This document shows, piece after piece, positions 1 to 64,000 of a stretch of DNA of 64,000 bases (position 1 is its first letter; every line of letters begins with the position of its first letter). The notes below the pieces were generated by a model that did no database searches, was not told the origin of the DNA, and saw only the letters and a list, made by a program, of their open reading frames with translations. The position numbers and the translations under genes are program-made. The DNA comes from Crossaster papposus (taxonomy: Eukaryota; Echinodermata; Asteroidea; Velatida; Solasteridae): the NCBI GenBank assembly GCA_037893245.1, contig JBAIAA010000028.1, positions 1,240,001 through 1,304,000 on the forward strand. The letters are read 5' to 3'.

Positions 1-496
1 ATCTCAAGATTTAGAGAACAAAATAGTTTAGCACAATGAGTTCTTAAACGGGAGAACGTTCTAGAGATCTTACGGGAACATTAATTGCTACAGAAACTTT
101 ATACATTCCAAATCTTCTGGCTTTTGACCTTTTTTATCCAGACAAGACTTTGACTGAGCATTTCCACCTGTCTGACCCTTGGACATTAACCTTCAGCTGA
201 AAATATCCGCATTCATGTTCAATGTTGCTCGCTAAAATATTCCAATGATTGTAAAAAACTAAGTTGTTTGAGGATGATACAAAACGACACCTACACCTAA
301 CCAAAAAAAGATAGTCTATTAAAGTTGTAAGAGACTCAATGATTATAAAGAAGTGACTCGAGCCGAGTCGATTCATTAGTTCAAGGATGTCTATTCGAGT
401 CGAGCTAAAAAATTGACACATCGTTTCGCACACCCATCTATCGTCAACTATACGGGCCTGGATAGGTTGATGGTGCATACATCTAAAATCTACAAT
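1..496. other. Left-edge non-coding sequence
   Basis: No exon could be supported here. Open frames exist on the minus strand but have no recognisable domain. The LAMP-like gene must continue to the left of position 1496, so an intron of that gene probably covers this stretch, but no further LAMP-type exon was recognised. Confidence 0.4.
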
Positions 497-1080
497 GGCC
501 CCTTTACACATGGCTGCGACCTTTGTGCCACTTTTGAGCGACCAACATTTAGCCAGGACGCTCAATGGTCGCCTAAACCCAGACAATCCCGTTTCTATGT
601 ATTGCTCCAGCTATCCTTGTGCCTCCCTTGAACCACCAAATTCTTTTAGCCATTTTCATGGCGATCTACGAGCGCGACCATTGGGCGACCACTGTGTATG
701 CCTCCACTCTGTAACCACGACAATGCTTGAACCTCCCTTCTTCCTCCTTTGAGCCACCTTGGAGCAACCAACCTCCTTGGCGACCTTTGTGCGACTGTTT
801 TAAACATTACGGCGACCATGGCGACCATGGGGATGTCTGAACCTCCTATGTTACCACCTTTAAACGACCTAGGCAACCATTCTGCCTCCTTTGAGCCTCC
901 AACGGCGACCTGGAAAATTGTATGGTCGCACAAGGGAGGCACAAAGGTCGCCATCTTGTATAAAGGGGCTTTTACATAGAAGAGGATGGTCTGGGTTTAG
1001 GCGACCATTGAGCGTCCTGGCCAAACTTTGGTCGCTCAAATATTTATGGCTCAAAGGTCGTAGCCATGTGTAAAGGGGCC
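497..1080. mobile_element. Foldback/MITE with about 90-bp inverted ends
   Basis: The left end (from GGCCCCTTTACACATGGC at 497, about 90 bp) returns inverted at about 990-1080, ending TGTAAAGGGGCC. Both arms share the run that reads GAGCGTCCTGGCCAAA on one side. The centre is rich in GCGACC/GGTCGC words and further partial inverted repeats. It has no coding capacity. The overlapping open frames here are by-products of these repeats. The target duplication is unclear (perhaps 2 bp AT). Confidence 0.75.
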
Positions 1081-1364
1081 ATAACTGTAATCCGACGAGC
1101 ATTTGGTGAGCCCGCCCTCTTGTGGTTACTCCATTGTTAAAACACGTCGTGTTTTACATAAAATTTGCCTATAAGAGTGACGTCGCAGGTCAGATCGCCT
1201 TTGAATTATGTGACCTCTGATGTCATATCTTAATTAACCAAATTTATGTAAAACATGATGCATGCGCATACTGCCGGGCACATTTGAATACAGATGTAAA
1301 CAGAGGGCACATCGTCTATAGAAAAGACAGTTCTTTCCCAGTGAGTTAGTCTATTAGACACAAT
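1081..1364. repeat. Divergent copy of array hairpin (CGTCGTGTTTT family)
   Basis: Positions about 1139-1322 resemble a block found four more times, in the tandem array (about 38660, 48485, 54913 and 61026). It has outward-facing arms GTCGTGTTTT and AAAACAYGAT, a core with GACGTCGCAG, and the tail GCACATCGTCTATAG. The presence of the same block outside the array suggests that it is an independent short hairpin MITE that the array unit contains. Confidence 0.6.
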
Positions 1365-1469
1365 GGCCGTTTTCCTAACCCCAGCTTAGGCACTGTCTGC
1401 GGCTCCATCACCATTGCTAAACTGCACGAACACAGCCAAGTAGACAAGGCTGGGGTTTGGAAAACGGCC
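1365..1469. mobile_element. Short hairpin MITE (GGCCGTTTTCC family)
   Basis: A roughly 105-bp hairpin begins GGCCGTTTTCCTAACCCCAG and ends CTGGGGTTTGGAAAACGGCC. It lies only about 27 bp inside the intron that follows the LAMP-like exon at 1496-1660. Related hairpins occur at 11150-11259, 28922-29030 and once per copy in the array (32035-32130, about 35953-36050, 46828-46921, 53331-53428 and 59367-59440). Confidence 0.75.
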
Positions 1470-1495
1470 GATGAGTACCGCATGTAATACTGTAC

Positions 1496-1660
1496 CTTGC
1501 CGTCTTCGTCCTGGCCCAAGTAATCCACCTTCAACAGTGCCGCGAAGCACGCCCTCAAGCAGACGCCGCCTTCGTCGTTTCGAACCACGAAGTCGCCCAG
1601 CTCATCCTGCGGCTGTTCCGTGACAGGCTCCACTGGTTCCTTCGTCGAAACAGAATTCGC
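1496..1660 (-). CDS. LAMP/macrosialin-like gene, exon 3 (start of luminal domain; gene runs off the window)
   Basis: This 55-codon exon has a clean acceptor (pyrimidine-rich, TAATAAG) and donor (CAAG|GTACAG). It is phase 0 at both ends and so joins the preceding exon in frame. The peptide goes from an acidic, proline/glutamate-rich linker into GDFVVRNDEGGVCLRACF...LLKVDYLGQDEDGK. This matches the opening strand of LAMP-type luminal domains: G-x-[FY]-x-V-x-[DN]-x-x-G-x-x-C-L-x-A, then a hydrophobic strand ending VxY. The Cys is the first of the conserved disulfide cysteines in that family. The remaining domain, membrane span and tail would lie left of the window. LAMP proteins are type I glycoproteins of late endosomes and lysosomes. 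Family assignment rests on this short motif plus overall architecture. Confidence 0.6.
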
Positions 1661-3132
1661 CTTATTAGAAAGGGACAGAAAAGGAATTTTTGGTTCATCC
1701 CGACCCCGTATTCCTTGAAATTTGAATAATATTTTAATTCAACGCCTATATAAAGTGAATATTTGGAATTTTTGTTATTTTATAAAATAATAGTTTTGGG
1801 GGTTTTTTTAAAGTTATTTCGAGGCCTGCATTTCCATTATTGTTTTCATAATTATCAAGAATTACTAATGTATACTTGTTTTATTTAAGCAGACTCCTCA
1901 CGGCAAAGGCTTCAACCTACATTTTCCTACATTCTCCTGGCTGTTTGTTTGTCTGTTCGGTTTCTTTACCAATAAATACTATCATGCATGAAACAACGGA
2001 CTGTTGTAGACTTTCGAATACATAATGGTAGTTTCAATATATTTCTTAAACTAAGAACTCCTTCCTTTCTTTCAGTGTTATTAATACCACTTCGGTACAA
2101 AGAATACATGTTAATGACAATAACCAAATGTTATGTAACACTAGCAGCGGCATATCCGGGGGAACGCAAGGGAGAAACTTGTCCCATTGCTACATTTTTT
2201 TGCTATACATTTGCGTCGTCATTAAAACAGATAGTAATTTTAAGACGGTTCGGTTCGACACGGTTTTTGCCCTGCCGGCCTGGCACTAAAAAAATGAATA
2301 CTCTATAGAAACTATATAAATATATAGTGCAAGTAAAACTAGATAGGTCTTATCCAGGTTTTTCTAATTTAAAATAGAAGCAGTTTAGTTTTAATATTGT
2401 AGGCCCCCTATGCCCAGTTCGTTAGGACAAGCATATCTCAACAGACAAGCACCTTCACTACCCTGAGGCCAAAACTATCTATACCAATAGATGGGAAATC
2501 TATTTAGAAGAAAAAAGATACCAAGATATCTTAATTTGGGCCAGTAGTTTTAGCTCCAGATCCTATTTTGTGAAGTGATTCAGTGGTCCTTTCGCACCGA
2601 GGACTAACTAAACCGTGCCATTTTGTTATGATTCGCGGGCGCGGTTTGGGTTTTTTCGGTGCGAAAGGATCCCTGACTGTGCTTCACAAAACAGTGTCTA
2701 GATCTAAAACTATACTAGCCCATTTCGGTATATCGTGCTATCGTTTTTCTTTTAGAAATTTTTTTTTTTCATTTGTATACGTAGTTTTAGCCCCAGAGTA
2801 GTGGAAGTATGCTTGTCTGTTTTGTAAGAGCCATCGTATAATATTTAAATATAGGTTTTCTCGGCCAATTTCATCACAAATTAATTCAATTTCATTAACA
2901 CGCATTCAAATGTACGCTCTTCCCCCTAAATCAACTAAACTAGGGTTTCTTTTCAGCTACTATTGCATTCAATTTCGTGTAATGTGCACACATGATTTCT
3001 CTCTTTTCATTCAGGTTCGTTTTAGTCATTCTGTTTCATTTATAGGCAATCAAGACTACATTTTCACCATAGTTTGGGCCTAAATTCGTGGTCTAAACAC
3101 AGATAACAAAATTTAAATAAATTAAATGTCAC
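1661..3132. other. LAMP-like gene intron 2
   Basis: This intron runs between phase-0 exons. Positions about 2430-2830 hold a foldback element, described separately. The rest (1661-2429 and 2831-3132) is AT-rich with no recognised gene. Confidence 0.6.
2430..2830. mobile_element. Foldback MITE inside the LAMP-like intron
   Basis: Nested complementary blocks surround a centre near 2630. GGTCCTTTCGCACCGA (about 2585) pairs with TCGGTGCGAAAGGATC (about 2658). TTTTGTGAAGTG pairs with CACTTCACAAAA-like sequence on the other side (with a one-base difference). Farther out, AACAGACAAGC (about 2438) pairs with GCTTGTCTGTT (about 2810). Arms are about 150-190 bp with mismatches. Non-coding. Confidence 0.7.
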
Positions 3133-3527
3133 CTCTGTTTCCACAGCTGGCGGCATTTCTGTGAAGGCGCTTTCACCCTCTTCCTGTGGAGCCTCGCTCT
3201 GGGCCTCTGCAGTCTCGCTCTGGCCCTCCACGGCCACAGCCTGGCTTTGGCCGTGTACAGCCTCGCTCTGGCCCTCTGGAGCCTTGCTCTGGCCCTCCGG
3301 AGCCCCGTCTTGGCCCCCTTGGTCTGGTTCCGTCACCTCGCTGCCCCACACGCCGCCCTCTTGAATTCTAGACGGCAAACTGCCTTCAGTGTACAGTGGT
3401 CGGTCGACTGACTGCCTCTTTGCTGCTGATGGCTGGTCCCGGTCCCCGGAGGGCACGTCTGTGGTGTCTTTGGCGTTTGGATTGAACTGAGGGAGGTCTG
3501 GCTCCTCGTCAACGCAGACGCACAACC
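3133..3527 (-). CDS. LAMP/macrosialin-like gene, exon 2 (hinge)
   Basis: The exon has 131 codons plus two bases of a split codon. The acceptor is TTTCTTAG|GG and the donor is CAGAG|GTGACA. It accepts phase 1 from exon 1 and ends in phase 0, so both neighbours fit exactly. The peptide is acidic and low in complexity, with about six degenerate copies of an (A/E)-x-E-G-Q-S-(E/K/Q)-A word, followed by a Glu/Pro/Thr-rich tail. Signal peptide, then low-complexity stalk, then a single LAMP domain is the arrangement of CD68/macrosialin and LAMP3 rather than two-domain LAMP1/2. The repeat region is a likely length-polymorphic, glycosylated stalk, although it is less Ser/Thr-rich than vertebrate mucin stalks. 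Confidence 0.6.
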
Positions 3528-3796
3528 CTAAGAAAGAACATGGAACATTTAGAAAGTCTACGAGAATTATGCGTCTATAATATAGGTTTTCCCGCACATT
3601 TTAATAGTTTTTTTTCCATTCGATTTCATAAACGGTTAACTTCAATTTCGTCTCAAAAATTCATGACCTTGTATATCCTATATGTCCAATTTCGTCTTCG
3701 GTCGCTCATTGTCGTACTTGTTTAAAAGTTTTTTAATATTTTCATTTCTACTTTAAACACATTTACAAATATTTTTCTTATATAAGGTCTACACCC

Positions 3797-4189
3797 TTAA
3801 AGGTAGTATACACTATTGGTAATTGCTTGAATTATCATGAATGGGTGGATTTATGGGGTTAAATTTCATAGTAAATATCGTTTAACTGACCTGTCTGAAG
3901 TTTTACAATCATGGTTGCTGAGAAAAGCAAGAAAAACTACTTTCGTTTTCAACCGGAATCGGGCAGTTTTTCTTATGTTGTTTTTGTTTTTTCGCGATCG
4001 CCGTCCGGCGATAATGAATTTTGGTTTATACAATTCAATTTTTCGGAACAATTACATGATATTTAGGGCAATCGTTTTGCTGGATGCCTACAATCAATAT
4101 TTACTTTCAAATAAGTAAGATATTTCTTAATAATTCGGTAGTAAATTTTTTCGATATCTGCAAATGGTGTATAGGCCTACTACCTTTAA
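3797..4189. mobile_element. TTAA-bounded MITE (AAAGGTAGGATACACCA family), full copy
   Basis: It starts TTAAAGGTAGTATACAC and ends GTGTATAGGCCTACTACCTTTAA, so the termini are inverted and bounded by TTAA. Subterminal blocks are also complementary: GTAATTGCTTGAATTATCAT near one end, and the ATTCGGTAGTAAAT / GATATCTGCAAATGG block at the other. TTAA target sites are characteristic of piggyBac-type elements, so a non-autonomous piggyBac relative is the best inference. No transposase is present. Confidence 0.8.
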
Positions 4190-4570
4190 ATAAGCAGTTA
4201 TCGGGTATATTATATACAATATATAATTTGCAAAATTATCATCTTTCCAAATACGTATATGTGTAGCCATTTCTTCGACAATTTTATGTGCCAACAACTG
4301 GAAGAAACAATATCTCTACACCTGCAAAAAAATATGTATTTACTTTTGATTTCATGTAAAAAATAAGTAGACTTATACTTATGAACAGTAAAAGGTGTTT
4401 ATTTTTCCACATCTTTTAATTTCTTGTCTTACAATACACCGTACCAAATACGTCTGTGCATGGTTGAAACAGCGTGCGATAAATTTGAGTGACAAATTCC
4501 TGAAATCGATTGAATAAAGACAAATTCACTGCATTATGTAGGTGATAATTAGTTGAGACGAATAGACCGA

Positions 4571-5010
4571 TTGCGCCCTCTAAGTCATGTGACCTATAGT
4601 GGGTATCAAACATCAACACACATGGCGTCCTCCATAGCAAAGTACCGCTGTTGCAAGGTACGTGATGATTGTTGCATTTGTTTCTTCGATTGAGGCTTTT
4701 CTTTCTCGAAATCTCTGAAGAATATTCCGGAGTTTGTACCCGAGACCTTATCGGAATGGCTGAATAAAGCAAGGACAGTTCCAGCAAGTATTGCAAATTC
4801 TACAAGGAACGTAATTGTGTTCACGATGTGGGACCGGCACTAGCACTAGCACTAGCATTAGCGAGTTCGAGAAAGAAAAGCTTCGATCGAAGAAACAAAT
4901 GCAACAATCATCATGTACTTTGCAACAGCGGTATTTTACTATGGAGGACGCCATGTTTGTTGATGTTTGATACCCACTATAGGTCACGTGACTTAGAGGG
5001 CACAATCTAT
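4571..5010. mobile_element. Foldback element, about 140-bp arms
   Basis: The left arm (about 4571-4712) and right arm (about 4862-5010) are reverse complements at high identity. Shared words include GGGTATCAAACATCAACA, ATGGCGTCCTCCATAG and TTTGTTTCTTCGAT. The spacer of about 150 bp carries a short (GCACTA)n run near 4836. It is non-coding; the open frames on both strands mirror each other. Confidence 0.8.
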
Positions 5011-5494
5011 TGGTTGACCATTGATCACTTGCGCGTTCCATACTTCTTGGAACAAAATTGAAGTTAACCGTTTGGGAATTTGAATGAAAAAAAGTGTTAA
5101 AATGTGCCGAAAAACCTATGCTACGGGTCCGGAAAATTGCACTGGAAACTATGCATATAAGCTTGTAAAATAATTCAGTTAATAAATACCGGCCATTCAA
5201 TAATGTGGTCGTAAACAGCAACACCAACAACATTGAGTTAAGGGAATGTACGTCATTTGCAAACATCAAAAAAACAAAACTACCAAATTATTATGAAATA
5301 CCTTATTGGACTGTTGTTGAATGACAGTCTAAAGCATCCTGTAAAATTATGGCATTTGTTTGCCATCATTTTCAAGAAAAGTGGTACAGTGACCAGCGTT
5401 TGAAATAAAAACAGGCTTCTTTCAAATACTAACCCCCATTTACCATAATTTAGTGAGTCCGCATTTTATTAGCAATGGTTGTAAACGGGTACAA

Positions 5495-5888
5495 TTAAAG
5501 GGACGTATACGTTTGGTAATTACTCCAAAAATTAATGGCAATAACAACTTACTTGGTAAGAAGTACAGCAGCTTTGGATAGTATAATGCATTTTTAGAAA
5601 CTTTTCACTTCGAAGTACTGCGGTTATGGAAAAAGATATCACTTGTTATCCCCAAAAATTTGAATCTGAGAAGCGTTACTGCAGTGACGTTTCTCAGAGT
5701 GTGTATTCCAATGCAGATTATTCTTCCTGCGTGGACATAACCGCTCCAGATTTTCGGCAATATCTCAAAATCGCTACCACCTTTTGAAATGAAATTTTCA
5801 CAGGTTAGTTTTATGGTAGATATCTATAACTAAATAGGATTGAATCAAACAGTGGGTTCCAATTACCAGACGTATACGATCCCTTTAA
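5495..5888. mobile_element. TTAA-bounded MITE, second family
   Basis: Ends are TTAAAGGGACGTATACG and CGTATACGATCCCTTTAA. The inner blocks TTTGGTAATTAC and CCAATTACCAGA are complementary. It shares the TTAA boundary with the AAAGGTAGGATACACCA family but has a different interior. Confidence 0.75.
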
Positions 5889-6156
5889 GCTAGCTAGACT
5901 GGTTTCCTGACCGTACGTTTACATTTAAGTGGGTCAGGGAACCCGACTACAAGAAAATTACTGTTTTCTTATTTTTGTTCAGCATCTACGAACACAAACT
6001 TTCAAAACGTTAGTGTAACAATATTTGCTATGTATACGTATAGATTTTTCTGGCTACTTTATATCATTTTTTTAATTCAAATTCACCAACTCTTACATTC
6101 AATTTTGTCACAATAAAAATATTCACACGCTTTCACCAAATCAATTTGTAAACACC

Positions 6157-6400
6157 AGGGGCCAATTTCACGAAGCTGCTAAGCACACAAATTTGCTTAG
6201 CACAAAAACGTCTTGCTCATTAAAAACAAGTTATCAGCCAAAATTCTACGTGTTTTTTATGCTAAGCAAAAAAACAGCTGATTATCAATCAAAAACAATA
6301 AAGATCACGTGAAAAGTTGGTCTGTAACCTTGTTTTTACCAAGGACAAATTTTCATGCTAAGCATTTGTTTGTGCTTAGCAGCTCCATGAAATTGGCCCC
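6157..6400. mobile_element. MITE (GGGGCCAATTTCAYGAAGC family), copy 1
   Basis: The roughly 245-bp palindromic element begins GGGGCCAATTTCACGAAGC and ends CCATGAAATTGGCCCC, with inner TGCTAAGCAC/GTGCTTAGCA pairs. Other copies are at 13076-13318, 27881-28147 and 33535-33778. It sits inside the 6039-6655 foldback. Confidence 0.8.
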
Positions 6401-6418
6401 AGGTCGAAAATATTGATC

Positions 6419-6470
6419 ATTACAAATCAAATTCGTCTAAGAAACAGCTTAGACAAATTTGATTTGTAAT
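6419..6470. repeat. Near-perfect 24+24-bp hairpin
   Basis: Arms of about 24 bp (ATTACAAATCAAATT... and ...AATTTGATTTGTAAT) surround a six-base loop AAACAG with one mismatch. It lies just outside the MITE at 6157-6400 and within the larger foldback. It may be another small palindromic insertion; imperfect AATATTSAT words lie on both sides. Confidence 0.6.
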
Positions 6471-6655
6471 GACGAATATTCATGAAACAAGGTTTAAATA
6501 GAGTGACCAACATTTTAAATTAAATGCTAAATGAATAAATTGGTTTGGTGTAAGCGTGTGAATTTTTTCATCGGACGCGAAATTAGATGTGAGAGTTGAT
6601 GAATTTGAATACAAAATGTTTTAAAATAGCCGGGAAAAACCTATACTAACCAACC

Positions 6656-8239
6656 TGAAAATTGTATATTCCCTTTAAGGATTCACTATTCCTGGGTAAT
6701 GTTTACGTAAAGATCGAGTGGGCTGCACGGAGACTGTCTGTCAAGTGGAGTGCGTCTGGCTCCAAATCTCCAACCCATAGGGCGATCATGGGAGGGGGAT
6801 ATGCTTGATATTCTCATACCCGAAAACCCAATAATTTTGGGCGGGTCATTTTCACGCGAGAATGGGCGGGAATATTTATCAAAATGTACATAAAATGTGT
6901 AATAAAATATATCTTGTAATATAGGTCTACAATTTTCCTTTTCACCATAATGCAACAATGTTATATAGGTTTTTCCGGCCAATTTCGGCAAATGAGCAGC
7001 AAATTTAACCACTGCGCCATTCTATTTTGCGCGAAATTGCATGCTGCTGAAAATGGTCATTCAATTTCGTTTTATGACTAGGCAAAAGTACGGTTGCGTC
7101 ATTCGATTTAACAAAATAACCATCCAGTTTAACAATTCAACAAAACAGCATTAAAATTTATAGGAGCTTTTTCGAGGTCATTCAGATTTATTATTCGGCA
7201 GGCATTTCCGTAATTTATGCAATCAAAGAAACGCTCTTTTAACTTTCGTTTCCTTTAAAATGTTTAAGGCATAAATACGGTTCATTTTATATTGGCAAAC
7301 GAGTCAACATAAATACAAAATATATATATATATATATATATATACATAAAACCCAAATAAATATCCAAACAATAATAAACGTTAGACTACAGTTTCACAA
7401 ACACAAACACATTAATCAGGTCACCAAAAACGACCTAAAAAAATAAAAATCGCAATTCTACGGAAAACATAAATGACTGGTTTGACTGATTTGAAGTAAA
7501 GATAGAAATATAGATTTTCCCAGTCAATTTCGGCAAAAGACCAGCCAATTTAATCACTTCGCTATTCTATTTCGCGCGAAATCGAACGCTGCTGAAAATG
7601 GTCATTCGATTTCGTTTTATGACAATTTAACAAAATTACAATCCAATTCAACAAAACAGCATTCAAATTTGCACACATTTTAAACACACTGCTAAAGGAA
7701 TTCGAATGCCTCCAAAATAAATTCTGAATTTGAAACACGGCAAAAACTGGAAAAGCAAAATCGCTCTAATTCGAACCTACGAAAATTAAAATGGCTGCTC
7801 ATTTGCTGAAATTGACAGGTAAAACCTATAATTATTAGAGAGGTTCGGCAAGCTCAAATTCCAAGCCCGTATCACGTATCTGTCCGGATTATACATATGA
7901 CGTCATCACTTTTAGTGCACTTTCATTCGTATTGTACGTGATGCAGGGAATTTGATACGGAAACGCACATGTGAAAGCCATCTTATACGGGAGCTGTATG
8001 TAATTATGAAAGTTTCAGGATTTTACACTAAAAAATGTGCCAAAAATGTTGTCTCCAATAACCTCAAACTTAATTACATGCAGCATATTGCATCTCGCGT
8101 TGCCGGGAGTGATTTTGAGGATAAATGTTGCGGTAAATGTAGAGATTTTCGTAGCTATTTTAGGCATGAAAGTTGTTTAGTTGATACATATCGTTTGTGC
8201 TATTAATAATCAAAATGGAAGCTTGACATTTCCAAAACT
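6656..8239. repeat. Intron 1 sequence with degenerate MITE pieces and a TA microsatellite
   Basis: A (TA)n run lies at about 7318-7346. Two related blocks at about 6963-7190 and 7508-7830 share GCGCGAAATYGMAYGCTGC and CATTCRATTTCGTTTTATGAC. They are probably decayed copies of one foldback family. No exon was recognised. Confidence 0.5.
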
Positions 8240-8362
8240 ATAGGGACATCGCAGATTTGTCCTTAATATAGGTATAGAATAACAAGCAATTTTCAAAATG
8301 GCTGCCGTTGCTTGTTGTTCTACCTATATTTTTTTTAAAGGTCTATTCTGCGATGGCCCTAT
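8240..8362. mobile_element. MITE (GGGACATCGCAGATTTGTCC family)
   Basis: It begins near TATAGGGACATCGCAGA and ends TCTGCGATGGCCCTATA. Between these, ATAGAATAACAAGCAATTTT is followed by TTGTTGTTCTACCTAT. A partial relative lies at 8824-8884. Array copies are at 37121 (split by a 755-bp insertion), 47716, 54186 and 60260. Confidence 0.7.
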
Positions 8363-9826
8363 ATCCAAATATCTTTCTCAGGCATGACATACTCTGACTA
8401 ATTTGCGCTAAATATTCCCCCAAATATTTCCCATATCTACCACACTATAACAAAAGGACACCAAATGCGCTTTGGTCGAGGGCACAGTACCTAGAAAGTG
8501 ACGGTTGGATCACAATTGTCTGTAATACATGTACATTTGTACTGCCCTGCATTAGATAGGCAATGAGGACACAAAAATAAAGACACGAAATTGGGATGTT
8601 ACACAAGTGGAATAGGTACGTTTCTTATATATTATGTTTTTAAAGTCACCTTACCCGTAGGCCTACATGAAGAAACGTGCATACATTGCTGTAGATAGGA
8701 TTTAAATTTCCTTAATACATGTATAGGTTTTCCCGGCTTTTAAAAACTATATATATACAAATTCACCAACTCTCACATTTAATTTCGTCCGAGGAAACAT
8801 TTCACAGGCTTCTACCAAACCAATTAAGGTTGAATAACATTTCCTATATTTTTTTAAAGGAAAATCTGCAATGGCCCTATAGCCAAATATCATTCTCATG
8901 AAATACTATGTGTCCCAAAATCCATGCTTTTATCATTTGATTGAACGAGTTTTTTATTTCACCAATCTGTCGGCATAATACAGCAACCCTCATATATCAG
9001 GTAAGTGTGTAACCATGGTTACTGGACACTGGTGCCCGTCTCTCAAAACAGCGATCTGCCATCTAGACCGCGCTCCATGCTTTTCGTGTATATTGACATT
9101 TGTATCAACAAAATTAAAAAGAACGTAACGTTTCCTCTTTCTGAATTACAGCTCTCAGACGAAGGGGAGACAACGTGAGACGAGGAGACCAATAATTGAC
9201 GGGTCTTTGCCGGCCAGCTGAGCTAACGTCGGCTTCGCTCACTGTCGGCTGTCCCATGCCAGCAGGCAAGATAAAATATGGCCCTCTTCAAAACACGATG
9301 AATCAGATTCGAGAGATACCTCAAGTCCGCTGGCTTCCTCATTAAAATCTCACTCTGGTTGAAGACATAGCTCTTTTTTTATACCTTCATGAATATACTG
9401 ACCCATTAATGTGAACCAGCGATCGCCTAGGCCTATGTCTTAAATGGTGCAGAAAATATACAGTTGGCATTAAAACACAAACTAAAAGGTATATAATTAT
9501 GATTCTTGTTTTGTTTAGCCCGACACTCTGCAGTCAAAATGACACAATTCTGAGTCGAGTCCAAACGACACCTCTGTGGATGATATCCTGGGTCATTTTA
9601 CAAAATTAATGTGGTCACTCGCATGTGATTTTTCTAGATTCAGCACTTCAGGAAAAATCTTCATTTGTGTAAACTCTTCTTGTTTTAAGGTGCACATTAA
9701 AAAAGACAAATGCATTTCAAGCAATTGAAACACAATAATATTGCATTGCTATACATAATTACATGTACTTTAATACATGTAAATGTACATGCGCATAATG
9801 ATCACCTCATGCACATACGGAATCCC

Positions 9827-9942
9827 CGTAGTATAGCACAATTAGTTAGCGCGTTATACTTATACCAGACAGTGGCCACTGGCGTTGCTGTATAGTATAT
9901 AGAGAGATGTAAAGGTTGTGAGTTCGAGCCTCACCTGGTGAA
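9827..9942 (+). tRNA. tRNA-Ile(UAU)-like gene with intron, probably a pseudogene
   Basis: The D arm (GCAC...TTAGCGC), anticodon stem, variable loop and T arm (GTGAG TTCGAGC CTCAC) follow eukaryotic tRNA-Ile(UAU), including an intron after A37 as is usual for that isoacceptor. The anticodon TAT is at 9861-9863, the anticodon stem is TTATA/TGTAA, and the inferred intron is 9865-9906. The T arm is perfect. The acceptor stem does not pair: CGTAGTA at 9827-9833 faces CTGGTGA at 9935-9941. D-stem position 12:23 is an A-C mismatch. This argues for a pseudogene with a lost 5' end. The intron itself can fold (CAGTGGCCACTG). Confidence 0.65.
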
Positions 9943-10008
9943 TTGTCTCACATTTTTTTACCATTTCCTCTTCAATTTTTCACTAATTAATGTTTTTATT
10001 TGCACTAA

Positions 10009-10690
10009 ATGATCGCGGACGCTATGAGAAGTGGGGCTGCGAGTGCAACCACATGTTTCAACATCGACTCTGGCGTCAGTCATTCGAACATTTCGACTCG
10101 AGAATCGGTAAGAATCAGGCAAATTCACCGGGGACATTTGGACAGTGTGTTTTACTCATGCTATCAAATTGCCGTTTACTCCATACACCTTTCATATATA
10201 CTCCATTACAGATCTAAGCGGCCACAAGCAGGAGGCAGACGGAAACTTTGTTCAGAAGAACAGGATAACTATATAGTAAACATGGTACTGGAAAACAATA
10301 TAATTCGTCTCAAAGATATTTTGCCAACATAGATGGTGTTAGTTTACCGAGTATATTGGACGTGTCCTGGCCGGGCATCGGTTGCGCATGAAGCAAGTGT
10401 AAAAAGTACCATTTAAAAACAAAAGAGTGAAAGAGTTACGCTGTCAATATGTGCAGGTAAATGGCGCCATTTGAAAAATTTGTCTCTTCCCATTATAATA
10501 TATATTATAATATTTTCAATTTTTTATTTGTTATTTCCCAATTAGAGAATATTGGAGCTTGACGCCCGTGAAGAAAGAATTGAATACATCTACGTTGACG
10601 AGGCTGGCTTCAACCTGTATAGGCGACGATGAAAAGGTCGGAATGTCATCGGGCAACGAGCCACCGTAGACGTATATCAGGTCGTCGTCG
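10009..10690 (+). pseudogene. Tc1/IS630-type transposase, decayed, with two introns
   Basis: Three blocks with splice-like borders give a recognisable transposase. 10009-10107 reads MIADAMRSGAASATTC...DSGVSHSNIS, a helix-turn-helix-like start with donor ATCG|GTAAGA. 10212-10456 reads SKRPQAGGRRKLCSEEQD..., then, after a frameshift, GRVLAGHRLRMKQV, an in-frame stop, and KVPFKNKRVKELRCQYVQ with donor CAG|GTAAAT. From about 10546 it reads EERIEYIYVDEAGFNL, a stop, and KGRNVIGQRATVD. YVDEAGFN holds a catalytic aspartate of the DDE/DDD fold. Stops and a frameshift make it inactive, and the rest of the catalytic core was not found. Terminal repeats were not located. Confidence 0.75.
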
Positions 10691-11149
10691 TTTGTAGCCT
10701 TTATTTATTAATGTTGTTATTTTCCTTTGGTTTTTTCCCCATTTCACAAGACATTGTTGGTTTCGTGAGGACGTTGGACGTCAAAGGAGAGGTTGTATAC
10801 TCACGTGTAGGTATTGTTTGATAAACAATACACAGCCTATTCAAACAGCATACGTGAATTGAGATTCCAAATTTGTATTCAGTACAACATTTATAAGAGC
10901 TTCCTCAAAGAATTATAATGTGTTTTTTGCGCAACAAAGGGCTGATATTAAACTGACAACACACCCACAATCGGGAAAGTAGAAACTGCAATTTAGTGAT
11001 TTCAACTTCCAATCATCCTGAGCCACGTAGCGCTTTACGGGATTTCTACTAATAGCGCTCAAACCCCTGCGGACATTCGCCAAGATCCGTGGTTATTACT
11101 AGCGCAAAGATTCATGCGCCCAATCAGAGCCTCAGTTGCAAACAGACCA

Positions 11150-11259
11150 GGGCCGTTTCCAAACCCCTGGCTTTGGCTCCGTCTCCGGCTACAGCCTATT
11201 GCAAATCTGTATGAATGAAGCGTGGTACGAAGACAAAGCTGGGGTTCGGAAAACAGCCC
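11150..11259. mobile_element. Short hairpin MITE (GGCCGTTTTCC family)
   Basis: A roughly 110-bp hairpin begins GGGCCGTTTCCAAACCCCTG and ends CTGGGGTTCGGAAAACAGCCC. It is the same family as 1365-1469. Confidence 0.7.
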
Positions 11260-12088
11260 AAGGCATGCGAACCAACATTCTTCTGCAACGCGCATTTATA
11301 TTGGTCCATTCGCTTGGACATCTGAGGCGTTCTCACAAATGTTTATCCCGAGTCCCACGTAAACATTTAAATTAATCGGAAAAGATGTAGAAATTAACAT
11401 ACAGAACGTGAAATAAAGCTTTGCTATTATAGTATACAGAATAAGAAACATAAAAGACTGAAAAGCTACGTAAACGCCAATAAAATTAAGTATAGTGGTA
11501 GAAATTGTCATTTTACCAGGGTGGACGTTCATATCATGTATTGGCCAACTTGTTTAATGATTGCTGCAAATGTCCGCAGTGTTTGAGGGCGACAACTCAA
11601 GAGCCCGTTAAACTCTGCGTGGCTTAGGATGCCTTCCAATATAACTGTAAGACCTTTGATTTATCAATACATTTAAAACGCACAATGTAAATTGAGAATA
11701 TACGCTGCAGTATGCGGGTTCCATTAATTTTTTGTTAGAGACGAAAATAGCATTGTATGCGTGATGACGCAATGATTAGACGGCAGAGCTATCGCCTCAT
11801 TAGCTCAGTCCAGCTATATTGTGGTTTTTGTATTCGGAAAATGATTTCCATATAAGGCTACATCTGTGATTATTGTTCAGGTCTGTGTCAGTTGCAACTA
11901 TACAAACTAGATTGCTACATACTATTATTGTAACATAAAATATGAAATTCAGTCGTGTATTATTTCGAAAAATCTAATTTTTGTTGGTGAATATATTATT
12001 TTTGCTCTATTTTACATGATATTTATGCATGTAAGTTATGTCGTAGCTAGTTGCTGTAGCATTCGAGTTTTTCCAGTTCACCAGGTAC

Positions 12089-12324
12089 TTAAAGGTAGGA
12101 TACACCATTTGCAGATATCAAAAATATTTACTACCGAATTATTAGAAAAAACTGCCCGACGCCGGTTAAAAATGAACGCCGTTTTTCTTGCTTTTCTCAG
12201 CATTCATTATTGTAAAACTTCAATTAAACGATATCAGTTGAACGATATTTACTATAAAATACAACCCTGAATCCGCATATTCATGATAATTCAAGCAATT
12301 ACCAATGGTGTGTCCTACCTTTAA
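12089..12324. mobile_element. TTAA-bounded MITE (AAAGGTAGGATACACCA family), internally deleted
   Basis: Starts TTAAAGGTAGGATACACC and ends TGTCCTACCTTTAA. At 236 bp it lacks part of the centre seen in the roughly 390-bp copies. Confidence 0.8.
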
Positions 12325-13075
12325 ATTGTCAAATGTGACCGAATTAATGCCATGTGTTTGCCGCATGCTATTTGTAGTCAAATAGAAATAAACAAGGACC
12401 GATGAAAGCTTCTTGTTTTGCATTGTCAATCAAGCTATCAGATCTAAGGAAGAGTAAGATATTCTACGCCTATTTCAATGCACTAAAAACTACATCGGTG
12501 TGGTGGACAACAGGCCAGAGGTGACAAACAACACCAACGGGGAAGCTATAGACAGACAAAACAAATTGTAGAAACAGAATTAATGGGAAATGGGAAATCG
12601 ACTGACGCACTTGCTCCTTCCTGTGGATGTATGCCTACACAATAATACTCAGCTAATTACAACAAACGGAAAACAGGTGCAAAACAGCGCCAATGCGAAG
12701 TCGGATTCAGTGGGTTGTTTTATCTCCCCAAGAGGATACATTAAAATTGGACGAATATACAGATTGACGTCACAAGCTGTAATTTGCAAGACACGCGCAT
12801 TCAAGTGGACGCGCGTTTTGCCTTTAGATATGGGTGCGATATTTAGATGTTGTGGAGGTATATGTATATTGTTTATGTATATTGTACCAGGAAATTTGTC
12901 AAAATTGAAAGTTATAGTCCAAACAAAACTGTTGAATTTTATGAGTTTGAAACGAGATATCCGGGAAGAGAAACAAAATGCCAACCAAGGTCAATCTGCT
13001 TGAGCTGACCAAATTTTGTCTGACTCTGATGTCTTCTTCTTTTGTTTCGAAACGAATTTAGCACTCGTTTACCAG

Positions 13076-13318
13076 TGGCCGATTTCATGCAGCTGCTAAG
13101 CACACAAAGGTACTTAGCATGAACATTCTTCCTTGGGAAAAACAAGGTTACAAACCAATTTTCAGGTGATGTATATTGTTTGTGACTGGTACTCAGCTGC
13201 ATGGTTTTTGCTTAGCATAAAGAACACATGGAGTTTTGGCCGGTAACCTGTTTTTACTGAGCAAGACTTTTAGGTGCTAGCATAGTTTTGTGCTTAGCAG
13301 TTGCATGAAATTTGACCA
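13076..13318. mobile_element. MITE (GGGGCCAATTTCAYGAAGC family), copy 2
   Basis: A degenerate copy begins TGGCCGATTTCATGCAGC and ends GCATGAAATTTGACCA. The inner TGCTAAGCAC and TGTGCTTAGCA pair is retained. Confidence 0.7.
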
Positions 13319-14071
13319 GGGTATAAAGTGCATATTGAGAATTTCAAACGAAATCAATTTCGATATGAATTTACAATGACTGGCGAATAAATTTGGTCTT
13401 GTCGAAATTAAGCCTTGAAAAAATCCTCAATACATGTAGGCCCTACATGTATACATGTACATGTACATACATTCGCATTTTTGTATCACTGTGGAGACAT
13501 GGCTTTGTTCTCGTGTACAAAATGGTTAGAAAGTCGAGCACGTTTTTCAAAATGCTCCCATTTTAACCATAATTTTTTTCCTGGGTTGAAATTTCGACCC
13601 AATATACCCTATATTATACCCTAACCCAAACACTAACCCTAAACCACATCCTAATCCTAGTTTTTGAGTAATTTAAGTAAAATCCAAAAATCTAATTCGT
13701 GAAATTCCCAATGGAGACCTATTCATCTATAGAAATTTACCCTCCGGAGACATTTTGTCTCCATTGTACACATTGTGTTCATGTCTCCAGAGGGTACCGT
13801 ATTTCGGAACATGTGTATATGCAAAAATCAAATACCAAATACTATCTGAAAATAAAGTTGGGGCGTGCAACGCAATTTGTCGATTGTATGACCCAGTTAA
13901 ACCCTATACAAGCAAGGCAAACATAATTTTTTTTTTTTAAATACATTCTCCCTAATGGTTTTTTTACCATAAACAAAATTCTGTAGGGACATCAAGTGCT
14001 TGGTACTTGCTAATGGACTCACAGTTAAATTACTTCATAATTAGTTAATGGCCTCACTCTACCGATAAGGT
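13319..14071. other. Intron 1 sequence without genes
   Basis: Contains ACATGT/TACATG microsatellite words at about 13430-13470, and a hairpin at about 13739-13797 with arms ACCCTCCGGAGACA and TGTCTCCAGAGGGT. No coding signal was recognised. Confidence 0.5.
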
Positions 14072-14373
14072 TAATTATGCTAATGTGCATCAGAGCTCGC
14101 GCTGTGCCGTTTTAGACTGACATGCTTATTATTAAATTGCAAGGGAGAAAGGTTATGTTAACTTAGAATTCTAAATTCGGTACTCTGTGGAGACCTGAGC
14201 ACAATGAGAACAGTGGGAGTCAAAAGGTATCCGCTGGGTATATTTCAATAGATGAATAGGTCTCCACATTGTTTCACGAATAGATATCTGGAATTTGTTT
14301 ACTGTCGCAATCGGTTGAGCTCTAGGGATGAATGGGTTAGGGTTATAGCCCAGGGAAGTAAATCTAGGGTAAT
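14072..14373. repeat. Direct repeat A, copy 1
   Basis: About 300 bp, from TAATTATGCTAATG through CAGAGCTCGCGCTGTGCCG to AAATCTAGGGTAA. It recurs at 14665-14988 at high identity. The interval between copies contains a 16+16-bp hairpin at 14444-14481 (GACACTTAGGGAGACA and its complement). Confidence 0.8.
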
Positions 14374-14664
14374 TAATAATTCTTCCAAATAGGCACTTTG
14401 GGAGACAAATTAGCGTAAGTTGTTAGGTAATAAGGAGACATTGACACTTAGGGAGACATTTCAGTGTCTCCCTAAGTGTCTATCTACCCTAAAAAACGAT
14501 ATATTTTGTAATTTTTTTTCTTCCTAGAACGACAGAGTTTAGTCTAAATAGCATAAATCCCGAAGATCTTAGAGAAAAGGGTTAGGGTAAACAAGTTAGG
14601 ACTGTTTTAAGTTTATGTACATCTCTATGGGATTGTCTCCCTAAGTGCCTATTTGGAGGTATAG

Positions 14665-14988
14665 TAATTATGCTAATGGTGCATCAGAGCTCGCGCTGTG
14701 CCGTTTTAGACTGATGTGAATATTATTAAATTGCAATGGAGAAACTCACAAAGGTTATGTACGTTAGCTTATAGAATTATAAATTCGGTACCCTGTGGAG
14801 ACCTGAGCACAATGATAACAATGGGAGTCAAAGGGTATCCGCTGGGTATAGGCCTATTTCAATAGATGAATAGGGCTCCACATTGTTTCACGAATAGATA
14901 TCTGGAATTTGTTTACTGTCGCAATCAGTTGAGCTCTATGGATGAATGGGTTAGGGTTATAGCCCAGGGAATTAAATCTAGGGTAAAT
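14665..14988. repeat. Direct repeat A, copy 2
   Basis: This is the second copy of the block at 14072-14373, in the same orientation and about 590 bp downstream. It is probably a local duplication inside intron 1 of the LAMP-like gene. Confidence 0.8.
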
Positions 14989-15543
14989 AAGACAAATTTA
15001 CAAAATAACCCTCGACGTTTAGAAAATTGTGTACACGAGAACAAAGAGATGTCTCCACAAGGATACACATTTGAGAATACATGTACCTGTTCGTTTTATA
15101 TAATAAATTCAAACAATGACATATTATTGTCACTATAATAGTTCACAATTTGTTTTACTTACAATGTAAACGTTTATCGATCTACATGGCATATATATGT
15201 ATAATAATTGTTAACTCTTATCATCAATTTATTTCATTTGACCTGTACTTCTAACACAATGTCAGAAACAAAAACATTTGAATTAACAAAAGAAATATTT
15301 TACATTTAGATTTCCACAATAGAATGGGTCTGGGGTTTTTCTTAACTCATTGACAGAAATGATCTTATTAAAAAATATCACGAAGCATTACCGTGGATTG
15401 GAATCGAACAGCACGCAGTGGTTGATGAAATTATTAGTCATGCACGCTTGCCTCAAGATCCCATCATTTGAAGAAAAACAAATAACATTCACAATTAATT
15501 AATCTGAATAAAAGCAGTCTGCTACATTCTGATAGAAACTTAC
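14989..15543. other. Intron 1 near the first exon
   Basis: AT-rich and unique-looking, with no recognised repeat family or exon up to the GTAAGT donor at 15538-15543 (minus strand). Confidence 0.5.
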
Positions 15544-15631
15544 CCGAGCATATCCACAAGATAAGCAACGAGCGTACTACCATCGTGGCTACCCGTGTAG
15601 TCGCAGCTTTCCACCGTCCATCAGAGGCCAT
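15544..15631 (-). CDS. LAMP/macrosialin-like gene, exon 1 (signal peptide)
   Basis: The ATG at 15631 opens a 29-codon exon plus one base, ending CTCGG|GTAAGT in phase 1, exactly what the exon at 3133-3527 needs. The peptide has basic residues (MASDGRWKAATTR) followed by a hydrophobic core (MVVRSLLILWICS), which is a typical signal peptide. Cleavage would fall near the exon junction, before LCVCVDEEPD. In-frame phase, shared strand and the architecture signal peptide-stalk-LAMP domain support joining it to the two downstream exons across a 12-kb intron. The join itself is inference, since no transcript is available. Confidence 0.6.
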
Positions 15632-16623
15632 CTTGCTTTCCTCTTTTTTTCTCGTCAGAAACTGATGATAAAATTGTAGACCTGAATGAGATGCAAATGA
15701 TATGATTCCCCTTTGCGCTTTCTCCCTCGCAGACACACGCACTCACGGTAGACACTCTCTCTCGTTGCTGCCGCGATGATATGCAGAGGAGGCGATCGAT
15801 GATAATGATGAAGAAGATCACGTGGTGGAAATCAATTATTAGACATGCCAAGACGGTTGGTGTCGTGTCATTGACGGAGCACGGCGAAGCGCGGGGTGAG
15901 TCGGCGCTGCATGCATGCCACTGCCAAGCCTGCCGTTAGTGATCCACGGCCTCTCAGCTTGTAATCGATGAAACTGCGCTGCGCTAGTTTGTACCGCCAG
16001 GAAACCCCTGCACCACTCACAGTCACACGCTGTACACTCGGTTGAGCGAAAATGAAACACTTTGGTCATTCATTAACCCTACTGAGCGACGGCATAGAGT
16101 ATGTCGTAGTTTGGTGATTTGGTTCCGAACCAAATACTTACTGATAGTATCACTAACCAACAATGTAACAAAAAACAGAGCGTGTAAGTTGACCTCGAGA
16201 ACGTACGAAACTATTATAGTAGGGCTACTAAGCCAATTGTGCACTTTTTGATAAAAGCATGAAACTTAGCATATTGGGTCTTGATCCCATGAAAAGCATT
16301 TTTAGATGTGGGGATATCTAATATCTGACCTCTACGAGAAACTGAACTTTCTGGCACATCGAATAGGAGCTTCAACGTGTAAGCGATTAGTTTTCGTAAA
16401 ATACTTGACACTGTTCTTTTAACTGAAAAGTAGATAAAATGTTTAAATGAATATTATTGTTCATTCCAATTTACAAAATGTGAACGATATATAAAGTTTC
16501 CGAGAAACTGTTGAACTTGTTTGCTACAAGTTCAGCAACGTCATAAGTATAAGGCGGTCCCCGCATACAATATACATGTATGTACATTTCGACGTTCCCA
16601 CATGTCAGCGCACCGATATGCAG
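15632..16623. other. 5' flank of the LAMP-like gene
   Basis: The 5' untranslated region and promoter presumably lie here. The sequence upstream of the ATG (15632-16020) is more GC-rich than its surroundings and contains CACGTG at about 15819. CACGTG is the core of E-box/CLEAR-type sites that control lysosomal genes in vertebrates, but one copy is weak evidence. No TATA box or transcription start could be fixed. Confidence 0.35.
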
Positions 16624-17575
16624 TAATAATAATAATAATAATAATATAAAGCATTTATAATGCGCCATCTATCTAGAGAAAACCTATTCCGAGGCGCAAC
16701 ATAAAACACAAACATGACAAAGGAAAAATAATGAACCAAAATAAAATGCAACAATAAATAAAACATAAAGGCAATTCAGGATCAATAATGTGACCCTACA
16801 AGATCAAAGAGGATATCACAGTACCAACACACACTGCCCAGCTGCACATGGCAAACAAGCAAAGAGAGGAGAAGACCAGAATTAGCAGTTGCAACAACTT
16901 AACAGCAATAACTGATTCCTGCCCGACCAAAATGAGAGAAAAAATGGCCGAACATACATGTATTAAGGTATGTGTCAGCAATGGGATACCAGAAATCACA
17001 TTAAAGACATCAAGTAAAAGCTCAAAATGAGTACATAAATCACAATAAAATGTTTTGCAAAAACAATCAAATATTATAAGCAGTTTCAAATAAATGAGTT
17101 TTTAACAACTTTTTGAAAACATTGATGGAACTACAATTGCGAAGTTCGAATGGCAAGGCATTCCAAAGCTTGGGAGCAGCTGCATAAAATCCACGATCAC
17201 CATACGACGAAACAGTTCTAGGGACAGTCAGAAGAATTTTGTCAGCAGATCTCAAAGTGCGTTTTGGAATATATGGAGAAAGAAGTTCATTAATATACAC
17301 TGGTGCCATAGCATTAAGTGATTTCCAAGTGAGCAAAAGTAGCTTAAATTGAATTCTTTGACGAATTGGTAACCAGTGTAGTTGTTTCAAAATTGGCGAA
17401 ATATGATCAAATTTACGAGTGCGGGTTAACATGCGTGCTGCAGCATTTTGAGCACGTTGGAGCTTTGCCAGTAGTTGTTCATTTATACCATATAATAGAG
17501 AATTTTTTTGGAGCCGGGTTTTTTTTTCCGCAATGAGCCTATCACGTCGCAACTTGCGTATAAAAAAATTATTAT
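16624..17575 (-). mobile_element. 5'-truncated CR1/L2-like LINE, 3' end
   Basis: Minus strand 17552-17067 encodes about 160 residues typical of the end of CR1/L2-type LINE ORF2: LQRAQNAAARMLTRTRKFDH, LHWLPIRQRIQFK, YGDRGFYAAAPKLWNALP and KKLLKTHLF, then a stop. The 3' UTR has the usual GCGCC...ATAGATGGCGC-type hairpin near 16660-16700 (GCGCCATCTATCTAGAG on the plus strand). It ends in an (ATT)n tail, seen as (AAT)n at about 16624-16648. The reverse-transcriptase core is missing, so the copy is dead on arrival. Confidence 0.85.
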
Positions 17576-18105
17576 AGGGAATTATTGGCTAAAAAGATCA
17601 CTCTCCTCAAACTTTCCTCTGTTACTGAAAAGTGTTGCTATGTACCTAACCATATCGCCCACCATTTGAAAATATAAAACATCCCCTTTCTGTTTGATAG
17701 GTTTTCTTATTTCAATCAATTCGGAAACACAGGGCCTTTTTCGATTAGAAAATTGGTAAAAATGCTGAAAAACACAATTCTCTATGGAAGTCAACACGAT
17801 TTTCAGGGGGTCTGCTCACTATTAAATGAACAGCAAAGTATACCGTGTATGTAATACACGGCTGTGTCGCACGTCAAAATAAAGTATAGAAAATTCGTAT
17901 TTCAGGAATATAAGAATGGTTTTGATTGATCTAGAGAAGAAAAAAGAATTCCCAATCCAATTGTTGAGCTTCTTTCATCTGAAGCATGGCCCCAACACGT
18001 ATATCACCCGAATCCTTTGTGTATCTTGTTTGCACCTACACTGTTATACCCCTTATGTCTAAAATGGTTTGGTCCTATGAACTGTTGCTGTTGTGCAACC
18101 GCACA

Positions 18106-18136
<31 letters not shown>

Positions 18137-19184
18137 CACACTTATTGTACTCGGGGTATTAGCACACACTGTATTCCAAAATAAAGGTTTTTCATATGAT
18201 GCTTAGGTCAAACGTTATGATTATATCATCTATGTTTATGGCAGTTTCATGGTTCAGATCTTCGTAAAAACAATGTATTATAGAAAACAAAATCAACCAC
18301 ACGTACAAGTCCTATAAACGGCGGCTCAGTTGTGCCCGGAAGTTCAACCGTGACCTTTGTGCGCAAGACTAAAGGCAAGGGTGCACGGTTGTAAATAGGC
18401 CCAAAATTGCTTGCGCCGACCAGATCACATTTTGCATGCCCAGGAAATAATTTTCGAAAGAGCATTTTGAGAGCCATGCATTTAAAGGATTGTAAAAATA
18501 CAGTGTACCACCTCGGTCCGGGAGTGTGAGCTTCTAATTCTGAGCATTTGGGATGAATCTGGCCATGGAATTGGCACTACTTGGCTCTTGAGCGAGAGGG
18601 TATTTTTTTCAAAATGGACGCTCTGCAGATTGGACTTCAAAACTAGTTTTAGGGGGGTTCTCCTTTGTAGGGAAATATCACCCAAAAGTTATCAGATGAC
18701 CCCATACAAATAGAAAAGAAAATGAAAGATGGTGAAATAAGCTTCATTTTGGTGTATAGTTTAGTCACCATGGAGAGTTGTGAGTATTTTTCCCAATTTT
18801 TTTAAGTTGGGGTATTTATCACTGTTGTCTATGGGACTTTATTTGGATGTGCGCAACCTTACACGATCAATTGACGAGTGATAGTGTAGTAAGATGTACT
18901 ACACCACCAATCAACCTGTTAGTAAATTATAGGTCCTATAACCGATAATGTAACATAAATTGACCGATAGTGTAGTAAACGTTACTCATTTTGTTGTGAC
19001 ATTATCGGTTAGTGATAGTACACAAGTATCGGTCAATGTACACGTATGTGACATTATCGGTTGGTGATACATTATTGGTTGGTTACTACATTATCAATGG
19101 TAACAATTGGCTAGCATGTTAACAAAAGGCTAACATGTTGAGTCACGAGTTTGTTCGAAAACGTGTTAAACTGGACTTGTGTGC
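17576..19184. other. Intergenic sequence with poly-C and a TTATCGGTT motif cluster
   Basis: No gene recognised. A run of about 28 C lies at 18107-18135. At 18880-19110 the word (A)CATTATCGGTT/AACCGATAATGT and relatives of TTGACCGATA recur about six times in both orientations, spaced irregularly. Confidence 0.5.
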
Positions 19185-19562
19185 TTAAAGGTAGGATACA
19201 CCATTTGTAGACATCGAAATAATTCACTACCGAATTAACAGGAAATATCTTCCTTTTTTTAAAGTCATTAATGATTGTAGGCATCCAGCAAAGTGATTGC
19301 CCTAGATATCCTGTAATAATTGTTCCGAAAATTGAATTTTATAAAAACAAATTTACGATAAAAAAAATCACGATCGCCGATCATAAGAACCACTGCCTGA
19401 CGCCGATTGAAAACGAACGTCGTTTTTCTTGCTTTTCTCAGCATCCATGATTGTAAAACTTCGAACAGGTCAGGTAAACGATATTTATTATAAAATACAA
19501 CCCCCCAAATCCACCCATTCATGATAATTCAAGCAATTACCAATGGTGTATCTTACCTTTAA
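19185..19562. mobile_element. TTAA-bounded MITE (AAAGGTAGGATACACCA family)
   Basis: Starts TTAAAGGTAGGATACACC and ends GGTGTATCTTACCTTTAA. Full length, about 378 bp. Confidence 0.85.
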
Positions 19563-20312
19563 AATGATAATTAGTGCAAGAAAAAATGTGTACAAGGTTT
19601 TGGGTTTTCATGACTGTGGTGTGAAAAGTGATTGGTATTAGGTAGAAAAAGATATGTAGTTAGTTTTCGAAAATCAATGCATGAAGCATAATGGACCCCT
19701 TCTTTATGTGTAGAAGCCGTCGCACTGCCGATTTTAAGGTCATTTTGTAACACTTATAGAACAAACACTATACAAAAGCTTTAAATGCCCCGCTTTGGTG
19801 TATGGTTAAGGAAGGCATGTATGCACAAGTTGTACATAATTAGGTATCGTGAACAGCGCCCTCTAGTGTCACATGGTGGTCATCCCCCTTTTTTCAACGG
19901 TGGTGCTTTTTTAGGGCAGCATTTAGCGGTCTGTGTGTTCACGCTGTGTGGCAGACTGCCAGTCAAATTTAAAGTCAAGAGTGGGCTCTTGAAATGACCG
20001 AGCCTCCACTACACCGCCAGCAGTGATTTCATTGCTTCGCTTATAAAGCGTTTGATTTAGCGGGACTGTTGAATCTTAATGAAGGGGCCATGCTTCAATA
20101 GAATGGGGCCTCGGGTAAAGACATTACAATATAAGGGTTCAGACGTAAAGAAATAATAACGGATGGGTTCTTATCAACTGCATAAATCTAGAACGATGAC
20201 CAACGATGACTCGAAACCGCCTGAATCAATATTAGCGACGCAAGGCAAACTGGTTGGGAGGTTTTAGTCCACTTTGAAGTTAATATTGGACTCGCCAAAC
20301 TAGCTTGTGACA
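19563..20312. other. Intergenic, nothing recognised
   Basis: Unique-looking AT-rich sequence between two TTAA MITEs. Open frames are short and without domain signatures. Confidence 0.5.
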
Positions 20313-20672
20313 TTAAAGGTAGGAGGATACACCATTGGTAATTGCTTGAATTATCATTAATGGGTAGATTTATGGGGTTGTATTTCATAGTAAATATCGT
20401 TTAACTGACCTGTCCGAAGTTTTACATTCATGGATTCCGAGAAAAGCACGAAAAACAGCGTCTGTTTTCAACCGGCATTGGGCAGTTATTCTTATGTTAT
20501 CTTTGAATTTTTCTTTATAAAATTATATTTTTCGGAATAATTACCGGATATCTAGCGCAATCATTTTGCTGGATGCCTAGAATCATTATTTACTTTCAAA
20601 TGAGTAAGATATTTCTTAATAATTCGGTAGTAAATATTTTCGATATCTGCAAATGGTGTATACTACCTTTAA
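20313..20672. mobile_element. TTAA-bounded MITE (AAAGGTAGGATACACCA family)
   Basis: Starts TTAAAGGTAGGAGGATACAC and ends GGTGTATACTACCTTTAA. Opposite orientation to the copy at 19185. Confidence 0.85.
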
Positions 20673-20929
20673 ACAATAACAGGGCCGAGTTTTGATTTTT
20701 TTTTATGGGAAGTCTTGGGGCGCAGGGACGACGACAAAACGCAGCGATAAAATAAATACATGTCATGTACATAAATTAACGTCAACGTTGGTTCACGTTT
20801 AGGGGAGTTATGGCGTCTAAAAATCCTTCATAAAATTTTCATTTTTCAAAAGTCATGGACATGCTCCTGAGAAATATCTGTAGCCTTTTCCAAGTTGCTT
20901 CTCGCCGCTACTCGGATGCTTTTCTCGTC

Positions 20930-21070
20930 AAAATGTTCTTCAAAACCAAACGTTATTTAGGAAATAGAACCTTAAAGTATGCCATGTTGTCCTTGCGCTT
21001 CCGGGCCCCTAGCCCTCCGTGATGTTGACAAACTTTGTATTCCACTATGATAGTCAAGCCGCAAGTCTTG
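20930..21070. repeat. Direct repeat B, copy 1
   Basis: About 140 bp (AAAATGTTCTTCAAAACC... to GCAAGTCTTG) recurs at 21266-21398 with about 90% identity and a small internal deletion. Spacing is 336 bp. Confidence 0.75.
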
Positions 21071-21265
21071 CAATAAGCTTGTTAATGTGACACCAAATGA
21101 CTTTGCATGTGTCACGTTACATTAAAGGTATATTTTTTTTAAATGGCCTATATCTCTGGAATGTAAACATTGGTTTTCATGTTAAGTATATCCTAACGTT
21201 TCAAAAAATGTACAGTTTAGCAAATCTACACAAAAAGTGAACGAAAATACGTAAGAAACCTGACT

Positions 21266-21398
21266 AAAATGTTCTTCAAAACTAAACGTTATTTAGGAAA
21301 TAGAACCTTAAAGTATGCCATGTTGTCTTTGCGCTTCCGGACACCTCCGTGATGTTGACAAACTTTGTATTCCACTCATAGTCAAGCCGCAAGCCTTG
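21266..21398. repeat. Direct repeat B, copy 2
   Basis: Second copy of the block at 20930-21070. It continues into a locally GC-rich stretch (21400-21490) that is open in two plus-strand frames but has no recognised domain. TGTACA-rich microsatellite sequence follows at 21508-21560. Confidence 0.7.
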
Positions 21399-21691
21399 AT
21401 GAGCTTGTGGGGCCTGGCCGAGAGGATGAAGCGAAGCCTGCCCCGCGTCTTAGGTCACTGGCTGCGACACCAGCCAAGCGACGGTTACAGCACATGTTGC
21501 GCATAACAATGTACATGTACATGTACATTGTACATGTATACTGTACATGTATTTGAACGGCCTTTTTTTAATACGGCTATGTTTCGCGGGTCACGTGTCA
21601 TAGGTGTTTTGTTGCAAGAGCAACTCTTATAGAGGATAAGGAGCATTTTCAAATAACACAATTTCATGAGATTTGAAATCAATGTTCCCCC

Positions 21692-22067
21692 TTAAAGGTC
21701 TGTATACACCATTAGTAATTGCTTGAATTATCAGGAATGGGTGGATTTGGGGGGTTGTATTTTGTAGTAAATATCGTATAACTGACCTGTCCGAAGTTTA
21801 CAATGATAAACGCCAAAAATGACGGCGTTCGTTTTCAACCGGCGTCGGACAGTTTGGGTTTTTTTACGTTTGCCGTCCGGCCGGATCGTGAATTTTTGTT
21901 GTATAAAATGCAATTTTCGGAATCATTACAGAATATTTAGCGCAATCATTTTGCTGGATGCCTAAAATCATTATTTACTTTCAAATAAGTAAGATTCAAA
22001 ATGAATTTCTTGCAAATTCGTTAGTAACATTTTTTTGATATCTGCAAACGGTGTATCCTACCTTTAA
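21692..22067. mobile_element. TTAA-bounded MITE (AAAGGTAGGATACACCA family)
   Basis: Starts TTAAAGGTCTGTATACACC and ends GGTGTATCCTACCTTTAA. Confidence 0.85.
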
Positions 22068-22959
22068 ATGTTCTTTCCGATTAACATCATTTCGTTCAAA
22101 ACGCAGTTCCAGGACCTAGTGTTCCTTTAAATTGACTGCCTATATCAAAACTTTGGTGTTAAAGGTATGGCGTCAGGATAAATATTAAGAAAACCGTATT
22201 GCACTGCTATGTGGAATACTCGATCGATTGCATAGAGGTCGGCAACGGAAAAGTGGGAAATGGACGATCTAAATATTTTTATTTTTTTAATTTATTAATT
22301 TATTTATTTTTGTGGTTTTTTTGTGTTTTTTTTGTGTTTTTGTGTTTTTTGGTTTTTTGGTTGTTTTGTTGGTTTTTTTTTGGGGGGGGGCATTACTACA
22401 CAGAATTTGTTCCTCCAACTTTGTTTAAGTCTGTGGTAGGTCAGTGGTAGGCAAATTTGCCCGGATAAAGAGGACAACCATGGGCGTAATTTCGATTCTG
22501 TGCTAACTTTCCAACAATTAAATTAAAAACTGAGAACAACACACGCTTCTGTAGTAGCTCTTGTTTGAGTGAGAATATCTACATGTACATGTACATGTAT
22601 TTTTTAAAATGTCAATGTCAACCCACCATAATTTGTCTGTATAGTCTGAACACGTTTGAGAGTTTCGAGTACATGTACTTGTATTTAAAAAAACACATCT
22701 TGAAGTAAGGTTATTTATCGTGCACCGGTGTCTATGGGACATATACAGTGCGTCACCGTTTTCAAGGCGAATTTAGCCTTTCACGGTTTGAACAAACTTG
22801 TAAAGTTTGTCCTTTTTTTCGTTTGGCAGTTTGAAACATAAAGATCCATAGAATATACAAGATTAAGATATCATGGGAAAGAAGAGATTCCAATCTTCTT
22901 AAATATAGCAAACGTTAAGAAAAATAGGTGATTAGTTTTGCAGAATTAATCAATTAATA
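22068..22959. other. Intergenic, T-rich low complexity
   Basis: A T/G-rich low-complexity tract covers about 22270-22390 and ends in a G9 run. TGTACA microsatellite words lie at about 22580-22597. No gene recognised. Confidence 0.5.
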
Positions 22960-23220
22960 AAATTGCCTCTTCGTGAAAACGAAAAAAAAAAAACATTAGC
23001 AAATTCGCCCATGGCTGTGAGAGTCAAAATGTATACATTTTCCCATTGCGCCCCAAATTCGCCTCTTCGTGAAAACGCTAAAAGCCAATACGCGCCAAAT
23101 TCGCCTCTTCGTAAAAACGCTAAACGCACCAAAGCGCCCCTTCATAAACACGTTGAAGTCAAGGCTATTTTTAATTCGCCTCTTCGTTAAAACGCAAAAC
23201 GGCACTTATTCGCCCATTCG
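22960..23220. repeat. Interspersed ATTCGCCTCTTCGT minisatellite
   Basis: Five or six copies of a core (A)ATTCGCCTCTTCGTGAAAACGC are spaced irregularly 25-70 bp apart. One plus-strand frame reads the core as NSPLRENAK-type repeats and stays open for 75 codons. It has no start context or domain, so it is treated as a by-product. Complementary GTTTTCAAGGCGAATTT and AAATTCGGCCC...GAAAACGG sequences at about 22755 and 23342 suggest that the cluster is the interior of a decayed foldback element. Confidence 0.65.
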
Positions 23221-23475
23221 TTAATTAGGATTTTAATGATTTTTTGGATGTACATGTATAACTTCACCAGGTTGTAGATATTGCAATATTTAATCGTTTT
23301 CATCAAAAAAATGAATATCGATAAATATACGGTTTTTCATGAAATTCGGCCCTTCTTGAAAACGGTAACGAGTGGTGCACACAGACATAGACGGACAGCG
23401 CCTATGAAAATCAACGTCCAGGCACCGTAATTTAGACGGCGCCTGACTAAGTATTAAATCGTGGGCAGGGGGGTC

Positions 23476-23612
23476 AGACAAGTCGACCGTTGAGACAACT
23501 CGACTCGGGACAAGTCGACCGTTGAGACAACTCGCCCGTTGAGACAACTCGCCCGTTGAGACCGTATGTCCGATAAATGGAAAGACAAGTCGACCGTTGA
23601 GACAAGTCGACC
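23476..23612. repeat. Minisatellite of CGTTGAGACAA units
   Basis: Seven or so partial copies of GACAAGTCGACCGTTGA / GACAACTCGCCCGTTGA, about 17 bp each, with one 25-bp interruption. A two-copy repeat GCTGATCGCCGTTTGG follows at about 23648-23680. Confidence 0.75.
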
Positions 23613-24032
23613 CGCATGTTTTTTAGATAGTAGCGGGGATTTTGACGGCGGCTGATCGCCGTTTGGCTGATCGCCGTTTGGGAGTTATGCTACATAATTT
23701 TTTTGGTGTTCGGGCCGGGTTGATACGGCTGGGGTTGCCGCTGGGCGAGATGATTGATAGGTTTAGCTCCTTGAACCCCATGCATTTTATCGTGTTATTT
23801 TCGAACGAAAATGGCAGAAAGTGGCCTTCTATTCCCATGCTGTAAACATGTCTTGTCCGACATCCGTGGGCAGAAGGGATTGAAAAATGTGCACGACTCC
23901 ATGACCGCTATTGTTACAAATATGGGGCAAAATGTTTGGCAGTCATCACATAGTAACGCTCGTCGAAATTTTCCTCTGGCGCCCCCCCCCCCCCCCCCCT
24001 GCTGTCCGTCTATAGGTTATTTATGTCTGTGG

Positions 24033-24072
24033 TGCACCCCCACTGATCTCTATAGAGATCAGTGTGCACCCC
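24033..24072. mobile_element. 24-bp perfect palindrome flanked by 8-bp direct repeats
   Basis: TGCACCCC at 24033-24040 and 24065-24072 flank 24 bp (24041-24064), a perfect palindrome whose half is CACTGATCTCTA. It looks like a minimal insertion with a target duplication. See the parallel loci at 27971, 30536 and 37823. Confidence 0.6.
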
Positions 24073-24359
24073 TCGTGTCTGCCTCGAACAGCGCCCTCTG
24101 TGGTGTCTAGCCTCTCACATTGAATGTCATAATGGAAGTACAGAATGTACATGTACATTTACAGCGAACATAATTCTATTAGATTTTGGGTTCAATCAAT
24201 CAGTTATTGTTAAATTAGCCTTATTGAACTTGAGTCTGGTTATGGACAGGCAGACTTTGGGGGAGCCTATATGGGTACAGCTAGAGTTCCTAGAAGAAGT
24301 TGTGCCTTTAGTAAATAACTTGGCCATTTCAACACTAGATATTAAAATTAATTGACTCC

Positions 24360-24959
24360 AAAAATAAATGTAACATCCGCAAACAAGTTATAAATCGTGA
24401 TAAACAAACTTTAATTGTTCATCATCAATCAATCTTATCATCAATCTTATAATTATATTAATCTACAATGTTAAGCTTTAATTTGTTTTGAATAAAAGTT
24501 TACATGTAATTACAATTTGGTATCAAAGAAAACATAATAAGCAAACATATTTACAAAACTGTACAACGTTGTCGCGCAGTACGACTGCAAGAAAATGGCT
24601 TTAGCTCATATTAAGCTTTGATTCTCAGAAAGCTGTGAAATCCAAAACTAAAATACGTTGTATGTACACAGTTATAGCAAGGGAAAAATCATGAAGCTAT
24701 AAAAAGAAAGACCGAAATGGGGTCATACTAATTACCGACAACACGCACATCACCGACAAAACATCTAAAACATATTCTATATTGACAAAGGGTGTATAGA
24801 ACGGCCTAGACCAAACTTGAGTTCTATATACCTCTTTTGTCAATCTAGAATATGTTTTAGATGTGGTGCCAGGGATCAAGTGTTGTCGGTGATTAGTTGA
24901 CCGCCGAAATGCTGTGAACTACAAAATCTGCCAGATGTATTCAAGAGTCGAAGATGTTC
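24360..24959. other. 3' flank of the homeodomain gene
   Basis: The untranslated 3' region of the minus-strand homeodomain gene presumably lies here, but no polyadenylation site was chosen. Contains a long hairpin at 24728-24896. Confidence 0.4.
24728..24896. mobile_element. Long hairpin / MITE
   Basis: Arms of about 75 bp: AACATCTAAAACATATTCTA with GTGTATAGAAC on the left, GTTCTATATAC and AGAATATGTTTTAGATG on the right. The outer CTAATTACCGACAACAC pairs with GTGTTGTCGGTGATTAG. An 18-bp loop lies at about 24830. It sits just downstream of the homeodomain gene stop codon. Confidence 0.7.
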
Positions 24960-25088
24960 CTAGTGTCTGCAGTAGTAACCGGTAGGTACGATTTGGACGG
25001 TCCTGGACGGCATAGAAGCTGGCCCCGTGAAGCGGAACCCAAACTTGGCCTGATTGAAGCTGACCCTTCGATGCTCGGCAAACCACCA
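24960..25088 (-). CDS. Divergent homeodomain gene, exon 3 (recognition helix end and C-terminus)
   Basis: The acceptor TTCTTCATAG| is followed in phase 0 by WWFAEHRRVSFNQAKFG and ends at a TAG after YYCRH. This supplies homeodomain positions 47-60: W48, F49 and R53 are kept, while position 51, nearly always Asn in DNA-binding homeodomains, is Glu. The C-terminal tail is about 30 residues. A second frame in this exon stays open longer but does not match the phase of exon 2. Confidence 0.55.
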   Translation of the reverse strand, partial: WWFAEHRRVSFNQAKFGFRFTGPASMPSRTVQIVPTGYYCRH

Positions 25089-25532
25089 CTATGAAGAAAC
25101 AAATAAGGAAAAGGAACCATGAATAAATGATAATTTTCAGAAGTTCAGAGAATAAAGTTAGAGATCTAGAGAGAGAAGAAAACAATTAAACGGGTAAGAA
25201 AACAAACAACAAAGGCAAACAAGAAAGGTAGAAGACAAAATAGGGAAGTGAGAACCATGGATTGTAATGTACTAATTACATTCTCTGTTTTGGAGGAGTT
25301 CGGCGGATTCAGAATGTCTCCATATTGGACAAACTGGGGGATTTGGTGGATGCCTGGTATCCTAAATCTGTCAGAATCCAACATATTTTTTTCGGTGGTA
25401 TTTTGAAGAATTCAGGACACCAGAAATGTTTGCATGACCACCTTGGTGGATTTTGGCGGATTCAAGACACTTCAGTAAAAGTATATAGATAGGGTTGGGG
25501 TTAACAAGATTCAGGAAAACACGCCAACTTAC

Positions 25533-25903
25533 CGAAACAACTGAGGCCATGAGGTGAGCACGCTGAGCCAACTCTCGTAGCTGTGCCCGCCGTGGTCGAC
25601 TGCCGTCTCTGTCGAGAGCCTCCCGAAGTATGGCCCTCTGCCACGGTGCAACAGACACCGAACGACGGGTGCCGAAGTCCTGGAGATGACAGACGCCAAC
25701 CGGAGCCTGCAGAGCCTCCTTTGGGTCATGGTTCAGTAGCGGTGACGGCGAGGGGTAGCTAGCCGAGGGTGACGGGCTGTAGTCTATCTTAAGACCCGCT
25801 GATGGCAGGCGTTGGTCCGGCGACAAAGGGGGTGGGCTGGCCGGGGGATGGTGGCCGATATGAGGGGAAGATGACGGTTGGTCAGTGTCGATCTTGTTAA
25901 TGC
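25533..25903 (-). CDS. Divergent homeodomain gene, exon 2 (linker and most of the homeodomain)
   Basis: Acceptor TTCTCAG|GC (phase 1) and donor TTTCG|GTAAGT (phase 0); 123 codons plus a split codon. The first 75 residues are Pro/Ser-rich (SPSPSASYPSPSP). Then RRSVSVAPWQRAILREAL, DRDGSRPRRAQLRELAQ and RAHLMASVVS align with homeodomain helices 1, 2 and the start of 3. Using W48 as anchor, L34, A35, L40 and V45 fall in register, and helix 1 or its loop is one residue short. The intron falls between codons 46 and 47, the site known for paired-class homeobox genes. Confidence 0.6.
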
Positions 25904-26116
25904 CTGAGAATAAAAGGAAACTATAAGATTTACTATAAAAGATAAAGCAGAGAAACCTTCAAGAACATTTAGAGTGCAATATCTTAGGTTGGCATTACGG
26001 AAATCAACAGTTTAAACAAGGAAATTGCAAGCAAAATGTTTGTTCTTTTAATAATGGGCACATTTGGAAGTGAAGCTTCAGGGTTAAATCACAAGGATTC
26101 AATCACAAGTACTTAC

Positions 26117-26432
26117 CGAACTCAAAACGTATGTCAGCGTCCACCATCATCTCCTGGGCGAAAAGAGCGTGGGTGAAGTCGTCCCCTGTACTCGCTGCCT
26201 CGTCGCCGGTGTCGTCCTGTCTCGGAGACTCGGTGCCGGTGCCGTGACTGCCCAGATCACGCGGCGGTATCTCGGGGAAGTGCCCGCCGTAGGAACACGG
26301 TCCGTCGTCCGGTCCACAGTCGGTAGACGAGGAAGACATTGACGACAATGACAACTCATCTTCGTAGGACTGGCGGCTAAACCAGACCAGCTCGTTGGGA
26401 ATATTCAGGGCGGTGGCGATCTGGAAATCCAT
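26117..26432 (-). CDS. Divergent homeodomain gene, exon 1
   Basis: The ATG at 26432 is followed by 105 codons plus one base, then donor TTCG|GTAAGT. It begins MDFQIATALNIPNELVWFSR and continues into a Ser/Asp-rich acidic region (SLSSMSSSSTDCGPDDG), a possible activation domain. Phase 1 fits exon 2. The deduced protein is about 271 residues. GC content is well above that of the surroundings. A role as a transcription factor is inferred from the homeodomain; no orthologue is recognised. Confidence 0.55.
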
Positions 26433-27339
26433 CTCTCGAAAAAGTTGGCAAAAGAACTCGAAAGGATGATGATAGAATATAATAAGCGCAAAGTTGGGGG
26501 ATCTTATTCGCAGACCGAGTCTCAATTGAATGATGAAAGTGACAAGACCAGCTGGGGTTTTTATCCTGTGTTGCGGCTTTGGTTGTCCCTGTCAGTCATC
26601 CCTCCTTCATGTCCTCAGCCAACCCAAGCGCCATCCATAACCACACCACGTACCCCCACCCCTCCCCTCTAATCCTGACAGCAGAGACGGCACCTCAAAG
26701 TTAACGAGTTGTCAAAGAGATTATGACGGATCACGGCCTACATTAGAGGCGCGGCAAGGTACTCTATACTTTACCGCTGGCGCGTTGAGGCGCAACACAC
26801 GTTGCGCTTCACTAATTATCCCCTATTGACCAAAAACCCAGGACAATTGAAGCGACCAGCATTCACTATGAACCCTATAGCCAATAGAATTTCGTAACTG
26901 AGTTGATAGAAACATTTAAACATGTACTGTAAAATAATGTTTCTGTTGTAAAAGAAGCCCTGAAATCTCCCAAAATGTTATGCTTTCAATTGCAGTGGTT
27001 GAAACGAAACAAGCCCACTGTTCCTAAGAAAAAACGAAAACCTGAACCCCCTAAAAAAAACCGGAAAAAAGGTGGGGGTAGCTAATTACAGTTTAAAATA
27101 TTTACACCAAAACAAACCCACCTCCCGAAAAGTGATACTTCCCTAACAATGCATGCAGCCATTTTATAAATAGCACCCGCCCACATTCTCTGGCAAATTG
27201 GGCTCATTTTTAAGCGTAATTTTATCAAGTCTGCCCCTATAATTATGGAATCTCCAAAAACCAGGCAGTTGACTCTCGGCTTTACAGATTGAATCACAGA
27301 GCATCTACATCCACCCCTGCATCTACTCACCATTCCTAA
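26433..27339. other. 5' flank of the homeodomain gene
   Basis: The region upstream of the start codon has no recognised repeat up to 27340. Promoter elements could not be assigned confidently. Confidence 0.4.
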
Positions 27340-27712
27340 AGCCCGCATTTCACCTAGGATTGTTTTTTTCCAATTGGCCCGATCTGGACCAGATTGTCCC
27401 CGATGAATCAATTTTTTTGATCGGCCCGATTGTCGTCAGGGGACCCTCGGACGACCAACACGACCACGGTTTTTGATCGGCTATTGTTTTTCAACATGTT
27501 TAAAAACAGTAGGCGATCACTTTTTCGGTAACTGAACCTCGGAGGACTGAGGCGACCACGCCAGATCTTCCCCCGAAGGTATAGGGTAGTGCTCGACAGT
27601 ACTCGACAGTGCTCGCAGGTTCCCGACTATTTTCGCAAAAATGTGACCGATCGACCAAAAAAAAAGAATCGGGTACTATCGGGACCAAAACAATCCTTGG
27701 TGAAATGGCCGC
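27340..27712. mobile_element. MITE with about 25-bp inverted ends
   Basis: The left end AGCCCGCATTTCACCTAGGA...TTGTTTT is the inverse of the right end AAAACAATCCTTGGTGAAATGGCCGCT. CCCGAT/ATCGGG pairs lie inside. The target duplication is not clear. Confidence 0.7.
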
Positions 27713-27880
27713 TAACCAAGCCGCTACCAGACCATTGACTAGACATTGACTAGACTAGACGTATCCAACCCCCCAAAAAGCCAATCATCTACATTCGCTC
27801 TACCCTTGGACCATACCGGAGTGGAACATGTTGCCTGATTCTGCCAGATGTTCATCTTCAATCAACGGCTTTAAGATCCT

Positions 27881-28147
27881 GGGGTCAATTTCATAGAGTT
27901 GCTTAAGCACAAAAATTTTCCTTGGTAAATTAGATTAGGAGCTAAAATTCCATGTGGTCGTTATTTATGCCATGGAGGAATAAGAAGGGATTCCTCCATG
28001 GGTTATGCCAAGCCAACAACAGCTAAATACCCATCACAAATAATATACATCACATGGAGTTGTGGCTGGTAAGCTGGTTTTACTAAGCAAGAATGTTTTG
28101 TACTTTAGCAATTTTTATGCTTAAGCAGCTCTATAAAATTGGCCCCT
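27881..28147. mobile_element. MITE (GGGGCCAATTTCAYGAAGC family), copy 3, carrying a micro-palindrome
   Basis: Begins GGGGTCAATTTCATAGAG and ends CTCTATAAAATTGGCCCC. A 30-bp palindrome (27971-28000; CATGGAGGAAT ... ATTCCTCCATG) is inserted where other copies read straight through. It is flanked by imperfect duplications ATTTATGC and GGTTATGC. Confidence 0.75.
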
Positions 28148-28921
28148 GGATATTGAGCAGTTGTCTCAAATATCCCATTAAAAGTGTTTCATGTGTTCCA
28201 GTGTTCCATGTCAGCGTTACCTGCACGAGATAGCCAAGCCATACAATTTGTTGGTAATAGATGTCATCTTTGGTAACAATTTTCTTCAAAATGTCACCCC
28301 CCCCCCCCCCCTCAAAAAAAAATGCATAGACAAAATAAAGATGATGTAAATCTGCTTTTATTTATTAAGTGTCTAAGCCTCGACCTCAAACACCTTAAAG
28401 GTAGGATATACCATTTGCAGATATCGAACAAATTTACTACCGAATTATTGAGAAATATCATCTGAAAGTAAATAATGATTTTAGGCATCCAGCAAAATGA
28501 TTGCGCTAGATATCATTTTAATTATTCTGAAAAATATAATTTTATAAAGAAAAATTCACTATCGCCGGACAGCGATCGAGAAAAAAACAAAAAAAACATA
28601 AGAATAACAGCTCGACGCCGGTTAAAAACAAACGCTGTTTTTCGTGCTTTCCTCGGCATGGGGCATGTTCAGACGGTGGCGTAAGTTAATCTAATCCAAA
28701 AATACTAAGTTATTCCGTTTTTAATCCAAAACATGCTTGCGTTCAAACGAGAAAGTTACGCCATTTCCCAGGCGGAAAAGTTGGTCAAGTTACGCCATCG
28801 TGGTTACGCAACGCAAACACCACTTTCTCAGCCTTCCGGTTAAAGCGCGCGCGCGGGAAACAAGGACAGTGTTGTACAGTATAGTATACAGTATACATGT
28901 ACATTAGAGCGCAAGCGTACT

Positions 28922-29030
28922 GCCGTTTTCCAAACTCCAGCCTCTTCGCAATATCGGCTTTGTTTATGTAGTTTTCCTATAATAATGGAGCGCAGTGACC
29001 GACTGGCCTAAGCTAGGGTTTGTAAAACGG
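28922..29030. mobile_element. Short hairpin MITE (GGCCGTTTTCC family), nested
   Basis: Begins GCCGTTTTCCAAACTCCAG and ends CTAGGGTTTGTAAAACGG. It is inserted inside the 1,041-bp element, making a three-level nest with the TTAA MITE. Confidence 0.65.
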
Positions 29031-29121
29031 TCTGGTGAATAAACCGTGTACATGTACAATGTACACACACACGCATACATGTTCATGTAATTGCACGTGC
29101 GACAGGCCATGAGTTATCAAA

Positions 29122-29418
29122 ATGGCGCCGATGATGATCAATGCTAAAGTTTTTCTCGTGTTTTTGCTTGCCTGTATTCGGGATAAAAGGGAACGATCGT
29201 CGGATTCCGAACCCGGAGAGTTGAATACTAAATCGTGTGCTAAGAGGCTCAGAAGACTGAAAAACAACCGATTGCGTCAACAAGACCACGCTACCCGTTG
29301 GCGTTTTTGGCAGTTTGTCAAACGAAGGCAACGGGCAATCGGATGTATTATCGGCGCGGTGGCCATCATTGAATTGCGAAGGGTTCACAAATATATCGCC
29401 TTGTCCGTGCCCGGCTAA
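29122..29418 (+). CDS. 98-codon open frame inside the 1,041-bp element, unknown
   Basis: The peptide begins MAPMMINAKVFLVFLLACI, then is strongly basic (RLRRLKNNRLRQQ; WRFWQFVKRRQRAIG) and ends in a hydrophobic segment and ALSVPG. It is the only sizeable frame in the element, and its basic middle could suit a nucleic-acid-binding accessory protein. It lacks any visible DDE or YqaJ-type catalytic motif. It may equally be a truncated exon. No family is claimed. Confidence 0.3.
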   Translation: MAPMMINAKVFLVFLLACIRDKRERSSDSEPGELNTKSCAKRLRRLKNNRLRQQDHATRWRFWQFVKRRQRAIGCIIGAVAIIELRRVHKYIALSVPG

Positions 29419-30527
29419 TGAGCACGGCCTGGACCTGTTACGAAAAAGGTCAATGTGAATAAACTAACACCGGAAGTGGCAGGTCAGTTGCGTTCCAACG
29501 GCACTTCATGGCTCATCGCCGCGGGGGGAGATCGTTATCTTTCGCTCAACTTAATCTAATCGGCCACTTTTGGGAAGCGTAAGTTACGCCATTTTGGTCG
29601 CGTAACTTACGCCGCGCGGGTGGATTAGAGCGTTCCAACGGACAGATTAACTTAGTATTTTTGGATTAGATTAACTTACGCCACCGTCTGAACGTACCCC
29701 ATGATTGTAAAACTTCAGACAGGTTAGTTAAACGATATTTACTATAAAATACAACCCCCCAAATCCACTCATTCAAGATAATTCAAGCAATTACCAATGG
29801 TGTATCCTACCCTTTGGTTTGGGGAGTTGTGAGTATTCTTGGAAGTGGGGGTTTTCGGGGGGGGGGGTATTATAAGCTAAAAGGTTCGGCTAAACTGTAT
29901 CGGACCTTTCATCGTTACGGATTTATTCGATGGAAGTACAAGGATAGTGATACAGCAATGCGCGCTTCTGTTCCAAATTTCTAATTGTTCACGATGTCAT
30001 GTATGTTCTGTGTAAACCAATTAATCCAAAGTGTCAATACATTTTGTAGCCGATGCACCGATAATCCCTAGAATCACTGATAGTGATGTCTGCTACTGTC
30101 TGCATGGCAGCTGTGCACAGGTCGTCGTTTTATTGCTTGTCTGAGTTTTAGTGTGTTAGAAGTGGCGACTCGAAACCCTTGATCTTGTTTAGGTCATTGA
30201 CTTTACTAGCCGAATTAGCGAGTATCATTTACAGTGTTTGAGGTTCGTTCTGTGTAGAAAAGAAAGCAAAGGACTTTATACATGGCAGTGATCTTAGAAA
30301 TTGTACGCGCTCCATAATCGCATAGTACGCACACACATCTTTGTACAACACGCTCTATATGGCTAGATGGTGCCCCCAATCTGATTCCAAGACTAAAATA
30401 TTTGATTTCAATGTTGACGCCAGTGACGTTGTCAGGTCAGATAACACGATTACCAGACTACGCTCTAGCCCTCCCTATACGTCTCTCCCTTATGTTGCAA
30501 AGAGTGAAGTCCCCACACCAACAATTA

Positions 30528-30564
30528 GGTTAAACCATGGAGGAATATTCCTCCATGGTTAAAC
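30528..30564. mobile_element. 22-bp palindromic insertion with 7-8 bp target duplication
   Basis: GTTAAAC at 30529-30535 and 30558-30564 flank a 22-bp perfect palindrome (half CATGGAGGAAT). The paralogous site near 62875 reads AGGTTAAACAAAACA with a single GTTAAAC and no palindrome, which is a true empty site. Confidence 0.75.
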
Positions 30565-31245
30565 AAAACAAATAAAGGTGACTTCCACACGGATTTGGAG
30601 GAAATAAAGTGGATATCCACCCTCATCTCACCTTTTGCGTATTAATATGCGAAGGAAATTTAGGATATTCAGAATAATATTTAGGTAACCACAAATGATT
30701 CACTAATCAACACCGCTAACACCCATTGGATCTGCCGTTGATTTGACATTAGTGGTAGTACATGTATATATACACCATTTGCTCTTTTTGTAATTTCCGA
30801 AAATTAGAATAGGTTAGGGGATTCATATAATAGTAAATATTATGACGACGACTTCAGTTTTTACAGTGTTGTGTTCATGTAGATCATGTAGATGGTAGAA
30901 AAACCAAGAACGTTCTTGCTGTTCTTGCAATCTGGTTACTTGACTTCCTTTAAACGAAACAGAGCCAAAAATGACATCAGGGAATTATCAGGTTAGGAAA
31001 CCAGACTAGTTGGCTAGCATTCATTCACGGATGTATAACGGTATTGTAAACTAAATGCGGACTAACTAAATTTACCATAAATTGGGGGCAGTGTTTGAAA
31101 GTTGTCAGGTATTTTTAACGATTGTCGGCCGGCAAGGCGTTTGAAAATGATAAAAAATTCCACTTTTCTTGAAAGCCACAGCACACCAGATGTTGTGATT
31201 TCACAGGATGCTTAAAACTGTTATTCACTTATAAGTCAAATAAGG

Positions 31246-31286
31246 CAGGCCCGTATGCAGGGGGGGTGCGACGAGTGCGTACGCAC

Positions 31287-31317
<31 letters not shown>

Positions 31318-31582
31318 AATTACCAAAAGGTCCACATTTTCCGGGGTAAATAATGGTATTTTGATGTAGAAATAACCGTACTGGCACACGAAAATGTTTG
31401 GTCCCATTTTTGGTCCCGTACAAATTCGCCCCCCAAATTACTAAAAGGTCCACATTTCCGGGGTAAATAATGGTATTTTGTTGTAGAAATAACGGTACTG
31501 ACACACGAAAAATGTTGGTTCCATTTTTGGTCTCATCAGTACACATTCGCACCCCCCATAACAAATCCTGCGTACGGGCCTG
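31246..31582. mobile_element. hAT-like MITE with internal duplication
   Basis: Ends CAGGCCCGTATGCAGG and CCTGCGTACGGGCCTG are inverted. TAAGG is duplicated on both sides (31241-31245 and 31583-31587), and paralogous array copies have a single TCAAGTAAGGTA. Inside, about 115 bp (AAAAGGTCCACATTT... ) occurs twice in tandem, and a C run followed by an A run lies at about 31284-31318. CAGG-type ends suggest hAT, although only five bases of duplication are visible. Confidence 0.75.
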
Positions 31583-32034
31583 TAAGGTATATCATATTAA
31601 TTCAGTAGTTTTGTTTTTTGAGGTTTGCAAACGATGTATATAACTATAGTACTACAACAGGTTTGGTCACTGAAAGTCATTTTTCATTACAGTACATGTA
31701 ATTCTAAGTCTTTAAAGTCGTGGGGTCAGATTTTGTTGTTGAAGTTGGCCATCTATAGTCGGCACGCAATAATAGACAGACAGCGCTTGCGGATCGGCCC
31801 TCAAACACCGCGCCACAAAGAACTACTAAGCAGCCCAAACCGAGCCCGACTTAAATTGTACGCAGACAAAAGCGTAGTAATAAGGACCGCTTGTGTCAAT
31901 GCCCTCCGTGCAAGAAAGCGACACCAGCTTTTACAAGTCTCCAGTACAACAAAAGCATTTAATCTGAACAATACATGATTGACGGATGTTTGTAAGCATT
32001 AGATCATGGAGCTGACAACTCCAATATGAGACAG

Positions 32035-32130
32035 CGGCCAAACACCATCTTCGTCTCCGTCTTGGGCTTCGTTCATGCAGTTTGGCAATGGTGATGGAGC
32101 CGGACCTAAGCTGTGGTTTGGAAAACAGCA
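32035..32130. mobile_element. Short hairpin MITE (GGCCGTTTTCC family), array copy
   Basis: GCGGCCAAACACCA...to TGGTTTGGAAAACAGC. The same hairpin occupies the same place in every array copy (near 35953, 46828, 53331 and 59367), so it predates the amplification. Confidence 0.65.
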
Positions 32131-33146
32131 AGTGAGTGATTCATCTGGGCAATTTTCTTTTGCTGGCAAAGAAGACAAAAGTCCTTTTTTTCATATGAAC
32201 TTTTGATGGGGCGAAGAAATATTCCCTATGTCACAATCAGCACCATTCAGGTGAGTCGGAGAACATCGGTGGTCCGTGGTCCCCCCCTCCCCCTCACCCC
32301 CCTCCCCTCCCCTACCCCGGTGATCCCCCATTTGAAATTTCGAATTACACACAAACAATACAGGGTGGTAAACAACCGCAACCTCATATTTCCTACCTCT
32401 ATGTTCCAATATTTTAAGAGTAAAAAGTTGCACAAATTGAATTTTATTTAAAAAAATCGCAATCCCCGAACTGCGATCGCGAAAAAACAAAGATACACTG
32501 TAACACACTGTTTTGTGCTTTTCTCGGCATCCATGATTGTAAAACTTCGAACAGGTCAGTTAAACGATATTTACAATGAGATACAACCCCAAGAATCTAC
32601 CTATTCATGATAATTCAAGCAAATACCAATGGTGTATCCTACCTTTAAAGGGAATGCATCACTTTATATTGCTGTAATTTTCAGAATTTGATGGTTGGGG
32701 GGGGGTGGGGTAGTATGTTACAGCAAATGTTGTTACACTGACTTATTTGACGTTTGGGTTCGTAGATGCTGTAAAAATTGGAAAAACGATTCATGTTCTT
32801 GTAGTCTGTTCTTGTAGTCAGGTATCCGACCTCACTTAAGATGAAACGGAACAATTTCAAGACGTTTGAGAAACTGGCTAGGTAAATTTGCATATGAAGC
32901 ACGATATGTGGCAGAGAAACCCCCCCCCCCCCCCCTCTTTTGTGTTGACCATTGTGTTCCCGGAATCTCAGGAATTCCTTTTAGGTTTCAAGGGGGGATG
33001 GGTTAGGTTACAATAGTGTTGAGTGCGTATAGACTATAGGGATAAGAGGGGGGTACCCCTCTGCCACATATCGTGCTGGGTATATAAATTTGCATACATT
33101 CCAAATTGAACGGAGACACTGACATTTTAGGAGACCGCCAACATAG

Positions 33147-33218
33147 GGCAAGATAGCTCAGTTGGTAGAGCGCTGGTCCGGTATTCCGGAGGTCGCAGAT
33201 TCAAGTCCCGCCTTGCCA
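33147..33218 (+). tRNA. tRNA-like sequence, possibly tRNA-Thr pseudogene
   Basis: 72 nt with a near-paired acceptor (GGCAAGA / CCTTGCC), a perfect D stem (GCTC/GAGC with AGTTGGTA loop) and a TTCAAGT T loop. The T stem has two A-C mismatches and the anticodon stem is imperfect. If the loop is CCGGTAT, the anticodon would be GGT (Thr), but position 33 is then C rather than the invariant U. A decayed tRNA or a tRNA-derived SINE head is most likely. Confidence 0.5.
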
Positions 33219-33534
33219 ATTTCTTTATTCACTTCAAAATTGATGCACAATTTCTTAGTCAGTTTCCCTTGTGGTTTATTTGTGCATTACCTTTAATCAA
33301 AGTAAAGTGTTTTTTTATATATATATTTAACAAATAATTATGTATGTTCCGAGTCCTCATTCAACTCTGGATGTCACTTCATGCTCCCAAACTAGTTCCG
33401 TTTAGATCTTAAACCATAAACCAATGTTTCAACTCAACCAACGTTTCCAACAAAAATATCATGGAGAATACTAGCTCCAAATCCCTAGCTGACCCGGTCA
33501 CTATCATACCACTGAGAATCATGAACAGGAACGT
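33219..33534. other. Inter-repeat sequence
   Basis: AT-rich sequence after the tRNA-like element with a short TATATA run. Nothing recognised. Confidence 0.5.
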
Positions 33535-33778
33535 GGGGCCAATTTCATAAAACATGTGAGCACAATAAATTGGTTCGCACACAAAAGTCTTGCTCAGTAA
33601 AAACAGGTTATCGGCCCAAACTCCATGTGCTTTTCATACAAAGCAAAAAACAGGCTGAATACCAGTCACAAACAATAAACATCAACTGAAATGTTGGTTT
33701 GTAACCTTGTTTTTTCCAAGGAAGAATTGTCATGCTAAGCACATTTGTGTGCTTACATGTTTTATGAAATTGGTCCCT
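33535..33778. mobile_element. MITE (GGGGCCAATTTCAYGAAGC family), copy 4
   Basis: Begins GGGGCCAATTTCATAAAAC and ends GTTTTATGAAATTGGTCCC. The terminal 30 bp diverge from the other copies in a complementary way on both sides (ACATGT instead of GCTGCT). Confidence 0.75.
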
Positions 33779-34714
33779 GCAGGGTGGCAAGTACTTGTTT
33801 GAGCGTCATATCATTATAATGTACACTGATTAAACACTGATTACACCATTACGCGACTGCGACGCTGTAACTGCGGTATTTCGCCAAGCGGTCTCAACAC
33901 AGAGAACTTCAAAGCCTCATTCACACTTGGATCTAATGACCCCGCAACCACAATGAGAAGACACGGGCAGTCTGTGACCACGTGTTAATATCCCTGGTCT
34001 TCAGTATAACAAAAACGTCTTCAGTCTGAACAATACACGACGAGAGCTTGTAAGTAGCGTCTTTTCAGGAAGCAGGAAGGGGCTTAAGACTGTTGATGAT
34101 ACAGCAATGAGCGCCCTTCCTTTGCAAAGCCATCTTATTGTTACCCATCTTACATTGATCCAAAGTGTCAATAATTGTGTAGCCCATCCACCGATAATCC
34201 CCATATCACTAATAACATGTGGCTGTTTAACAACCTCAGCGCTAAATACTGATATCTGATACTGCCTGGCTTGATGCACTGTTCGTAGTTTTATTGCTCG
34301 TCGAGTTTTAGCTATGTGGCTCAATGCGTTTAGTTTGTACAGTGTGAAGTAACTCATTTAAACATTAGAAACCCTTGATTTTGTTTAGGTTATTGACTTT
34401 ACCAAGCAAGGGTAGGATACATCATTGCAGATATCGAAACATTTTACTACCGAATTATCCACAAATATCTTCCCTTTTTGAAAGTAAATAATGATTATAG
34501 GCATCCAGCAAAATGAATGTGTATACATACTCTCGAGGCGTCGGACTTATGAACCGAAATAAAAGTAAATTTAATTGTTGGACTCGTGAGGCGTCGGACC
34601 AATGGGCCTTTATTTTGTTGGGAGATTAGATTTTGTCGGACTTGGGATGCGTTGGACCTCTGAGACGTTGGGCGAGCGGACCTCAGAAAGAGGACGCACT
34701 CCATAATCACATAA
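33779..34714. repeat. Divergent array-related sequence
   Basis: 33990-34400 resembles the U0 block beginning 29985 (shared CCAAAGTGTCAATA, CCATCCACCGATAATCCC and TTATTGCTCGTCGAGTTTTAG). 34407-34520 is a one-ended fragment of the TTAA MITE (GGGTAGGATACATCATTGCAG). 34535-34680 carries degenerate GGCGTCGGAC units (about 16 bp). No gene. Confidence 0.55.
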
Positions 34715-36604
34715 TACATGTATAATGCCATCAGCCACCATCCTCAGTCTAATAATTAGACAGCCGTTGATTTGACATGAGTGGTAGAATACACCAATTA
34801 CTTTTGTGTGAAATTTCGAGAATTGATGGGTTTAGGGGATTCGTTATAGTTAATATTGTGACGCTGATCTGTTTTAAAGTTGTTGTGTTCATAGATGCTG
34901 AGAAAAACCAAGAACATTAATGCCGTTTTTTGTAGACTGGTTCCTTGACTTTCTTTAAGCGAAACAGAGCAAATATTCGGACGTCAGGTAATTATCAGGT
35001 TAGGAAACCAGACTAGTTGGCTGGCACACATTCACAGATGTGTAACAGTATTATAAATAAAACGTGGACTAACTAAATTTAATCAATTGGGGGCAGTGTT
35101 TGAAAACAATAAGGTATTTTCAACGATTGTCGCCGGCAATCGTTAAAAATTTATATAAAATTTCACTTTTCTTGAAAACCACAGCACACCAGACTCTTTG
35201 AAATGTTATTCACCGTACAGTCAAGTAAGGTATTCTATAATAATTCAGTAGTGTTTGTTTTGGGTTTTTTATGTTTGCAAAACAGTAAAACTACCTTTAA
35301 AGGTATAGGATACACATTTTTCAATTGTGCATCATTTAAAACAGCAAAAGTTCTCAAAATCTAAAGAATGGTGCTTGACAACTAACCTGACAATATTTTA
35401 GCTCTTTGAATGCTGTAAATTCTGAGGAAATAATTTGCAAGTACTATTATTTGATCTTCAAAATGACAGCATGCCAGAAGGAATAATTTCACAGGGAGTT
35501 CAGAGTCATTAATATCTTAACATCAAGTAAGCTCCTGAATAATTATTTGGTTGGTCACTTTTTGGATGGTTTCAAAAGGTATACTATCCCTTTAGATTTG
35601 GTCACTGAAAGGTTTTTTGTTACAGTACAAGTAATTCTAAAGTCGTGGGGATCACAATTTAGAAGTCGGCCAGCCAATCGGTACGCATCAATAGGCCGAC
35701 AGCGCTTACGGATCGGCCCCCAAACGCCGCACCACAAAGAACTACTAAGCAGCCCAAAACGAACCGGACTCAAATTGTGCGCAGACAAAAGCGTGGTAAT
35801 AAGGACCACTTGTGTCAATGCCCTCCGCGCAAGAAAGCAACACCAGCTTTTACAAGCCTTCAGTACAAAAAAAAGCAATTAATCTGAACAATAAATGATT
35901 GACGGATGTTTGTAAGCGTTATATCATGGAGCTGACAACTCTAATATGAGACAGCGGCCAAACCCCAGTTCGTCTCCGTCTTTGGCTTCGTTTATGTAGT
36001 TTGGCAATGGTGATGGAGCCGGACCTAAGCTGTGGTTTGGAAAACGGCCAGTGACTGATGGGCAAAATGATGTTCTTTTAAAGAAAACAAATTTCCGTGG
36101 GTTGTTTTTTCATATTAATTTTTGGTGGGGCTAACAAATGTTCCCTTCCAGGTTAGTCAGTAAAACTGCGCCCCCTCCCCCCGACGAAATTTCGAAAAAA
36201 CAAAATACAAAGCAAAGTATTTATGTTGACATTCAGTGCCCTTGAAAATTAGTGCACCCCTATGTAGCTGACAAATTAACCCTAGTTACGCCACTGGGGT
36301 ACATTCCAACTAACGTTTAGATGGGACCACACTGGATTGACTGGAAATATTGAGCATGTGCGTTCTAAGACCAAGTTTCCCTCCCAATGTTATGCTTCTT
36401 AAAATAATATACCTAAAAGCCCATGCAATGTAATGCAATGATTGAAAATACATTTTTTGTGTCCCAGAAAAAGAATTTACTTTTTCGATTTAACGTCGAC
36501 CGTCCGGTGAGACGAATTTTACGAATTTAGGACGAATCAGAATGCTACAAACTTGAAATATGCACCTTAATGGAAATTGTAACATTTTAAAATGAAAATA
36601 GAGC

Positions 36605-36812
36605 TCGGCGATCGCAAAAAAACACAAATAACATAAGAATAACTGCTCGACCCCGGTTGAAAACAAACGCTGTTTTTCGTGCTTTTCTTGGCATCCATGA
36701 TTGTAAAACTTCGGAAAAGTCAGTTAAACGATATTTACTATGAAATACAACCCCCCAAATCTACCCATTCATGATAATTCAAGCAATTATTACCAATGGT
36801 GTATACTACCTT
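36605..36812. mobile_element. TTAA MITE fragment with duplicated flank in U1
   Basis: A 3' half of the AAAGGTAGGATACACCA family (ending GGTGTATACTACCTTTAA) interrupts unit U1 between two copies of about 50 bp of the unit itself (GAAATTGTAACATTT...GAGCTCGGCGAT, at 36572 and 36818). Other units have this 50 bp once and no MITE. Confidence 0.7.
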
Positions 36813-37230
36813 TAATTGAAATTGTAACATTTCAAAATTGAAATAGAGCTCGGCGATGTCCGCTGACGAAATTGAAGTGTCATTACAGTGAATGTGTGTG
36901 ACATGTGTTAAAATGACAGGAAAAATCTGTACTAAATCTTTGGATGAGCAACCATTCATTTTCTAACGGTTCAACAAGGGCTTGATTCCATATACCAATT
37001 TGTTTTTCAAATAGTCACTTCTATCAGTAGTACATATACCTATTGGTGATATTGTGCCGTGCATTTGATGGTACATGTACAAGCATGAAATCTGGCACAC
37101 AGTCGGAGTATGTCACGAGAAAGATAGGAACATCGCAGATTTGTCCTTTGAAAAAATGGGTATAAAATAATAAGCAGTTTTCAACAAATTCAAAATGGCT
37201 GTCACTGCTTGTTATTCTACCGATATTTCG

Positions 37231-37985
37231 TCACCGACACCACGAACTGACACTCTCTGCATCACATGTGTACACACACAAAATCAAGAAATTAAAAAAA
37301 CATTATTGCCGAATTTATCATTTTGTGTCATGAAGTATAACATGGCGAAGTTTTTTTTTTCTGGAATCATCTTAATCCCCTTTTTTTTATTGGCGAGTTT
37401 TGCAGAAATTAGTCCATTCTGGCGTTTTTCGTTTCCACGAAGCGACACTTCACTCAGTGTCAGTTCGTGAAAACAAAATTGCGAGGGCGCGCATTGAAGA
37501 GGTTTACGAACTAGCACTGTCAATGTACCCAGAGCAATGTTGTATTACGCCGGTGCATACGTATGTCACGTTTGTCTACGACATAGATAAAACTCGATGT
37601 CGTAAGAATGGCTGCACCCGGTGGTGTGCGCGCACTGCCCGAAAACGCGTCAATTTTTGTTTTCACGAACTGACACTCACTCATTGCACTGTGTGTGCGC
37701 GCACTCTCCAAAAACGTTTTACGAACTGACACCCGTCTTAATTATTTAATTATTAATTAACTAAGCATATTTTCACAATATAAAGATTGTGTTTCGGCAG
37801 TTAACGAATTGTTACGTTTAATCATAGAGCAAGGAACACTTGCTCTATGGTTTAATGATACCAAAACCCCTCAAGTAGACGGATTTGTTGACTGAGTAAA
37901 CTCGTGTCAAACCTTTAAAACCGTTTTTCTCCGAATTGTATTTCTGCAACGGCGACCACTGAGTGTCAGTTCGTTGTGTCGGTGA
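37231..37985. mobile_element. 755-bp element with 25-bp inverted ends and repeated internal TGACACT motifs
   Basis: Ends TCACCGACACCACGAACTGA and TCAGTTCGTTGTGTCGGTGA match inverted over 25 bp with one mismatch. The end motif ACGAACTGACAC (or its inverse) occurs at least four more times inside (about 37455, 37665, 37722 and the 37438 variant). The element also contains a 27-bp palindromic insertion (37823-37849). No transposase. Three other units lack it, so its boundaries are secure to within a few bases. Confidence 0.8.
37816..37856. mobile_element. 27-bp palindromic insertion with 7-bp direct repeats
   Basis: GTTTAAT at 37816-37822 and 37850-37856 flank a 27-bp hairpin with 11-bp arms (CATAGAGCAAG and its complement) and loop GAACA. 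Confidence 0.65.
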
Positions 37986-38659
37986 AGGGCAAATCTGCGA
38001 TGGCCCAATTTCAAAATATATTTCTCATGACATATTCTGACCATGTTCTGACTGTGTGCTAAATTTTATCAAATGCACCATATCAATTCCCCCAAATACT
38101 GCCCCACTATGCAATGTACATGTACATGTATATACGGACATGGGTGCGCGCTTCTATACCAAAGCCGCCTTGTTTACATGGTCTGTACTAGCGTGGATAC
38201 ATGTACATGTACTATGCAATCATTGTGTTGACGTTGATCCAATGTGTCAACAAATTTTGTAGCCAATCCAGCGGTAATCCCATATCATATCACTGCTACC
38301 TGTTGATACTGTCTGACAAGTTGTGCATTGATCAAGTTTGAATGCCACTTGTAATGCCACCCGGCTGACACAGCGTGAAGTGGCGACTCATTTCTATATT
38401 CAAACACATTCCGGAAGATAATTACTTTAGAAGGCTATCGTTAGAATTGTAGGTTGAAATAAAACAAACAGATTTTACATTAAGAGGTGGATGTTTTTTT
38501 CTTCGAAAATGGCCCAAAGAACAATTTGCTTCAAAAATTCCTTATTCCAACCAACACTATACATTATGCCTGATAATCTTAAAATATACCACTACATGTA
38601 TAGAGAATAGACACTTTGCCCTCTTTTTATTCTGTATTAAAATGTGCGGTGGTATGCGC

Positions 38660-38816
38660 AAGCGTCGTGTTTTGCATTCAATTCGGTTAAGGAGCGACGT
38701 CGCAGCTCAGATCGCCTTCAAATTATGTGGCATTTGAGGTCATTCCTTAACCAAATTAATACAAAACACGATACGTGCGCCTGTAAAAAAGAGAGCACAT
38801 CGTCTATAGGTAGAAT
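38660..38816. repeat. Hairpin block CGTCGTGTTTTGC, U1 copy
   Basis: GCGTCGTGTTTTGCA and GGTTAAGGA face TCCTTAACC and AATACAAAACACGATACG, giving a roughly 110-bp hairpin with GACGTCGCAG in the loop. It is also present at 48485-48643, 54913-55063 and 61026-61183, and as a diverged form at 1139-1322. Confidence 0.7.
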
Positions 38817-39391
38817 AAATTCGTTGCACTAAAGGCCTGTTTTTCAACTCAAGACTTCAATCGGAGAATTAAGGCAGTAATACCTCCACCCTTCGTGTCC
38901 CGGCTATTAGATCATTCCCCAGATTTTTGTAGTGACAAACAAAACATTTGTATTGCCTTTCCAGCAGTTGTCGACGGCATCAAATACTGAAATAAGAAGA
39001 ACCGACTGTACAAAATCCGAAGGTTCGTTTGTCCGAAGGCTCGTTAGTCCAATGGTTCGACAGTACGAAAGTTCGATAGTCCGAAGTATAGTGTCATGCC
39101 GTGTCATGGCACTGTCATGCTTTCTAGTGCAGTCGTCTTACCGTAAAATACGGTAACTTTGGCCCGGCATGGTAACTTTGGCTGATGCATGCCAATATTT
39201 TGTTGATGGTCTTACTTGTATTTTTGGACATAATGGTTTTTTTAATTGTCAAGAAAGAGTTAACAAATACTATCGAACTGGATTTTCTGTAATATCTTAT
39301 ACATTAGATCTCCAAACGATCTGACCAAGGTTGCCAAAGTCTCCCAGTTTTACGGTACCACTCGACCACCGACCAGCAGTGGTCGGCTGGC

Positions 39392-39431
39392 TGGTTTAGT
39401 CGGCAGAGGGTCGTGGGCTCGAGTCCCACCC
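39392..39431 (+). repeat. Pol III A-box/B-box-like pair with 12-bp spacing, U1 copy
   Basis: TGGTTTAGTCGG (39392-39403) fits the tRNA A box at 11 of 12 positions. GGCTCGAGTCC (39416-39426) fits the B box at 10 of 11, with a paired GTGGG/CCCAC T stem. Only 12 bp separate them, far less than in a tRNA, so an anticodon arm is missing. The same pair lies near 49194, 55633 and 61741. It probably descends from a tRNA or tRNA-derived SINE. Confidence 0.5.
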
Positions 39432-40072
39432 GAGTTAGTGATACTTTCGATTATTTCTGGCCAAAACAAACCTGGTATTGAAATTACCAATCTGATTACA
39501 AATCTGATATTGAATTTACATCTCTCGACGCAAATAATTACATCTTATGAAATTAGTTGTACAGTGTACATTAGTTGTATTACAGTTTTTCTCAGTTGCT
39601 TTGATGCACTTCCCGAGACAGTAACCTCTTTCTCAAAACTCAAAATGCAATCCCCAAAACACTGAAAGCATTTCTCACAACACTGTACCACCCGTGCAAA
39701 AGCAAATAAAACAATCAAAATGCTAACAACAGGCGTCAAAATACACTAAGTCAGTCGATTGCTACATCAATGTAACCAAATGCACAGCTCCTTCTGATTG
39801 CTGCATGAACACCGATACCCAAATGGCAAAGTAGTTGCATCAAAACTGGACAGAGTGATAGTGTTGCTGATAATGTAAACAACAAATGGACACACTATAT
39901 AAGAAAAGACACATTTGTGATGGTGTGTATCTTGAATGTATTACGTTTATTACATATTGTGTAATACATGTACATGTAGTATTGTTGTTTTATTTGTTAT
40001 TTCTTTATTTATGTATAGTTTTTGGGACAATCGCCCCATTGCTGACAAATGTAGTCAAGCTCCACAGGACTC

Positions 40073-40769
40073 TCATTGGGCATCCATTCTCTCCTCCCTG
40101 TTTGGCCAAAGCACTTCATCCACATCGCATCTGATGTGTTGCCTCTAAAGGCACCGAGGGAAAAACCTGTGGGACAACAGATGAAAATGTTATTGCGCTA
40201 AACAATAAAGTAATGCTCATGTACACACATTACCCATGCGCGGATCCAGGGGGGGGGCGCACCCGGCGCGCGCCCCCCCTAAAAAAATCTCGAGAAGATT
40301 GAGAAGATCTCGGCGTTGGGACTTCGCGCCTCCTGCGCTCCCATATCTTCTCCCAATACATTATGTTGACAATTTTTGGCGCCCCCTCTAACCGAAATTC
40401 CTGGATCCGCCCCTGTTACCCACATCAAATACTAAAGAAATAAATACAATGAACCTTCTGGCATGACGTATCCAACCTTGGCAGTCCTCGAGTGAGATAT
40501 CCCCACAACCAGCATTCATGGCGTCCAGTAGAGATAATTGGTTTTGGGGTCGGTGATCATGCTCGTATCTCATTTGGAACATTCATATTCCTTCCCCTGC
40601 CTCTTCCCCTGCCTCTTCCCCTGCCTTTTCCCCTGCATCTTTCCCTCTCCCCTTCCCTGCCTCCTTCCCTGCCTCCCCGTCCCCTGTGCACTCTTCCTCC
40701 TGCCCTACTACCACGCACACGGACACCGTCTCTTGCACGACGCTCGTTGATACCTGCCTCTCGCTCCAT
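40073..40769 (-). pseudogene. Internally deleted Tc1/IS630-family transposase
   Basis: The N-terminal part (40769-40550) is an Arg/Gly-rich leader (RGRGRGRGRGR) running into VPNEIRA, the start of the DNA-binding domain in this transposase type. It then jumps, with a frame change, to the C-terminal part: HDHRPQNQLSLLDAMNAGC and ISLEDCQGWIRHARR (to about 40460). After an intron it reads FFPRCL, a stop, RQHIRCDVDEVLWPNREER (40166-40073). The whole DDE catalytic core is missing. The intron, bounded by an acceptor CCACAG| at 40167, was later hit by a hAT-type MITE. Confidence 0.8.
40238..40415. mobile_element. hAT-type MITE
   Basis: Right end CCTGGATCCGCCCCTG, left end GCGCGGATCCAGGGGG (its first bases eroded). 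It is flanked by TTACCCAT (40230-40237) and TTACCCAC (40416-40423), an 8-bp duplication with one difference, as expected of hAT elements. It sits in the transposase pseudogene intron. Confidence 0.8.
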
Positions 40770-41659
40770 TTTACGTAGAACTATTGCGCTCAGTGGAACC
40801 CTTATATACGTTATGAGTACTAAACATTCATCATCTCTACCTTGTATGATGGAATGGACAGCATTATGCTCTGGTAGTAGGCCTATTCAATTGTGCCAGT
40901 GAAGAGCAGTAACTCCCATCGTGCTGGCGTTATCTTTTGTACAAACACACTGCTCACTGTACGTAGTATTTTGCATGCAATGATTTACCCAATGCACAAC
41001 TGCGGTATTTCGAATAGGAAAGGTACACAGTCAGTTGAGAAGAAAACAACCTGTTTTGCCTAGAATGTCAAAATAGAATGAAAATTGCATCTGTGCTATG
41101 GCAAGTGCGTTTAGAGTTTTGCATTTTGTGTGCACACAATGGGAAATAGAAATAGTGGATTGGCCAATTGCATTCATGATGCGGGGTTTTGAGACGCTGT
41201 TAAAAAAATGAGGTAAGAGTTTGGGAAAGTGCATTAAAGCGATTGAGAAAAACTGTAAGTGACTTGGAAGGTTAGTAGATTTGGTACTTGAGTCAAGTTT
41301 AAAGGTCTTTGATGTTCCCGTGGGTGTCTCTGCGGTGGTCAACAAAAGATTCTGTGAGGGCGCAACTACTGAGTGAAGTTGCCGTAGCGGCTCCTTTGCG
41401 GTGCGACTGAGAACATATCACAGGACCCGGCAGGCCATCACCGCGACCGCAGGTCGTTCTTCGCAAACCGCGTCACATCCAACAATGAATTGGGTAACTG
41501 AGTGCATTTTGTTTCGTCACAAAATGTAACAAATTACACCTGGAATGAGGCCGTGTACGGAGTGATGATTATTCATTACGTCACTTGCTACATTGAGCTT
41601 TGGGTTAGAAATCTCTTCCTTTTAGTGTCAGCCTATATATGGATACATTTGCCGGAGGG

Positions 41660-41666
41660 ATGTTGC

Positions 41667-41701
<35 letters not shown>

Positions 41702-41969
41702 CCACCCTAGCTCCCCGTTCAGCCATAAAGCACATGTAATACAATCATTAACTTTTTGTAAATCCACTAAGATTTTGTTATTTATTTATTTCTTCTAAAA
41801 TTATAATTGTTTGCTTGCAAGTGAGTGATTCATCTGGGCAATTTTCTTTTGCTGGCAAAGAAAACAAAGGTCCTTTTTTTCATATGAACTTTTGGGGCGA
41901 AGAAATATTTCCTATGTCACAATCAGCACCATTCAGGTGAGTCGGAGAACATCGGTGGTCCGTGTCTCT

Positions 41970-42003
<34 letters not shown>

Positions 42004-42010
42004 TCCCCCA
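41660..42010. repeat. Long poly-C tracts in the U1 C-run block
   Basis: C runs of about 30 bp lie at 41669-41698 and about 27 bp at 41971-41998. Equivalent positions carry C-rich tracts in every copy: 32281-32316, 49830-49843, 50034-50107, 56214-56230 with 56477-56494, and 63445-63463. The open frames through them encode polyproline and are not genes. Confidence 0.7.
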
Positions 42011-42289
42011 TTTTAAATTTCGAATTACACACAAACAATATAATTGCGCTAGATATCCTTTAATTATTCCGAAAAATATAATTTTATAAAGAAAAAACAC
42101 AAATAACATAAGAATAACTGCTGGACACTGGTTGAAAACAAACGCAGTTTTCGTGCTTTTCTCAGCATCCATGATTGTACAACTTTGGACAGGTCAGTTA
42201 AACGATATTTACTATGAAATACAACCCCATAAATCTACCCATTAATGATAATTCAAGCAATTACCAATGGTGTATCCTACCTTTAAGTA

Positions 42290-43117
42290 GGCCGGGGTTA
42301 ATAATACGTGCAAAGTTAATTACTGAGCGGTATCCAGCATACATAGCAACCACACAAGCCTCCCTTTTTCATTCGTTATCGATGTTTCCGTCATTATTTG
42401 TTATAAACGATTACTGTTGTCGTGCTGAGATCCTGAGCTACCACGCCGTGATTCTATTCGGCCTCTTAAATCAATATGTGATATTTCCGACACAAATCAG
42501 AAGATATCTAAAAAAGTAAGGCAAATTCCTAAAAACCAGACATCCGCGAGCTTCATTCATCCCGTACTCGTGCAAGCGGCAGCCTCGTAGTCCTGGGGTG
42601 AGCTGCCCGTAGGTTCCCGTACCTGTAGGTATGCATGCAGCTAGCTCACGTCGCGTCATCGACATCATTTATCGGCGACTTGTCTATATTAGTGTACCGT
42701 ACGCAAAAGTCACATCACAACTAAAAAACACGCAAAGAAAACACAAATTTGTCTTCATTAAATTCACTTTATTTAATCAAACCAACATAATATCGTCATT
42801 AAAATAAGCTTAGTCTACGGAAAAATCATGAAAAGAGGAATTCTAAGTATATATATTTTGAGATATTAGCACAAAAACAAGATCGAAATTTGTGTGTGGT
42901 CGGAATAGGAAGCCCTATTAATCAGGGTCCGTTTGGCATCGCTACTTCAAGCTTGAGCCGGGCTTGCTGCTCTTTGCCCGGCTAGCGGGGGTCGGGACTT
43001 GGCCGGAGTTTGGCGCTCATTGCCCGGCTAGCGGGGGTCGGGACTTGGCCGGGGTTTGGCACACAAATATTGCCCCGCTTGTCCGGGACTTGGCCGGGAA
43101 ATGGCCGGGGGTTTAAC
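42290..43117. mobile_element. GC-rich element (TGGGTACCCGGG ends), both ends missing
   Basis: The same interior as the complete copies at 50964-52086 and 57005-58123, but the left quarter is replaced by a TTAA MITE junction and the right inverted end is absent. Tandem GGGTCGGGACTTGGCCGG words lie at about 42985-43100. Confidence 0.7.
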
Positions 43118-44656
43118 ATTTCAAAAATTTCATAAAACATGTATAATTAATTGGCCATCAGCCTCGTTAAATAAACATTCATGTCGTTTTTTGTAGACTG
43201 GTTCCTTGACTTTCTTTAAACGAAACAGAGCAAGTATTTATAGACGTCAGGTAATTATCAGGTTAGGAAACCAGACTAGTTAGCTGCCACACATTCACAG
43301 ATGTGTAACAGTATTACAAATAAAACCATTCACCAAAAATAAAAATATTCACCATACAGTCAAGTAAGGTACTCCATAATAATTCAGAAGTTTCTCTTTT
43401 TCCTTTTTGTATGTTTGCAAATCAGTAAACTACCTTTAAAGGTATAGGGTACTATCTTGTCAGTTGTGCATCATTTAAAACAGCAACAGTTCTCAAAATC
43501 TAAAGAATGGTGCTTGACAACTAACCTGACAATATTTTAGCTCTTTGAATGCTGTAAATTCTGAGGAAATAATTTGCAAGAATTTTGATTTTGAACCAAC
43601 TATAATGAACATTCCCAAAATTGCGTCTCTGAGATGCATTTTTGGACTTCTTTTATTATAATTGTTTTCTTCAAAATGACAGCATGCCAGAAGGAATAAT
43701 TTCACAGGGAGTTTAGAGTGATTAATATCTTAACATCAAGTAAGCTTCTGAATAATTATTTGATTGGTTACTTTTTGGATGGTTGCAAAAGGTATACTAT
43801 CCCTTTAGATTTGGTCACTGAAAGTTACAGGACAAGTAATTCTAAAGTCGTGGGGGTCACAATTTAGAAGTCGGCCAGCCGGCCGACAGCGCTTGCGGAT
43901 CGGCCCCCAAACTATGGAACGCCAAAGAGGCATAAACCCCGCTCAACGCATCGATCGGTCTTTTGCATCGACCGATCGGTCTTTTACATCGACCGATCGG
44001 TCTTGTACATCGATCGATCGTTTTTTTACATCGACCGATCGGTCTTTCTACCGATCGGTCTTTTACATCGACCGATCGGTCTTTCTACCGATCGGTCTTT
44101 TACATCGACCGATCGGTCTTTTACATCGACCGATCGGTCTTTCTACCGATCGGTCTTTTACATCGACCGATCGGTCTTTTACATCGACCGATCGGTCTTT
44201 TACATCGACCGATCGGTCTTTTACATCGAGCGATCGGTCTTTCTTTCTACCGATCGGTCTTTTACATCGACCGATCGGTCGTTGCCATCGACCGATAGAT
44301 GAAAAAAGACCGATGAAAAAAGACCGATGAAAAAAGACCGATGAAAAGTACACCGCGCCAAAGAGGCATAAATCCGACCAACCTTGTTGACGTACGTGTA
44401 CATGTACACAATCTAGTTGAGCCGGCCAATCATACGTTAGATGCATATTCACACTGCACCACGTGCGTAGTCTTCGTATACCATAACACATGTACATGTA
44501 CATGTACGTAAACACACGGATTACGTGCTTGTGTCGGAGAAGGCCGCTGATGCTATTTATCAATCAACGACCTGTTAAGAAAATGGACTGACCACTGCAC
44601 GGTCCCCTCGTGAAATGGTCTCCTTGAGCACTGCATGTCTTGCAAGCAAGTATTCC

Positions 44657-45762
44657 CCTCATCGCCACCTAAGGTCATCTGGCAAACATCTTCTTGTGAC
44701 ACCAAGAACTAGAACATTGGGCCGTATGCATAAAAACTAGCATTTGCTTTTACTATCAATTTTCAAGCATTTACTGGAATCTGTATGAATAAAAAATAAA
44801 GCAAAAGGTTTTACTTGAAAGTATTTGCTAAAGACTAAAAGTATTTACTTTTTAATTTCCAGCATTTGCTAGAATATTAGTATTTGCTCCATTTGGTATG
44901 AATAAAAATGAGTAAATGCTTCAGATTTGCAGTATTTACTCGTAATTTTTCAAGGTTGGGTCGGGGCTACCTTGAAAAAAGAGAAGCAAATACTAATATA
45001 AAAAATAGAAGCTTTTGTATATTGTGGTTAGGCAGGAAAAGTTATGAACATGGAAGATGGATTGTCTAGGATTAAAATGCAAGCAGTTGTACTGATTTTG
45101 GGCAAGGAAATGAGACGTAGATGGCCGATAATTTCTTGCAATATTGCTGAGACAGAAAACGGCATCGTGACTGCGAAGCAGTAACTTGAGGTTCCGATTT
45201 CATTCAAACACCCCTGTCAGCGTACGAGCGTCTATGCGTGGGTGTGTATCGTACACACAATAGAGACTCTATTGTTATAAACCATTCGGCTGTGAAATCA
45301 ATTGCAAGTAAAAAGCATTTACTGCTATTTCAGCCAGTAAATGCTAAACAGTAAAACTTTATTTTATTCATACGAATTGAAGCATTTGCTTTTACTTAAT
45401 GCTTTTACTTCGAAGTAAATGCTTTTACTTTTTGCTTGTACTTCATAGCATTTGCTAGTTTTTATTCATACGACCCATTGTATGGTGACCAAGCCTTCTC
45501 AGTCTCGGCCCCCACTCTATGGAACTCTTTGCCTCGTCAGGAAATTCGTAGCTGTCAATCTTTACAAACCTTCAAATGCCTTCTTAAAACATTCATGTTT
45601 AACTCAACTTATAATTAGAATGCTTGTTTTTGTTTCAAGTGACTTGGAAATTAATTATTATTGTACGGTAACTTTTCTTAAAGCGCCTCGGAATATGTCT
45701 ACATAGATAGATGGCGCTTTACAAATGCTTGTACAGTATTATTATTATTATTATTATTATTA
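44657..45762 (+). mobile_element. CR1/L2-like LINE 3' end in the foldback loop, interrupted
   Basis: 44660-44718 encodes HLRSSGKHLLVTPRTRTL and 45477-45618 continues YGDQAFSVSAPTLWNSLP ... FKCLLKTFMFNSTYN, then a stop. Together they are the usual C-terminus of CR1/L2 ORF2. The 3' UTR has AGCGCCTCGGAATATG and ATAGATGGCGCTTT, and ends in (TTA)n at 45739-45762. It is interrupted by the MITE at 44719-45476. Confidence 0.85.
44719..45476. mobile_element. 758-bp MITE with 3-bp target duplication inside the LINE
   Basis: Ends GGGCCGTATGCATAAAAACT and AGTTTTTATTCATACGACCC are inverted. ATT is duplicated (44716-44718 and 45477-45479), and removing the element restores the LINE reading frame exactly. 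The interior is full of AGCATTTGCT / AGTAAATGCTT words in both orientations. A 3-bp duplication with GGG-type ends suggests PIF/Harbinger, as inference. Confidence 0.85.
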
Positions 45763-47715
45763 TCTGAATAGTTAAAAAAAAACATACGGTTGTCGGGAAT
45801 TTGCTTGCAAGGCATGCAGTGCTCAAGGAGACCATTTCACGAGGGGACCGTGCAGTGGTCAGTTCATTTTCTTAACTGGTCGTTGATTGATAAATAGCAT
45901 CAACGGCCTTCTCCGACACAAGCACGTAATCCGTATGTTTACGTACATGTACATGTACATGTGTTATGGTATACGAAGACTACGCACGTGGTGCAGTGTA
46001 TACATTGTACTGCACCACGTGCAGTACAATGTATACATTGTGAATATGCATTGTGAATATGCATCTAACGTATGATTGGCTCAACTAGATTGTGTACATG
46101 TACACGTACGTCAACAAGGTTGGTCGGATTTATGCCTCTTTGGCGCGGTGTACTTTTCATCGGTCTTTTTTCATCGGTCTTTTTTCATCGGTCTTTTTTC
46201 ATCGGTCTTTTTTCATCGGTCTTTTTTCATCGATCGGTCGATGGCAACGACCGATCGGTCGATGTAAAACACCGATCGGTAGAAAGAAAGACCGATCGCT
46301 CGATGTAAAAGACCGATCGGTCGATGTAAAAGACCGATCGGTCGATGTAAAAGACCGATCGGTAGAAAGACCGATCGGTCGATAAAAGACCGATCGGTCG
46401 ATGTAAAAGACCGATCGGTAGAAAGACCGATCGGTCGATGTAAAAGACCGATCGGTAGAAAGACCGATCGGTCGATGTAAAAAAACGATCGATCGATGTA
46501 CAAGACCGATCGGTCGATGTAAAAGACCGATCGGTCGATGCAAAAGACCGATCGATGCGTTGAACGGGGTTTATGCCTCTTTGGCGTTCCATACCAAACG
46601 CCGCACCACAAAGAACTACTAAGCGGCCCAAAACGAACCGGACTCAAATTGTACGCAGACAAAAGCGTGGTAATAAGGACCGCTTGTGTCAATGCCCTCC
46701 GTGCAAGAAAGGGACGCCAGCTTTTACAAGTCTTCAGTTTAAAAAAAAGCAATTCATCTGAACAATACATGATTGACGGATGTTTGTAAGCATTAGATCA
46801 TAGAGCTGACAACTCCAATGTGAGACAGCGGCCAAACCCCAGCTTCGTCTCCGTCTTGCTTCGTTTTTGCAGTTTGACAATGGCGATGGAGCCAGACCTA
46901 AGCTGTAGTTTGGAAAACGGCCAGTGGGTGATGGGCAAAACGATGTTCTTTTAATTAAAGAAAACCAATTTACTTGGGGGTTTTTTCATATGAATTCTTG
47001 GTGGGGCTAACAAATATTCCCTATTGGAGAGTCAGTAAAAATACGCCCCCCCCCCCCCGCGACCGAAATTTCGAATTGCACACAAACAAAATAAATATGT
47101 TTCCATTCTGTGCCCCTAGAAAATTGGTGCACCCCACGTGGCTGACAAATTAACCCTAGTTACCCTAGGTACATTCCAACTAAACCTTTAGATGGGACCA
47201 CACTGGATTGACTGGAAATATTAGGCATGTGCGTTCAAAGACCAAGTTTCCCTCCCAATGTTATGCTTTTTAAAATAATTATACCTAAGAGCACATGCAA
47301 AAAATACATATTTTGTGTCCCCAATTTTTTTTTACTTTTTCGATTTAACGCCGACCGTCCGATGAGACGAATTTAGAACGAATCAGAATGCTACAAACTT
47401 GAAATATGCACCTTAATTGAAATTGTAATATTTCAAAATTGAAATACAGCTCGGCGATGTCCGCTGACGAAATTCAAGTGTCATTACAGTGAATGCGTGT
47501 GACATGTGTAAAAATGACAGGGAAAACCTGTACTAAATCTTGGGATGAGCAACTATTCATTTTCCAACGGTTCCACAAGGGCTTGATTCCATCTACCAAT
47601 GTTTTTTTCAAATAGTCACTTCTATCACTATATACCGATTGGTGATATTGTGCCGTGCCTTTGATGGTACAAGCATGAAATTTGACACACAGTCGGAGTA
47701 TGTCATGAGAAAGAT

Positions 47716-47848
47716 AGGACCATCGCAGATTTGTCCTTAAAATTAAATAGGTATAGAATAACAAACAATTTTCAAGATTTTCAAAATGGCTGTCATTGCT
47801 TGTTATTCTATCGAGATTCATTCAAAGGGCAAATCTGCGATGGCCCTA
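47716..47848. mobile_element. MITE (GGGACATCGCAGATTTGTCC family), U2 copy
   Basis: Uninterrupted copy that shows the empty site for the 755-bp element in U1. Confidence 0.7.
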
Positions 47849-50396
47849 TTTCGAAATATATTTCTCATGACATATTCTGACCATGTGTGCTAAATTTCAT
47901 CAAAGGTATCATATCAATTCCCCCAAATACTGCCCCACTATGCAATGTGTATACGGACCTGAGTGCGCGCTTCTATACCAAAGCCGCCTTGTTTACATGG
48001 TCTGTACTAGCGTGGATACATGTACATGTACTATGCAATCATTGTGTTGACGTTGATCCAATGTGTCAACACACTTTGTAGCCAATCCAGCGGTAATCCC
48101 ATATCACTGCTACCTGTTATTACTGTCTGACAAGTTGTGCATTATTGATCAAGTTTGAATGCCACTTGTAATGCCGAGCGGGTTACACAGCGTGAAGTGG
48201 CGACATCTTTCTAAATTCAAACGCATTCCGAAAGATAATGACTTTAGAAGGCTATCGTCTCTTGCTCGTTAGAATTGTAGGTTGAAATAAAACAAACAGA
48301 TTTTACCTTAAGAGGTGGATGTTTTTTTCTTCAAAAATGACCTAAAGAACAATTTGCTTCAAAAATTCCTTATTCCAACTAACACTATACATATACTTGA
48401 TAATCTTAAAATATACCACTACATGTATAGAGAATAGACAATTTGCCCTCTTTTTAATTTGTGTTGAAACGTGCGGTGGTATGCTCAAGCGTCGTGTTTT
48501 GCAAAAACTTTGGTTAAGATCGACGTCGCAGCTCAGATCGCCTTCAAATTATGTGGCATTTGAGGCCATTCCTTAACCAAATTAATACAAAACACGATAC
48601 GTGCGCCTGTTAAAAGAGAGCACATAGTCTATAGGTAGAATACATCTCAAGACTTTAATCGGAGAATTAAGGCAGTAATACCCCCACCCTTCGTGTCCCG
48701 GCCATTAGAACATTCCCCATATTTTTGTAGTGACAAACAAAACATTTGTATTGCCTTTCCAGCAGTTGTCGACGGCATCAAATACTGAAATAAGAAGAAC
48801 CGACTGTTCAAAATCCGAAGGTTCGTTTGTCCGAAGGCTCGTTAGTCCAAAGGTTCGACAGTATAATACGAAAGTTCGATAGTCCGAAGTACCGTGTCAT
48901 GCCGTGTCATGGCACTGTCATGCTTTCTAGTGCAGTCGTCTTACCGTAAAATACGGTAACTTTGGCCCGGCACCGTAACTTTGGCCAACACATGCCAATA
49001 TTTTGTTGATGGTCTTACTTGTATTTTTGGACATAATGGTTTTTTTAATTGTCAAGAGGGAGTTAACAAATACTATCGAACTGGATTTTCTGTAATATCT
49101 TACACATTAGATCCCCAAACGATTTGACCAAGGTTGCCAGTCTCCCAGTTTTACGGTACCACTCGACCACCAAGCTAGCAGGGGTCGGCTGGCTGGTTCA
49201 GTCGGCAGAGGGTCGTGGGCTCGAGTCCCACCCAAGTTAGTGATACTTTTGATTATTTCTGGCCAAAACAAACCTGGTATTGAAATTACAAATCTGATTA
49301 CAAATCTGACATTGAATTTACATCTCTCGACACAAATAATTACATCTTATGAAATTAGTTGTACAGTGTACATTAGTTGTATTAAGTGACTTGAATGTTA
49401 GTAGAATTGATACTTTGAGTAAGTTTAAAAGTCTTTGATGTTTCCGTGGCCGTCTCTGCGGCGGCCAACAAACGATCGTGTGAAGGCGCAACTACTGAGT
49501 GAAGTTGCCGTAGCGGCTCCTTTGCGGTGCGACTGAGAAAATATCACAGGACCCGGCAGGGCGCATCACCGCGACCGCAGGTCGTTCTTCGCAAACCGCG
49601 TTGCATCCAACAAGGAATTGGGTAACTAAGTGCATTTTGTCCCGTCACAAAATGTAACCAATTACATTTTGTCCCGTCACAAAATGTAACCAATTACACT
49701 TGGAATGAGGCCGTGTACGGAGTGATGATTATTTATCGTGTCACTTGCTACATTGAGCTTTGGGTTAGAAATCTCTTCCTTTTAGTGTCAGCCTATATAT
49801 GGATACATTTGCTGGAGGGATTTTGCAACCCCCCCCCCCCCCACCCTTTATTTATTTCTCCAAAAATTATAATTGTTTGCTTGCAAGTGAGTGATTCATC
49901 TGGGCAATTTTCTTTTGCTGGCAAGGAAAACAAAGGTCCTTTTTTCATATGAACTTTTGGTGGGGCGAAGAAATATTCCCTATGTCACAATCAGCACCAT
50001 CCAGATGAGTCGGAGAACATCGGTGGTCCGTGTCTCCCCTCCCCCTCCCCCTCCCCCCCCCCCCCCCCCCCATCCCCCCCCCCCCCCCCCCATCCCCCCC
50101 CCCCCCCGGTGATCCCCCATTTGAAATTTCGAATTACACACAAACACTATAATTGCGCTAGATATCCTTTAATTATTCCGGAAAATATAATTTTATGAAG
50201 AAAAAACACAAATAACATAAGAATAACTGCTCGACACTGGTTTTGTGCATTTCTCGGCATCCATGATTGTAAAACTTCGGTCAGTTAAACGATATTTACA
50301 ATAAGATACAACCCCCCAAAATCTACCCATTCATGATAATAATTCAAGCAATTACGAATGGTGTATCCAACCTTTAAAGGGATAGTATTGTAGTAT

Positions 50397-50795
50397 CATC
50401 ATCATCATCCATCATTTAGGCTGTGTTCATCCAGTGTAGGATGTAGCCCTCCTCATGAAAATGCCATTCATTTCTATTTCTTGCAGTTCTGGTCCATGTT
50501 GTACCTGCATATGCCCTGATGTCATCTCTCCATCTTCTTTTCTGTCTACCTCTTTTCCTTTTCCCTGTCCTTGGTTGCCAATCCATTATTCTTGTTGTCC
50601 ATCTATTGTCATTTCTTCGGGCAGTGTGTCCAGCCCATCTCCATTTAGCTTGTTTTATTGTCCTTATGATGTCTCTTACTCCAGTTTTCTTTCGTATTTC
50701 TGTGCATTTAATCCTGTCTCGAATTGAGATATGTAGCATTTGTCTCTCCATTGCTCTTTGTGCTGTGCGGAGTTTATGTTCTATTAGTTTTCTAT
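50397..50795 (-). mobile_element. 5'-truncated RTE-like LINE fragment with 14-bp target duplication
   Basis: The minus strand encodes the C-terminus of an RTE-type ORF2: KLRTAQRAMERQMLHISI, RDRIKCTEIR, IKQAKWRWAGHTARR, RWTTRIMDWQPRTGKRKRG, RRWRDDI and ARNRNEWHFHEEGY. It ends in a short (TGA)n-like tail (CATCATCATC on the plus strand at 50397). TAGTATTGTAGTAT is perfectly duplicated at 50383-50396 and 50796-50809. Too short to be active. Confidence 0.9.
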
Positions 50796-50963
50796 TAGTA
50801 TTGTAGTATGTTACAGCAAATTTCGTTACACTGACTTATTTGACGTTTGGGTTCGTACATGACTTTTGTAGATGCTGTAGAAATTATTTAATTTACTGAT
50901 TTGTGAGGCGTCGGACCTCTGAGACGTTGGACTTATGCACTTGTCAATTGATATCCCGGCCCC

Positions 50964-52086
50964 TGGGTACCCGGGGATGGCCGGGACTTTGCTGCCTTGT
51001 GGCCGGGGAGTTGACCCTTTTTTTGCCCGGGTGTTCCGGGCGTATGCCGGGATTTGTTGAGGGAGTCAGTTCACGCATGACAAAAAGCCGGGATTTGGAG
51101 GCCGGGAGTTGGGCCGGGATTTGGCCGGGTTTAGCTAAAGAGATGGCCGTGACTTGCCGTGGCCTTTCATCCACTGGAAACAGGGGCCGGGGCAAGTAGG
51201 CCGGGGTTAATAATAAGTGCAAAGTTAATCACTGAGCGGTATCCAGCATACATAGCAACCACACAAGCCTCCCTTATTTCATTCGTTATCGATGTTTCCG
51301 TCATTATTTGTTATAAACGATTACTGTTGTCGTGCTGAGATCCTGAGCTACCACGCCGTGATTCTATTCGGCCTCTAAAATCAATATGTGATATTTCCGA
51401 CACAAATCAGAAGATATCTAAAAAAGTAACGCAAATTCCTAAAAACAAGACATCCGCGAGCTTCATTCATCCCGTACTCGTGCAAGCGGCAGCCCCATAG
51501 TCCTGGGGTGAGCTGCCCGTAGGTTCCCGTACCTGTAGGTATGCATGCAGCTAGCTCACGTCGCGTCATCGACATCATATCGGCGATTTGTCTATATTCA
51601 AGTGTACCGTACGCAAAAGTCACATCACAACTCAAAAAACACGCACAGAAAACACAACATTTTCTTCATTAAATTCACTCTATTTAATCAAACCAACATA
51701 ATATCATCATTCAAATAAGCTTAGTCTACGGAAAAATCATGAAAAGATGAATTCTAAGTATATATTTTTCGAGATAGGCCTAAGTATTAGCACAAAAACA
51801 AGATCGAAATTTGTGTCTGGTCGGAATAGGAAGCCCTATTAACCGGGGTCCGTTTGGCATCGCTACTTCAAGCTTGAGCCGGGCTTGCTGCTCTTTGCCC
51901 GGCTAGCGGGGGTCGGGACTTGGCCGGAGTTTGGCGCTCATTGCCCGGCTAGCGGGGGTCGGGACTTGACCGGGGATTGGCACACAAATTGCCCCGCTTG
52001 TCCGGAACTTGGCCGGGACATGGCCGGGGGGTTTAACATTTCAAAAATGCACCTCATGTGCAAGTCCCGGCCATCCCGGGTACCCA
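50964..52086. mobile_element. GC-rich 1.12-kb element with TGGGTACCCGGG inverted ends, U2 copy
   Basis: The left end TGGGTACCCGGGGATGGCCG and the inverse of the right end TGGGTACCCGGGATGGCCGG match over about 25 bp. Both subterminal regions are packed with GGGACTTGGCCGG / GCCGGGATTTGGCCGGG words, a pattern typical of transposase-binding repeats. The middle is AT-rich with no transposase. Complete in U2 and U3, eroded in U1. Confidence 0.7.
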
Positions 52087-52090
52087 TTAT

Positions 52091-55000
52091 TACATAAAAC
52101 ATGTATAATTAATAGGCCATCAGCCTCGTTAAAAGAACCTGACAGCCGTTGATTTGACGTGAATGGTATTTTACATTTATTTGTGTGTGTAATTTTCGAA
52201 AATTGATGGGTTTGGGGGATTCATTATAGTAAATATTGTGACGATTATCGGTTTTAAAGTTGTATGTGTTCATAGATGCTGAGAAAAACCAAGAACATTC
52301 ATGCCGTTTTTTGTTCCTTGACTGGTTCCTTGACTTTCTTCAAACGAAACAGAGCAAGTATTTATAGACGTCAGGTAATTATCAGGTTAGGAAACCAGAC
52401 TAGTTAGCTGCCACACATTCACAGATGTGTAACAGTAAACAAATAAAACGTGGACTAACTAAATTTAATCAATAATTGGGGGCAGTGTTTGGAAACAATA
52501 AGGTATTTCCAACTATTGTCGCCGGCAATCGTTGAAAATTGATACAAAATTCCACTTTTCTTGAAAACCACAGCACACCAGACGCTTTGAATGTTATTCA
52601 CCGTACAGTCAAGTAAGGTACTCCATAATAATTTAGTAGTTTCTTTTTTGTATGTTTGCAAAACAGTAAACTACCTTCAAAGGTATGGGACACATATTTG
52701 TCAGTTGTGCATCATTTAAAACAGCAAAAGTTCTTAAAATCTAAAGAATGGTGCTTGACAACTAACCTGACAATATTTTAGCTCTTTAAATGCTGTAAAT
52801 TCTGAGGAAATAATTTGCAAGTACTATTATTTGATCTTCAAAATGACAGCATGCCAGAAGGAATAATTTCACAGGGAGTTCAGAGTCATTAATATCTTAA
52901 CATCAAGTAAGCTCCTGAATAATTATTTGGTTGGTCACTTTTTGGATGGTTGCAAAAAGTATACTATCCCTTTAGATTTGGTCACTGAAAAGTTTTTTGT
53001 TACAGGACAAGTAATTATAAAGTCGTGGGGGTCATAAATTAGAAGTCGGCCAGCCAGTCGGCACGCATCAATAGGCCGACAACGCTGGCAGATCGGCCCC
53101 CAAACGCCGCACCACAAAGAACTACTAAGCAGCCCAAAACGAACCGGACTCAAATTGTACGCAGACAAAAGCGTGGTAATAAGGACCGCTTGTGTCAATG
53201 CCCTCCGTGCAAGAAAGCGACACCAGCTTTTACAAGTCTCTAGTACAACAAAAGCAATTAATCGGAACAATACATGATTGACGGATGTTTGTAAGCATTA
53301 GATCATGGAGCTGACAACTCCAATATGAGACAGCGGCCAAACCCAAGCTTCGTCTTCGTCTTGGGCTTCGTTTGGGCAGTTTGGCAATGGTGATGGAGCC
53401 GGACCTAAGCTGTGGTTTGGAAAACGGCCAGTGAGTGATGGGCAAAATGATGTTCTTTTAAAGAAAACAAATTTACTTGGGTTGTTTTTTCATATGAATT
53501 TTCGAAATTTTGAATTGCACACAAACAAAATATATATGTCGCCATTCAGTGCCCCTTGAAAATGTGTGCACACTCATGTGGCTGACAAATTAACCCTAGT
53601 TACACCACTGGGGAACATTCCAACTAACGTTTAGATGGAACCACACTGGATTGACTGGAAATATTGGGCAAGTGCGTTCAAAGACCAAGTTTCCCTTCTA
53701 ATGTTATGCTTCTTAAAATAATTATACCTAATAGCCCATGCAATGTAATGCAATTATTGAAAATACATATTTTGTGTCCCAGAAAAAGATTTTTTTCTTT
53801 TTCGATTTAACGCCGACCGTCCGATGAGACGAATTTAGGACGAATCACAATTCTACAAACTTAAAATGTATGCACCTTAAATTGAAATTGTAACATTTCA
53901 AAATTGAAATAGAGCTCGGCGATGTCCGCTGATGAAATTCAAGTGTCATTACAGTGAATGTGTGTGACATGTGTTAAAATGACAGGGAAAACCTATACTA
54001 AATCTTGGGATGAGCAACCATTCATTTTCCAACGGTTCAACAAGGGCTTGATTCCATCTACCAATTTGTTTTTCAAATAGTCACTTCTATCACTAGTACA
54101 TATACCGATTGGTGATATTGTGCCGTGCATTTGATGGTACAAGCAGAAAATTTGGCACACAGTCGGAGTATGTCATGAGAAAGATAGGATCATCGCAGAT
54201 TTGTCCTTTGAAAAAAATGGGTATAAAATAACAAGCAGTTTTCAAAACATTCAAAATGGCTGTTATTGCTTGTTATTCTACCGATATTTATTCAAAGGGC
54301 AAATATGCGATGGCCCTATTTCAAAATATATTTCTCATGACATACTCTGACCATGTTCTGACTGTGCGCTAAATGTCATCAAAGGGAACATAATTCCCCA
54401 AATACTGCCCCACTACGCAATGTACATGTATTCACGGACCTGGGTGCGCGCTTCTATACCAAAGCCCCCTTGTTGACATGGTCTGTACTACCGTGGATGG
54501 TACATTGACAATCATTGTGTTGACGTTGATCCAATGTGTCAACACATTTTGTAGCCAATCCATCGGTAATCCCATATCACTGCTACCTGTTATTACTGTC
54601 TGACAAGTTTGAATGCAACTTGTAATGCCACCCGGCTTACACAGCGTGAAGTGGCGACTCATTTTTTAATTCAAACGCATTCCGGAAGATTACTTAGAAG
54701 GCTATACCGTCTCTTGCGCGTTAATTGTAGGTTGAAATAAAACAAACAGATTTTTTCTTGTAAATGGCCTAAAAAACTATTTGCTTCAAAAATTCCTTAT
54801 TCCAACCAACACTATACATATACTTGATAATCTTAAAATATACCACTACATGTATAGAGAATAGACAATTTGCCCTCTTTTTAATCTGTATTGAAATGTG
54901 CGGTGGTATGCGCAAGCGTCGTGTTTTGCAAAAACTTTGTTAAGGAGCGACGTCGCAGCTCAGATCGCGTTCAAATTATGTGGCATTTGAGGTCATTCCT

Positions 55001-58000
55001 TAACCAAATTAATACAAAACACGATACATGCGCCTGTAAAAAGAGAGCACATCGTCTATAGGTAGAATACATTTGTTGCACTAAAGGCATTTGTTTTCAT
55101 CTCAAGACTTCAATCGGAGAATTAAGGCAGTAATACCCCACCCTTCGTGTCCTGACCATTAGAACATTCCCCAGATTTTTGTAGTGACAAACAAAACATT
55201 TGTATTGCCTTTCCAGCAGTTGTCGACGGCATCAAATACTGAAATAAGAAGAACCGACTGTACAAAATCCGAAGGTTCGTTTGTCCGAAGGCTCGTTAGT
55301 CCGAAGGTTCGACAATACGAAAGTTCGATAGTCCGAAGTACAGTGTCATGCCGTGTCATGGCACTGTCAGTGCAGTCGTCTTACCGTAAAATACGGTAAC
55401 TTTGGCCCGGCGTGGTAACTTTGGCCAACACATGCCAATATTTTGTTGATGGTCTTACTTGTATTTTTGGACATAAAGTTTTTTTAATTGTCAAGAGAGA
55501 GTTAACAAATACTATCGAACTGGATTTTCTGTAATATCTTATACATTAGATCTCCAAACGATCTGACCAAGGTTGCCAAAGTCTCCCAGTTTTACGGTAC
55601 CACTCGACCAACGAGCTAGGGGGTCGGCTGGCTGGTTTAGTCGGCAGAGGGTCGTGGGCTCGAGTCCCACCCAATACTTTCGATTATTTCTGGCCCATAA
55701 AACCTGGTATTGAAATTACCAATCTGATTACAAATCTGATATTGAATTTACATCTCTCGACGCAAATAATTACATCTTATGAAATTAGTTGTACAGTGTA
55801 CATTAGTTGCATCGTCCATGGTTATATTAAGTGACTTGTAAGGTTAGTAGAATTGATACTTTGAGTCAAGTTTAAAAGTCTTTGATGTTCCCGTGGCCGT
55901 CTGGGCAAAAGATCATGTGAAGGCGCAACTACTGAATGAAGTTGCCGTAGCGGCTCCTTTGCGGTGCGACAGAAAATATCACAGGACCCGGCAGGCCATC
56001 ACCGCGACCGCGTTGCATCCAAAAAGGAATTGGGTAACTGAGTGCATTTTGTTCCGTCACAAAAAGTAACCAATTACACCTGGAATGAGGCCGTGTAAGG
56101 AGTGATGATTATTTATTGCGTCACTTGCTACATTGAGCTTTGGGTTAGAAATCCCTTCCTTTTAGCGTGGGCCTATATAGGGATACATTTGCTGGAGGAA
56201 TGTTGCAACACCCTCCCCCCCCCCCCCCCCAATCCACCCTAGCTCCCTGTTCAGCCATAATGCACATACAATCATACAATCAACTTTTTTGTGAATCCAC
56301 TAAGATTTTGTTATTTATTTATTTCTTCTAAAATTATAATTGTTTGCTTGCAAGTGAGTGATTCATCTGGGCAATTTTCTTTTGCTGGCAAAGAAAACAA
56401 AGGTCCCTTTTTCATATGAACTTTTGGTGGGGCGAAGAAATATTCCCTATGTCACAATCAGCACCATTGTGTCTCTCCCCCCCCCCCCCCCCCCTCGCCC
56501 ACCCCGGTGATCCCCCATTTCAAATTTCGAAATACACACCAACAATATAATTGCGCTAGATATCCTTTAATTATTCCAAAAAATATAATTTTATAAAGAA
56601 ATAACACAAATAACATAAGAATAACTGCTCGACACTGGTTGAAAACAAACGCTGTTTTTTCGTTCTTTTCTCGGCATCCATGATTTAAAAACTTTGGACA
56701 GGTCAGTTCACAATATTTAGAATAAGATACAACCCCAAAAATCTACCCATTCATGATAATTCAAGCAATTACGAATGGTGTGTCCAACCTTTAAAGGGAA
56801 TGTACATCTCTTTATATTGCTGTAATTTTCAGAAATTGATGGTTGGGGGTGGGAGGGTAGTATGTTAGAGCACATTTCGTTACACTGACTTATTTGACGT
56901 TTGGGTTCGTAGATGCTGTAGAAATTATTTAATTGTCTGATTTGTGAGGCGTCGGACCTCTAAGACGTTGGACTTATGCACTTGTCAATTGATATCCCGG
57001 CCCCTGGGTACCCGGGGATGGCCGGGACTTTGCTGCCTTGTAGCCGGGGAGTTGACCCTTTTTTTCGCCCGGGTGTACCGGGCGTATGCCGGGACTTGTT
57101 GAGAGAGTTCACGCATGACAAAAAGCCGGGATTTGGGGGCCGGGATTTGGGCCGGGATTTGGCCGGGTTTAGCTAAAGAGATGGCCGTGACTTGCCGTGG
57201 CCTTTCATCCACTGGAAACAGGGGCCGGGGCAAGTAGGCCGGGGTTAATAATACGTGCAAAGTTAATTACTGAGCGGTATCCAGCATACATAGCAACCAC
57301 ACAAGCCTCCCTTATTTCATTCGTTATCGATGTTTCCGTCATTATTAGTTATAAACGATTACTGTTGTCGTGCTGAGATCATGAGCTACCACGCCGTGAT
57401 TCTATTCGGCCTCTAAAATCAATATGTGATATTTCCGACACAAATCAGAATATAGTCTAAAAAAGTAACGCAAATTCCTAAAAACAAGACATCCGCGAGC
57501 TTCATTCATCCCGTACTCGTGCAAGCGGCAGCCCCATAGTCCTAGGGCGAGCTGCCCGTAGGTTCCCGTACCTGTAGGTATGCATGCAGCTAGCTCACGT
57601 CGCGTCATCGACATCATATCGGCGACTTGTCTATATTAAAGTGCACCGTACGCAAAAGTCACATCACAACTCAAAAAACAAGCACAGAAAACACAAATTT
57701 GTCTTCATTCAATTCACTTTATTTAATCAAACCAACATAATATCATCATTCAAATAAGCTTAGTCTACGGAAAAATCAAGAAAAGAGGAATTCTATAAGT
57801 ATATATTTTTCGAGATAGGCCTATTAGCACAAAAACAAGATCGAAATTTGTGTCTGGTCGGAATAGGAAGCCCTATTAATCGGGGTCCGTTTGGCATCGC
57901 TACTTCAAGCTTGAGCCGGGCTTGCTGCTCTTTGCCCGGCTAGCGGGGGTCGGGACTTGGCCGGAGTTTGGCGCTCATTGCCCGGCTAGCGGGGGTCGGG

Positions 58001-58127
58001 ACTTGGCCGGGGTTTGGCACACAAATTGCCCCGCTTGTCCGGAACTTGGCCGGGACATGGCCAGGGGGTTTAACATTTCAAAAATGCACCTCGTGTGCAA
58101 GTCCCGGCCATCCCGGGTACCCATTAT
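52091..58127. repeat. Array unit U3 (closest to the basic unit)
   Basis: 6.04 kb with no large extra insertion, the best template for the unit. Order: CCAGACTAGTTAGC (about 52398), GTGCTTGACAACTAACC (about 52751), CACCACAAAGAAC (about 53110), hairpin MITE (53331), GGATCATCGCAGA MITE (54186-54321), GTCGTGTTTTGC (about 54916), GTTCGTTTGTCCGAAGG (about 55276), tRNA-like boxes (about 55633), C-run block (56350-56510), partial TTAA MITE (to about 56795) and GC-rich element (57005-58123). Confidence 0.85.
57005..58123. mobile_element. GC-rich 1.12-kb element with TGGGTACCCGGG inverted ends, U3 copy
   Basis: Same ends, length (1,119 bp) and interior as the U2 copy. Confidence 0.7.
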
Positions 58128-61100
58128 CACATAAAACATGTATAATTAATAGGCCATCAGCCTCGTTAAAAGAACCTGACAGCCGTTGATTTGACATGAA
58201 TGGTATAAAATACACCATTTATTTGTGTGTGTAATTTTCGAAAATTGATGGGTTTAGGGGATTCATTATAGTAAATATTCTGACGCTTATCGGTTTTAAA
58301 GTTGTTGTGTTCATAGATGCTGAAAAAAACCAAGAACATTCATGCTGTTTTTTGTAGACTGGTTCCTTGACTTTCTTCAAGCGAAACAGAGCAAGTATTT
58401 ATAGACGTCAGGTAATTATCAGGTTAGTAAACCAGACTAGTTGGCTGGCACACATCCACAGATGTGTAACAGTATTACAAATAAAACGTGGACTAACTAA
58501 ATTTATTAAATTGGGGGCAGTGTTTGAAAACAATAAGGTATTTCCAACTATTGTCGCCGGCAATCGTTGAAATTTGATACAAAATTTCACTTTTCTTGAA
58601 AACCACAGCATACCAGACGCTTTGAAATGTTATTCACCGTACAGTCAAATAAGGTACTCCATAATAATTCAGTAGGTTTTTTTTTGGTTTTTTTATGTTT
58701 GCAAAACAGTAAATCTACCTTTAAAGAATAAGGATACTATTTTAATTGTCAGTTGTGCATCATTTAAAACAGCAACAGTTCTTAAAATCTAAAGAATGGT
58801 GCTTGACAACTAACCTGACAATATTTTAGCTCTTTGAATGCTGTAAATTCTGAGGAAATAATTTGCAAGTACTATTATTTGATCTTCAAAATGACAACAT
58901 GCCAGAAGGAATAATTTGACAGGGTGTTCAGAGTCATTAATATCTTAACATCAAGTAAGCTCCTGAATAATTATTTGGTTGGTCACTTTTTGGATGGTTG
59001 CAAAAAGTATACTATCCCTTTAGATTTAGTCACTGAAAGTGTTTTTTTACAGTACAAGTAATTCTAAAGTCGTGGGGGTCACAAATTAGAAGTCGGTCAG
59101 CCAGTCGTCACGCATCAATAGGCCGACAACGCTTGCGGATCGGCCCCCAAACGCCGCACCACAAAGAACTACTAAGCGGCCAAAAACGAACCGGACTCAA
59201 ATTGTACGCAGACAAAAGCGTGGTAATAAGGACCGCTTGTGTCAATGCCCTCCGTGCAAGAAAGCGACACCAGCTTTTACAAAAAAGCAAATAATCTGAA
59301 CAATACATGATTGACGGATGTTTGTAAGCATTAGATCATGGAACTGACAACTCCAATCTGAGACAGCGGCCGAACCCCAAATTTATGCAGTTTGGCAATG
59401 GTGATGGAGCCAGACCTAAGTGTGGTTTGGAAAACGGCCAGTGAGTGATGGGAAAACATGTTCTTTTAAAGAAAACAAATTTCCGTGGGTTGTTTTTTCA
59501 TATTAATTTTTGGTGGGGCTAACAAATGTTCCCTTCCAGGTTAGTCAGTAAAACTGCGCCCCCTCCCCCCGACGAAATTTCGAAAAAACTAAATACATGT
59601 ACAATGTATTTATGTTGACATTCAGTGCCCTTGAAAATTAGTGCACCCCTATGTAGCTGACAAATTAACCCTAGTTACGCCACTGGGGTACATTCCAACT
59701 AACGTTTAGATGGGACCACACTGGATTGACTGGAAATATTGAGCATGTGCGTTCAAAGACCAAGTTTCCCTCCCAATGTTATGCTTCTTAAAATAATATA
59801 CCTAAAAGCCCATGCAATGCAATGCAATGATTGAAAATACATATTTTGTGTCCCAGAAAAAGAATTTACTTTTTCGATTTAACGTCGACCGTCCGATGAG
59901 ACGAATTTTACGAATTTAGGACGAATCAGAATGCTACAAACTTGAAATATGCACCTTAATAGAAATTGTAACATTTCAAAATTGAAATAGAGCTCGGCGA
60001 TGTCCGCTGACGAAATTAAAGTGTCATTACAGTGAATGTGTGTGACATGTGTTAAAATGACAGGAAAAATCTGTACTAAATCTTGGGATGAGCAACCATT
60101 CATTTTCCAACGGTTCAACAAGGGCTTGATTTCATCTACCAATTTAACCCTAAATAGTCACTTCTATCACTAGTACATATACCGATTGGTGATATTGTGC
60201 CGTGCCTTTGGTGGTACAAGCGTGAAATTTGGCACACCGCCGGAGTATGTAATGAGAAAGATAGGACCCTCGCAGATTTGTCCTTACAAAAAATAGGTAT
60301 AGAATAACAAAGAATTTTCAAGATTTTCAAAATGGCTGTCATTGCTTGTTATTCTACCGATATTTATTCAAAGGGCAAATCTGCGATGGCCCTATTTCGA
60401 AATATATTTCTCATGACATATTCTGACCATTTTCTGACTGTGGGCTAAATTTCATCAAAGGTATCATATCAATTCCCCCAAATACTGCCCCACTATGCAA
60501 TGTGTATACGGACCTGGGTGCGCGCTTATACCAAAGCCGCCTTGTTTACATGGTCTGTACTAGCGTGGATACATGTACATGTACTATGCAATCATTGTGT
60601 TGACATTGATCCAATGTGTCAACATATTTTGTAGCCAATCCAGCGGTAATCCCATATCACTGCTACCTGTTATTACTGTCTGACAAGTTGTGCATTGATC
60701 AAGTTTGAATGCCACTTGTAATGCCACCCGGCTGACACAGCGTGAAGTGGCGACTCATTTCTATATTCAAACACATTCCGGAAGATAATTACTTTAGAAG
60801 GCTATCGTTAGAATTGTAGGTTGAAATAAAACAAACAGATTTTACATTAAGAGGTGGATGTTTTTTTCTTCGAAAATGGCCCAAAGAACAATTTGCTTCA
60901 AAAATTCCTTATTCCAACCAACACTATAGATTATGCCTGATAATCTTAAAATATACCACTACATGTATAGAGAATAGACAATTTGCCCTCTTTTTATTCT
61001 GTATTAAAATGTGCGGCGGTATGCGCAAGCGTCGTGTTTTGCAAAAACTTTGGTTAAGGAGCGACGTCGCAGCTCAGATCGCCTTCAAATTATGTGGCAT

Positions 61101-62324
61101 TTGAGGTCATTCCTTAACCAAATTAATACAAAACACGATACGTGCGCCTGTAAAAAAGAGAGCACATCGTCTATAGGTAGAATACATTTGTTGCACTAAA
61201 GGCATTTGTTTTCATCTCCAAGACTTCAATCGGAGAATTAAGGCAGTAATACCTCCACCCTTCGTGTCCCGGCTAGTATTAGATCATTCCCCAGATTTTT
61301 GTATTGCCTTTCCAGCAGTTGTCGACGGCATCAAATACTGAAATAAGAAGAACCGACTGTACAAAATCCGAAGGTTCGTTTGTCCGAAGGCTCGTTAGTC
61401 CAATGGTTCGACAGTACGAAAGTTCGATAGTCCGAAGTACAGTGTCATGCCGTGTCATGGCACTGTCATGCTTTCTAGTGCAGTCGTCTTACCGTAAAAT
61501 ACGGTTACTTTGGCCCGGCATGGTAACTTTGGCTGATACATGCCAATATTTCGTTGATTGTCTTACTTGTATTTTTGGACATAATGTTTTTTAATGGTCA
61601 AGAAAGAGTTAACAAATACTATCGAACTGGAGTTTCTGTAATATCTTATACATTAGATCTCCAAACGATCGGACCAAGGTTGCCAAAGACTCCCAATTTT
61701 ACGGTACCACTCGACCACCGAGCTAGCAGGGGTCGGCTGGCTGGTTCAGTCGGCAGAGGGTCGTGGGCTCGAGTCCCACCCGAGTTAGTGATACTTTAGA
61801 TTATTTCTGGCAAACAAAACCTGTTATTGAAATTACAAATCTGATTACAAATCTGATATTGAATTTACATCTCTCGACGCAAATAATTACATCTTATGAA
61901 ATTAGTTGTACAGTGTGTACATTAGTTGTATTAAGTGACTTGGAAGGTTAGTAGAATTGGTACTTTAGTCAAGTTTAAAAGTCTTTGATGTTCCCGTGGG
62001 TGTCTCTGCGGCGGTCAACAAAAGATTCTGTGAGGGCGCAACTACTGAGTGAAGTTGCCGTAGCGGCTCCTTTGCGGTGCGACTGAGGAAAATATCGCAG
62101 GACCCGGCAGGCCGCATCACGGCGACCGCAGGTCGTTCTTTGCAAACCGCGTTACATCCAACAAGGAATTGGGTAACTGAGTGCATTGTGTTCCGTCACA
62201 AAAGGTAATTAGACCTGGAATGAGGCCGTGTAAGGAGTGGCGATTATTCATTGCGTCACTTGCTACATTGAGCTTTGGGCTAGAAATCTCTTCTTTAATA
62301 GTGTCAGCCTATATATGGATACAT
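58128..62324. repeat. Array unit U4 (truncated)
   Basis: Follows U3 order through the tRNA-like boxes (about 61741) and the GCACTTGCTACATTGAGC block (about 62255). It then switches at about 62325, within TATGGATACATTTG, to sequence homologous to 29985. Confidence 0.8.
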
Positions 62325-64000
62325 TTGTTCACGATGTCATGTATGTTCTGTGTAAACCAATTAATCCAAAGTGTCAATACATTTTGTAGCCCATCCACCG
62401 ATAATCCCTAGAATCACTGATAGTGATGTCTGCTACTGTCTGCATGGCAGCTGTGCACAGGTCGTCGTTTTATTGCTCGTCGAGTTTTAGTGTGTTAGAA
62501 GTGGCGACTCGAAACCCTTGATCTTGTTTAGGTCATTGACTTTACTAGCCGAATTAGCGAGTATCATTTACGGTGTTTGAGGTTCGTTTTGTGTAGAAAA
62601 GAAAGCAAAGGACTATATACATGGCAGTGATCTTAGAAATTGTACGCGCTCTATAATCGCATAGTACGCACACACATCTTTGTACAACACGCTCTATATG
62701 GCTAGATGGTGCTCCCAATCTGGTCCCAAGACTAAAATATTGTATTTAAATGTTGACGTCAGGGAGGTTGTCAGGTCAAATAACACGATTACCAGACTAC
62801 TCTATAGCCACCACCACCCCACACAGCGTGTCTCTCCCTTATGTTGCAAAGAGTGAAGTCCCCACACCAACAATTAGGTTAAACAAAACAAATAAAGGTG
62901 ACTTTCACACGGATTTGGAGGAAATAAAGTGGATATCCACCCTCATCTCACCTTTTGCGTATTAATATGCGAAGAAAATTTAGGATATTCAGAAAAATAT
63001 TTAGGTAACCACAAATGATTAGTTGACATTAGTGGTACTATATATACACCATTTGCTCTTTTTGTAATTTCCGAAAATTAGAATAGGTTAGGGGATTCAT
63101 ATAATAGTACATATTGTGACGATGACTTCAGTTTTTAAAGTTTGGTGTTTTGTAGAGTAGAAAACCAAGACCGTTCTTGTTTGTAGTCTGGTACCTTGAC
63201 TTCCTTCAAACGAAACAGAGCAAAAAAGACATCAGGGAATTATCAGGTTAGGAAACCAGACTAGTTGGCTAGCATTCATTCACAACTGTATTGTACAGCA
63301 AGTGAGTGATTCATCTGGGCAATTTTCTTTTGGTGGCAAAGGAAAACAAAGGTTCTTTTTTTCCATATTTGGTAGGGCGAAGAAATATTTCCTATGTCAC
63401 AATTAGCACCATTCAGGTGAGTCGGAGAACATCGTGGTCCGTGCCCCCCCCCCCCCCCCCCCCTCCCCCACCCTGGTGATCCCCCATTTGAAATCTCGAA
63501 TTACACACAAACAATACAGGGTGGTAAACAACCGCAACCTCATATTTCCTACCTCCATGTTCCAATATTTTAAGAGTAAAAAGTTGCAAAAATTGAATTT
63601 TATTTAAACAAATTCGCGATCCCCGGACGGCGATCGCGAAAAAACAAAGATACACTGTAACACACTGTTTTGTGCTTTTCTCGGCATCCATGATTGTAAA
63701 ACTTCGAACAGGTCAGTTAAACGATATTTACAATAAGATACAACCCACAAAATCTACCCATTCATGATAATTCGAGCAATTACCAATGGTGTATCCTACC
63801 TTTAAAGGGAATGTAGGCCTACATCACTTTATATTGCTGTAATTTTCAGAAATTGATGGTTGGGGTGGTGTGTGGGGGGGTGGGGGAGTATGTTACAGCA
63901 AATTTCGTTACACTGACTTATTTGACGTTTTGGGTTCGTATAGATGCTGTAGAAATTAAGAAAACCATTCATGTTCTTGTAATCTGTTCTTGTAGTCTTG
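62325..64000. repeat. Second copy of the array start (U0-prime)
   Basis: 62325-63297 repeats 29985 to about 31020 at high identity and lacks the micro-palindrome present at 30536. 63300-64000 then repeats the C-run block and TTAA MITE piece of 32130-32830. The hAT MITE and the GGATCGGCCC block that separate these in U0 are absent. Continues past the window edge. Confidence 0.8.

Follow-up and report, generated by a model that had tools for sequence, protein, structure and literature searches.

The 64,000-nucleotide stretch of Crossaster papposus DNA analyzed here (the window) contains an insert of 2,681 bp at positions 43913 to 46593, exactly as first annotated, lying between two copies of the hexamer CCAAAC (43907 to 43912 and 46594 to 46599) that is present as a single copy at empty paralogs. 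The insert is a foldback element, in which inverted arms of 745 bp (43913 to 44657) and 799 bp (45795 to 46593), largely composed of tandem arrays, enclose a loop (44658 to 45794). The two arms, put at 750 to 800 bp in the first-pass annotation, agree in 704 of the 716 columns aligned between them (98.3%), gaps taking up another 112. On the forward strand, the left arm consists of the terminus (TATGGAACGCCAAAGAGGCATAAACCCCG..., 43913 to 43949), whose outer 21 bp are also found at the ends of a second lineage (lineage B, below), an array of 21/16-bp units around GACCGATCGGTC (43952 to 44296), a short 14-bp array of GATGAAAAAAGACC (44298 to 44347), a second copy of the terminal motif, CGCCAAAGAGGCATAAA, in direct orientation where the arrays give way to the inner arm (44356 to 44379), and an inner segment (44380 to 44657) that pairs with 45795 to 46121. 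The right arm carries the inverted terminus (46557 to 46593), the inverted array of 21/16-bp GACCGATCGGTC-centered units (46231 to 46554), the counterpart of the 14-bp array (46154 to 46232), and the inner terminal-motif copy (46122 to 46145), all on the reverse strand, followed by the inner right arm (45795 to 46121). The arrays were delimited by Tandem Repeats Finder, with motif counts for the longer pair, the terminal motifs were read in the sequence, and the inner segments were defined by arm pairing.

The window holds 19 occurrences of the palindrome GACCGATCGGTC, whereas none of 100 shuffles contained it. Sites of CGATCGGT number 16 in the left array and 15 in the right, spaced mostly by 21 bp and three times per arm by 16 bp, as expected from the 21/16-bp palindrome-centered repeat originally described. 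The accompanying estimate of 18 to 20 units per arm was slightly high, because Tandem Repeats Finder gives 17.2 copies on the left and 16.3 on the right. DNA folding of three repeat units yielded a z-score of -4.3, a value that restates the palindromes. Four paralogs of the locus in the window (31775, 35694, 53076, and 59121) have the empty site, reading CCAAAC in three cases and TCAAAC in one; the duplication first annotated stands, and the three empty paralogs listed with it become four, one of them a base away from the exact hexamer. The insert is a real transposon that has no genes of its own and was mobile recently. Its loop includes two stretches that resemble a LINE 3' end (44668 to 44716 and 45476 to 45770), split by a nested MITE-like insert (44717 to 45475), and stops were present in the single frame of the LINE-like sequence that was translated. 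This loop is common to 13 other loci at 98 to 100% identity, and one copy (C3) has the loop without the nested MITE. The window subfamily spread after the MITE entered the loop.

A search of the source genome (1.02 Gb) recovered 1,834 palindromes versus 23 for the reversed control, and 483 matches to the terminal inverted repeat pattern (up to 3 mismatches, thereby including lineage B ends, which are two bases off the pattern) versus 1 for the reversed control. The family ends are found on many contigs and often as inverted pairs among the 100 of 483 matches listed. An identical 6-bp duplication was identified at 18 of 20 paired ends, a non-random set taken mostly from the first exact-tip places among the matches listed; it was absent at the two remaining pairs (C49 and C130:1813043). 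Two of the 18 matching pairs (C156 and C233) have identical flanks and may represent one insertion event. The ends TATGG..CCATA abut the duplication in the window element, in the 18 matching pairs, and in two giant elements described below (C639 and C725), a tally of copies mostly found by a pattern containing that tip. The arrays themselves are satellite-like, and 3.7-kb copies are regularly spaced on two contigs (C156 and C455), as might be seen if the structure were a satellite or a palindromic amplification artifact and not a transposon. The inverted pairs on many contigs, the 18 duplications, and the four empty paralogs leave that explanation a negligible probability, and it was rejected on the duplications and empty sites. 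The single satellite locus without target duplications that was envisaged at the outset as a refutation is likewise at odds with the dispersed ends and the 18 duplicated pairs.

The first-pass annotation also anticipated a relative that would enclose a transposase and share about the first 40 bp of the arms, and such relatives are present in the genome. Three giants, C106 (24.6 kb), C216 (26.1 kb), and a dimer on C838 (55 kb) whose units are joined through arrays, possess ends and arrays of the window type together with exons encoding a single DD34E transposase (Pfam rva_4), and are candidate autonomous partners of the window element on the basis of these sequence features. The left arm of C216 also holds the inner copy of the terminal motif, and its right end (TTCTATA) is one base off the tip. 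Queried with 326 bp of the catalytic exon, the genome yielded four full-length matches, each of them inside an element of this kind, and a 40-bp partial match on C599. The two rva_4 exons of C106 recur in C216 and in both C838 units. The joined exons B to E of C106, in a model whose splice of exons A and B is provisional, match PF24764 (rva_4) at an E value of 5.4e-84 over positions 2 to 186 of 194, far better than the match to PF00665 (rve; 7e-8). The acidic triad is spaced by 39 residues (D-D) and 34 residues (D-E), and the N-terminal helix-turn-helix matches fall below Pfam cutoffs. The 6-bp duplication is shared with Polinton/Maverick elements, which combine it with a retroviral-type integrase and a protein-primed DNA polymerase; no DNA polymerase was noticed by eye in the longer C106 reading frames, part of which were profile-scanned. 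When the duplication was read at one end of a giant and then sought at the other, it was recovered in all three giants so searched (C216, TTCCAC; C639, GAGGAT; C725, TTAATT).

Collectively, the TATGG..CCATA ends, the 6-bp duplications, and the transposase type indicate, at a probability of about 0.88, that the window element belongs to the IS3EU/GingerRoot superfamily of DNA transposons as a non-autonomous member with a foldback shape, and that the DD34E (rva_4) enzyme of the C106, C216, and C838 giants mobilizes it. The duplications of Galileo and P elements measure 7 to 8 bp and those of Mutator-type elements 8 to 10 bp, whereas here we found 6-bp duplications with a linked transposase of the rva_4/rve type, and neither a MULE transposase nor a duplication of 8 to 10 bp. 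Both superfamilies were rejected on duplication length and transposase type, and a Mutator or P (Galileo) foldback with a superficial likeness is very improbable, even though those families typically combine long arms with internal tandem repeats and a loop. Galileo, a P superfamily element of Drosophila, shares the long terminal inverted repeats and internal tandem repeats with extra transposase-binding sites (PMC3688188) but has a P-type THAP-domain transposase, in place of the rva_4 protein with a weakly helix-turn-helix-like N terminus found here. IS3EU/GingerRoot members are described with TA..TA termini, 6-bp duplications, and an rve-type DD-E transposase (PMC10045372), all of which are found in the present elements. 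The integrase-type transposase therefore fits the window element to this superfamily, and by the same comparison the kinship with FB or Galileo first suggested was not borne out. IS3EU members of rust fungi have TAYGG..CCRTA ends and 6-bp duplications and carry further genes, such as an alpha-kinase gene opposite in orientation to the transposase (PMC12730594). We infer that the Pfam rva_4 domain belongs with IS3EU. Giant size (22.5 to 38.5 kb), foldback arms of palindromic arrays, and a HECT passenger distinguish the present elements from the IS3EU descriptions in the sources consulted.

A second transposase lineage, lineage B, is represented by C639 (38.5 kb) and C725 (22.5 kb); the end of a further copy, C711, was located among 100 of 150 places listed, and the pairs tested were among those listed or chosen. 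The arms of lineage B are unalignable with those of the C106-type giants (lineage A) except for an identical 21-bp tip and arrays of the CGATCGGT motif, the core being arrayed at 20 to 21 bp beside the tip in both lineages. This conservation lends indirect support to the idea, raised with the first reading, that the arrays are transposase docking sites, which we consider likely from the sequence comparison. The number of sites ranges from 1 to 30 per arm (n = 30 arms), and the C838 units are joined through arrays, both of which would suit arrays that are slippage by-products, or a source of double-stranded RNA or a recombination substrate, and not binding sites. The same spacing beside the same tip in two otherwise unalignable lineages speaks against such an origin, which we regard as somewhat unlikely. 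As docking sites, the arrayed CGATCGG core would be recognized by the transposase together with the TATGG tip, perhaps via the helix-turn-helix-like N terminus. Many sites about two helical turns apart would raise affinity or specificity, and so could help very long elements, and strand transfer with a 6-bp stagger would produce the 6-bp duplication. The two lineages make this role of short-palindrome arrays in long arms testable.

The giants further carry a multi-exon gene for a HECT ubiquitin ligase, convergent to the transposase, so that elements of 22 to 38 kb with such ends between clean 6-bp duplications are seen to carry a ubiquitin-ligase gene. The HECT exon of lineage B is 99 to 100% identical to that of the C106-type giants despite the unalignable arms, which indicates that the passenger was swapped between the lineages. 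The HECT copies on C725, C711, and C639 were also considered as host copies outside transposons; no ends were found at the positions predicted from the size of C106, and this interpretation was rejected on the rva_4 transposase beside each copy and on their own ends. Twenty HECT loci were sorted into 10 types by identity for a second probability calculation. An rva_4 match lies within 10 kb of 11 of these 20 relatives (150 of 434 rva_4 candidates scored), in convergent orientation in all 11, against a chance expectation of about 0.06, and the types involved span 49 to 100% identity to the C106 HECT. The other nine have no rva_4 neighbor within 10 kb among the matches listed, possibly an overcount because those matches are 150 of 434 candidates. 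These nine loci and the many introns of the gene would be in line with an ordinary host gene captured by chance in some giants and without a role there, an unlikely account in view of the convergent pairs and the breadth of HECT types. The HECT ligase may instead favor the element by targeting a protein of the host or of the element itself. In a wider and tentative picture, to which we give slightly less than even odds, a clade of giant IS3EU elements would have HECT as a permanent second gene, retained in several transposase lineages, swapped as a cassette, and serving as an accessory factor (e.g., by clearing a host repressor or modulating the transposase), with the foldback arrays as multivalent docking sites that let 22- to 38-kb elements move. 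With the passenger exchanged between two lineages, a benefit of a transposon-borne ubiquitin ligase for transposition becomes testable.

The TU elements of sea urchins are foldback elements whose outer arms hold short tandem repeats, with a 15-bp unit and a duplication of 8 bp; by this description, they resemble the present elements in form and array position and differ in the two lengths. Sea urchin is also named as a foldback host in PMC4079207. Tetris of Drosophila virilis is likewise a non-autonomous foldback element with variable tandem arrays in its arms, although its repeats are about 220 bp and its autonomous partner was not found (PMC4079207). Foldback elements can thus remain orphans, as Tetris did, whereas the element in the window can be linked to a superfamily, to a transposase, and to a candidate for its autonomous partner. 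The fungal TET/JBP transposons, IS3EU included, offer a parallel for a passenger gene passed between lineages, the passenger there being a dioxygenase and here a HECT ubiquitin ligase (PMC12730594). None of the titles and abstract openings listed from the open-license PMC literature describes a HECT-carrying or foldback IS3EU element. The link between IS3EU and tandem repeats is not wholly new, since two oyster satellites have been annotated as IS3EU-like (PMC8268682).

The window insert (43913-46593; 2,681 bp) starts with TATGGAACGCCAAAGAGGCATAAA and finishes with its inverse, and CCAAAC adjoins it on either side. The first-pass annotation had claimed a 6-bp target duplication verified by three empty paralogs. 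The duplication is upheld by both flanks and by the single CCAAAC copy at three insert-free sites; such sites do exist, but they number four (31775, 35694, 53076, and 59121), one of which reads TCAAAC. Diverged segmental duplications (window 29985-64000, in blocks ~86 to 95% identical) are the source of these empty sites. The alignment of the 745- and 799-bp arms has 716 aligned columns, at 98.3% identity, and 112 gap columns. Each arm runs from the tip through a 21-bp array, a short 14-bp array, and a second, inner copy of the tip motif in direct orientation to an inner part. Units of the main array are 21 bp, sometimes 16 bp, with GACCGATCGGTC at the center, and CGATCGGT is found 16 and 15 times in the two arms. 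The loop contains a sequence resembling the 3′ end of a LINE, and this LINE-like piece is interrupted by a nested MITE-like insert (44717-45475) that has imperfect inverted repeats and, apparently, a duplication of CATTG. Elsewhere in the window, an open frame on the minus strand (50416-50835) resembles by eye part of a non-LTR retrotransposon protein.

The first-pass annotation had also proposed a search for an autonomous relative, which yielded a candidate: transposase-bearing giants with the element's ends lie on contigs C106, C216, and C838. The C106 giant (1239925-1264543; 24,619 bp; duplication GTACAC) has inverted repeats of ~2.2 kb that are 96% identical, and its transposase exons lie on the minus strand. 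The catalytic exon matches the Pfam transposase profile rva_4 (PF24764) at positions 21 to 117 (E = 4e-43), and the exon before it supplies the profile start (positions 2 to 21). Exons B, C, D, and E have fitting GT-AG junctions between successive exons, the A/B acceptor being provisional; joined, these four cover positions 2 to 186 of 194 (E = 5.4e-84), with 39 and 34 residues between the D, D, and E residues and a stop closing exon E. The N-terminal exon gives weak helix-turn-helix matches under Pfam's cutoffs, and among solved structures retroviral integrases rank first, weakly (E = 0.003). Four places in the genome match a 326-bp piece of the catalytic exon over its full length (C106, C216, and two on C838), and all of them lie inside elements with window-type ends; C599 retains a 40-bp match, most of the exon being missing there. 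The C216 giant (263976-290087; 26,112 bp) is flanked by TTCCAC, the right copy of which was located by prediction from the left flank. On C838, a head-to-tail dimer of 27.5-kb giant units (43859-98828) shares one outer duplication, AGGGAA, and its joint runs through the arrays without exact tips. Two exons detected with the rva_4 profile are common to C106, C216, and both C838 units. Judged from sequence, giants of the C106 type are the candidate autonomous partner of the window element. Another giant, on C211 (69934-92532; 22.6 kb; duplication AGGCTA), has no match to the 326-bp piece; part of its interior (C211:71300-76300), putative cargo, resembles diverged repeats in which TGACGTCA-like words are abundant.

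Copies are numerous across the 1.02-Gb assembly from which the window comes, where GACCGATCGGTC occurs 1834 times (reversed control, 23) and the 24-bp tip, at ≤3 mismatches, 483 times (control, 1), a figure that takes in second-lineage ends, two bases off the tip pattern. Among the 100 of 483 matches listed, inverted pairs are common (end-to-end span, 1.2 to 24.6 kb), and some ends have no partner there. Identical 6-bp duplications flank 18 of 20 tested pairs, two of which (C156 and C233) also share their flanks and may stem from one insertion event; the remaining two, C49:1165677-1172897 and C130:1813043-1815036, have paired ends that lack a matching duplication, a pattern that would be expected from inter-copy recombination. 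Arms carry 1 to 30 CGATCGGT sites (median, 16; n = 30 arms). The window copy's loop, LINE-like piece and MITE together, is 98 to 100% identical at 13 other loci (C982, C363, C255, C130, C746, C711, C95, C1272, C435, C177, C36, C18, and C1221), while in the C3 copy the LINE-like piece is ~96% identical and the MITE site is empty. This makes it most likely that the window element spread after the MITE entered. Within the stretches compared, the C372 and C385 copies hold the loop in pieces only. Copies of 3.7 to 3.9 kb recur on C156 (195677, 455925, 725673, and 988966; spacing, ~260 kb) and on C455 (119385, 225427, 329652, and 441675; spacing, ~105 kb), and C156 and C233 copies have identical flanks (CAAAAA). 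The regular spacing and equal flanks suggest either that very large segments were duplicated or that the assembly produced the pattern. At C19:674220, the element's tip borders a subterminal region of another type, whose first 900 bp hold a single CGATCGGT; this copy may represent a further subfamily.

A second lineage is represented by giants on C639 (382276-420817; 38,542 bp; duplication GAGGAT) and C725 (380998-403465; 22,468 bp; duplication TTAATT). Their tips share the same 21 bp with the window element, after which come arrays of 20-bp period that contain CGATCGGT and lack the full palindrome; past the tip, the C639 arm matches the window element over ≤17 bp only. Searched by their own pattern, second-lineage ends number 150 genome-wide (control, 0) and, among those listed, are likewise rich in short pairs. 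Paired ends on C711 (379431-402476), a candidate pair, enclose both a transposase and a HECT ubiquitin ligase gene.

The HECT passenger of C106 lies on the plus strand (~1243832 to 1254735), convergent with the transposase, its exon set ending in a HECT domain (Pfam E = 1.7e-13, matching within the C-terminal quarter of the profile) with a KTC consistent with the catalytic cysteine motif. A 465-bp stretch containing one HECT exon has seven matches at 99 to 100% (C106, C838 twice, C725, C711 twice, and C639) and is 75% identical over ~100 bp in C216 and C599. Within the stretches compared, C725 and C711 align to C106 at 95 to 100% identity across 1246522-1256143 (~9.6 kb) and not outside it. 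An rva_4 transposase adjoins the HECT copies of C725, C711 (both), and C639, yet the C106 catalytic-exon DNA has no match to these transposases, and the one compared, on C639, shares 80.6% identity with the C106 transposase across one exon and 67.5% across the following exon. The reverse holds for C216, with a transposase exon 99% identical to C106 and a HECT exon protein 60.5% identical over 76 residues. The histories of the two genes thus differ, which is most simply explained by an exchange of the HECT part among transposon lineages; one boundary of the exchanged piece probably falls inside the HECT gene, and the other in the interval separating it from the transposase gene.

A search with a portion of the HECT exon found 20 loci, 11 of which have an rva_4 match within 10 kb among the best 150 of 434 candidates (C106, C838 twice, C216, C711 twice, C725, C639, C251, C279, and C253, the last three as candidate transposon-borne pairs); all 11 pairs are convergent, and ~0.06 would be expected by chance. 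Grouped by us into 10 types, 4 have such a neighbor (P ~1.5e-8). The other nine loci (C599, C188, C212, C267, C603, C719, C17, C60, and C311) have none among those 150 candidates.

Beyond the observed ends, duplications, transposase-exon linkage, subfamily spread, and passenger/transposase mosaic, we propose that the transposase would bind the tip and the arrayed CGATCGG cores, whose spacing of about two helical turns (20 to 21 bp) could dock it in many copies, and would join the two ends to target positions staggered by 6 bp. The HECT ligase may favor the element through an effect on a protein of the host or of the element itself.

In its behavior the window element is a foldback, to be set beside Galileo, whose long terminal inverted repeats include tandem repeats with additional transposase-binding sites (PMC3688188), and Tetris, which is presented as a foldback whose partner is not known (PMC4079207). 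It fits IS3EU/GingerRoot on each feature tested, an assignment by shared features. Complete IS3EU families, grouped together with GingerRoot, are described with TA..TA termini and usually 6-bp duplications (PMC10045372). Rust-fungus IS3EU elements are reported to have TAYGG..CCRTA ends and 6-bp duplications and to carry TET/JBP and alpha-kinase genes, with transfer of TET/JBP genes between transposon lineages (PMC12730594). No HECT-carrying or foldback IS3EU is described in the titles and abstract openings of the literature searched. Two oyster satellites are annotated as IS3EU (PMC8268682), so the tie between IS3EU and tandem repeats is not wholly new.
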